A stretch of 64,000 nt of DNA, from contig CM034606.1 in NCBI GenBank assembly GCA_020091685.1, positions 33,933,874 to 33,997,873 of the forward strand, written 5' to 3'. Positions 1 through 64,000 of this stretch are shown in pieces. The notes beneath the pieces were generated by a model. It saw only the letters and a program-made list of their open reading frames with translations, did not search any database and was not told where the DNA came from. The DNA is from Lutjanus erythropterus (Eukaryota; Chordata; Actinopteri; Lutjaniformes; Lutjanidae). Numbering within the stretch: the first letter of the stretch is position 1; the number at the start of each line of letters is the position of its first letter. Position numbers and translations under genes: made by a program.

Positions 1-3000
1 TATGCACAGTAATGTGAACTCGGACCAGCTGAGCCCAACAGAAACTGCTGTGTTCACACAAACATGCATGTAGGCCATCTGTTGCAGTCAACACCATACC
101 TGACCCTTGTGAAGAAAACAACAGCACACCAAGGATGCACGCACGCCACTCACACTCAGTCGCAAAGGTAATCACAGGCCACTGTGGAGGATTCAGCCTG
201 TTTAACTCTGGCTCCATTAGCAGATGAATGATGACAAAAGAGGCCTTTCTCATTTCCTAAATTGGCTGTCAGACTGATAGTGTCCGGGTGTGATGTAAGA
301 GCCACAAATCCCCTGAGCCATTTGCTGGAATTTTAGATGTAATGACACATATTTCTTTATAATAAATCAAGTACCTTTTGGTGACCTAACTTTACCTGCT
401 GAGTACGAAGTAAAGAGGAGGCTAAGAGGTCTGCTGCTTCACACCATCTGTGGACAACAGACAGGACTCAAGCCTCTTCTAGGAGGCTGTAATAATGGCA
501 ATAAAACAGAGTGATGTTAGTGAAGGACATGAGCGATGAGCAGGGATGGGAATGGGGACTGAAGTAGCTGAGCTGTCCACAGAAGAGCAGAAAAACTATA
601 TAATAACAATAATAATAGTAATAATGATAATAGTAATAACAGGGTTGTTACTAGCGATTACTTTCATTATCCATTAATCTGTGGATCATTTTCGATTAGT
701 TGTTGGTCCGTAAAACGGTGCAAAATGTCAATCAGTGTTTCCCAAAGCCCAAGATGACATCCTAAAACAACCCAAAACATCTTCAGTCTACTGTCATAGA
801 AGACCAAAGAAACCAGAAAATATTAACATTTGAAATGCTTAAATCAAAGAATTTGGATATTTATAAAAAGGAAAATCACTCAAAATGATTAATGGATTAT
901 CAAAATAGTATGCGATTCATTTAGTAGTTGACAACTAATCAATTAATCAGCTAATTACTGCAGCTCTAAATAATCCTCATCATAGTATAGCCGAGAGAGT
1001 ATTATACAAGGTGAAACTGACAAGTTACAAATGCATCTGCCACTTCAGCGCCGTCCCTGACTCGGTATGACTCAGCATGTAAGCCCAGCATGGCATGGAT
1101 TTACATATCAATTAAAACAGGGGTACCTGAGTGAAGGCATGTCTTTTAACTGGCACATGTTTGTCTTTGGTATGTCTTTCCTCTAACGTCTTCACAATAA
1201 AAATCTTAGTATTTTGATTATCATGCAGCAAAATCTGGAATGGGTTCTCATCAGCGGTAACTTGAACATGATTCCTATCCAGTTGAAAGCGAACATGAAC
1301 AGTAAAATAAAGTGTAAACAGGGGAAGAAACTAAACTTCAAACCACAGAGGTTCAGTTAGAAGTCACAAAAGTGCTGCAAAGTGAACAGAGACTTTTTGA
1401 AAGGCCTCTCTGCACATATACGAGTTAAAGCCTCTGAAAACTTGGCTTGAAATAGTAAAAATACACATATGACATCAAAGTTTAGTTTCTCATTAAGCAT
1501 CCACAAAGATCTGAATGAAAGTAAACATTCATACTTATTAGAAAACCTGGTTCAAAAACAGCTAATTTTGCTGTTTAGACCATTTTTCAAGAATGTATGG
1601 ACGTGTCAGCTCATGTTTGATTGACAGCTGCCTCAGGTGTCCCAACACAGAAGCTAAATATTGTCCTGCTGTGGTCCACTGTACACGTGGGCAGCAGCAA
1701 AAAGTACTTTAGCACCTAAACAAAGGAGCACCTGAGAAAATCTATATGTAAATGTACGCTGCATTTAGAACATGTTTGCTGCTTTACTTTGTCATCAGAC
1801 AGCATTTTATAACAGGGAACTGAAGCTGCCATCTCTGCTCTCTTTATAACCACCACACTGCATGGGTAGAAACAGACTTGCAGGACATGGGAGTTGTAGG
1901 GGTTTGTGTTTGTTAGTTAGTTTGTGTTATTGTTTGACTTCACTGTGTGACTGTGGCGTTTTAACACATTCGTTTGGGTCTGCACTAGGGTCACTTGCTG
2001 TGGGCAGCAGTAGACCAACAACTCCTGTGTCCTGCAAGGGAAAACTTTTCTTGGAGTTTTGGGGCTGTGAGATGGGTGACAGATGGGTGGCTTCAGTTTC
2101 CCGTCGGTTCAGACTGTCTAACGGCAAAGTAAAGCGGGGAAAATGTTCTAAATATGGTACTATCCGATTTTGATTTTGTTCAGATCAAATCATAATTTGT
2201 GTTAAAGGAGTGATGTAACGTAGTTCAGTTGGCTCAGACTCAGAGAACAGCTGCAGCAGCAGGAGAAGAGAAGTTTTGTAGCATCCACATAGCAACTGAC
2301 ATGGATTTTTTATGATTGGTTTGTGGCATTAATTGAGTAATTTTTGTAATAAATCTCTCAGCACAAACACACCCAATTCAAACCAAATTCAGGAAAGTGT
2401 GCAAATATTTAAATGACAATATTTCTAATTTGGATTAAATCTGATTTCTATTAGTTTTTATGAGACCCTAAATTACATGGTTAGAAGACTATAATGGATT
2501 TGGGTTTACAGAGTCTTTAAGTCTTGTTTGAGAGAAAGAGAAACCTGATCGATGTCAGGCACAACTCGGCACAGCTTGGTGCGTTGTTATGACACAGCAT
2601 GGCCAAAAGTGACAATGAAAAATCCCCACTTCACTCACCAAATCCTGCACAGTTGACAATACAACATAAAAATCTAAATAGCCAAAGTGTTGACAGAAAG
2701 CACCATGAGAGAAAATAGACTGTCCTAAAGAGGGCTATGCCAAAAGGAAAATGAGCTGATTTATAGAAAAGGGGCAAAACATGACAGGAGGAGGAAGTAT
2801 CAGTGAACGGTGGATGGATGGAAAATGTCAGTCTGTAGATGGACGAACACAGCGCTTCACTGCCAGCTCCTTCCCTCCCTCCGACAGTCAGGATCTCTGG
2901 AGGGCACAAATTACATTCCAGTTTGACACCAAAGCAGCTGAGGTTCACGTTATGCACCGACACACACAGAAACACACACATACACACCTCACAAATCACA

Positions 3001-3097
3001 CTCATTTCAGTCTGGAGCAGACAAATTCAATTAGACCAGCACCGCCTAAATGGGCTTATCTGAACAGTGGGAGCTTGTTACATGGAGCCCTTAAGCC

Positions 3098-3100
<3 letters not shown>
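1..3100. other. Non-coding stretch, probable ccdc85a intron
   Basis: I see no exon, RNA gene or long conserved frame here. The sequence is AT-rich with short runs such as AAT repeats near 600-640. One interspersed repeat is annotated separately at 650-970. It lies 3' of the minus-strand ccdc85a exons, so it is probably part of a long intron of that gene. That placement is inferred from gene orientation only. Confidence 0.5.
650..970 (+). repeat. Interspersed repeat ending in ATTAAT/AATCGATTA-like motifs
   Basis: The stretch runs from a GATTACTTTCATTATCC-type start to an AACTAATCAATTAATCAGC end. It contains the phrases GTGTTTCCCAAAGCCCAAG and AACCAGAAAATATT. Related copies in this window lie near 16.53-16.69, 21.83-22.12, 37.06-37.27, 52.89-53.17 and 54.96-55.16 kb, in both orientations. 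I recognise it as a very common percomorph interspersed repeat but cannot name its class. Confidence 0.6.
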
Positions 3101-3177
<77 letters not shown>

Positions 3178-3178
3178 G
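3101..3178. repeat. (TG)n microsatellite
   Basis: This is an almost perfect run of about 36 TG dinucleotides, followed by a short GA-rich tail. Translated frames across it (poly-Val/Cys or His/Thr) are artefacts of the repeat. Confidence 0.97.
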
Positions 3179-6100
3179 AGGGAGAGAGGGAGAGAAAGCT
3201 TTAAAGCAAGAAACCACAAAATCTGAACTGGCATGAGGGGGCATGTAATGTGTCAAATCCTCAGTGTTAATAGGAAACCATGAACGCAGAATGATTCTGT
3301 CCATTCACACCTCACAGCTAACTGACCTACCCTTTTATTGCAGCATTATTGGCTTTGTTTATGGAGCTGCTGTGCTGCTGCTGCTGGGGTTACAATTCCA
3401 TTAAGATGCTAAAAGCTGCTACTGTCCAGTTCTGCATGTTGCAGCAGCACAGATACTACAGATCTACAAACACTCAGATGTGGTAAATGCATGATCAGCA
3501 GGGTTTGGCACAGTTCATGTTTGAACTGATACCAATACTTGGAATTCAGTAAGAATACCCTATGGTGCCTCTTTTTAGTACTTTACTGTCTGTGGTACAA
3601 AAATGTCATTTGAATTGTAATAAATGAGTAATGACAATATACAGGGTGTCCACAAAGTCTCTTTACAATTTAAAAAAATCTATTACAAAAGCAATTGATG
3701 CGATATGTTAATCAGATTTGTTCTATGTACTCAGTGTTTATCAAAGTTTTTAATCACATTTGCTTGTAACAAGCGTTATAGCCTTGTAAGGTGCTTATTA
3801 ACAACAATATGTATTAATACTACTACTGATAATAATAATAGTAATAATGACAAAGGATTAATTAACATTAAGAAGCACTGTTTACATGTTAGATGTGGTA
3901 CCCCAAAAACGTAATGTTAACTGTTAATACGTGCGTAATAAAGGATTAATTAACTTTTATAAGCAATGTTCACACTTTAGATCAGGTATGTAGTTAACGT
4001 TAATAAATGCATAGTTAGGCAGTAATAGATACATAATAAAGTATGAACAATCTTATTAAAGGAAGAACAAAAGCTTAGTAAAGGTTTAACAATGACATAA
4101 TAGATTAAAATGTTTGTAATGCTATTATAAACAATTATAAGAAACTAATGGCTTTTATAAGCATTCTTAAGCAGACTATAAATTGTTAACTGTTTATAAA
4201 TATCTCATAAGCTAATAATAAACAGGTTTATTATGCTATTATTACACTTATATAGTCTTATTAATGCATATTAACATTAATAAGGGCCTTATTACCTATT
4301 AACTAACTCTTATTACAAGCACCATATTCCATACTCCAAGCTTTCGCAGGATTTCGCAGGCTTATTTGGTGATTGCTGTGGCCCAAAATGCCTGATTTCA
4401 AAACTTACAAAAAATAATAAAAACACTGGGGCAGTTCACTTAAACATACATGTGTAACATGTATAGGGGACTGCTATGATTGGTGGGACCACAGGAAACT
4501 ATGATGATTGGTCAAATTTGCAAAAAAGTTGCACTGATTGGAAAAGACTGCAAGGTTGTGCAGATTAGGATTGGTTGAATTTGTGTTATTGGCTGCAACA
4601 GCAACATCACAACTTCCTGGAAGGACTGATTAAGCAGGAGACCTTGTGTGTCAGTAACCCAGAAACTGCTACACTGCTGTAAGTGTCCAAGTAGACACAG
4701 CAACTAAATATCCTCAAACTTCATTATAAATTCAATGCAAATGTTCACCGGTCACTGAACAACTGCACTCTCCAGTCTCACAGCCGTGACAGAGAGGTGA
4801 TGATACAGAAAAAAGCCTCACAGCAGCAGACACAGTCGAGTCACTGCTCCAGATCAGCTCGCCTGGCATGGGACGAGCAGTCAGAGGGAGTCACAACCTA
4901 TCACATCCTCACCCATCTAATGAGCACCCTGGTGTTTGGTACGGTGCTTCCCCCCCTTGGGGAATACATGTGAAGACTGTGTGTGTGAGTGTGTATGCTG
5001 CTGATGAGTACACCGGCATAGGAGTGTGTGTATACCCCTATGTATGTCTGAGCATGCGCAAGTGCATGTTGTTCATAGAGTGTGTGTGACTGTTTATGTT
5101 GACATGTGGATGTGTGTGTGCATGCAGACTTACTACTACATACTGAGCCTGCATCCACGGCCTAATGAAGTTTGCACACTAATTCATCCCATCCGATTCA
5201 GCACATATCCACCCAGGGCTGGCAACAACACCAGCTGGGCTCAAGAGAACAGCTTCACCGCAAAGGGAAGCAAACTGTGTCAAGTGTCTTCACCATTCAG
5301 CTGAAACCCAACATTTCACCTCTCATAATCTCCATGAACAGACATCTATATGTGAATGCAGAATCTGTAGGTAAGTCAAGTGTAGGTACACAGTCCGTGA
5401 GGAGAGCAAAAGAGGCAGAATGCATCGGACGAAATGCAATCTTGGAACCCATCAGGCTATCGCCTGACAACAATTAAGCTTTGTGAGTTTTTATCTGAAT
5501 TCATGTGTAGATATCTATTTAGAGATCTGCCTCAAACTCCATTCTTACATCTCAAGTTGCTAATTGGGCTGTAAACAATGGCCCACACACAGAAGAGGAA
5601 GTTTTGGCCTGGATATCCATTAGGACCACCTCTCATGAACAGAAATGATACCTTGATCAAGAGCTGTTTTTCAGTCTATTCCTCAAGCACATGCAAGCTA
5701 CACAGTTCTACTTTACATTCACTACAAGATAGCTGCAGCCAGCTTGCCATCTGAAGCTGTGTTGACAATTATTTTCAATGAAAAGTAGCTAAATCTAAAA
5801 TAGCTAAAGTAGCTAAAATAGCTTGAAAAATCACTAGATGTCATTAGATTAAATCAAGAGTTCACTTGCATGCCAACAACTGAGCCCAACAATCTTAACA
5901 TTGTGAAAAGGCTTTTGTATTTGAGGTTGCGTGTCCCCTCATTTTGTTTCAAGAGATTTTGACAAACTGTAGAAGCTTTTATCAAGTGTATCATCCCTTT
6001 CCAATGTTAAGATGTTTGTTGATATATATATGGAGATGTTCTTGGACATAATGTATCCATAATGTTGGGTTGTTGAAAATGAAGTGAGCTGAAGTGAACT

Positions 6101-7099
6101 GCTGGGCTGATTTGGACTGAGAAAGTCAATAAGGTACGTTCATAGTGGACCATTATGGAGAGTAATGGATGAGCGGAGGCAGTACTGTTTGTGAGCTGGT
6201 TCACAGGGCTTATATAGTGTTGGGGGACCATGGCTCCAGCACATCACCGAGCCATGTTTCAGGTCCACCCAAAAAAAATCACTCAGATATCATGAACAAC
6301 AGTTTAACGGTCTAAAATCACATTTAAGTGCTACACAGTTCTCAGTTTTCAAGTCTTCAGCAACTATTTCTAGCATGTACAGAAGAAAAGCTCTCCCTTT
6401 ACACAGACTTTAATCTTTTGGCTAACCTCAGACTATCATATGTTAATATCTACATGATCAGCACCTCTCTAGACATTATCAACATCATGCAAAAACACTG
6501 ACTATATCATCTAGTTCTGTCATCACTGATGCAAACTCGCCACACAGCCCAGTGCTGCTCTGGAGGTCTGTCCTTCACTTGCTGATGATGGTACTTTTGA
6601 CTCTGCAATGGCTCCCAATTGGCATGGAAACACAGCAGTCACAGCACTTCTTGAAAATGTTGACTACATACAACAGACTGCTGTGAGCAAGAACTCTTTT
6701 GGCACAGTGCATGAGCCATTGTAGAAAACTCAGTACTGAGACCTCTCTACTGAACGCAGTACTGTTATTATGTTGTGCACTGTACTGTACATCCATCCTG
6801 AATCATAACCAATGATGCACAAGTAGCTTGTGAAAAGGCAACCTTCAGCTTAAGCCCAGTCAAACCCAGGCCGACCGCCTGAGGGTCGCATTAGTTTTAG
6901 AAACAGCATGTATTGATACTACTAGCACTAATATAAAAGGGCAAAATCACACAGGGCCTTTTCAATTATTTAGTGCACTAAGGCAGCAGTGCAGAGAGAA
7001 GTTAATGACCTCAATTTGTAAAAGTGCTGGCCTTGGTGGAGGCAGCTTAATGAATTAATGAATTTACACTGGCTCTGTGGGGGGGGCAGGAGCAAGAGG
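3179..7099. other. Non-coding stretch with AT-rich and (TG)-rich low-complexity DNA
   Basis: I see no supportable gene. From about 3640 to 4330 the DNA is strongly AT-rich, with recurring TTAATAA and TTATAAGC words, and begins with CAGGGTGTCCACAAAGTC, which resembles a mariner-type terminus. Imperfect TGTG-rich DNA lies near 4980-5130. The short frames in this region are not conserved in any way I can recognise. Confidence 0.5.
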
Positions 7100-7470
7100 T
7101 GGAGAGTAGGGATGTCAACAGTTAACTGTTAATCAGTTAACCACCTATAAAACCCTTTTAGAGGTTTTTGAAGTGCCTGGAGGCTCTTTTGTGTGGCCAT
7201 TTTGATTTTGACATTGATGTTGATTTATAATATTCCATGGCCTGGGCGATAAATTAAATATGAGAGATCTGTAATTTATCCATAGAAATCTTTGTTTTTG
7301 GTCATGTCTTGTGTTGTATTGTGTTTTGTATGTCGTTGTTGTAGTGGTGGAGGGATGTTTTTGTGACTATGTGATCACGAGCATTGCATTTGGTGTGGAC
7401 CCCAGGATGAATAGCTGCTGCTTTAGCTAAAGCTAATGGGGATCCTAATAAATGAAATGAAACCACCAAT
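7100..7470 (+). repeat. 3' tail of a non-LTR retrotransposon (fragment)
   Basis: The distinctive part is GTGTGGACCCCAGGATGAAT followed by GCTGCTGCTTTAGC and a terminal GGGGATCCTAATAAA at about 7400-7453. I recall this combination as the 3' end of a fish LINE family. No reverse transcriptase remains upstream. Family assignment is from memory. Confidence 0.45.
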
Positions 7471-10269
7471 AATATTTTTGACCTGTTACTCATGCCATGG
7501 TACATTTTCTTCAACATCAAAGTCAAATGTAAACTGTGTGATGCTACTGGCACTACTAGTTTAGTAGCAGTAGTAGCTGTACCATATTTAGAAGGAGCAT
7601 CCGTCTGTTATGGACACCTTGCAGCCAAAAATTACATCACTGCTAGCCAAGAGGAGATGAAAGTTATGCCAGCATTATTCTGCCAGTCAGTGTGCTACAA
7701 GGCAAGGGAAGTGCTAGCTTGGTACCTCTGAGCCCAAGTTATGCTATCAAGAGCTATTGTGACTAAATGCAGTAAAAAACAAACTAGCCAGGGTTGGTAA
7801 GCTAGCTCTGACCACCGACTGCTGGACAGCCCTCTCATATGAAAACTACATCACAACTACCTATCAATCCATCAGTGCTGTCCAGAACCCAAAAATATTA
7901 AGTTTAGGACCAAGTAAAGTAGAATAAAATTAGCAAATCTGCACATTTTACGGGGCTATTTTTTGTCAGTCATTTCCTGTTTTATTTTCTAGTTCTGTCC
8001 TTCCCTCTTTCTGACTTTACCTCCTGTCTTTGTCCTTTCCCTGCCATTTTTGATGACGGTTTGTTTCACCCGTGTCTGAATAGGTCCTTGTCTATTTAGT
8101 CCCCGTGTTTCTCTGTTCCTGTGTAAGTTCATCTTCGCCCTTTTATGTCTTCCCCTGTGTTTTGGATCTTTGTCTCATTTGGATTTGTTTTTTGGACTTT
8201 GTGTTCCTCATCTGCCCTTGTTGGATTTTTTTTTTTTTATTAAATTTAGTTGAACTTCTACCGCTCTTCCCAGTCTGTATATTTGGGTTCATTGTCTTGT
8301 TTAGTTTAACACATATATGACAGCTAGACCCTGTCTGGTATTTTTGATTTGCATGCTAATCAAGATTGATTGATTTTCAGGTGACCAATTTACTGACTAA
8401 TCATTTCACCATATTTTATTTTCAACTAAGTAAAATACTTCCCTTCCTTTACTGACCCTGCATGCTTGGATTGACCAATCACTGAACAGAAGCACGGGGC
8501 CTTTGCTATGACAATTGCCAATTCCAATAAAGCTTTCTGATGCTTTATGATTTGAGCAGTTAATCCGGCATTGAAAAGCCCATCAAACTGAACCTCAGTA
8601 GACAGATGAGAACTTCTCTCAACACATCATGTGACCCATCAGAGGGGTAGGACTCTGGACCATTGCTATTCTGCATTCAAGGATGGTTACATGGCAATTT
8701 TTCTCGCACCATTCAGCAAGTCAGATCACGCCGCCGACACAAGAACATAAACAAAGGACGATACAAGAAGCTGTGGTGATGAGAGAGGTCAGGCGCTGGG
8801 CTGTCCTGCTACGCTGCAGGACACATTGAGTGACATCAACTTGAACATGATCCAGTCCAACTCTGACAACATCAGTGCCTCATAGAAACGCTGGCCAACC
8901 ATATCATCCCTACGGTGGGTGTGCAGTCAGATCTAAACCAGGAAACGTGGGTTGATGGATTCATCCATGTTGCTGCTGCTTACGGCTCAGGACTTGCTGA
9001 TATGTGAAGGAATAAAGTCCTACCGACTGAGACAATTGCAATTGCATTTTAAAATTGCAGATCTCCATTCTATATTCTCTATTGTTATTATTGCATACTA
9101 ACCTTTTAGCACATCTCTTTCAGAGTATGCTACCTCCACATTTCACTGAGCATTTTGAGAAACCTGAGAAATAAATCCTTGAATCTTGGTCTCGTCCTAA
9201 AATTAGTCAGGGGTAGAGGTGTCACGATTCCCTAAATCCACCATTCAATATGACTTTCAATTTAAGGGTCATGATTCAGTTTTTTGATTTAAACATTTTT
9301 ATAATTTTCCAATGACAGTTATGTAAATGTTATACTTTTTTGATTCATAAATCATTGGTTTGTAGATCAATAGTATTATACCACGTCTGCTGTCATTTGC
9401 ATTTTTAAAATGTTATTTAAAAAGACGTATATGTCATATCAGATGTGATAAATTAAGCCACATGGTGTCAATGTTTTGTTTTGTTTTTTGAATTTGGATG
9501 CGTGCCAGAGCCACAAGTAGGCAGAGAAAAACAGATACTGGTAGAATTGAGAATTCTACCTTTTGATTCAATGCTTGAAATTGAAAGCTAATTTCTATTG
9601 ATTTTGGATTTTGGGTTAATCTCGTACTAACTGGGTTTCTATTTTAATGATAATTGTTTATTCATATAGCACTAGCTGCAATATTGTGCCCACTATTTAT
9701 CGATACATGTGTGATTCAAGACTCATTCAAAGATTTCAGGACTAAGCCTTGGATCTCCACTAACCCTAGACCTACCCCTGGTATCAATCCAAATTCCCCA
9801 ACCCCAACCCCTCGATCCCACCCAGCACACACACACACAACACATCAACAACATCAACACCAACATAATCCTGATGCAATGTCCTCCATCACTAAAACTA
9901 AGTGAACGTAAGCTATAGTTCTAAAATAAGGTCAGCATAGTGGAGAAATTCCACAGTAACCCAGCAGTGCGTCAGTTGATATTATCTACACTAACTGCAG
10001 CAGCTTAGTCAGATGCAATGAAGAGAAAGATGACCAATTAGTGAGAAATTAACAACAACAAAAAAAACACACTTCCTGAGCGCTCACACATGACAAGGTC
10101 GACCCAAATCTGTTCTTATTAGAGTTTCTAAGTCTGAGAAAGTCGAAACAAGACTGACAGATGTGAGAGACAGTTAACTGGGAGTTTCTGTTGGTTCTCT
10201 TGGTTTCAAAGTGAGATAATTAATGCCTGACTGAGATCTCAGCTGACTCAGCTGCTCTTCCTTCCTCGG
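7471..10269. other. Non-coding stretch, no gene seen
   Basis: I see nothing supportable as a gene. A T-rich segment at 7960-8330 ends in a poly-T run and looks like a decayed retroelement tail. A more GC-balanced segment at about 8560-9010 has broken frames and could be an old retroelement or processed-gene remnant that I do not recognise. Confidence 0.4.
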
Positions 10270-12115
10270 ATGGCATCTCACGTTCATGACCTCACAATAC
10301 CATTGAGAACTCTGCAAGGAACCTGGCTGGTGTGACTCTAGATGACCAGCTGCCCTTCACCACAAACACCATTAAGACAACCACGCTCTCATCCAGCGGC
10401 ACAGTACACACCCACTCAGCTGACCATGAGTGCGCTGAGCTGGATGAGGAGTGAGAGGAAAACAGCCTGCAGAGTCAGACTCTTTAAACTCTTTCCACGC
10501 GGTAAAGTGAGGATTTATTTTGACCAAACCAGAGTTAGTGATTGTTGGAAGAGTGGACAGACTAACAAAGACGGTTTTGGTGAGTTTTACATTTTTGGCG
10601 TTACGAGCCAATTAAGTTTGCATTAGTTCGTTAAAAGAAAGAAACTTGAATTCATAGGGACAATGGTTGTATTTCTTTGTTTAAAATGGAAAATAAGTGT
10701 GAAAACATGTAATTTGTAGACACTTTGTGAGTTTATTTTGTCCACTGGACATAGTGAACATACGCAGCATGCGTAACAGAGGCTGTCACTCTGCAGACTA
10801 TTACATTAGCAAAATAAAATGACAAATATCACCCTAAAAATCAGGCACAAAAAGCAATCGGTGATGAACTCAGCCCATCGTCGATAGACGATATAATCAT
10901 CCAATCGCCCAACCCTAGTCCATTCCTCACCCAGGAGGCAGCACAGGTTCTAACAATGTGCCTAGACTAATGCAACTCATCCCTGTATCTGCATGTTCCG
11001 TCACACTTCTACAGAATGCAGCAGCCAGGTTTGTCTTCAACCTACCAAAGTTCTCCCACACTGCACCACTCCTCCACACCCTGCACCAGCTACCAGTGGC
11101 TGCTCAAATCCAATTCAAGACTTAGCCTGCGCAATAAAACAATAGTGATATCTGTCAGTGGTAGACACGTCATCAACAGCAATAGGAAAGTAGTTCAATA
11201 AAATGTTTGATAGTTTCACTTGAATGCATTAAATACGACAAACCATGACGGCACAAAATACATTCATAACCAGCATCATATCCTGTGATAAAGGAGTCAG
11301 CTACGAGTGACATGCCAATCATTTAACAGACAAACCCCACATTTGTTCGCGCCCTGGCTCTTAAACAGCCAGTCATATCCCTAGGTGCTAGAAGCAACAT
11401 GCAGTTGGCAAATATGTATTGTTCAGCTGCTTCACAGACATGAGACAACAAGCAGCATGAGTGACATGTGAGACAACAGTGTGCAAAAGTGCAGGTCAGC
11501 TTGTCAGTGTGGCAGTTTTTAGGATTTCTAAGTAGGACAACAACTATCAGAGGTCAAGGGACTCGAACATTTGGGGAGATCTTGGAGTAGAACCGATTGC
11601 TCCTTCACCTTGCAAGGAGCCAGCTGAGTTGTGCTCGGCCTGCTGAGTGTGCACACACATCAGAGGCATTGGGTGTTAACTGCAGGAATATCTCCCTGAC
11701 CATGACCAAGATTATCGATATCTACCAATTTGAAACTTCACTGCTGTGAAGCTATATCGCCCACACTCATTCACACTCATTCAAGACTATTGCCTTCCGT
11801 GCAAATGGCTGAAGCCCATCCTACATCCAGGACATGGTCAAAACATTCACCCCAGCCCATCCACCACACTTTGCTACTGCTGATTGGCTTGCCACTCTTT
11901 CTGACTGAGACTGTTGATATTCTACACATATTCCAGCACCTTAAGTCATAAAACAACTCTATCTCTGTCTCTTACTGTTACTGAATGTAGCACTTGAAGC
12001 GGTTCATTAAGTTGCATGATTCTTGCAATTTTGGGGTTTTATCCTTATGGTCGAATGCATTTATTATAAGTCACTCTGTATAAAAGCATCAGCTAAGTAA
12101 ATGCAAAGTATTTTC
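10270..12115 (+). mobile_element. Decayed L2-like LINE 3' region with insertions
   Basis: At 10320-10370 a broken frame gives GVTLDDQLPFTTNT, and at about 10910-11120 broken frames give RPFLTQEA and then LQNAAARFVFNLPKFSHTAP-like text. These are typical of the reverse-transcriptase end of fish L2-clade elements. At 12050-12110 the phrase TAAGTCACTCTGTATAAAAG is a decayed version of the L2/SINE tail TAAGTCGCTTTGGATAAAAG. The middle (about 10440-10910) is unrelated AT-rich DNA ending in CGCCCAACCCTAG, probably a nested insertion. Many stops and gaps show that it is inactive. Confidence 0.5.
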
Positions 12116-15100
12116 CAGTCTGACTGCAGTGGAGAAGCAAATTATAAAGATTTTGATTGAAATTAGCTTTCTACTGAGTAACAAAGGGAAGGAGAAACAA
12201 ACTGAAGATGGTCTGCATGAAGCACCTCTCTAGCCAAGAGCATTATTTCACATTTGTAACTAAACTGTTCTGACCACGAGGGTTGACAAATACATAGAAC
12301 AATCAGTGAATATCGATCCTTAATGCCTTTTTTTATTTTATAGATGGCTTCTAAATAGCTTTCTGCTTCATTATAATAATAAAAGCTCATTACATTTGGA
12401 CTCACCAAGGCTAAGTTACGGCGAGTGACACATCTTATTAAACTAAATTAAGTTTAATGTTTCTGCCACACATTCTGTTCATGAAGATGTTAATTTGGTC
12501 CTCTACAGACAAAAGCATATGACGTCTGACTTATAAATGAAACCATTAAAATCCAAATTGTTCTCCACGTATGTAGGAGTCTGAGTCATTTGCTGATTTA
12601 TGCATCTACTTTCTACAGAACTAGAAGCTGTGCTTTCTTTCAAGACTCCCTAAATTTTCTGAGAGCTGGGGATTTACTAAACATGGACTTCCACTGAAAG
12701 CCTATAGTATGTTGCAACTGTTTTAAGATGTATATGTATGCATCGTCTCAGTTTACGGTACAGTACATCCAGCCACTATTGTTTCAGGTAACAGCTGAGT
12801 CAGGGATCCTGCGAGGTACAAAGCTATTTCCCATGGCCTCAGCTGTAATATAGAGCGCTTCCACTCAGCACTATAGAAATCATTACTGCTGCTGGACTAC
12901 CATAGTACAGCACCGCCAGGCTCACGTTTCAGCAAACAGCATCAGATACAGCCTGTGATGCAGCAGGACATATGGAAACGTGGAGTCATGGTACAGTAGT
13001 TGCAAAGAGTTTCATGGATGAAAAGAGCATCATATCATTCTGGTTGCTATGCTACACAAAGTAACATCTTGCAAGTTAACGATTTTACGGATATCTGATT
13101 TTGCTGCTGCACCCAATATGATATCCAAGTGGTAAAATATCCTCCAGCTCACTATTGACGTCATGAGAGTCAACACAGTTCATGGTTTAGACATCAACGG
13201 AGACATATTGGTTGCTATGACAAAACCTTTAGGCAACAAAGAGAGCAGAAAATCAAAACAGACAAGATTATCTGTTCGAATCAAGCATTTTCTGAATAGA
13301 AACTGTCTGCACTACACTTTAACACAGAGAAGAGAGAACTAACATCTTATTTAAGTGTTGCACTGTTCCACAGGAGTATTTGTGGTGGTCGACTCAGAGC
13401 AGGGTGTGGGTTGAGTGGGCTGTAAACTGCATTGATCACGGGGGAGTCAACTTCAACAAAGTCGACGGCTTGTGGATAATAAGATTTTAGCCAATAACTC
13501 CAGTTTTACAGTACTTGATGTGGCTGTATACTGTGTATTTACAGTTTTCACTACATTCATCCAGGTGTGGCAGCATGGTGATCCACTATGCATAGTATTA
13601 ACCACTGCATTGTTACAGCAGTAACAGTATTTTCTTCTGCATTGCTCATTTGCCACAGGGAGCTGAAGATAAAGCAACTGTTCATGCTAACACAACAGTA
13701 TGAACATCTGCTTCACAATGAATGTCTTTTAATGTGATGACAGTGGTAGGCCTTTGCTGTGAAACAATCACAATGACAGTATCATTAGCTAGCCAGAGCT
13801 TGACTCTGCTCCAAACTCTCCCTGTGCCAGCCTCCACCTGTCAGTGGATCACAAACTTCCTGACAGACAGGAGGCGGCAGGTGATGAAACAATTTTCTTG
13901 CTTGTTTAGTTCCTATGTAAACATTTTGAACTTCTTCTTCTATGCATGTTTTGATAAATGAGGTCTCAGGCCAAGAATAGAGTCAGGCCTGATCTGATCC
14001 AATACTGGTATCGGTTGCCAATACTGTCGTATTTCACTTATCATGTACCAACACCACCAATCCATCTACAGTTACTGATTCTATGGTCTGTTGTTTTTAT
14101 TAATGTTAAATAATGCAATTATAAGCCCATAGCCAAAATAGTGAAGCAAAAATTAATCAATTAATTATTGATTGAACAGTTCGACAAATATATTCAGTAG
14201 CCAGGGGTGTAAATAAAGATAGTGCAGACAGTGTGGCTGTACTGGGGCCTAGGGGATGAAGAGCCCATCAACAATGTGTTTGGTGGAGAATGGGCCCTTG
14301 CAAGTGATCCTTGGAAATACATAGACCTAGAGCTAGAACTAGAGCTAGTTCAATAAATAAACTACAGAAGACATTAGGTGTTGGATTTATTATTATGGAT
14401 TTATTTTACCATGTCTCCAAAAAAGATGCTGCAGCTCAAGGCTGGATTACAAAGCTTCAGAAAGGGACACAATCGCCTAAGAGAAGGAGTTGTAAACGAT
14501 GCTGGGGCTAGAATTAGCTTAACATTAGCCCAGCTCAGCTTACTTCGGGGATAAGCCTGTACCTTTTCCAGCAGTTGGGAAATAACAGATGAAACTTTTC
14601 TTGGTGTTCAGACGGTGCAGTGTATATTAACTGACACGCTGTAACCTAAACTGTACATTTACTGCCAGATTGACAATTTGCTGCAAAGTTGAGCAGCACC
14701 GTCAATCATCTGCTACTCACTCTACCTCACTGCATGCTACACACACTTGCATACTGCCCAATTCCTTAAAGGAACTATGCTACATTGATGACAGTTTGCT
14801 TCAATAGAGTCCAATAAAATGTAATTATTAAGGAAGTCACGGTAAACCACTATCCCTATGGAATATGTGCCTTTGTCACCATGGTCAGAAAAAAGCCGTA
14901 TCATCACAGCCCTACTAAACCCTGACAATTATCTTCCTGTTATGTGGATGCACTGTGCTACAGTACAGCCTGCAGCTGGCTGACGTCTGTTTGACTCCTA
15001 CTGTTAATGAGTGCACACTGGATTTCCCTTGTACAGGGCTCTGGGGCTCTACTGCGTAGTATTTCCTCTAACCACTGCATGCTGCAAAAAGCATTACACG

Positions 15101-16100
15101 TGAAGAGCCAATGATAATACACAAAAAACAACATGCACAAAGAAAGAAATGCATGAAGCCTGGTTCTCAAATGCCTTATACACTAACAGCTTGTCTCACA
15201 CAAGCCTGCTGAGTGATAACAGCCCCAAAAAACAGTCCTAAATTAATATGTGTTCCACAGTTCAAAAGATGGGTAAAGTAAGTTGAGGCGGTCCCCAGAT
15301 GCAGCGTATTAATTCAGTCACACTCGTCAAAGTAAACGCTCAGAAACACATAAACAGAGAGTAACAACTACACCAGAAACACCACAAGGGAGCGCTTTGG
15401 AATATTTAATGCCAGCAAAATTTAGTCAGGCTTAAAAGCCAAGTGAACGTGTTTCACGTGTCCTCTGTCGTCTCGTCGCCTCAGCTGTCAAATTGCAGCC
15501 TTTTATAGCGTGCATGAGGGAAAAATCGATGTGAGCATTTCAGAGGAGTTGAGTGACTGTCAAATGTGAGCTAATTAAAAGGAGTGGGCAGCTTTGAGAC
15601 AGCCCTCACACACAAACACACACCCTGCACATTTGTGTGTTGACCTGTCTTTCTACACGCATGTGCGCGCACGTTTCAAACCGCCTCTCGCAAGTGTTTT
15701 GAAATACCGTCTCTGCTTTCACTTCTATTTCTCAAAGGAGTGGATGCATGTGTAAGTGTGTGTATGTGCGTGCATCTTGGCCCTGAATACATCTCCAGGG
15801 TACCTCTGTAAGCCATCCGCCCTGGAGACCTGGGTTGCATCACCCACGTTCCCCTGCTTACAAACACACAAAGATGAGTACACATCTCTTTCACTCTCTT
15901 ACCACTACTGAATCTACATGAGCTCTGTGTGCGCTTGTGTGTATACGCGTGTGATTGTATGTCTGGCTCCTAAGCTGGGTCTAAGCTTAGCTGAGCTCCT
16001 GAGACTTTGTGTGGGTGAACCTGACCTTGTGTTTCCTCCCATACATTAAACCAAGGTCATCTAAACATGAGAAAAAGCTAGAATTTAAGCCTTGAGTTAA
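12116..16100. other. Non-coding stretch with a short reverse-transcriptase remnant
   Basis: I see no gene. At 13790-13885 a short frame reads STCQWITNFLTDRRRQVM, resembling the WI.sFLTDRRQ.V block of fish non-LTR reverse transcriptases, so a LINE crumb is likely. The rest is ordinary AT-rich intron-like sequence. Confidence 0.45.
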
Positions 16101-16230
16101 AGGGACAGTTTGCCCTCAAATCAAAAATACATTTTTCCTCTTACCTGTAGTGCTGTTTTTCCATCTAGATAGTTTTGATGTGAGTTGCCGAGCTTTGGTG
16201 ATATTGGCTGTCAGCTGTTGGCTTGTCCCT
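16101..16230. mobile_element. 130-bp MITE with TTAA target duplication
   Basis: The element starts AGGGACAGTT and ends in the inverted form AACAAGTCCCT-like (GCTTGTCCCT). It is flanked on both sides by TTAA (16097-16100 and 16231-16234). The internal text (AAATCAAAAATACATTTTTCC, GTTTTGATGTGAGTTGC) matches other copies here at 28.65, 41.4, 44.3 and 53.8 kb. TTAA duplications are typical of piggyBac-like or Kolobok elements; which one cannot be decided here. Confidence 0.75.
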
Positions 16231-17080
16231 TTAACATTACTTTGCCACACTATTATTTCCAAGATATAGAATGACATATTAGACATTTTAGATTTTTGTT
16301 TCACAAAAACAGTGGTGGGAAGCGCACTTATTTGCTACCTTGCAAAGAGACGATTGATAGCATTTTCATACTTGCAGGGTTGAACATTAATTTCAACATT
16401 TTTTAACTTGCCCTGTCAAGGAAGTGGGTCAGAAATCTACTTGCCTAAAGTCAATTTTTACTTGCCCCTGTCCAAATTGTTTTATTTATTAGAAGTTATC
16501 AAATAACAGTAAAGACTTAAGTGTAATGTTTAGTTTAGGGATGCAACGTTTAGAAGATGTCAGAAAATGGTGAAAAATGTTGATCCCAGTCTAACATCCA
16601 AATATATGCAATTTCATATGATAATAACTTTCTCCCATTTCTTCATGAAAAATTACTTTAACAATTACTAGGTTATCAATATCATTTAATTGTTAAACTG
16701 TCAGATGCCCAACATGGCATTTGACTCACCATGGGCAAGCAAGCAAGCAAGCCTTATTGTTAAGCCCTGACCTGTACAGTCAATATGAATCTGCAGTCTG
16801 CAGCTGGTTAGCTTAGCTTAGTACAAAGACTTGAAAAGAGGGAAACAGCTAGTTTGGCTCTGCTCACTGAGCAGCACCTCTGAAGCTCTTGAATTAACAT
16901 CCTACTTGTTTAATCCACAGTGCTGAAATGACAAGTTGTGGTTTTGCTGGTGCCCGACTTTTTCTTGGCCACGGTGTGGTGACTTGCTGGAGTCTCAGTT
17001 GGTTGCCTGTGAAAATTCCATTTCCCACTTTCACTCTCTGACTCCACCACTCATCTGCATAGATGAGGCAATCTCCAGAG
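16231..17080. other. Non-coding stretch with repeat fragments
   Basis: It contains part of the common repeat at 16530-16690 (GTCAGAAAATGGTGAAAAAT) and a short AAGC run at 16735-16752. No gene is visible. Confidence 0.5.
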
Positions 17081-18294
17081 TAGGGCTGGGCAGTATGACA
17101 AAATTTTCATATCATGTTTTGTTAAAAAATCATATCGGTTTCACGGTATTTGACGGTATTTTTTTTTCATGCAACAGTGTTCTTACCCACATTTTCTTCT
17201 AATGGGAAAATAATTACTGCAGTTGACTGGCTTTAAATAGCCCATTTTACTGTCATAAGGACTGTATCATGTTTTTTTCATGTCCAGACACAGGTAAAAG
17301 CATGACCCCTTCAAAGAAGGGTTACCATCACACGGTGGGGACGACTATACAACGTCCCCACCCACACTAGTCGGCACCAGAAATACTAGTCGTTTAAAAT
17401 ATTTAAAAATAAAATATTTATCAATATTTCATATATGCATGATGGCAGTTATCTGTTGCCTCTAAGATTTTATGCAGCCGCACGCCACTGGTCGGGGCTG
17501 CGGCACTGTCAGACGGCAGCCCCTCTCACCCAGTGCGTATGACCCGATCGCCGTGGCAACACCGGATGTTTATATCAGCAAAGTCGGACAGATTAATGTA
17601 GACTGTGACAGAATAAGCTGATATATATTCACTCGACTGGACAAACGTGACCACATTAAGCACATACACAGACATAAACCTGCAAGCGAAGCTGCTGCTG
17701 CTACTACTAGCACTGCTAACGTTAGCCACACTGTGTGTCAGGCTGGCAGCTAACATTAGCTCTGTCCTTTACCTGCAGACACTGTGACCCTCTTCGGTCT
17801 GAAAAGGTGAAGCGTTTATTGAGTTGTCATGTTTTGTACATTAATGTGTAAGGTTTGTATTGCACAGCGCAAAGTAGCGCACATTTCAGCAGCATCTAAA
17901 GTACGATTTGGCGAATGTAGACTGTGATTAACATCTTCAAATGGCTCTTAATACACTATTTTTTTCAGACAGTATTTAACATTATAGCTAAATGAATAAA
18001 TTCTGCTAAATTTTAACTGCTTTCTGAGTGTTTTCTTAGTGTTAGACTAGTTGACCAGTCTAAATCGACAGGGAAATTAGTCGCCAGGAACAACCCTAGT
18101 GCACACGCTCAAGGAAGCACGCCTGTGGTGTTGGTGTGCAGCAGTGAAATGGGTCCCCGCTGAAACACCTTCCCGCCACGTACGTTCCGGACGTTGTTTG
18201 GGTTATTCACCGGTATGGCGGTATATGAAAAATTCATATCATAACGGAAATAAAGACCGGTTTTCGGTACGAACCAGTATACTGCCCAGCCCTA
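17081..18294. mobile_element. hAT-type non-autonomous DNA transposon, 1.2 kb
   Basis: The termini are perfect 16-bp inverted repeats, TAGGGCTGGGCAGTAT at the left and its complement at the right. Each side is flanked by the 8-bp direct repeat CTCCAGAG (17073-17080 and 18295-18302). An 8-bp target duplication is characteristic of hAT transposons. No transposase frame survives. The middle (about 17.34-18.09 kb), ending in CAGGAACAACCCTAGTG, looks like a second element inserted into the first. Confidence 0.88.
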
Positions 18295-23400
<5,106 letters not shown>

Positions 23401-26219
23401 TGCACTGTCTGCTCAAGGTGATGTGGATCATGGAACTATTCTACTATCCTACTATTGAACTATGATCTTCACTGACAATATGAATTTTTAATTACTTCTT
23501 AATTTTTACATCAATTGAAATGACTTAATTTATTTTTTAAATTGTAAAAAATATTTTTAAACTATTTTTTATTGTTTGTGTTTTGCAGTTGTACATATTT
23601 TAGACTTTCATTGCCAAAAACAATCCATGCCAACTTTTTGCACATGCTTAGGATTAGGACCTGACTGACCAATGTCAATACTTATATTAGACATACATGC
23701 CAACCTTGAGACCCCTAAAATAAGGAGGATTCCCTATTTGAGTTTCAGAGACTTTGTTTTTAAAAGTTTTATAGAATGAAAATAAGAAAATAATGCACAG
23801 CAACAGAATATGTTTTTATGTTATAATTTTGCTTGTAATTTTGGGGGGGGGAAATACAGAATAAGTTGTCTCTCTGGCCTGAACTAAAATGAATCCGTTT
23901 TCTTTCATTCATTTATTTTTTCCCTGCCTCTAAATGAAAATTGACGTGGCATATCATAAAAAATGCACAACCCCTTCCTGTACAGCTTTCCTTGAGAAAC
24001 GGGGATTCTTCTTGGTCTGATTTGGTGTTGCTGTGTTTTCTGAGTAGAAACAGTGGACTTTGGAGTTAAGGTTGTGTTATAGGTCATAAGCTTGTGATAG
24101 TGAAGAGGGGAAAAAAGTGAGTCATAAATCAGGAGAAATATAGAAGAACTGTGATCTCAGGAGCAAATAGGGAGAGAGCAATGAGAAGCATCTTCTGGAA
24201 AAATCTAAATGATAGTAGGTAAAAAAAAAAAAATCCTGATATGGATGTATTGGCCAATATTCTTTATAAAGAATATAGAAAATATAGCCATTCATATACA
24301 TATACATATTTATATTATCCACATATAGACATTTTTTGCAATGATCCCCCAAATGTGCTTGACACGTACTGTATGACAAAGATACATAATGGAGTCAGTA
24401 TATTTTACAATCTAACCATAAACCTCATTATCCAAAATGATATCAGGCCACTGACACAGTAAACTTTCACCAATATTTTTAACAATTATAAATAACTATA
24501 CTTAAAAAAGCAAATAGAGCAATATATACATAATCCTGAATTAAGAAAAATGATAAAATAGACATAAAATGCTGCTTATAAATATAACAAATAAACACAA
24601 TGCATTATGTGCTGTTAAAAAAAGTTTTCATATCGGCACATATTGGACAACTTTTTTGCCAATACCAAAATAGGCCAATATTGCTGTGATAGGTAAATAT
24701 TGGCAAGGTATGTTGGTCGACTGATATATCGGTCTAGGTATACTTAGGTCATAGTTGGCTATTTTATTTTATTTTATTGAAGGATAGAAGGAGTTTTATT
24801 TATCATTACACATCATTGTATCAGGATTGTGATGTACTTCCCTCTTTATATAGCATGATTGATTTTTGTTTTTTTTTAAATTATAACCCATAGGGGTATG
24901 TAGAAAACATACAGGTCAAATGACTATATGAAAAACTGAATTAATGCAATTTTTTTTTTTTACCCTTGACACCTAAAAATGTAACTAATTTTACTTGATT
25001 GTACTTGATATGTAAATGTGCACAGCGATGTAGCCCTAAAACTGCAGCATGGAAGGGCACCGTGCTTTCAAACAGTTCAAGAAGCACTGCTGTGGATAAC
25101 TAAAGGCAGGTGGAGGAAGACTGCCGCCTAAAAACTAGGTCATAAAACATGTTTGTGGCAACAATCAAAGTCTCTGAGGTGAAACCAGAAACAAAATATT
25201 CAACTGAGTTCAATTCAAAACACATTAGAAAGTAAAGGTGACTGCTTATTTCCTGCCCTACCTCCACAGTTTAATTGCATGTAAATATATACAGGAAATA
25301 ATACAATAAATAAAATAAATATGGCAAAAAATAACAGTAAAAAAAAAAAAGGTTTATATTGCCTCAAGCAGTGAGACTTGGGCAAATCGAATCAATTTAA
25401 ACCCAGGTTAATGGAGCAATATATAGCCACTGCACATGCAAAACTGGTGCAGTCAAGTAGCAAGTTGAAGCCACAGACTGAGTATAAAATAGGCTGAAAT
25501 GCTTTTTAATATACAATATATGATTGAAGCAAGTTCTTTCCCCCAACTCCCTCCCCATAGAAACTCAACCTCATAAAGTTGATCAGCTGCTTTTGACTGC
25601 CGATGGTCTATCAATGTAAAGTTAAGCCTGTCATCCTGAAAACTAAAGCCCACTGCTCTGAAATAACACACTCTGGATGATGAGTTAAGTGGCTGTCTGT
25701 CTCACTGCTGCCAAACTCCATTTACGTTTTGCTCAATTTAACAGTTATAAACATCTGTACTCTCTAAAAGACTTTTAATAATTTCTTCTGACTCATAAAC
25801 AGACATTTACTCATTCAGCAAAATTTCAGCATTAGTTTGAACACTGATTAATGTGAAACTGCCATACAAAACAGTTACTCCAGTCCGGAATTGAAATTTG
25901 AAAGGGGCACATCGCAACTGTAGCGTTCATGTCAAGTGAGGCGAGTGTTTCAGCTCATGATGTTTCCTTGATCTCTAATGATACATTGTGATAATTTTAT
26001 GACTTATAACAGTACATATATTACAGATTTCTCCTTAAACTTTAACAAACAATGTGTGCAGCAATATCAGCAGTGAAAGCTGTGTATGGTTGTGTGTTTG
26101 ATGTGTTATAAAGGTGTTTAAGGCTGGATGTCAGCTGTAGGAAACACGAGTGATGAATGAATAGTCACACTGTAAAACTATGTCTGAGCTGTCTTAAAAT
26201 TTTACATTGACTTAAGTGA
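23401..26219. other. Intergenic, AT-rich, no gene seen
   Basis: I see no exon or RNA gene. It contains the repeat annotated at 24.23-24.74 kb, several poly-T/poly-A runs and a short run of AATAAAT near 25.3 kb. It separates the ccdc85a promoter from transposon copy A. Confidence 0.55.
24225..24740 (-). repeat. ATATCGG-type interspersed repeat, copy 2 (inverted)
   Basis: It contains CATATCGGCACATATTGGAC, GCCAATATTGCTGTGATAGG and, at its right end, CGACTGATATATCGGTCTAG. It is in the opposite orientation to the copy in ccdc85a intron 1. Confidence 0.55.
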
Positions 26220-26352
26220 AAAAGACGTACGGAAAGACGGAGAACCCGGAGAGAACCCACGCAGACACGCAGATAACATGCAAACTCTGCACAGAAAGGC
26301 CCTGCCCCAGCCGGGGAGCTGGGGGATCGAACTCAGGACCTTCTTGCCGTGA
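26220..26352 (-). mobile_element. SINE fragment at the broken outer end of transposon copy A
   Basis: On the plus strand it reads GAGAGAACCCACGCAGACAC, then AACATGCAAACTCTGCACAG, GGGATCGAACTCAGGACC and GAGGCGAC. This is the complement of the head of the tRNA-like SINE seen complete at 40951-41325. It abuts CGGAGCT, the last base pairs shared between transposon copies A and B, so it marks the breakpoint of copy A. Confidence 0.75.
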
Positions 26353-26430
26353 GGCGACGGAGCTTAAAGGCGCTGCGTTTGTGGCACAAATTCCCACAGA
26401 AATTTTAGGTGTATGGCTGTTTCCACTTAC

Positions 26431-27245
26431 CTTTAGTGTCTGAAATGGCTTTCATCAATAACCACAAACTCTTTCTGCCCTCCCAGTCTCTGTCCTTTTC
26501 TTCTCTTCTTTCTCTCCATTGCCTCAACACAGACATTTCATAGCTTTTTGTCCATCTTTGACAGTGTTCTTCAACTCCCAGCAATGTCATCTGTCATCAT
26601 GTCGATTTGTCTCAATCGTAGGCCTTGTGCAAACCTTAAAAATACATAAAATGAAAATGTTGTGGCCTTATTCAGACAATACTTAAGCAATTACACTTGG
26701 GAGGGCATTCTTTACTATGACAATGGGCATGACAGTGATTCAAGGTACAGCCCAGCAATGTCAGCATTACCGATGTGCCAAAGTTTCATGATGATGGAAC
26801 AAACTGCATGGAGCTATGATCAATATTGCCTCCCTCAGTAAAATAAATGAAATAGACAATAATTGGAATAGAATTCATCTGGAAAGAAAGCACATCTTCC
26901 CTATACATCTCAGAGGGGGCCTCTACAAAAACGCTCTGGAATGGTTTTCTTTTAACAGACTGCTTATGCTTATAGCATATGTGACTATATACCGTAACCC
27001 ACCTCTGGCTTTTAGAATAGGACATAGGAAATCTAAATCACAGGCAATGTGATTCTTTCTGTTAATTTAGATTATTTCTATGTTATTTAAAAAAAACACA
27101 TCCAGTAGATATTTTAGTATTATTTCCATACCTGTACAAGAATCGCATCCAGTTGAAAAGGCTCATCTTGGATTTGCTGAAGATAGACTTGTGCCGGACT
27201 GATTTTGTGACAACGCCTTTGTGGTTGGTCCTCTGTTGACAAACC
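26431..27245 (-). pseudogene. Merlin-type transposase remnant in copy A (exons 2 and 3)
   Basis: Exon 2 is 27245-27132 (114 bp) and gives VCQQRTNHKGVVTKSVRHKS then IFSKSKMSLFNWMRFLYR, the zinc-ribbon end and following helix of Merlin/IS1016-type transposases. Its frame is intact, whereas copy B lost 14 bp here. Exon 3 is 26634-26431 and gives FAQGLRLRQIDMMTDDIAG, a TGA, TLSKMDKK, a TGA, then LGGQKEFVVIDESHFRH and a TAA. VIDES carries the first catalytic Asp. Exons 1 and 4 are absent from this copy. The three stops are shared with copy B. Confidence 0.85.
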
Positions 27246-28218
27246 CTATGAACAACACAGCTACTTATGAGTGATCTATTGAAATTCAAAAGATAAACCA
27301 TAATTGCTGTGATCTATGTTTAAAACCTTTCCAAAGTTTTTTCTTTCTCCTAAAAAACTACTTCCTACATTCTTCAAAATTAAAATATAATTTGAATATT
27401 TAACATAAAAAGCATTAGAAATTTGAATCTGATTTGGGGGGAAGATTGACAGCCCTAAATATGATACTTTAATACTTGTTGTTAGAATAGATTAATGTTC
27501 ATAATATATTTTAACTGGCATTGATGTTTCTGGGTGTCAGCCTCTGAGCAGCAGGTGTGTAGCCACCAGCCAATAATAATGCACAGGCTGTGAGTGCAGG
27601 AATCTATAAAATTGTAGCAACCATATTACACGTCTGTCTGTGCCATAGATGTGTAAAGAGCTGAAGGTGTCTGCATGTGTGTGCGTGATGGTGGTCATAC
27701 ACATACTCACGAACAACAAACCCACATGTGGGCGCTCACGCATCCAAAACAGAGAAACAACAGCGACAGTTTCAACTGAATTAACAGACTCAGCGGTGTG
27801 GTGCGTTCCTGCAGGTTGTGTGGAGGTGAACTTGTGGTAATTTATGATTTAGAACATAACCACGGTGAAACAGTGGGGAAAATAAAGTTTGATTTCTTTG
27901 ATTTCACTGCTTCTTTCTGTTAACGCTCTCTCCACTGATTGTCTGCCTCGCTAGACCATCGCCGCTTTGGAGAGGTGCGGCTCTGAATTCTGTGTTCACA
28001 GACAGTCTGTAAACAGTAGTGATGACGTTATTTCAGTAAAGTAGACTAACAAATGTTGGTACGCAAATGAGCCTTTTCACGTGTTGTCTGGTGCACATTT
28101 TTTATTTTGACCACCCATGTGCACCTGCACACCAGTTATGTGCACCCCTGGTTGTTATTATTTTTATTATTGTTGTCATTATTATTATTTACACTACACA
28201 ATTTTCTCTTCTTTTTAG

Positions 28219-29791
28219 GCCAGGCTAATGCTGTAGTGACTGAGTCGTCATCATCATCTGCAACCCCCTCATCAGCCACCTCCTCCTCTTCATCTGCCGA
28301 CTCCAACTACTCCTCCTCCTCCTCCTCCTCCTCCTCCTTTTCCTGAGAGGAAAAAAAGAAAACGGTACAAAAGAATAGGGACAAAAAAAGAGCCATGTCG
28401 AAAAGGGGAAGAAGAAGAAAAAGAAGAAGAAGAAGAAGGTGACAAAAGAAAAGACATCAGTTGGCAGAAGAGGTGAGTAATGGGACGGTTTCTATTAAAA
28501 AAGTTTTATTGATGTTAGATTAGAAATCTGAAACATTTGTTTCTTAGGGATGTACATTTTGGTTTGAAATTCTAACCATTTCATTACTCATCTAACATAG
28601 CCTATCATTTAAATGAGAAGTTCACAAAAAATATAAAAGAGAAAACACCAACATATTTTTCCTCTTCCCCAGAGTGATATCAATCCATCAAGATTGTCTC
28701 TGTGTGATATGGCAATGTTCAGAGACATCAGCTGTAGAGATGTCTACTATCACCCCAATACAATGGAGATGAATGGCATTGGGTTTGTGGTGCTTGAAGT
28801 GTGAAAAAATACATTGGACAAACTTGAAGGCAATGTTTCCTTACAGAAATCATGACCCGCTAATTCAAGATTATCCACAGTCATTGTTGTGAGCAGTTTC
28901 ATAGAGAACTATTTTCTACCAAAGATGACTGACATAATAGTTTTGAGCTAATTTCTTTTACTACTAAATTAGATTACTGCAGTAGTAAGCACAGCAGTTA
29001 GATATACATACAAATATAAATATTTGTGATGATTTAAGAGCAGTGGTGGCTGGTGAAGTTTTCTCCAGGGGGGGCTATACCAAACTTCAAAATTAAAATT
29101 GACTATTAGTCTATATTATATAGGGTCCATTCTAAGGTGTGTTCCCCACTTTTTTGCACAATATAGAACAACAACTACCATTAACAACATTGTAAAAAAA
29201 AAAACAACACCACACAATTAGGGCCAGCTTCTATCTCACCTCTGTTCACTCTGAAGATCAGCTGGGCGTCACAGCTGGGCGTCACAGCTGCTGCTACTGC
29301 TGCCACTATGGCGGGTGGTGGTGTGTGTTACAGTTCATTTGGGTTCTTATAATAGAATAACACTCTTTGAGTAAATATCGACATGTTGGCCGCAGCTTTA
29401 CTTTACTGGGGACGTCAGGTGAAGAGATAATAACTCAGGCATGAGCAATCGAACATCGAACATGTCAGCCCAGGTCTTTCAAACGATATCAGAGTATATC
29501 ACGGTATCACGGCAAAGATACTCTATTACTATCCGTCTTTAATCGCGGTATGTGGTGTGTTTCATTTACAATGGAAGTGGGAACTTGGAGCTTAGAATCC
29601 TGGAACTTGCCATAGCTTGATCAGATAAGTTTGAAAAACTAATGGCAGGATTCCATAAAAGAGATAAGATAGCCGACTTTGTCAGCAAATTTGAATACAT
29701 GATCCAAAATGATGCAGAAGTCAGGGCCAACATAGCTAAAAATAAAGCAGTGGGTAAGCTCATACCATATAGCAAAAGGGAGCAGAAGTAA
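28219..29791 (+). pseudogene. Accessory gene of the transposon, copy A (two exons left)
   Basis: I do not recognise this protein. Exon b starts after TTCTTTTTAG at 28219 and gives QANAVVTES followed by a Ser-rich stretch ending at a TGA (28344-28346). In another frame the same exon runs on as a Lys/Arg/Glu-rich stretch (PFPERKKRKRYKRIGTKKE) to a good GTGAGT donor at 28473. A later exon holds MAGFHKRDKIADFVSKFEYM, QNDAEVRANIAKNKAVGK, and LIPYSKREQK before TAA at 29789-29791. The same texts occur inverted in copy B with few changes. The first exon is missing in A. Confidence 0.5.
28650..28921 (+). mobile_element. MITE fragment inside copy A
   Basis: It begins ACATATTTTTCCTCTTCCCC and includes CAATACAATGGAGATGAATG and AGAAATCATGACCCGCTAAT. 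It is the internal part of the same MITE family as 16101-16230 and 53806-54383. It is present at the matching place in copy B (41386-41640), so it predates the duplication of the element. Confidence 0.7.
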
Positions 29792-30269
29792 TCAGTTGGG
29801 CAGCCGGCTGCCATGATGTTGGAAGTTACATATGTTATCCAAAAAGCTTAAACATGACCACTAGCCACTGTACCTTATTTATTAATACAGAATAGTAGGC
29901 TACTGTTAAGTCATTTTCACTGTTATTTTTCCTTTGATTTTAAGACAAACATTTGTAAAATTAGAGGTGCACAAATTCACTTCTGATGTGTCTTTTCCTT
30001 TTATCAGGCCATAATTTTTCTTTCACATTCATGTTAAATATTTTAAAATAATGTTTGCATGGCAATTGCAGTTTTGTAATAAAGGTTTTACTGATTATCT
30101 GTTGTTGACTTTTTACGTCTCTCTTTCTCCCACCCTGTTTATTTGTAGTGCAGTGCTGCAAATCAACATTGACTTTAAGGTTTGTTCAGAAATGTGTTCA
30201 GAAAAGTTGATCATAAAAATTAACTGCAATTCTGTTATTGGTGAACAAATGAGCTCTCTAAGAGATCAC

Positions 30270-30917
30270 CAATAAAAGTTTTAATGAAGTCAAATAAATG
30301 TTACTTGATGGTTTACAAACAGCTTATTAATCATTAAATAATTATTATAGACATCAGTCACAACTTTACAATAACGTCTAAGTAATGTTTATAGATGGTT
30401 TATAAACAAATTATTAACCATTTACAAAGTATAACAAATATCTGTTGCAACTTTACAATAACCATCTAAGTAATATTTATAGATGGTATATAAACCAAAT
30501 ATTAACCATTTACAAAGTGCTACAAATAAAATGTCTTCTACATATTTAATCTTTATAGATGTTTTACAACCAATTTCTTAAAGGTATATAAATCATTAAC
30601 AGACACTTAATATAGTGTTAAAAATGTTATGAGTGCAACTATAAACTGTTAATAAATAGTCCATTAATAATTAATAAACATTACTAATTATAATTTAATT
30701 GTTTGATAATGGTAAAGACACTATTAACTTACATTAATAAAATAAATATTTGCCATTTAGAAATTATTGTTAAACATTAATAAATAATCTATTTACCATT
30801 TATAAATGGTTTATATGCAGTTTATAAATGATTATTAAACATTAATAAACTATCTGTTAATCATTTATAAATGGTCTCTTTACCATTTAGAAATGATGGT
30901 TATTGTAAAGTGTTACC
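30270..30917 (+). repeat. Terminal repeat of transposon copy A (inner end)
   Basis: It runs from GATCACCAATAAAAG to the terminus GTAAAGTGTTACC. It is built of degenerate AT-rich units such as AACCATTTACAAAG and TTTATAGATGGTTTATAAAC. The same sequence occurs inverted at 38394-38965 and, shortened, at 45366-45493, which makes it the terminal inverted repeat of the element. Confidence 0.8.
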
Positions 30918-32171
30918 AAGTGTTCTGGTATGTTCAAGCCTTGCTCAGCATCTCACTGAAAAACCTATGTGGACATTCTTTGCTTATACTTGTATGTTCT
31001 GTCCTTTTTTTATGGGATGGGAAGTCAAACTGTCAGAGGAAATGAGCCTGAAGGAGTTTTGACTTGACCTACAGTACTTCTGCACATTCTTGCCTTATCT
31101 TAATGGTTCCTGATAAGACAGGGTGGAGTTGGAGTCCCACCGTTACCTTTGATAGAGACAGAGAGTCTGGGTACCATCCTTAGAGCTGATGACGCCACGG
31201 TCAGGAAAGAGGTAGAAAACACAGTGGGGATCTCAGACAGGCCACGTGTTGAGAGATGAGTCCAGAGGTGTGCTGCCTGTCCTCGGTTTTGAGGATAGTG
31301 ATAGGCTTAGAAGGGAGACGGGGGTGGGGTCAGTGGTCTGTCCCACTTTATCACACATCTGCTTTATGTCACCTGTTGCAGCTCCTTGTAGGACAAAAGA
31401 TTCTGATGATGCTTTGGACTCAGAGCAGTAATTATCAATGGTGCCATGAGCATCAAAATGTATTTAAAAAAAATGAATCTACATCTAACGCTTTTACCAT
31501 GTGAATGTCAAAACACTATACACTGTAAGAAAAAAAAATCTTACACGAATCAACTAATCTTTTCTCATTAACTAAACATAAATATTCAATATTCAATTTT
31601 ATTTGTTCAAGTTTTTTAAAATTAACATTGCTGATGTTTTTACAGTCAGAACACGTCAAAACTCATAAACTTGAGCTGAAGTCTTTTGACTTGAAATGAT
31701 GAGTTGAATGAATGCACTGTTTAGTTTAATTAACTCATTAAATTACATTTCTGCAGAAACATGATCAGCATATTTGACTTTGTTTTGAATCATTACAAAA
31801 TTATTTCAACTTGTCTTTTAAAGTTCAGTCAACTTAAAATTTTAAGTTAGTCTGGACAGTGTATTTTATTTTTACAGGGTACCTGAATGGTTTCATTTGC
31901 TCCTTTTATAATTCATGTAGAATGTCAGTTGAATTTTACAATTTTAATTTTACAATTATTGACCTCATTAATTCTGTGCATGTTTGGTGTTTTGGAGATG
32001 ATTTTTGGAGTCTTTTTTTTTTTTTTTTTTTTTGCTAATCTAATGGTCATTTCCATTAGCTAACTGCTCTTCAGTCTCAGCTACACAGATTTATTTTCAT
32101 TATTCAAGCATAAAAGTTGTTAACTGCTACAACTTGTTTCATCCTTTTTGAGAATAATGACATTATGTGAA

Positions 32172-32216
<45 letters not shown>

Positions 32217-32240
32217 AATCAGTTTTGAACAGAGCAGCTC
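30918..32240. other. Spacer DNA, left part, no gene seen
   Basis: It includes a probable MITE at about 31517-31880 bounded by ACACTGTAAGAAAAAAA and TATTTTTACAGGGT, a poly-T run at about 32014-32033, and an AAAT microsatellite. I see no coding exon. A short GC-richer segment at 31.1-31.4 kb has no supportable frame. Confidence 0.5.
32170..32214. repeat. (AAAT)n microsatellite
   Basis: Eleven or so perfect AAAT units lie about 340 bp upstream of the coiled-coil gene. Confidence 0.95.
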
Positions 32241-32388
32241 ATTTGCATATTCTATGCAAATGACAAAAAATGCCTCTGATGTCTGCGATGACATCACTGC
32301 ATTCTATGACATCATACTGAATTTGCATGGGGGCATGACACATTGCTTTTGATGTCTGTTATGACATCACTGCATTCTATGACATCAT
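32241..32388 (+). promoter_or_regulatory. Candidate promoter/enhancer: inverted octamers plus duplicated TGACATCA block
   Basis: ATTTGCAT (32241) and its inverse ATGCAAAT (32254) are separated by 5 bp, forming a paired POU-type octamer. A third ATTTGCAT lies at 32321. A 39-bp block is directly repeated at 32277-32315 and 32350-32388 with two mismatches. Each block holds two TGACATCA sites, which resemble CREB/ATF elements. The cluster ends about 165 bp upstream of the coiled-coil start codon. Its function is inferred only from motif density. Confidence 0.5.
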
Positions 32389-32552
32389 CACTATTAGTTT
32401 GTAAGGGGGCACAGAATCCATCAGTCTTTCAGTAGTGCAGAATAAGTAGGGTTGAGACATAACGAGGTAATACATCTGAGAATATACCGTGTAATACACA
32501 AAACACAGTTTTACTTTGATACAGACTTTTTGGGTTGACAGAAAGCTAAAAA

Positions 32553-34217
32553 ATGAGTGAGCAGGAGTCACAGGACACAATTGCAGCCCTCAACAACGAG
32601 CTCAGTGTCCTCTACATGTTAAACAGCGACCTCACCAGACAGAATGAGGGCTACCTCAAAGACATTGAGAGACTTCGCCAACAAGTCTACCGCTCTAAGA
32701 ATATGTCCAAAAGAGCTCTTCAAATAGAGAATGAAGCCTTTCGCCGTCAAAAAGAGGAACTCCAGCAGGAGGTTGAGACCCTGCGCAGTGAAAACCACTC
32801 TCTGCGCATGGAAAATGGGGGCCTGGAAACAGAGAAGAAGACCTTGCACCGTAAAATAGAGCCCATGGAGCAAAAAAAATACTTTCTGCAGAAGCAAGTT
32901 CAGCAGCTAAATGTAAGTCTGCACTCCCTGCGCATGGAAAATGGGGGCCTGGAAACAGAGAAGAAGACCTTGTCCCGTAAAATAGAGACCATGGAGCAAG
33001 AAAAAGACTTTCTGCAGAACCAAGTTCAGCAGCTAAATGAAAGTCTGAAATGTCAGACAGAGCTGAATGCACAAGAGCGTCGTGTCATGCAGGACAAATA
33101 TCAAACAACCAATCATGACAATGAGACTATTACCCAACAAAACAGGGCCCTGAAACAAGAACTTGAGGAGATGAAGAAAAGGTTTTGTGATGCAGAAGAG
33201 ACCAGTAGACAAAAGACTGAAGTTCTTCAAGAAGCAGCTCAGAAGATGAAAAATATTCTGCAAGAATCTGAAAACAGCCATACTGCAATGACCCAAAAAG
33301 CCACATCTGTGATACAACAAATCACCACCGTGGAACTAAATGTTCTGCAAGACCTCAAAGATGTTCAACACAACTATAATGTGTTGAAGCAGATAAACAA
33401 GTCTATGAAGCAACGGAATGAGGCCCTGGAAAAAGAACTTGAGGAGGTAAACAAGAAGTTGAGTGATGAACAAAATGCCATGAAAATGAAAGACAAAGCT
33501 ATTCAAGAAGAAGCTCGGGAACTCAAAAGCATTGCGGAAGAACTCAGACTCTACGATAATGTCACGAAACAAGAAATTATGTCTATGAAAGAACAAAACA
33601 AGGCCCTGGAACAACAAAACAAAGACCTTACCAATAAGTTGTGTGATGATCAAGAGACCAGTAAACTACAGAATGAGGCTCTTCAACAGCAGGTTGTGGA
33701 GCTCACATCCATTCTGCAAGACCTCCAACACAACTATGATGTCAAGGATGAAGTAATTACGTCTATGAAACAACAAAACAAGGCCCTGGAAGACGTAGTC
33801 AAGGACCTGACCAAGAAGCTGTGTGATGGACAAGAGGCCAGTAAACGAGAGACTGAGACTCTTCAACAGCAGGCTCAGGAGCTCAGAAACACTCTGAAAG
33901 ACCTCAAACATAAATATGATGTCAAAAACCATGAAGGCATATTTATGAGACAGCAAAATATGGCCCTGACACAAGAAATCAAGGACCTTAAGAAGCTGCA
34001 TGATAGACAAGGAGACATGAAACAAAAGCATGAAGCTCTTCAAAAAGTAGCCGAGGAGATGAAAAATGTTCATCAAGACCAGGTCGTCCAGAGAGAAAGC
34101 CTGTCCATTAATGACACCCCAGAAGAGTGCGCTTCTAAAATCAGACTTGTGGCTGATGAAATTGATACAGATGTGTGCAAAAAGAGCAGGGCAAGACATT
34201 GGTTTCCTTTCTGGTAA
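32553..34217 (+). CDS. Intronless coiled-coil protein, 554 residues (unrecognised)
   Basis: This is a single uninterrupted frame from ATG (context AAAAAATGA) to TAA. The predicted protein is nearly all charged helix, rich in Glu, Lys, Gln and Leu, with no membrane segment or catalytic motif. Residues about 84-167 contain a 42-residue unit twice (LRMENGGLETEKKTL start; the 126-bp DNA units begin at 32802 and 32928). From 33401 four units of exactly 180 bp follow, at 33401, 33581, 33761 and 33941, each opening with (S/F)M(K/R)xQN or a close form and carrying a KxLCD/KLxD motif. The C-terminus is distinct: NDTPEECASKIRLVADEID then ending HWFPFW. Two AATAAA signals follow. It lies in the spacer between two inverted transposons. 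It could be a retrogene, a lineage-specific gene or transposon cargo. I cannot assign a function. Confidence 0.75.
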   Translation: MSEQESQDTIAALNNELSVLYMLNSDLTRQNEGYLKDIERLRQQVYRSKNMSKRALQIENEAFRRQKEELQQEVETLRSENHSLRMENGGLETEKKTLHRKIEPMEQKKYFLQKQVQQLNVSLHSLRMENGGLETEKKTLSRKIETMEQEKDFLQNQVQQLNESLKCQTELNAQERRVMQDKYQTTNHDNETITQQNRALKQELEEMKKRFCDAEETSRQKTEVLQEAAQKMKNILQESENSHTAMTQKATSVIQQITTVELNVLQDLKDVQHNYNVLKQINKSMKQRNEALEKELEEVNKKLSDEQNAMKMKDKAIQEEARELKSIAEELRLYDNVTKQEIMSMKEQNKALEQQNKDLTNKLCDDQETSKLQNEALQQQVVELTSILQDLQHNYDVKDEVITSMKQQNKALEDVVKDLTKKLCDGQEASKRETETLQQQAQELRNTLKDLKHKYDVKNHEGIFMRQQNMALTQEIKDLKKLHDRQGDMKQKHEALQKVAEEMKNVHQDQVVQRESLSINDTPEECASKIRLVADEIDTDVCKKSRARHWFPFW

Positions 34218-34458
34218 TCCTGACTTGTCCACCACCAGCACCACATTTGTGACTTGCAGATCATGATCAAGATCTTCCCCAGTAACAATTCCACATATGG
34301 CAAACTGTTTTAACATTTAATGGCTCAGCTTCACTATCCGGAATTAACATCATATCATCAACACTTCATTTTGACTATATTCTCATTCTGACCAGTCAAA
34401 GGACAGTTGACAATAAAAAGTATATGTAATTCAGTTTTGACTAATCGAAACTGAATTA

Positions 34459-34700
34459 CGGGCAGCACGGTGGTGTGCATGTTCACATGTTCTCCCCGTG
34501 TCTGCGTGGGTTCTCTCCGGGTGCTCCGGCTTCCTCCCACAGTCCAAAGACATGCATTTTAGGTTAATTGGTGACTCTAAATTACCCGTAGCTGTGAATG
34601 TGAGTGTGAGTGCGTGTCTGTCTCTATGTGTCAGCCCTGCGATGAACTGGCGACTTGTTCAGCGTGAACCCCGCCTCTCACCCACTGTCCAGCCCAGCTA
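34459..34700 (+). mobile_element. SINE fragment, internally deleted
   Basis: It reads GGGCAGCACGGTGGTG, then jumps to GCATGTTCACATGTTCTCCC, GGGTTCTCTCCGGGTGCTCC, and ATGTGTCAGCCCTGCGATG. The same order of text, complemented, is at 40951-41325. The tRNA-like body between the head and TGCATGTTC is missing. It would lie in the 3' UTR of the coiled-coil gene. Confidence 0.8.
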
Positions 34701-34792
34701 TTAATGTTAAAACGCCTTGCCATACACTACAGCCAGTCTGTTCTTTAGTAACATTTTGCAAACATTTTTTTACCTTTGCCTGACACTTGAAA

Positions 34793-34816
34793 AATAAATT
34801 GAAAAATGCAAATAAA
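34793..34816 (+). terminator. Polyadenylation signals for the coiled-coil gene
   Basis: AATAAA occurs at 34793-34798 and 34811-34816, about 580 bp after the stop codon, followed by a TG/T-rich stretch (GATTTGTGTCTGTTATTTCC). Confidence 0.45.
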
Positions 34817-34966
34817 AGCAAGATGATTTGTGTCTGTTATTTCCTTGTCTTTTGACCTGGGTCATATCTTGGTTGCTTAGTATTCAGTGTTTGTAAATGT
34901 GTTCTTATATGTAATATGCAGCTTAAAGTGATAAGAAACAATGGACAAAAGAATTTAAACATGACT

Positions 34967-35168
34967 GGGGCGTCCCTATAGCTCAGTTGGTAGAGTGTGT
35001 GCATCATGTATTGAGGTCTGTCAGGTTTGATTGCTGCCTGCAGCCCATTTACTGTGAGTCATCCCCTCTCTCTCTGCCCCATTTCCTGTCATATCTTCAG
35101 CTGTCCTATCACAATAAAGGCAAAAAAGCCAAAAAATAATCTTTAAAAAAAAAAAAAAAAAAAAAAAA
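34967..35168 (+). mobile_element. tRNA-derived SINE with poly(A) tail
   Basis: It starts GGGGCGTCCCTATAGCTCAG with an A-box-like TAGCTCAGTTGG and a B-box-like GGTTTGATTGC, and ends in about 24 A. It is flanked by an imperfect direct repeat, AGAATTTAAACATGACT on the left and AGAACTTAAACATCACT on the right, as expected for LINE-mobilised insertion. Confidence 0.85.
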
Positions 35169-38100
35169 GAACTTAAACATCACTATGTCATGACAGCTGC
35201 AGAAACATGGTGGTACAACATGGCGGCCTTCATGGAAGAGGGCGGACTCATTTCAAGGTTATGAAGATACAACAATTCTTATTTTCAGGAGATTATACAC
35301 TAATGAATGTACTCTTATGTATATTATATTCCATTTCTGATATATTCTGCCAATAGACCCCTAATCTTTGAACCTTTAACAAAAGTTATATGGTTTTTGA
35401 TTTGATGATGATCAGGTTGTAATCTCATTAAGCAGTCAAAAGGAATTTTACATAAATAAATCACAGAAATAACTGAAATTTAAATAACTAAAAAAAAAAA
35501 AAAAACACAATAACTACACGCTTCATGGCTCCTCCACTCAAACCTCTTTGCTGCAGCCACAGCAGGTCTTGAACTGAACCCACCTGTGCTGTGAAAGTAA
35601 GTGACTTGTCACAGCCTGTTTGTGACCTCCTGTGCTCAGATCTGAGAGGCCAACTGAGTCAACTGTTTATCCCGAGGGCTTACACATGCCTGCGTGTGGT
35701 GCCCCAAAAAGAATCCCCAAATCTCTGAAGGTCAAACTGAAGGTGAAGCCTGTATTCACAGATGGACTAAAGGCTTTAGGCATACACCCGCCGTGCAGGG
35801 TTCATTAGAGCTTTTGAGCAGCTGGAAAACGATTTCAGGAGGAAGAGAGGTGTGAGTCCAAGAGTTTCCAGTAGACTAACACATGATCATCATATTTGCA
35901 AATGAATCTATGTGGGCTGAAGATCAAAATTTGTTTTGTGTATGGATTAAACCAATGAGATACAATCTGAGGTGAGTTTTAGAGGTGTTGCCAATTTTAT
36001 TCAGTGCCAAATTTCAACAAAAGTTTAATTTCAGAGAGGTTCTATATGGTTTCTTCATAATATTATTTTCAGAGATCCAACAACTCCTACTATGATGATT
36101 ATTTTATTATTAATTAATTAAAAAAAAAAAATAAATCAAAGTAACTCTGCCAAAGTGTCTGTTTTGGGTCACTTTGCTGGTCCCAAGCCCAGATAAAAGA
36201 GGAGGGTTGGACGTAGAGCTCGCAATTCCACCCCACATAACAGTCTTTTGATTAAATTTGATATTCTAACATTTAACAATGCAGGACAACATTGATTTAT
36301 GTAATGTGGGTCTAGACAAAGCATTTAAGTCATGTCAAGTTATTTTGAGAAGTGATGGCCTATTTCAATGGCAAAATAAAAAAAAATCCAAAATATAACA
36401 GAAAAAAGTTCATTTGTAGTTCTAAACTTATTAAGGGTGGTTTTTATTCACTTTTGTCTTTCCCACAATGTTCCTCTCTCCTACAGTGTCCATTACAGTT
36501 ACACGCAAATTGCTGGTTATGCAAATTAGGAGATGACATCATTTAGTGACTTCTGGCGACTTTCAGGACAGCCAATAGCTACTTTCCTTACTGAGGAGTT
36601 GGCAACACTGCCAGTAACTTTGGATTCTGCTCGTTTCCTTGGACTTTGTATTTTGCCTGTTCCTTTGGATTTGCTTGCTTTCTGAGCCTTTTGCCTTTTC
36701 TGCTTCGTTCTTGTCGTCTTGTTTTTGCTGTGCTGCCTGACACAGGCTGTGACAGTCTGAACAATTAACAGGGTTTCTGCAGGTCCTTAAAAAGTCTTGA
36801 AGTCAACAATCCAATAATATGAGTTTTAGACCTTAAAACATCTTAAATACAATCCTGACAGGTCTTAAATTGATTGGATCATGACATTTACAGTACTTTT
36901 ATAAAGTTGCATTGACTCAGTGTTTCCCACTCCTGGTCCTCAGGACCCTCTGCTCTGTATATTTTAGGTGTTTCCCTGCTCCAACACACCTCATTCAGAT
37001 AAACAGGTTGTTATCAGGCCTCTGTAGAGGTTTGAGCTCGACAAGCTGAAATCTCTTATTTCAGCTTCTTAACTGTGAATATTTTCTGGTTTCTTTACTC
37101 CACTCTGATAGTAAACTGAATATCTTTGAATTGTGGACAAAACAGGTCATTTGAAGACGTCATCTTGGGCTGTGGGACATTTGACATTTTTCACCATTTT
37201 CTGACTTTTTAAAACAAACAACTATTAATCAACTCCGAAAATAATTGTTAGTTGCAGCTCTAGTATCAACTGTATCAGTGTCACTTCTCAGACAGCACGC
37301 ACACGTCTCACCGACGTCAGCCTCAGATTGTGCTTCGGCATTCTGCTCCTAAAGTCTGTAAATGCATGTGTATTTGGTGAAAAGCTCCACTCTGCCTCTC
37401 CCTCTCCTGTAGAGCTGGTCAGAGTTCAGCAGCTACCTGCAGTCAAGCCGGGGCTGTCAGACCACACCACAAAGTAATACACGTGAACTTTTCACGGTTC
37501 ATACTTTCAACTCATGCTTTCTGCTGGTGCTTCATACAGTGTTGCCTGTAATACTGTATTAAGTTTGGGTTATTTGGAGGTCTTGTTGTGGTGCTTTTTA
37601 ACATGTTTAATAGCTAAAGAGCACAGGGCTAACACTATTAGCCATAGGTCTCTTGTAATCTACGGTGGCTCTGTAAACTCAGACAACGGCCAGAAAAAAG
37701 GCACAGTGACGTTTTCCTTCCTTGGTGTGTCTATTTGTACGTGTTTATTTGTGAAGTATAGATATAGTATAAGTTAATTGAACAACCTGGGCTCATGTGT
37801 TTTGTCTTTTTCTCCCCCTTGCAGGCTCATAAGTCTGCCAGCAGTCCAGACCGTGTTGTCCGTGTGCGTCTCCTGACCGGCCACCTGTATATTTTTATCT
37901 GTTCTGTCTTATCTTTTCTGTGCTGCAACTCTTCTGACTATGCAGTCTGAAATAAATGTATGATCTTTAACTTGAATCATAAGTGTCTCTTTATTTTATT
38001 CACACACAAAATTAGGAAGCTGTTTTGATGGTCAAGCATTTTGTTTTTTATTGTCATACTGTCGTATTCCTATCACATTCTAAGTAAATACATGTTAATT

Positions 38101-38393
38101 TGGATCATAGATAGTGAGATATTTGCTGTGCAGCTTTGATTCATTCAGCTTCCATTCTCTGGAGGCATTTTTGACCAAATGCCGATGTCTCATTTTACCA
38201 ATTAGCAAACATTCTCCATAAGATGTCTCGCCAATGCAACTTTATTCAGTTTATGTGTGCTATCTGGGTTAAAGTATATTTTAAAATGAAAGCAAATGGT
38301 TACAAGGTCAAATGATGTCATAAAAAAGGGGAGGTTGTGCACATCCAGAGATCTTAAAATGAACTGAACACAGAAGATATTCCAAAGCATCGG
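35169..38393. other. Spacer DNA, right part
   Basis: It holds fragments of common fish repeats, among them GGGTTTCTGCAGGTCCTTAA at 36.77 kb, TCCAACACACCTCATTCAGA at about 36.98 kb, and a copy of the ATTAATCGATTAAT-type repeat at 37.06-37.27 kb. A candidate terminal exon at 37.83 kb is listed separately. No other gene is visible. Confidence 0.5.
37825..37980 (+). other. Possible terminal exon of an unidentified transcript
   Basis: A good polypyrimidine tract and acceptor (TTTTTCTCCCCCTTGCAG) precede a GC-richer stretch (GCTCATAAGTCTGCCAGCAG). AATAAA at 37951-37956 follows. No upstream partner exon is certain, though 37414-37473 also has a CCTGTAG acceptor-like start. It could equally be a repeat tail. 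Confidence 0.2.
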
Positions 38394-38965
38394 TAACACT
38401 TTACAATAACCATCATTTCTAAATGGTAAAGAGACCATTTATAAATGATTAACAGATAGTTTATTAATGTTTAATAATCATTTATAAACTGCATATAAAC
38501 TATTTATAAATGGTAAATAGATCATTTATTAATGATATATTTTATAAAAGGCAAATATTTAGTTTATTAATGTAAGTTATTAGTTTCTTTACCATTACCA
38601 AACAATTAAATTATAATCAGTAATGTTCATTAAATATTAATGAACTATTTATTAACGGTTTATAGTTGCACTCATTATAACATTGTTAACACTATATTAA
38701 GTGTTTGTTAATGATTTATATACCTTTAAGAAATTGGTTGTAAAACATCTATAAACATTACTTTGATGGTTATTGTAAAGTTGCAACAGATGTTTGTTAT
38801 ACTTTGTAAATTGTTAATAATTGGTTTATAAACCATCTATAAACATTACTTAGCTGGTTGTAAAGTTGTGACTGATGTCTATAATAATTATTTAATGATT
38901 AATAAGCTGTTTGTAAACCATCAAGTAACATTTATTTGACTTCATTAAAACTTTTATTGGTGATC
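38394..38965 (-). repeat. Left terminal inverted repeat of copy B
   Basis: This is the inverse of 30.27-30.92 kb. It starts GGTAACACTTTACAATAACC and consists of degenerate ATTTATAAATGATTAA-like units, ending near CTTTTATTGGTGATCTC. Its length with internal sub-repeats is unusual for a Merlin-type element. Confidence 0.8.
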
Positions 38966-39289
38966 TCTTAGAGAGCTCATTTGTTCACCACTAACAGAAC
39001 TGCAGTTAATTTTTATGATCAACTTTTCTTCACACATTTCTGCACAAACCTTAAAGTCAATGTTGATTTGCAGCACTGCACTACAAATAAACAGGGTGGG
39101 AGAAAGAGAGAGACGTAAAAAGTCAACAACAGATAATCAGTAAAACCTTTATTACAAAACTGCAATTGCCATGCAAACATTATTTTAAAATATTTAACAT
39201 GAATGTGAAAGAAAAATTATGGCCTGATAAAAGGAAAAGACACATCAGAAGTGAATTTGTGCACCTCTAATTTGACAAATGTTTGTTAT

Positions 39290-39795
39290 AACTGCTCCTA
39301 AAGTCTTCTTCTTAGACAGAGAAGCCACGCTCCAACTGATGTTTGACCAGTATTTATTGTCTTCTTTTTTACTTAGCAAACACCGTGAAAAACTGAAATA
39401 AATTACCACAAACAGAAGCATCTATTAGCACACAAAATAATACACAAACATAAAATATTATAAGGCAAAATAAAACACAAACACATACCATGTGCGCCTT
39501 CCTTCCAGAAATTTAGGAGTCAATCAAAATCTTCATGCACAGCTATTCTTCTGTGTAAAATCTTCCTGCATGTGGCCTCTACCAGCAGAACACACTCTGC
39601 CACTCTCTTATAAACTGTTGAGCATGTGAATAGAGCATGCTGCCTACACAGTACAATGGTTTGGCCAATAGATGTCGCCACTGCTTCATAAACAAGGTAC
39701 ACCATCAAAAAACTATTTACAATATAATCTCAAGACAAAAAGAAAACAAAAACATTCAAATCTCTTGAGATACACATTTTCTGAGTCAGCTACAT
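39290..39795. other. Insertion of about 0.5 kb present only in copy B
   Basis: Copy A reads straight through ACAAATGTTTGTCTTAAAA at this point, whereas copy B carries extra DNA beginning TATAACTGCTCC and ending TCAGCTAC. No inverted ends or coding content are recognised. The bordering ATTTGT/TTTGT words may be a short target duplication. Confidence 0.5.
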
Positions 39796-39953
39796 TTGTC
39801 TTAAAATCAAAGGAAAAATGACAGTGAAAATGATTTAACAGTAGCCTACTATTCTGTATTAATAAATAAGGTACAGTGGCTCGTGGTCATGTTTAAGCTT
39901 TTTGGATAACATATGTAACTTCCAACATCATGGCAGCCGGCTGCCCAACTGAT

Positions 39954-42788
39954 TACTTCTGCTCCCTTTTGTTGTATGGTATGAGCTTACCCACTACTTT
40001 ATTTTTAGCTATGTTGGCCCTGACTTCTGCATCATTTTGGATCATGTATTCAACTTTGCTGACAAAGTCAGCGAGATAAAAGTGAGTAAAATGTGTCACC
40101 TTCAATAAAAATGTAGATTAAACATGTTCTATGTTGTCTAAAGTTACCAATCGCTCACGTGTTTACGCCTTGGGGCGCAGAAATCTTTGCCCATAGACTC
40201 TCATTATAATTTGTACATGTGCAGTAGCTCCTCTTCAATACAAGAGATAGGAGCTCCTCGGGGCGCAGCTCTCCTGATCTCATTGATGGTGCGTTCAGGT
40301 GTACTTGAGGGTCGGAATTTCTAACATCCTACATTTAATTTTATTAATTATCCATTTTCCGACTTCCATGATGGTTTTACAAGTGAAAAGCACTCTACTC
40401 GGAGGCAACGTTGTTCTAAGCTCCAAGTTCCCACTTCCATTGTAAATGAAACACACCAAAATTAAAGACGGATAGTAATAGAGTTATTATCTCTTCACCT
40501 GACGTTCCCAGTAAAGTAAAGCTGTGGCCAACATGTCGATATTTACTCAAAGAGTGTTATTCTATTATAAGAACCCAAATGAACTGTAACACACACCACC
40601 ACCTGCCATAGTGGCAGACAGTGCATCTCAGCAGCAGCAGCTGTGACGCCCAGCTGATCTTCAGAGTGAACAGAGGTGAGATAGAAGCTGGCCCTAATTG
40701 TGTGGTGTTGTTTTTTTTTTTTAAAATGTTGTTAATGGTAGTTGTTGTTCTATATTGTGCCAAAAAGTGGTGAAGTTTGGTATAGCCCCCCCTGGAGAAA
40801 ACTTCACCAGCCACCACTGCTCTTACATCATCACAAATATTTATATTTGTATGTATATCTAACTGCTGTGCTTACTACTGCAGTAATCTAATTTAGTAGT
40901 AAAACAAATTAGCTCAATGCGCCAAGAATTACATTTGAAAAGCACATCTCATTCATTCATTCATTCATTTTCTGTAACCGCTTATTCCATAAGGGTTGCA
41001 GGGGTCTGGAGTCTATCCCAGCTGACATTGGGTGAGAGGTGGGGTTCACCCTGGACAAGTCGCCAGTTCATCGCAGGGCTGACACAGAGAGACAGACAAC
41101 CACTCACACTCACATTCACACCTACTTGCAATTTAGAGTCACCAATTAATGTCCAATGTCTTTGGACTGTGGGAGGAAGCCGGAGAACCCAGAGAGAACC
41201 CACACAGACACGGGGAGAACATGCAAACTCGACACAGAAAGGCCCTGCCCCAGCAAGCCGGGGAATCGAACTCAGGACCTTGCTGTGAGGCAGCAGTGCT
41301 AACCACTGCACCACCGTGCCACCCAAAAAGCACTTCTCTTTCCAGAAATTTATTATGACAGTCATCTTTGGTAGAAAATAGTTCTCTATGAAACTGCTCA
41401 CAACAATGACTGTGGATAATCTTGAATTAGCGGGTCATGATTTCTGTAAGGAAACATTGCCTTCAAGTTTGTCCAATGTATTTTTTCACACTTCAAGCAC
41501 CACAAACCCAATGCCATTCATCTCCATTGTATTGGGGTGATAGTAGACATCTCTACAGCTGATGTCTCTGAACATTGCCATATCACACAGAGACAAACTT
41601 GATGGATTGATATCACTCTGGGGAAGAGGAAAAATATGTTGTTGTTTCTCTTTTATATTTTTTGTGAACTTCTCATTTAAATGATAGGCTATGTTAGATG
41701 AGTAATGAAATGGTTAGAATTTCAAACCAAAATGTACATCCCTAAGAAACAAATGTTTCAGATTTCTAATCTAACATCAATAAAACTTTTTTAATAGAAA
41801 CCGTCCCGTTACTCACCTCTTCTGCCAACTGATGTCTTTTCTTTTGCCACCTTCTTCTTTTTCTTCTTCTCCTTTTCGACATGGCTCTTTTTTTGTCCCT
41901 ATTCTTTTGTACCGTTTTCTTTTTTTCCTCTCAGGAAAAGGAGGACGAGGAGGAGGAGGAGTAGTAGTTGGAGTCGGCAGATGAAGAGGAGGAGGTGGCT
42001 GATGAGGGGGTTGCAGATAATGATGACGACTCAGTCACTACAGCATTGGCCTGGCCTAAAAAAAAGAGACAATTGTGTAGTGTAAATAATAATAATGACA
42101 ACAATAATAACAACCAGGGGTACACATAACTGGTGTGCAGGTGCACATGGGTGGTCAAAATAAAAAATGTGCACCAGACAACACGTGAAAAGGCTCATTT
42201 GCGTACCAACATTTGTTAGTCTACAGAACACGATTGAGAACACACCTCAATGGAGAATGAATGAATGAATGAATGTTTTTTTTACAAACTGCATCAAACA
42301 AACCTCCAGACCCTACCTTTAACAAGGAACAGTGTGAACCGGACAAAACTAATTTACAACAAAGTGTTATTTTTTCCTTTTTACCGCAAACTTTCAGATA
42401 TGAAAATAAACATTAGCAGCTAACATTAAGCTAGTTAGGCTAAAACAAGTGCTAACAAATCAACATTAGCTAACTTACCGACAGTCTGAGATTCGTCTCT
42501 CCTGTCAGCATCAAGGGTGTCGCTGGAAATATAAAAATCCTCTTCGTCATCTTGGATAGTCTCCGTCAAATTCTTGCATTCACCGCCATCGCTACTGTCG
42601 GCCACCATGGTGCTAGTGTCAGGTGCTGTTGGCTGTGTTTTTTCTCTCCACACCAACATGTCTTCTTTTACGGCTTTTCCAGATCTGGTGAAAGGTCTTT
42701 TGGGCACGGTGAGACAAAATTTTACAGAAAAAAAATCTGTGAAGTTGCATGCACATTGCAGGAGGCTGTTGTTGGCAAGAGACAACAT
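39954..42788 (-). CDS. Accessory gene of the transposon, copy B (spliced, unrecognised)
   Basis: Three exons can be supported. Exon a (to 42479) holds KRPFTRSGKAVKEDMLVWRE, then an acidic stretch (IQDDEEDFYISSDTLDADRR) ending DESQTV plus one base at a GTAAGTTA donor. Exon b starts at 42055 after TTTTTTTTAG and joins in frame as GQANAVVTESSS. It is a Ser-rich stretch that ends at a TGA (41931) or, in another frame, continues as a Lys/Arg-rich stretch to a GTGAGT donor near 41821. A later exon ends ADFVSKVEYMIQNDAEVRAN, then KNKVVGKLIPYNKREQK with TAA at 39956-39954. The start codon is uncertain (42788 or a later Met such as MVADSS). It is divergent from the transposase. Its acidic-then-basic composition could suit a nuclear or DNA-binding partner; this is inference. 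Confidence 0.45.
40951..41325 (-). mobile_element. Full-length tRNA-like SINE with (ATTC)n tail, inserted in copy B
   Basis: Read on the minus strand it starts GGGTGGCACGGTGGTGCAGT, has a GAGTTCGATTCCCC B-box-like motif, and ends in a (GAATGA)/(ATTC)-type tail (plus-strand ATTCATTCATTCATTC at 40951). Direct repeats AAAAGCACATCTC (40938-40950) and AAAAGCACTTCTC (41326-41338) flank it, with one mismatch. It is absent from the matching place in copy A, so it inserted after the copies separated. Confidence 0.88.
41386..41640 (-). mobile_element. MITE fragment inside copy B
   Basis: This is the counterpart of 28650-28921 in copy A, with CATTCATCTCCATTGTATTG and GGGGAAGAGGAAAAATATG on the plus strand. 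Confidence 0.7.
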
Positions 42789-42941
42789 CGTCTGAATCGG
42801 TCTGAATCTGCATGAAAAGTGATGCTGCGTTCTAGTACAACTTGGAGGTCATAAATTACCGCTTCTGAGTAGGAAAAATAGAATAACAGCCACTTTGCCT
42901 GTGACCTGTGACCTCATGGCCCATTTTTGGCTCATGGAAAA
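42789..42941. promoter_or_regulatory. Candidate bidirectional promoter between the two transposon genes
   Basis: About 150 bp separate the first candidate Met of the minus-strand accessory gene from the plus-strand transposase ATG (42942). No TATA box is evident. The role is inferred from the divergent layout alone. Confidence 0.3.
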
Positions 42942-45051
42942 ATGCCGGGTTTAGCCACTGAAATGAGAGACTTAATTGAAGGTTCTAGGTCTAAAAGAAA
43001 ACACTTCTTGAAACTTATAAAATGGCTACAAAAAAGAAAGCTTCTCAAAACAAAGAAAATGAAATGCAACATTTGCCAACACAAAATGAAGATGAAGGAC
43101 TGCAGTCGGGAGATTTATGTAAAGTAAAGTTACCCAATCTCCCTTGAATTAACTTAATCTGCACCAGATTACATCACAGTATTAATTCATTAGGTTATTT
43201 ATTTATTTATTTGTTTGTTTGTTTGTTTACTCTTTATGTATTTACTGCCTTATCTATAATAATATTACTATCTATCTATTTTTCTATCTATCTACATATT
43301 TTGTTAATTCTTCAAAAATGTTCATTTTTAGATAGTCATCACATTGTAACAAATTTTTGGAAAGGTTTTAAACATAGATCACAGCAATTATGGTTTATCT
43401 TTTGAATTTCAATAGATCACTCATAAGTAGCTGTGTTGTTCATAGGGTTTGTCAACAGAGGACCAACCACAAAATCAGTCCGGCACAAGTCTATCTTCAG
43501 CAAATCCAAGATGAGCCTTTTCAACTGGATGCGATTCTTGTACAGGTATGGAAATAATACTAAAATATCTACTGGATGTGTTTTTTTTAAATAACATAGA
43601 AATAATCTAAATTAACAGAAAGAATCACATTGCCTGTGATTTAGATTTCCTATGTCCTATTCTAAAAGCCAGAGGTGGGTTACGGTATATAGTCACATAT
43701 GCTATAAGCATAAGCAGTCTGTTAAAAGAAAACCATTCCAGAGCGTTTTTGTAGAGGCCCCCTCTGAGATGTATAGGGAAGATGTGCTTTCTTTCCAGAT
43801 GAATTCTATTCCAATTATTGTCTATTTCATTTATTTTACTGAGGGAGGCAATATTGATCATAGCTCCATGCAGTTTGTTCCATCATCATGAAACTTTGGC
43901 ACATCGGTAATGCTGACATTGCTGGGCTGTACCTTGAATCACTGTCATGCCCATTGTCATAGTAAAGAATGCCCTGCCAAGTGTAATTGCTTAAGTATTG
44001 TCTGCATAAGGCCACAACATTTTCATTTTATGTATTTTTAAGGTTTGCACAAGGCCTACGATTGAGACAAATCGACATGATGACAGATGACATTGCTGGG
44101 AGTTGAAGAACACTGTCAAAGATGGACAAAAAGCTATGAAATGTCTGTGTTGAGGCAATGGAGAGAAAGAAGAGAAGAAAAGGACAGAGACTGGGAGGGC
44201 AGAAAGAGTTTGTGGTTATCGATGAAAGCCATTTCAGACACTAAAGGAAGGTAAGTGGAAACAGCCATACACCTAAAATTTCTGTGGGAATTTGTGCCAC
44301 AAACCCAGCGCCTTTCAGCTCCGTCGTATTGGAGTGGAGGCAGACATCTATATGGCAGATAAAAAAAAAAAAAACAAAAAAAAAACAGCAAATCACACCA
44401 AAACTATCAAGGTGGACAGACAGCACTCTGGGCAAGAGGAAAAATATATTTTGCTTTAATATTGGGTGAGACAGATGTATGAGTAGGAAAAGATTGGAGC
44501 TGTATCTGTGGGTTTTGTCACTGTATGAATATGAGGTAAGGAGACTAATGCTCACTATTGCTGACAGCAAATTTGAAAACATTGTCATGAGAAAACTAGG
44601 ATTGGCTGATACAATGGTGGGGGTGAATCCATACTTACAGGGATATAATAATTTTATATCTCAAATTTTATGTTTTAATGGTCAAATGATTACCATATAT
44701 TAGTCAGGCATCATCATGTGAATAACTACCATTTTTAATATGTGTTCTATTTGAATATTTTGACAGTATGGACGTGAAAGAATGGTTGGTGGGTGGACAC
44801 GGAAAAAGTGGGTGTTTGGAATGCTGGGTGTGAAGCACACAGGACAGAAGACGATGCCTGTTCATCGCTTGGTGGAAAGACGGACCAGACGAGAGCTGAT
44901 CCCACTGGTTCTGCACCATGTTCGGACGGGATCCACAATACTGACTGATGAGTGGCGGGCTTACCGTCAGGCTCTGCCTGAATTTGGATACAAGCATTAT
45001 ACAGGTCCATTGGGACGCCTGCTCCATGATATTACAAAGCAGTACAAATAG
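42942..45051 (+). pseudogene. Merlin/IS1016-type DDE transposase, copy B (decayed, four exons)
   Basis: Merlin transposases cut and paste DNA with a DDE nuclease after binding the inverted ends. Exon 1 (42942-43123) has KLIKWLQKRKLLKTKKMKC and a CxxC zinc-ribbon half. Exon 2 (43446-43545) has KSVRHKSIFSKSKMSLFNWM but carries a 14-bp deletion relative to copy A. Exon 3 (44043-44250) has FAQGLRLRQIDMMTDDIAG, LGGQKEFVVIDESHF, and stops TGA, TGA and TAA. Exon 4 (44767-45051) joins in phase as KYGRERMVGGWTRKKWVFGM and has GSTILTDEWRAYRQALPEFG, the second catalytic Asp. The C-terminal block with the catalytic Glu is missing, replaced by GPLGRLLHDITKQYK and a stop. All introns follow GT-AG. It cannot make an active protein as it stands. 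Confidence 0.87.
44275..44470 (-). mobile_element. MITE fragment in transposase intron 3 of copy B
   Basis: Read on the minus strand it contains TATTTTTCCTCTTGCCCAGA, GATAGTTTTGGTGTGATTTG and AGATGTCTGCCTCCACTCCA, the internal text of the TTAA-flanked MITE family. Homology with copy A ends within this MITE, at about 44335. Confidence 0.7.
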
Positions 45052-45365
45052 ACAAATAAATGATGCCAAGAAGGCAACACGTTGACATTCCAGAGTGCTT
45101 TGTTGTTTATTGTTAATTTGTGGAAATATGGGGTTAGTATGAAATATTTTAATTTGCAGTGTGCCTGAATATTGTATCCTTAATTGATTTTAAAACTAAG
45201 TTGTCATTGTTGTGTTGGAATCCCACCATTCTTGTCTACCACCATGTTTATCTGTTGTATAGTGTTGCATGTTATTGACCCTCTGACCCCCTGTTCATAA
45301 ATGTGTTCAATACAATGATCAGACCCTATTCTTTTATCAATGCAAAATAATCACTCTGTTTTAGA

Positions 45366-45493
45366 TCACCAATAAAAGAAGTCAAATAAATGTTATTTGA
45401 TGGTTTACAAACAGCTTTATTAATCATAAAATAATTATTATAAACATCAGTTGCAACTTTACAATAAACCAACTATTAACCATTTACAAAGTA
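45366..45493 (+). repeat. Right terminal repeat of copy B (shortened)
   Basis: It starts ATCACCAATAAAAG and ends AACCATTTACAAAGTA, in the same orientation as the inner end of copy A and inverted relative to 38394-38965. One internal unit and the extreme terminus (GTAAAGTGTTACC) are missing. Confidence 0.75.
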
Positions 45494-46868
45494 AAGAGAG
45501 CTTCTGAGTCCCCACTTTGAATGCTGGGCTTCAAATATACCTGAAGAGTCTTCTAAAAACATTAGATGGTGCACCAGTAAGAGGACTTTTCCTCCAACCT
45601 CTTTGGTAAGTCCTCTAACACTTTTGAGAGTCTTTAGTTTTGGTGTTGTCCTTCAAAATTCACGGAGTCAGCTGAGGATTGAATCCTAAAAGAGCCTAAA
45701 CCTAAAAAAAACACCTAAAAGTGCAAGCACATTGAGCCTCTGGCAGAAGAAATACTGAAATCATAATGTCTGAAATGCTTTTACTCTGTCTACTAGGTGT
45801 TGGGCTTCAACACTTACTGTCAAGTTACTGTGTTTCCCAAAAATTCGACTCCACAACCTCAGAAGCTTCTGACAAGCTACTAAAACATTTGGGCCACAGG
45901 ATCTTTCTCATTTCTGACAGTTTCCCTTCGGGTACATTCACATTGCAGGCAAAAGTGGCTCAAATCACATTTTTCATGACCATGTGAACAGCAAAAGTCA
46001 CATGGAATCTGATCTTTTCAAATCAGATTTGGACCACTTCCTTATGTGGTCCTTAATCAGATAGGTCTGATTTTTTTGGAATGTGAAGAGTCATAGAATT
46101 CATGCAACTTTTATGTTGAAGTTGTGTTTTATGTCTGAAGTTTCTTGAGAGACTCTTGTGGAGAATCACTGACAGGTGAGGTTAAAAGTAGTCCCTTGAC
46201 ATCCAAATATTTTGGATAAAATATGTTTCTGTGAAGCCATTCACATCAGTCCCAACACTCCTGGCTCCAACTCTGCATCCACAGACTTCTTTGTAGCAGC
46301 CATTATTAATGCTATCATCTGCTAACGAATGTGATGACTTCCACTGCAATCAACCTATAAATCAAACCATGAACTGCGACTTCTTTGGTCTTCATGTGTA
46401 CTTTTGTAAGGCAGCATGTTGCATGTGAAGTCTTTGTTACGGTTCATTTGTGCACGTGGATCACCTCAAGACCGTGACCAGTCCACACTGGAATATATGT
46501 GGGCCACATTCAAAAGATATGTTCACAGCCAAACAAAAAAAGTCACATCTGAGCCATAAATCAGAATTGAGCACTAAGACTTCCAGAGTGAACGTAGCCT
46601 TTGACAGCTCTTTCGTCTGAGTGTAATACTTAGACTTTCAAGAAAAAAAATGTTGTGTCCACTCAGGTTGTTTTAAGTGCAAAATGCAATTAAAAATAAG
46701 TGGATGAAAATGCACTTAATGAAAATGAGTTTTTGAATTAATCAAGTTATGTGATTAATTTATTCCAATAACCTGAAAGATTCATGTTAACTGTGATCCT
46801 GTGCAGACTCAACTGATCTGCTCTACGGTGACAAAGTGTCTCTCACAGTAGGAGACGCTCTCTCTCTC
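45494..46868. other. Intergenic, mostly one decayed interspersed repeat
   Basis: From about 45.93 to 46.61 kb the text (GTGGCTCAAATCACATTTTT, CATGTGAACAGCAAAAGTC, TCCAGAGTGAACGTAGCC) resembles a dispersed fish DNA-transposon family whose ends read like ATTCACATTGC/GTGAACGTAGCC. No gene is seen. It lies 3' of the NLR gene. Confidence 0.5.
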
Positions 46869-47404
46869 CTACAGAGAACATAGAGACATTGAGGAATCAG
46901 GCCACCATACACCAAACCCAGGATAGAGAGGTTCAGTGAATGTGTTATAGAAGGTGTGGAGGTGGATCAGCGTGTCAGAGGACACTGTGTAGAAGGACAG
47001 AGTGCCAGCAGGATAGTCCACGTACACTGCTACTCTGTTAGAGACAGAGTATGAGGAGGAGATGGGTGTTCCAATGACATTGTGAAAGACGGTGTAACCA
47101 TCATCAGAGCAGCTCATTCTCCAGGACTGGTGGTTCTCCCCAAACCTGCAGTCAGACCTGTCTCCTCTCCTTTTGATCCCTCTGTAAGCCACCGCTATAG
47201 AAACACTTCCTCTCCACTCAACCTCCCAGTAACAGCGACCAGTCAGAGCATTTGTACACAGCAGCTGAGGACAGCACCAGTCAAATCTGTCTGAGTGATC
47301 AGGATAGAGCTGATCCTCCTCCATGTTTGTTGCCTTCCTGTTGTCGTCAGACAGTTTGATCTTTCTGTTTACTGTGTTTGCATCGATTGTGAGTTCACAA
47401 GAAT
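46869..47404 (-). CDS. NLR gene, PRY/SPRY (B30.2) last exon
   Basis: It opens after CTCTCTATCAG. The PRY part has [20 protein letters not shown] and [20 protein letters not shown]. The SPRY part has [20 protein letters not shown] and [13 protein letters not shown]. The exon is complete to the stop and has no frameshift, so the ligand-binding end is preserved. Confidence 0.92.
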
Positions 47405-50400
47405 CTGATAGAGAGAACACAACACAGCTGCAGTTATTAATCTATCATCTGTTCGTTTGCTGACAGTTTGATGGTGACATCAGAGATCTGAATGAGTGAT
47501 GTCTCAGCTTGAAGATGGTTGAATTTATGCTGCTACGTTTTCATGAATCAAGTTCACAACACACTTACACTTCCTCAGACCTGGTTTCAACCATTGGACT
47601 CCAGCAGGCTCCAGCCTGCAAAGTAAGAGAGATATCAGATCAGCATGTAAACATGAACATTACATCACTCTCATATAGTTTTGTTTTTCTGTTTGATTGC
47701 ATTTCCACATGATCACAGGTATATGTGTGTTTAAGGCTCATTATCATCTGTTCTCATTAATTCTTATTTGATTTTCATACCACCTGTCTAAGGTGTGACA
47801 GGATAGCATAGCTATTTTAAAAGGATCTGGTATTTATGGGTTTTTTTGATTATAAAGAAAAAATAACATTCAAGAAAGACAAATTATCAATATTTTGAAG
47901 TGCCACCAGGTAAAAAACATTATAAACATAATAAACCTAATATAATAAACGTGCAATACTGATTATATATCAGATTTTTTTAAAGGAATTAATGAAAAAC
48001 ATTTCATTTACTGATGAATTTGTCACATAAGAAAACATTTTCATATGAACCTCTTACCATATTGAGAACTGATTGAATCTGAAGCGGTCTTTCCAAACCA
48101 TTTATTACCAAATGCAAATTTAAATGTACTTAAAATTTCCTTTGATCATCAGTAAATCGTGTTTTAGGTTTAGTATTTTCTCAATTGTGAATGTATTAGG
48201 GAGAACTGAATACTGCAGTCAATGTTGCCACACCATTCATTTATAAAAGCTGCTCACTGATAGCACAAGCAGAAAAAGCCTCGCAGGACTTCCTTATGCT
48301 TCTGGGTTTTGGGGCCCATACAGCATACTCAGTGGAGTCCCTCTGCACAAATAATGTAAATGAGCTGCAGCTGCAGTTCATTTGAATAAACTGTTTGAAT
48401 GAACAGGAGCTCTCTGCCACTGAACTTTTGAGCTAACAAGAAGAGACTATAGGTACTAAAATCATACACTCTTCCTGTATGAAGGAAACAGCCTGATGTT
48501 GTTAGCTCAACAGCTTTTTATAAGATCTGTTCTTGATCTATTCTTTATTCCTGTTCTCTACATATAAAAACACTGTTTCACAAGATTGGATTTTTATTTG
48601 TCTTTCCATATCAATTTTTAAAAACTCAGCATCACTTGAGGAAACACAATCAGTTGGACCAGACAGTCTGCCTTTGTTAGCTTGTTGTGTCAGGGTCATA
48701 TGACCCAGGCCAACAATGTGACAGAAAAAAATGTTTCCAGCACTTCCTCTTCTATCAGACAGACTGTCTGTGGCTACAGCAGGCCTCTTTGTACCTGAGA
48801 ATGTCCAGCCTCCAGAGTGGGTTCTTTTGTCCAGCAGTTAGCAGCTTCACTCCTCTGTCTCCTGGATTATTGTAGCTCAGGTCCAGCTCAATCAGATGCG
48901 AGGGATTGGAGCTCAGAGCTGAGGCTAGAGACTCACAGCCTTTCTCTGTAATCAGACAGCCTGACAACCTGCAAATACACAAAACAGGACATGTGGCAGG
49001 TCATTTGAGAGTACTGTGAGGATTGAGGTAGTGATATTAACGACTGAAGAGCAACATTTAGTGACAACACACTTTGTTTAAGAATTTAAACACATAAACT
49101 CCAAAAAGAAGAACTGACGAAGACAGAGGCTGTTGAAACTGCATGGAGATAACAGTGGAAAAAGCACAAATCTATCATTACAAACTAATTCAATCAAACC
49201 TGAGAGTCTCCAGTTCACAATGTGTAATCTCCAGTCCAGCAGACAGCAGCTTCACTCCTGAATCCTGCAGGATGTTGTTACTCAGGTCCAGCTCTCTCAG
49301 AGTAGAGGACTGGGACCTGAGAATTGCGGACAGGGCTTCACAGCTTCTCTTTGAGAGGTTACAGCCACTCAGTCTGGAGAGACAATAAAGAGCAAGACAA
49401 ACAGGTCATTATTATTGAACTTGGATTATACAGGCATGATTTAACTTAAATTACATGATATCAATACTTCAATGGGCCTTTTCAAATCAGCTATGGATCC
49501 TATTTGTTTTCTGTATAAGACAATTCAGTGCAAAATGCAACATGGAATATTCTCTGTAGAGTGAAATTTGCAATCCTGATGTATATGACTAAATGGTGAT
49601 AAACAGTATATTGGCATGTGAGCTTTTTCAGTAGGCTGCACACAAACCTACTGTACAGATACTGTAAGGCCACAGTGTTAAAAATAATAATTGTCCTAAG
49701 AAAGCTACTCAAAGGCCTACAGAAAGTAGGTAGGCACTAGGTCAAAATGTCCAAAGGCACACAAATCCAAATGAATGGGCAAAACACAAACATCCGGCTA
49801 AAACAGTCAGAGTCTAACAAAGCATAAGTCCACACAGGGAAAACACTTGAGATGAGGCTAAGACACTTGGCATGAATGCCTTAGACAAATTGGCAACAAA
49901 AGGAGGGTATAAATACACAAGGAGGCTAATAGTGCTCAGATGAAAAAAAAGACTAAAACAGGAAGTAAACAAAGACACAAGAGTGAAGACTCATACCAAA
50001 ATAAAACAGGAAATAAATGAAGTGATCTCAAAAACCATGGTATAAATAGCATCTCATAATCTGAGGCCATGGTACACGACTGGAAAATAGTGAATTGCTC
50101 CCTTTAGATTGGGAGTTAGTCACTGTACCATATAAAGAAGCTAAAGTATCTTCATAAGTCATGTTCACCAGCAAGGTTAAGATGGAACATGAGCAGGTAG
50201 ATTGGTGATTGGTGGAACTTTAACTGCTGTGACTGTTGAGGTGATCCATGTTCCAACCATCCACATTTAGTCATGTGCCTAAGGTAATATCTCAAACAAT
50301 AAAAATACTGTACAACCAGCAAAATACAATTTCTTTCAAGATGTCTGGGCAACAACTTCTAGATTTTTTGAGGGTCTTAGACATACAGAAGAAATTCTAA

Positions 50401-52257
50401 GTGTAAGTGGTGTTTTAAAGTCAGCAAATGGTTTAATAATTTGGGGCATCTGATTCAGATGCCTCTTGACACTCCCTAGGTTACTGGCATGTTCAACTTA
50501 CAGGAGACCATCAGAAAGACACTGAACTCCCTGGAGGAATAACTTGCCTCAGAATGAGGAGGGCATGGCTAGACATTAGGAGGCATGGGATACTTATACT
50601 TTACTGAGCCTGCTGCCTTTGTGACCAAGACCTGGATAAGTGATGGAAAATAGATGGAAGGATGTAAATCCTGACCTTAGTTTTTGAAATTGCATAGATC
50701 TAAATGAGACATGTCACAAATCAGATTAAAAAAACAATAACTTCATCTTACCTGAGAGTTCGCAGTGTACAGTTTGGACTCTCCAGTCCAGCAAACAATA
50801 GATTCACTCCTGAATCCTGTAGGTCATTATTACTCAGGTCCAGCTCTCTTAGACTAGATGACTGGGAGCTGAGAACTGTGACCAGAGCTTCACAGCTTTT
50901 CTCTGAGAGGTTACAGCCAATAAGTCTGGAGAGACAATGTAAAGTTAACACAAAGGTGCTGAAAAGATAGTCAAGTATTTAAAATATTTTCAGTATATAC
51001 AAATATCCATGTGCTTACAGAGATTGCCTGGAGGCTTTGACCACTGGCATGAGAAACAAAAGAGCCTCCTCTGAAGCAGAGAACTTCTTGAGATCAAACG
51101 TGTCTGGATCATTTTCTGATGACAGCAGGATGAATACCAGTGCTGACCACTGAGCAGGAGAGAGTTTCTCTCTGGACAGTCTTCCTGAGCTCAGGTACTG
51201 TTGGATCTCCTCCACTAATGAATGATCATTCAACTCATTCAGACAGTGGAACAGATTGATGCTTCTTTCTGGACAGGGGTTCTCCTCTATTTTCGCCTTA
51301 ACATACTGAACTGTATCCCGATTGGTCTGTGAGCTTCTTTCTATCTGTGTCAACAGGCCTTCTAGAAGAACCTGATTAGTTTGCAGTGAAACACCCAGGA
51401 GGAAGCGAAGGAACAAGTCCAGGTGCCCATTTGGACTCTGTAATGCCTTGTCCACAGCACACTGGTAGAACTGTGTCTCTGCAGATTCATCAATTCTTGT
51501 TTCGGACTTCTGGAGGGGTGTTTTTTCTTCTGACAGCAGATTGACACCAGTGTTGATGAATGTCAGATGGACATGAAGAGCTGCCAGAAACTCCTGAACG
51601 CTCAGATGGACGAAGCAGAAGACCTTGTCCTGGTACAGTCCTTTCTCCTCTTTAAAGATCTGTGTGAACACTCCTGAGTACACTGAGGCTGCAATATCAC
51701 ACTTTGTCAGGTCAGATTCATAGAAGACAAGGTTGCCTTTCTGCAGCTGCTCAAAAGCCAGTTTCCCTAGAGATCCAATCATTTCTCTGCTCTGTGGATT
51801 CCAGTGCTGGTCGGTCTCAGTTCCTCCATCATATTTGACATTCTTCAGTTTGGACTGAACCACCAAGAAGTGGATGTACATCTCAGTCAAGGTCTTGGGC
51901 AGCACTCCCCTCTTTCTGGTTTTTATCACATCCTCCAGGACTGTAGCAGTGATCCAGCAGAAGACTGGGATGTGGCACATGATGTGGAGGGTTCGTGATT
52001 TCTTGATGTGGGAGATCACTCTGCTGGCCTGCTCCTTATCTCTGAACCTCTTCTTGAAATACTCTTCCTTCTGTGGGTCAGTGAACCCTCTGACCTCTGT
52101 CACCATGTCAACACAGTCAGGAGGGATCTNGAGATTTGGTCTGGCGGCCATGTTCCTCACACAGAGTGGTTTTAGAACGAAGGCCACCCTCCTCCCCGTC
52201 CTCAATCTGATTCATGCTGCTGAGCTCACTTCCACATCAGCTCACACACACTTTCAC
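46869..52257 (-). CDS. Fish NLRC3-like NLR gene (NACHT-LRR-PRY/SPRY), NACHT incomplete
   Basis: Cytosolic innate-immune receptor of the expanded teleost NLR-C group. Exons on the minus strand: N-terminal piece 52257-52131 (ATG at 52215, [20 protein letters not shown]); NACHT C-terminal part 52129-51019; LRR exons 50925-50752, 49373-49200 and 48968-48795, each 174 bp; a 47-bp linker 47615-47569 ([15 protein letters not shown]); PRY/SPRY 47404-46869 ([20 protein letters not shown] to SSMSLCSL stop). The junctions keep frame, for example [21 protein letters not shown]. The FISNA region, Walker A and Walker B of NACHT are absent: the N-terminal piece meets [18 protein letters not shown] at the undetermined base 52130, and the two sides are in different frames. 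So this is either a collapsed assembly gap or a truncated gene. Confidence 0.88.
47569..47615 (-). CDS. NLR gene, 47-bp linker exon
   Basis: The acceptor is CTTACTTTGCAG and the donor GTAAGTGT. It encodes [15 protein letters not shown] plus one base, which with AT of the next exon makes Tyr and gives KYSCELT. This short exon between LRRs and PRY is typical of fish NLR-C genes. Confidence 0.85.
47616..48794 (-). other. NLR gene intron, no further LRR exon seen
   Basis: AT-rich intron of 1.18 kb between the last LRR exon and the linker exon. I looked for additional 174-bp LRR units and did not see one. Confidence 0.6.
48795..48968 (-). CDS. NLR gene, LRR exon 3
   Basis: It encodes [20 protein letters not shown], then [20 protein letters not shown]. 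The [13 protein letters not shown] pattern is the usual penultimate or last ribonuclease-inhibitor-type repeat of the group. Acceptor is TTTGCAG, donor GTACAA. Confidence 0.88.
49200..49373 (-). CDS. NLR gene, LRR exon 2
   Basis: It encodes [20 protein letters not shown] and [20 protein letters not shown]. The donor is GTTTGA, weaker than the GTAAG and GTAC donors of the sister exons. Confidence 0.88.
50435..50670 (+). repeat. Decayed retroelement fragment in an NLR intron
   Basis: Phrases such as GGGGCATCTGATTCAGATGC, CTCAGAATGAGGAGGGCATG and GACCAAGACCTGGATAAGTG resemble the 3' end of a dispersed fish non-LTR element. It is heavily decayed. Confidence 0.4.
50752..50925 (-). CDS. NLR gene, LRR exon 1
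   Basis: It encodes [20 protein letters not shown] and [20 protein letters not shown]. Acceptor GTCTCTCCAG, donor GTAAGA. It is 174 bp, the same length as its two neighbours. Confidence 0.9.
51019..52129 (-). CDS. NLR gene, NACHT C-terminal half and helical domains
   Basis: It starts inside the TTRPAAANQ-IPPxCVDMV block, after the ATP-binding motifs, with [20 protein letters not shown]. Then come the winged-helix/NAD2-like blocks ([60 protein letters not shown]) and the pre-LRR block ([40 protein letters not shown]), ending KASRQSL at a GTAAGC donor. The frame is open throughout. Confidence 0.9.
52131..52257 (-). CDS. NLR gene, N-terminal exon start (cut at an N)
   Basis: The acceptor is TTTCCTCTCCAG. 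A short leader precedes ATG at 52215, then [20 protein letters not shown] and EHGRQTKS, the usual opening of fish NLRC3-like proteins. The frame then reaches the undetermined base 52130 and soon stops if read through, since the next segment is in another frame. Confidence 0.7.
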
Positions 52258-55200
52258 CTGGAGAGGAAATAAAAATCAGAGATCGCAGACTGTAAACACC
52301 TTGTCTCACCCGTGTCTGTAGGAGAACCTATGGACATGGGTTTTCCAGGACATTTTCGGTGTTTCACAGTTTTTTTTTCCCAGGGACCCCCTTTTAAAAA
52401 ATGACAAACCATCACACTAGGCCTCATCAATAAATGTTAATAGTTCATTTGTGCATAAATGAACATTCCTGACTATTTTACTGCCATTTCTACATCACAC
52501 ACATACACATTTCAAATGCTTCATAAAAGGTGTGCTTTGGATAGAAATCATAAATTTGCAGAATTTCTTCTGTGGTCTTCTATTTATTTGGCGACCCAAA
52601 TAAAATCTCCTGTGACCCAGCTGTGGGTCACGACCCAGTCTTTGGAGATGACTGATCTAGCTGGTATGATAGACAGGGATCGTGCCATACACTGATATGT
52701 TGCTCTGATTTAAAAGACATGTAGTCTACAGCTTACATATGAAATCATTTCTTGCATATAAATTAACAAATTGACAGATTGACTATCTAACACTAATATA
52801 TCCTCTTACAGTTCTTTGTTGCTGTTTATTTCTTGCCTGTATCCCCCTTTTCTAATGAATTCTATCAACCATTTGCTGCCTGTGGCTGCAACTAATGATT
52901 ATTTTTTATTATGGATTAATCTGCAGAATATTCTCACATTTAATCGATTCTTTGATTAGTCTGTTGTGATAAATGCTCATCAAAATATCCCAGAGCTTCT
53001 TTTGTCCAACAAACAATCCAAAACCCAAAGACTCTTCATTTACAATCATAAATGACAAAGAAAAGCTGCAAATCCTGACATTCAAGAAGCTGGAACTCCC
53101 AAATGCTTTGCTTGAAAAATGACTGAAGTGATTAATCATTTATCAAAACAGTTGACTGTTACTTTCGATTGTTCTTGTCATCATGAATTCCTCTTGATGT
53201 TGCAAAGTTGACACACACAAACACAATTTCACAATTTCCTGCTATTATTCAAACCAAAGTTGTTCAGTAATGACTGTATATTTCATTAGTTTGAAGAGAT
53301 TTTGAGTTTTGAAAAATAAATTACACTTCATAATAGCGTTGACATTGTCCTGTTTGACTACATTTCAAATTATAATATCATTGTAAAATTACACATAAAA
53401 CCTACATTATTGATTTAATGACACATTATTACCTGCTGTCAGGTGTAGTGACTGTATATCTGCACATGCAGGTTTATGAAGTCGCTGTGTGTGTCAGCTG
53501 CCATGATATGGCAAGATGTTTTTTTTCTTTGAAGCCATTTTCATATCAGGACAGTTCATCTTTATTTCAGTGATTAACTGTTCCAGCTCTGTCGCTGCCT
53601 GAACAACAATAACTGAATAGTCTTCGCACTAATAACACAAATAGTAGCCTATAATTCTGACTTCTTACAAATCTAGGCTGAAGTTCACATACTTAAGGTA
53701 TGATTCAACTTTATATTTATACATTCATTTATGTTTTTTCATATTTAATGAAGTAAATCACTCCCACTGAGACATACTGCTACAAAACCATGACAAACCT
53801 GCAAGGGACAAAATCAAAAATTCTTGTTTTTTCCCTGGCCTGTAGTTGTATTTATCTATCTAGGATGTTTTTGGTGTGAGTTGCAGAGTTTTGGAGATAT
53901 CAGTCATAACGATGTCTGCCTTCTCTCCAATATAATGGAACTAAATGGCACTCAGCTTGTGGCGTCAAAGAGCCCAACAAATACATCTGAAAAACTCAAA
54001 AACCAGCGACTCCTTCCAAAAATCATGGCCCACTTCCTCAAGGTTATTCTCAGACCTTGTTGTGAGCAGTTTCATGTAAGAAGTAAAGGTAGATTCCACT
54101 GCAGAAAATGAGTAGTTCCTTCATGAAACCGCTCACAACAAGGTCTGTGGATTATTTTAGTTGCCAGGTCATGATTTTTTGGAAAGAGACGTTGCTGTTG
54201 AGTTTTCCAAATGTATTTTTTGGCACATAGAGCTCCACAGGACCAGTGCAATCTAGTTCCAATATATCCAATTATATCTACAAACTCGCAATTCACACCA
54301 TAACAGTATAAATGGATAAACAGCAGTGTAACAGGATAAAGGAAAAATATGTATTCTTGATTTTGCTGTGAACTGTCCCTTTAAAACTTAGCTCACCTTT
54401 CAGTAGTTTAGTTGGCTGGTCTTAACTTTTATTTTAGTTACACACTTATTTCTTTTACCTCACATGCTTTTGTATTCATATTCATCAACTGTTGTTTTTA
54501 ACTATTTTATTTTATCTTAATATATTTTATCTTTTCTTCCTTTTAAATTGGTTTAATTCTTACAATTTAATATTTTATTGTTTGATTGCTGGTCTTACTT
54601 GATTTTATTCTGTATCTTAATTGGTTTTAATTCCAGTATTTTTTTATGCATCTGTGTTCATGGCTGAAAACTTTTGTCGTTCAGTCTCTGTGCAGCACAT
54701 TGTGCATCCACTTGGAATGAAATGTTCTATATAAATAAAGTTTTGCTTGCTGGCCTGCTTGCTTTAAACCTTTGCAAGCAAAACCTGGCAAGTATGTCAA
54801 CTTTAACATCTGAGCCAAACATGACCAGTTTAACACTATTCAAGCATTTAAATCAAGCCGAGAGGAACAACATAACAATTGATTATCAAACGACTACTAA
54901 ATTATTCACCAAATATTAAGATATCAACTATTAGAGTTATTTCTAAATAAAATTCCAGCTTCTTAAAAGTGAATATTTTCTGGTGTCTTTACTCCTCTCT
55001 GACAGTAAACTGAATATCTTTAAGTTGTGGACAAAACAAGACATTTGAGGACGTAATCATGAGCACTGATCAACATTTTTCACCATTTTCTGACATTTCA
55101 TGGACCAAACAACTAATCGATTACTTGAGAGAATAATCAACAGATCAGCAGATTTCTTTTTAATTTCTTTTTTTAATGTTTGGTCATTATTCACTTAAAT

Positions 55201-55547
55201 TGGAGGATTCCGCAGCGCTGTTTTCCTGTGAAACTCCAGTGTTGCTTTGCATGAGGGTGAGGAGATAATGACTGAATTTTCACTTCTAAGTGAACTATCC
55301 CTTTAATTACCATATGAACGTTAATATGATCCTGAATGGAACTTGGCCCTTTCAGATAGAAAAGTCTGTTTCGTCCCTGTGTTTTGTGGGATTAGGAAAC
55401 TGATCAACTGTTTCTCATGTTTTTCCAGGACGCGTTCAGGAGCAGTTTATCAGATCCGTAGGTATTTAGGGTGATGAGCACAGTGTCATACTGTCCCCAC
55501 ATCAGTGTGGAGACAGTATGACAGTATAATAATGACAGACCACTCAC
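52258..55547 (-). other. NLR gene first intron, filled with repeats
   Basis: If 55548-55700 is the first exon, this is a 3.3-kb intron. It holds repeat text at 52.33-52.66 kb (GACCCAGCTGTGGGTCACGA), the common repeat at 52.89-53.17 and again at 54.96-55.16 kb, a fold-back MITE at 53.81-54.38 kb, and a retroelement tail at about 54.58-54.78 kb (GAAATGTTCTATATAAATAA). Confidence 0.5.
53806..54383. mobile_element. Fold-back MITE, about 580 bp
   Basis: The two halves are long imperfect inverted repeats meeting near 54.10 kb. GACCTTGTTGTGAGCAGTTT at about 54053 is answered by GAAACCGCTCACAACAAGGT at 54125. AAATCATGGCCC is answered by CAGGTCATGATTTTT. Ends read AAGGGACAAAATCAAAAATT at the left and GAACTGTCCCTTTAA at the right. 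It belongs to the same family as 16101-16230. Confidence 0.8.
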
Positions 55548-55700
55548 CGACACTAACTCTTCTCCAGCGGCTGTCCGGGCCGAACGAAACCGAGGTCAGT
55601 GGCTCAGCGGCAAAGCAGCGGCTCGTGTCCGCCTCCTCCGCAGGCTGATACAGGCAGGAAACGCTGCCTTCTGTCATCATCAACCGTCCTTTAATCTCCG
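55548..55700 (-). other. Candidate 5' (probably non-coding) first exon of the NLR gene
   Basis: A GC-rich, CpG-containing stretch ends at a good GTGAGTGG donor (55547). A 44-codon frame (MMMTEGSVSCLYQPAEEADT) runs through it, but the NLR protein is expected to start at 52215, so the exon is more likely 5' UTR. The right border (transcription start) is unknown. Confidence 0.45.
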
Positions 55701-55901
55701 TTTACACGCCCAAACATGACAGAGTAAGATCCGCTGTGCTTCCGAGATGTCAGTCGCTAAAAACCGAGCGGAAGATTCCTGCAGCTTTTACTGAAAAACC
55801 TCAACAAGATGAGCAAAGAGTCATTTACGTGCAAAGCTGTGTAAAAATGTCGGTTATATTACTTTTAACTGGAGAAAAGAAGCTACACCGCAAGGATGAT
55901 G

Positions 55902-55915
55902 GAAAGTGAAAGTAA
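55902..55915. promoter_or_regulatory. ISRE/IRF-type element upstream of the NLR gene
   Basis: GAAAGTGAAAGTAA contains the GAAANNGAAA core and the AAGTGA hexamer repeat bound by IRF proteins. It lies about 200 bp upstream of the candidate first exon of the minus-strand NLR gene, which would fit interferon control. Occupancy is not shown by sequence alone. Confidence 0.6.
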
Positions 55916-58306
55916 ACTTCAGACAGGATCTGGTGATGGGAGGTGATTCACTCTAAACTTTATTTATACACAAACAAACCATTTTACAGGATGTTGTCTG
56001 TATGTGGCCACTAGGTGGCAGCAATGACCACAACACAACACGTCATCACCCTGTCTGTGCGCTGAAAAAAAAAAAAAAAAAGTATGTCTGCAGTCAAATT
56101 ACACGAAGACTTAAAACTATGACTATCCAACTGTTGATGCTTATAGGAATGTGGTGAGATGAGTATTTTCTGTATTTTACTTACTTAATGTCTGTATTTA
56201 TTTGTTAAGTATTGTTAAATACTGTAAAAAAAAAAAAAAAAAAAGCACTGTTCAGGGGTGGAAGTAACTAATTACAAATACTTGAATTACTGTAATTAAG
56301 TAGTTTGATTTTCAAGTCTGTTCTTTTACTTGTACTTAAGTGTGCATTACATCATGTAATGAACTTAGCTATTTTTAAATTTTTAATTGAGTGCTGAGTT
56401 ACAACTAGAGTTAATATCCAAACCTTTCTTCTGCATTTCAGGTTGTTTATAGTTCAAACAGGCTAATGAAAACCAGGACATACAGATGAAAACCCCCTGA
56501 AATGCTGCAGGAAGCACAAGTTTGGAACAGGGATGTTAACAATTATTCATGAACTGATAAACTGCCATTATTAATTTGACCTATTAAAAATGTATTAACC
56601 AATATTTAATCAATAGCTTAGAAACTGTGGTAAATGCACCCCATTTGCTGAATACAGAAACTTAAAATGACAAAACAAACAAAAAAAATCAAATGAAAAA
56701 GAGAAAAACATGTTTTATATCTTATAAATTATTAATCTATTATTTGTGTTTGCAATTATTGGTTGTAAATCAGACAAACTTAAGGTTTGATTGAATGCTG
56801 CTACTCTAAGTAGTTTAGAGAGTAAGTAGTAGTAGTAGAGAGTAGTTTTCTAACACCAGTACTTTTACTTGTAATTGAGTAATATTTTAGTAATGTAACA
56901 GTACTTGTACTTGAGAACAGATTTTCAATACTCTTTCCAAAACTGCTGTTCTACATATATTAAATTAAATTATTTGCTTGTTATGGGGAAATAGAATGTA
57001 ATTACATTATAATTAATTATAATTCTAATTAAAACACAAAACAAGTGTTGAATGTCAGTGATTAATTCAGTCATATATTTTTTTCATTTAGATTTTAGTC
57101 ATTTAGATTGAAGATTAGACTGAACAGAAAACCCTTTGACTGAATTCTGTTATTGATAATGTATTAAATATTAAACAGTTAAAAAGTAACTAATAATAGT
57201 TGTCTTGTAACTGACTAATACTTTGTACTTTTACTTAAGTATATTTCTAACACATCTCAAAACAACATTGCAACAAACACTGAAATCTTCTTTAACGTGG
57301 TGATTATTATTAATCGTAAGATTTTTCGTACACTTTAATTTCCAGCTTAATATCATCAAGCCACTTTTTCTTCCTCAGAAACAGTAAATAAGGCCTGCAG
57401 TATTTTCTAATTCTAGGACAGACTCTGCCCCACTGAGCTGAATATTGTGTCCATATTGGACATTAATGGACCTCAAATATATGAATTTGTTTACAAAGCT
57501 GTTCATAAGAGTGCCAGCTTGCCTAAATTTTTCTGTAACTTTAATTCAGATCATCATGTTAAAATATGTCTAAGCCAATTTTCTGTAAAATTTCGAGGCT
57601 CCATATGGTCCAGAACAGAGAATGTGTCAACGTTTTATACACAGATAAATGCAAGGTCAGGAAAGGGTGAGTTCCATATTGTTATCACATGACGGTACAG
57701 GACATTCAGAAAAAACAATACAGCAATTCTGGCTTCTTCTATCTCATGTTGTCTTGTGAGTCATACAAGTATATCAGGCCTTCCTCTCTGTCCTGTATTT
57801 AGGTATTTACAATATGCAGATACAGGATCACATGAGAAATGGGAAATTCTATCACAGTATGATTATTGCGTGGATAGATCTTTTTCGTTGTTGTTTTCTA
57901 GTTTTCCCTGCTTATATATTTTTTTCTACTATTACTATTTATTCTATAGTTTCTGCATAATTTTTTACTTACGTTTTACTTATTTGTATAATTTTTGTCA
58001 GACCTTTGCTATGAAAAAGGGACGTAACGTTCTGTATCTTTTGATTGGCTCCATTTTTGAACTGGGGGAGACCGTGATGAGCCTTGTAGGCTTTTGGTTT
58101 CATTTGCATATTCTGTTATAATTCATTTTTGTTTTATTTGTTTGTTTGTTTGTTTTTTATTTTGTGCAAAATAAATCTAAATTTTGTGTGCTACAGCACA
58201 AATTCCAGTCGTCACAGGATTAATGCTTGTTCATGGAAACGAGAAATTATCCAGGAAAAGATATGCATCAATCATGTGTTGATTTTTCCAAAAATAACTA
58301 TATGTG

Positions 58307-58310
<4 letters not shown>
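55916..58310. other. Intergenic with interspersed repeats
   Basis: Poly-A runs occur near 56.07 and 56.23 kb. From about 56.25 to 57.25 kb there is a dispersed repeat marked at both ends by GTGGAAGTAACTAATTAC and ACTTTTACTTAAGTA-like text. The remainder up to 58.3 kb shows no supportable exon. Confidence 0.5.

Positions 58311-58358
<48 letters not shown>
58311..58358. repeat. (TG)n microsatellite near the SOUL gene promoter
   Basis: A perfect run of about 24 TG units ends about 145 bp upstream of the SOUL-family start codon. Confidence 0.97.
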
Positions 58359-58359
<1 letters not shown>

Positions 58360-58503
58360 TGCCTCCTATCTGCCATCTTGAGAGAAGAACAATGTGGGAG
58401 TGACTGTGTGACCTGATAAACTGGTAACTTGAGTTGTGACATCATTACTCAGTTTAAAGCAGCAGGAGTGTGTGTGTGGACTGGAGTGTGTGGAGAGTCC
58501 AGG

Positions 58504-61416
58504 ATGATGGAGCAGCCACTGGTCCTGCTTGTGTCTCTTGTCCTGTTGTCATTCTGCGGAGGAGATGAGTGGAAAGCTCCAGAATTTTGCCATGAAAAAA
58601 CATGTCCTGAATACTCAGTGGTTGAGACAAACAAGGTAGGCTTCAAAGCAGTTCACACACACACACCATTGGTCTGCTCTTTTCCTGGAGTCTGTGTATA
58701 AAAAGTTTTATGTTTCTGTTGTCTACAGGATTATGAGGAGCGTTTTTATGCTGCCACTGATTGGCTTACCACCAAGATAGATGGCACTGAGGGCAAGGAT
58801 TTAATTGCTGCAAATTCCAGGCTGAAGGATTTCTGCAAGAGACAGAAGGTTGAAGGTATGTCAGGGTCACATTAATGTCGCACACATTAATGCACCATTT
58901 CTGATGTCTAGTTTAATTACTAACATAACATAACATGAATTACTAACAATGAGTATCTTACAGTTTCTTATGTTGCTGTAGTTTTTTTTTTTTTTACTTT
59001 TAAGTAGTGAGATCTCAGGGTTTCCCCCCCAGCTAAGTTGTTACGCCCAGTGGGCTGAGAGCCAAGTGTCTTTTCTGACAGGGGTCCAGCGTGGGCCAGC
59101 GACAGACTGATGGCAGCTTTAGGCACCTATATTTTCTGTAATATCATGATGACGGCCGGAATCACAGAATTGAGAATTTTAATAAAGCCAACCGAAATGA
59201 TTACTACGTAATGTGTTGTTATGAATAAGTAAAAACTTGCCAACTGTTTTAGGTTTCCAACTGACCCACTCCGCTACAACCATTTAAAAAACATCTAAAA
59301 AATACATTAATTTAAAATTAAATTTAAATGGAATGAGTTACAGCACAGTGAGGGAAACCCTGGACCAATCGCAAGACAACAGAGTGGCACCACTCCTCAG
59401 AAGAAATTATACCTCCACTGAACCTTTTTCCTCAGGCCTCGAGGCTAAATTCATCATCCACGCTTCATCATGAAGAGTGTTTTAATTTTTATAATTTATT
59501 TTAGTAAAATAACTTTGTAAAAAATGAAAGAAGACTACATACAAAAGAAATACTATATAACTGTATACCAGAGCGATTTATGTGCTATGACAGAAATAAA
59601 ACTTGGATATCACTTTATTTATTCTGACACACCCTTTTCCGCTCATTAAATGGGCGGGGTATGTTACTGAAAGAGGGACAAAATGGGGACGAATGAAATC
59701 ACTGGGCACTGAAGTAAAGTCTCAACGTGGTGAATCACTGCAATGTGAATAAACAAGCTCGGCAAGTAACACAAACACCTAAGTGTCAAACTCATGTCAG
59801 TAACGCAATGTAAAGTTTCACTTTGCTTTTTGTGTGAACACAGTATAAGAGATTTTTGAAACTGTCCAAGTTTTACACTCAAACAAAGTTTAAGTTTGTG
59901 TTTTGCCTCCAAGAAATGTGACAAGTTCTGATCAGCTCCTTTTGTGGTTTCTTGTCTGCATTTCTGCAGTGTCAAACAGTTTTGCACAAATGCTTAGATT
60001 GCAGTTTTGCATCGTGTTTGTCTCTTCCAGATCTCGTTGACACCTGGCCGGTGGTAATCATGGTCACAGAAGATCATGAATACTTCTTGTCCTGGTTTGT
60101 CCCTCCTGGCAAAAAAAAGCCTGAAATGACTGATCCATCTATCAGAATGGAAAGCAGACCTAAAACCACAGTCTATGTCAGGTGAGCAGCAGATACTTGA
60201 TACTTGACATACAGAGATAGAAAAGAGAAAGTAGATGCAGAGACCCTAACACTAACCCTAGAACAGCCGAGGCAGTCAGTTTGCTTGTTTTCAAATTTAT
60301 ATGTGCAACAACTTTGTTGAATTAAGAAAATACAATGCTGCTGGTACCTGATTTTTCCTAAAAGTGCCTGTATTTTCATTTAAAATGTTTTTTATATAAC
60401 TTACAAAAACAAATTCAAAGAAAATGTAATCATTTTAATTTAGCCGTTTTATTTTTTGGCCATGTGCAGCTATATTGACCACATGAACTTTACCACTGGC
60501 TATATTGTTATTTCTTCGTCTTGATCTTGGTCGCTTAGCAACTATCATTGTCTCTATCAATAAAACTTAACAAATGGTCTCCATTTCCAATACCCCAACA
60601 TTAAAATACAAATAAACAAATTAATTAGACTCAATTAAAAATTAAGCAGGGGAGACCAGGGACAGTTGTAACACTTTTTTGTCTCAGCACCTGTTTGTGT
60701 TAAAGCTCTCAAATTTTGAAAGAAAGTGCTCGCACCCATTACACAAAGCAATGTTTTCAACTGTTTTGGTTTAATTTTTGTACTTGTTTTCAGCCTTTGG
60801 TTCTAGTTTGAAGTTTGTGATTATTAATCTTAAAATAACATGTTTATAATCTCATAAAATACATTTAACTGTTTCTTGAGTAATTCTACATTAATCTAAA
60901 ATTTGAGCTGGATCACTGATGGTTATTATCCCACACAAAAATATTGGCATATTGATAAACATATAAACACATTTGACAAAATTTACATTTTGGTGTTATT
61001 TAATTTTTAAAAGACAATCCAACAGAATACATTCATGTATTTATCATGAGAGATAATAGAGTTTGGAAGCCAAAGATCAAAATGACTTATGCTTACTGCT
61101 TCTGGTCATTCTAGTAGTTATGGAATTCTGCCACTTCCTGTGTCACAGTGAATGATGAGTTTGACGAAGTGTAAGATGTAACCTGACACTATTTTTGTCT
61201 GTCACTGTCTCCACATCATATAAAAGGGTCTTTGATGGCACTCCAAGCATCGAGAGCGGTCAACAAAATGCAAACATACTGTGGAATGCCATAAAAAAAG
61301 ACTGTCCTGATCTCCCAGCGTACAGCGGGGCTGGCTATGAGTCCTACTTCTCTCTTCGTCACCACAACGAGGTCTGGATCTTTGCTGATGACATCCACTG
61401 TAAGAAAACCAAGTAA
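58504..61416 (+). CDS. Secreted SOUL/heme-binding-family protein, 199 residues
   Basis: SOUL-domain proteins bind heme or other tetrapyrroles. Exons: 58504-58635, 58729-58855, 60031-60181 and 61227-61416, all with GT-AG borders and continuous frame. Exon 1 gives MMEQPLVLLVSLVLLSFCGG, a clear signal peptide, then WKAPEFCHEKTCPEYSVVET. Exon 2 opens DYEERFYAATDWLTTKIDGT. Exon 3 has WPVVIMVTEDHEYFLSWFVP and ends TVYV. Exon 4 has VFDGTPSIESGQQNANILWN, AYSGAGYESYFSLRHHNEVW and IFADD before TAA. The length suits the family. I chose the ATG at 58504 because the signal peptide follows it; an upstream in-frame ATG at 58429 would add 25 residues before the signal peptide. It resembles fish hebp2/soul-like genes, but the exact ortholog is uncertain. 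Confidence 0.9.
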
Positions 61417-64000
61417 ACGTAGCAGAATCACGGGCACTTTTCATGCTTATTCTACTAACAGATTCTGAATTCTGCTTCGATGCACTCCTGCTTTCATGAC
61501 GTCTTGTAGCCAGCAGACAGACATGCTCGGATGCTCCTGTTTGCATGCTGGAAACTGGTTTCAGGAATGATTTGCCTGTTTACCAGCAGCCCTTCTCACA
61601 ACAGTAATGATGAGTTATGCTGTCCGATATGTTGTTCTTCTTGATCCAAACATGTTATCAATTAAAATCACACAACATACACAATCTGTTCTTGGTGAAA
61701 TCTTGACAGTGCAGGTTTATCTGTGTTTGGGTGTGTTTAATGTCACGTTATTCTTCTGTCTCTCTACAAATCAGCCCTGCAGGGACTCCGTCCAAGTCAA
61801 TCGAATACAGGCACGTCTCCAATCACACAAAAAATGTCATGAATGTCACCTCACTCCTTCCTTGTTAAACTTGTTGTGCAAAAGCATGAAGCAGTCTCGT
61901 AATTATTGTTAGCTATCATCCTAAAGTACAAGAGTTTTAGAAGGAAGTTATTAATATAATGCCAAAAATCTTATTTGTAAATATTGTTTTGGAGCCAGAA
62001 GTATTTTTTATTTCACTTATACCTACTAGATCTTATTTTGAGACTAGGATATGTGTATATTGCAAGCAAAGTTACTTATTGCTCTAAACTGGGAAAAAAG
62101 TGAAAACACAAATATTGATGTCAGGGTTAAAAATATGACATATTATATGGGACTGAAAAAATAACATACACTTTGAGTGTTTATGAAGAAAACAGGAAAT
62201 CAGATAAGATACAGTGATGTTGGACATCTCATAAATTAAGAATTGGGTCATATTTGAATGTAAGTGTAATGGTATCAGATACAGCTTAGCCTAATAAAGA
62301 GTTAAATGTGGGCTGCGTTACTGTCATGTGTTTGATCATGTGTGTGAGGTTTAGAGTCACACCTGTCCGTCTGTCACAGACTGTAGCGGGCTCAGTTTTA
62401 AAGCTGATACTGGTGTCATATGAAACTAGATGCTAGTTTGTTCAGGAAAGGGAATAAATGATGCTCCAAAGTTAGGATAAACTGGAGAACTGGCATGGCC
62501 ATTTTCAAACAGGGCTCCCTCTGATCTTAAGATATCTGAATGAGTCCCTCCTTTACAGACATGCACACTTTATGTTAATCCCATGCAGTTTTTTGCATCC
62601 AGTGTATATTGTTGTTTTCACCTGTTCAAAAAAAAAAAAAATATTTGAATATTTTTGCATACTGAGGTCCCTAAACAGTATTGGAATTACATAAATTGGG
62701 TAAGACTGGAAAGTTTTTGTGGGTTTCTATATCTATTATATTGATATAAATCTGCCTGTTTGCTTGTAATGTTCTAAATAAATAAAAAGTTTAAAAAGCT
62801 GCTATTTATCATCCAGTTTATTGTTTTCTTATTACAGTTCTATGCAGCTTGCAAAAAAACTTTGCATACATCTAGACAAGGAAACTTACAGTATACTATA
62901 CTTTACTATACTGTACTGTACTGTACTGTACTGTAGACAAAAAAAACTTGGTAATGGTCAATGTTTTTAATACATTATTATGTCAAAATAGAGTAACATA
63001 GGAAGAAAGTGAGGGACCGTGTTTTTGTTTCTTCTTTTTTGCCACTTTCTTATTTTTATATGCTAAATAAGAATAAATGACAAAGAAAGACACATATTTG
63101 TTGGGGGAAAAAAGGAAGATTTTTCGGCTCTACCAGGCTCACTGGTGTGTGATGCCTGATATTTAACACTAGATGGCAGTGTAGGTGTTAGAGAGGAGAG
63201 AAAAAGGTTTGTCTCTCAGACAATCAGGATAATGAACTTTATCCAGAGCATCTGTCTCCGAGTGTGGACAAATGATTTTATTACATAGTTTGCACAAAAT
63301 GCTTTTTTCATTCTTCATATACTGAAAATATGTACATAAACATTTTACCTATTTGTGTATTATTATTTTTTTTAAATCTGTCCCTCCTATTTCTTTCTTT
63401 CTTTTCTTTTCTTTTTTTTTTTTTACTTTACATTAGTCTTTTAGAACATCCTCTAGAACAGTCATTCCCAAAGACTGGGTCATGTAAATTATTTCTATGA
63501 ACAATAATGATTGCTTGTATCTCTATTTTTAATTGAGAAATATAAATTGCACCTCATCTGATGTTGTTTTGTCTGGTGGAGTCATTCACTGGATAAGGAA
63601 AGTTGAAATTAAAAAAAGAAAAAAAAGATAATGAGAAAAAAATGTGTGTTTTATATATTAACTATTAATAATAAGTAATAAGTAATCAATTCATCAGTTG
63701 TTCGCCTTCTTCAACGATTAGTTATGGAAAATGCACAAAATCTTCAAGTCTACTTACAGACATTTTGAAACTTGAAAATTTGTTTTCTTGTCGATTGTTT
63801 GCCATTCTGTCACAAAACATAATTTTGGTTGATAAAAGCACAATAACATCTGATTTTCGTTGACGTGCAACTCTGATTTTGAGGACCTCAGAACAGGGAA
63901 CCAGTGCCGTCAACCCATATTGAAAAAAAAGACTTTGTGAAAAATCTTGAATATTGATAAAAGTCAAATAAGATCTCAATGCCCTGACCACTTAGTTGAC
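61417..64000. other. 3' flank of the SOUL gene and intergenic DNA
   Basis: AATAAA signals occur at about 62.30 and 62.45 kb, possibly too far to be the gene's own end. The rest is AT-rich with a CTGTA microsatellite and poly-T tracts near 63.40 kb. No further gene is seen. Confidence 0.5.
62911..62935. repeat. (CTGTA)n microsatellite
   Basis: Five tandem CTGTA units follow a degenerate CTATACTTTA stretch. Confidence 0.9.

Follow-up and report, generated by a model that had tools for sequence, protein, structure and literature searches.

Merlin elements, in the parts of the sources covered here, encode a transposase alone. A 64,000-nucleotide stretch of Lutjanus erythropterus DNA (the window; positions count from its first letter) raises the question of whether a member of this superfamily has carried a second gene, since a sequence-only reading had placed a spliced accessory gene back to back with a Merlin transposase. 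The window contains two decayed copies, A and B, of a single family of Merlin-superfamily DNA transposons. The fuller reading, which we favour by a modest degree, is that these two copies also hold the remains of a probable second gene that is broken in both of them. The features on which this account is built are collected in Table 1.

Table 1. Positions of the element parts in copies A and B, given in window coordinates.
Feature	Position	Strand	Remark
Left terminal inverted repeat, copy B	38392-38966	+	about 575 bp; tip GGTAACACTTTACAATAACC
Right terminal inverted repeat, copy B	45363-45493	-	inner part only
Transposase exon 1	42942-43124	+	CxxC pair CNIC; frame reading, no Pfam match above cut-off
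Transposase exon 2	43446-43545	+	lacks 14 bp present in copy A; out of frame
Transposase exon 3	44043-44250	+	VIDES block at 44215
Transposase exon 4	44767-45051	+	LTDEWRAY block at 44941
Putative accessory exon 1, copy B	42479-42788	-	acidic; donor GTAAGTTA
Putative accessory exon 2, copy B	41817-42055	-	Ser-rich, then Lys-rich
Putative accessory C-terminal exon, copy B	39953-40072	-	KLIPYNKREQK, stop; 5' part not in B
Putative accessory C-terminal exon, copy A	29598-29791	+	longer 5' side
Copy A block with transposase exons 2 and 3, then truncated	26355-27335	-	
Copy A block with accessory exon 2	28041-28939	+	
Copy A terminal repeat and DNA directly inside it	29945-30917	-	

Copy B runs from 38392 to about 45493, and copy A occupies 26355-30917 in inverted orientation relative to it. 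The 20 bases that form the tip of copy B also start copy A, at 30917 on the minus strand, and these are the only two sites in the window that resemble the tip with three or fewer mismatches, where 0.02 such sites would be expected; both are exact. The alignment of A with B starts at the tip, and about 50 bases just outside it differ between the copies, so that A and B are best taken for two independent insertions of the same family. One outer end is missing from each copy, and the blocks that A and B share are collinear, with the accessory exon blocks lying in the same order inside the repeat. Over 38392-44326 of B and 26355-30917 of A, divergence between the copies is uneven: the two end blocks differ at 36 of 890 sites and the transposase block at 5 of 967 (p 9e-8), although the end-block figure may be inflated by misaligned sub-repeats. 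Such a pattern could come from gene conversion between A and B or from the assembly itself.

The left terminal inverted repeat of copy B had been put at 570 bp or more, a length that is borne out by the repeat of about 575 bp found here and by copy A, whose end matches this repeat at 85.6% across 563 columns in a single register (two sub-blocks agree at 95.0% and 96.6% of ungapped columns). The description of the ends as long and sub-repeated also stands, as units of about 22 bp and of 85-88 bp occur inside the left end of B. At the right end of B the outer part of the repeat, roughly 400 bp or more, is missing, and the inner part of the left repeat aligns there over 110 columns at 87%. The tip had no match in the published literature searched; the exact tip was absent from the prokaryote contigs searched, and neither it nor the repeat pattern occurred in the viral contigs searched. 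The hexamer AATAAA occurs at the inner edges of the repeats and was considered as a sign of two transcripts, but it was not used: the element is rich in A+T and the motif frequent in it, with 12 sites on one strand and 17 on the other where about 8 and 6 would be expected.

The transposase was modelled as four exons separated by three introns, with joins picked by reading frame and splice-like sites and the donor of exon 1 taken as AAA/GTAAAG since this keeps the frame. Exon 4, which is unbroken, matches the Pfam domain DDE_Tnp_IS1595 above its cut-off (E 1.7e-8, 35.1 bits, cut-off 27), as a profile check suggested for the transposase had anticipated, and the joined exons give E 3.9e-9 as a query. 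The VIDES and LTDEWRAY blocks are present as well, and the assignment to Merlin holds. The zinc ribbon described earlier for the same protein is only half present, as the CNIC pair of exon 1 is followed in exon 2 by CQQR at the position of the second pair, and Pfam gave no IS1595 zinc model for the transposase, with zf-Sec23_Sec24 appearing below threshold only (E 0.034). Of the blocks ascribed to the transposase, then, VIDES, LTDEWRAY and the DDE domain are confirmed while a whole zinc ribbon is not.

A pattern search with exon 4 gave 47 matches in prokaryote contigs, one of them a relative, and 3 in viral contigs, none of which was. The likeness to bacterial IS1595 extends to 59% identity in the best segment, and 26% over the whole alignment, with a protein from a Bacteroidetes metagenome-assembled genome (L001). 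The element differs from the bacterial group in its NCBIfam IS1595 equivalog domain match (E 2.7e-13), which at 50.3 bits falls below the curated cut-off of 75, and in the introns of the present model. The domain match of exon 4 stops at profile position 98 of 153, whereas that of L001 reaches 153 of 153. Candidates for the first two acids of the DDE triad are present; the third is presumably to be expected in the profile stretch beyond position 98, which is missing in B, and copy A is truncated earlier.

In-frame stops in exon 3 at 44104, 44137 and 44242 are common to A and B, and toward its end this exon is 4 bp shorter in copy A. The transposase of both copies is dead, given the three shared stops, the frame-shifting indels and the missing end. 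The shared stops suggest that A and B either arose from a broken form or acquired its sequence by conversion: the source may already have been dead and would then have been moved in trans, or the stops may have spread by gene conversion. By analogy with the Merlin family, an intact relative would encode a transposase that binds to the long, sub-repeated ends and mobilises the element by cut and paste.

In the part of PMC8101967 covered here, Merlin elements are described as having GG tips, terminal repeats of 24-462 bp and target duplications of 8-9 bp. The element in the window resembles them in its terminal 5'-GG (GGTAACAC at the surviving outer end of each copy), in its terminal inverted repeats, and in its DDE_Tnp_IS1595 domain. 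It differs in the length of the repeat, which exceeds the range in that part of the source, in the three introns of the transposase model and in its possible second gene; as regards the 8-9 bp target duplication, it is known from one outer end per copy. The reading as a Merlin family is based on the transposase domain, the GG tip, the long inverted ends and two insertions with unlike flanks.

The putative accessory gene lies on the minus strand of copy B and is divergent from the transposase, the two starts being about 150-330 bp apart; an alternative, shorter start of its exon 1 lies at 42608 (MVADSS). Part of the earlier description of a back-to-back spliced gene stands, in that the reading frame continues from exon 1 into exon 2 when they are spliced at the donor GTAAGTTA and a T-rich acceptor. 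The frame then breaks in exon 2: it ends at a TGA (41931-41933) that is common to A and B, and the Lys-rich part of the exon, with its KKRKR run, is open in A and B alike only if a different frame is read, which in B runs up to a GTGAGT donor. We take the KKRKR run to resemble a nuclear signal. Exon 1 is found only in B, copy A having 705 bp of other sequence in its place. The C-terminal exon of copy A contains one in-frame TGA at 29618, and 341 bp adjoining this exon in B (40073-40413) are without a counterpart in A. The whole gene is present in neither copy of the window. What is left of it would be a first exon that is acidic, a second that changes from Ser-rich to Lys-rich and includes KKRKR, and a charged C-terminal exon.

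It could be argued that there was no second gene and that chance frames and trinucleotide repeats happen to lie opposite a transposase-only Merlin, an explanation that we hold to be unlikely though worth weighing. The Ser and Lys runs of copy A are (CTC)n and (GAA)n arrays, with similar runs in B, which together with the frame breaks of exon 2 in both copies fits this explanation. A scan of the element for two-exon models found one on the accessory strand; the plus strand also gave one, distinct from the transposase join. Consensus splice sites with matching phase speak against chance, since a two-exon model on either strand arose in only 3% of 300 dinucleotide shuffles, but such models also occurred in 4 of 17 overlapping tiles of the window and in 2 of the 13 tiles outside copy B, and the limits of the scan were chosen with the model already known (the exon 2 frame has 122 bases, the limit being 120). 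The C-terminal exon, being charged and protein-like, likewise argues against chance: it and the short form of exon 1 score high for protein-like composition, with 25 of 476 and 28 of 1024 stop-free stretches, respectively, scoring as high. Neither the long form of exon 1 (74 of 476 stretches as high) nor the Ser-rich part (882 of 1214) stands out. The score is a poor judge, however, since real SPRY and NLR exons fall below both of the high-scoring accessory pieces. A precedent for chance comes from the covered part of PMC8101967, where a 1-kb antisense frame overlapping the transposase of a Symbiodinium kawagutii Merlin was judged by its authors to be probably fortuitous.

The near-identity of the last exon between A and B had been offered as support for a real gene, and this argument fails. 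The exon shows 5 differences in 120 sites against 3 in 158 of the adjoining DNA (p 0.30), and as it is no more alike than its neighbours the near-identity was rejected as proof of a gene. What survives of the accessory-protein proposal is the presence of the exon blocks, in the same order, in the repeat of both insertions. The two accessory exons that A and B share differ at 12 of 360 sites, compared with 74 of 2857 in non-exon DNA (p 0.39), and exon 2 is if anything more diverged than the DNA adjoining it (7 of 240 against 7 of 634, p 0.07), with the exon counted as 41814-42053, a shift of 2-3 bases. Divergence at the non-exon rate is also what chance frames would show. The non-exon figure is somewhat overstated, since a cluster of mismatches at 40604-40637 comes, in part at least, from the way a short tandem repeat of copy A (29259-29290) was aligned; without the block that holds the cluster (21 of 293) the figure becomes 53 of 2564, again no higher than that of the exons. 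The C-terminal exon has 3 changes in 95 replacement sites and 2 in 22 silent sites (p 0.24), a ratio below 1 that rests on five changes. The accessory exons thus give no sign of selection when A is compared with B. This comparison is uninformative on selection in an intact ancestor, because both copies probably go back to a broken form, by descent or by conversion.

Alternatively, the accessory exons could derive from a host gene, part of which was captured, or from a nested second transposon; in either case they would have been in place before A and B arose and have had no role in transposition. A single ancestral capture would suffice, as the accessory exons are common to both copies, and no known transposon protein scored above cut-off for the accessory pieces. 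No host family did so either, and between 36000 and 47500 no extra pair of inverted repeats with arms of at least 30 nt surrounds the accessory exons besides the ends of the element; we consider this origin improbable. The profile check proposed for the accessory protein returned nothing above the Pfam cut-offs for any piece, and exon 1 alone reached only L_lac_phage_MSP (E 0.13, below cut-off). The joined accessory query brought up SR-25 (E 0.00056), CCDC106 (E 0.025) and New_glue (E 0.061), all below cut-offs and set aside as effects of Ser/Lys-run composition, since the individual pieces gave none of them. For the C-terminal piece alone there was no match in NCBIfam and a best hit of only E 2 among PDB sequences, and neither this piece nor exon 1 matched viral contigs. 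The collections searched consist of prokaryote, phage, plasmid, viral and metagenome contigs, so the absence of accessory relatives from them says little.

A divergent second gene beside the transposase is plausible, though unproven, and the family is best pictured as a decayed Merlin lineage with long sub-repeated ends that may once have carried such a gene. The Harbinger transposase belongs to a superfamily other than Merlin. Two-gene layouts are reported for fish Harbinger and ISL2EU elements in the portion of PMC9179366 covered here, and the Harbinger elements of teleosts, which pair a transposase with a Myb-like protein, would share this layout with the present element if the second gene is real. 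The accessory pieces differ from the Harbinger partner in having no Myb/SANT-type match in Pfam. The product of a real second gene would most likely be a nuclear partner of the transposase, comparable to the Myb-like protein. Taken one step further, this becomes a tentative proposal, which we would put a little short of even, of a vertebrate Merlin lineage with a two-gene layout whose divergent, non-Pfam partner aids nuclear entry and the binding of the long sub-repeated ends. No Merlin with a second gene was noticed among the literature matches listed, going by titles and the starts of abstracts, nor is one mentioned in the passages of PMC4202319, PMC7599744 and PMC10045372 covered here. If the second gene is real, Merlin would join Harbinger and ISL2EU as a DDE transposase with a partner gene, and the reasons for which such partners evolve could be examined. 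For now, the window is above all a record of a Merlin family that has decayed and whose terminal repeats are very long.

Several other features of the window touch on the element or lie beside it. Copy B contains 433 bp (40918-41350) without a counterpart in A, which we take to resemble a common fish interspersed repeat, and AAAAGCACATCTC at about 40939 and AAAAGCACTTCTC at about 41326 lie near either side of this stretch. Both halves of a palindrome-like repeat at 53894-54252 are similar (72-74%) to 41379-41568, which falls within an intron of the accessory model, and 44297-44457 in a transposase intron is also related to that region (74-77%). On the minus strand, an exon with PRY-SPRY domains occupies 46872-47441 and an exon with NOD2_WH and NLRC4_HD2, containing one ambiguous base, occupies 51018-52211; both are presumably akin to exons of fish NLR receptors. 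An open frame at 19473-20636, also on the minus strand, matches CCDC85 (E 6.8e-65). A 555-residue frame at 32550-34214 has coiled-coil-type matches, with HALZ at cut-off, and contains internal tandem duplications of 126 and 180 bp.
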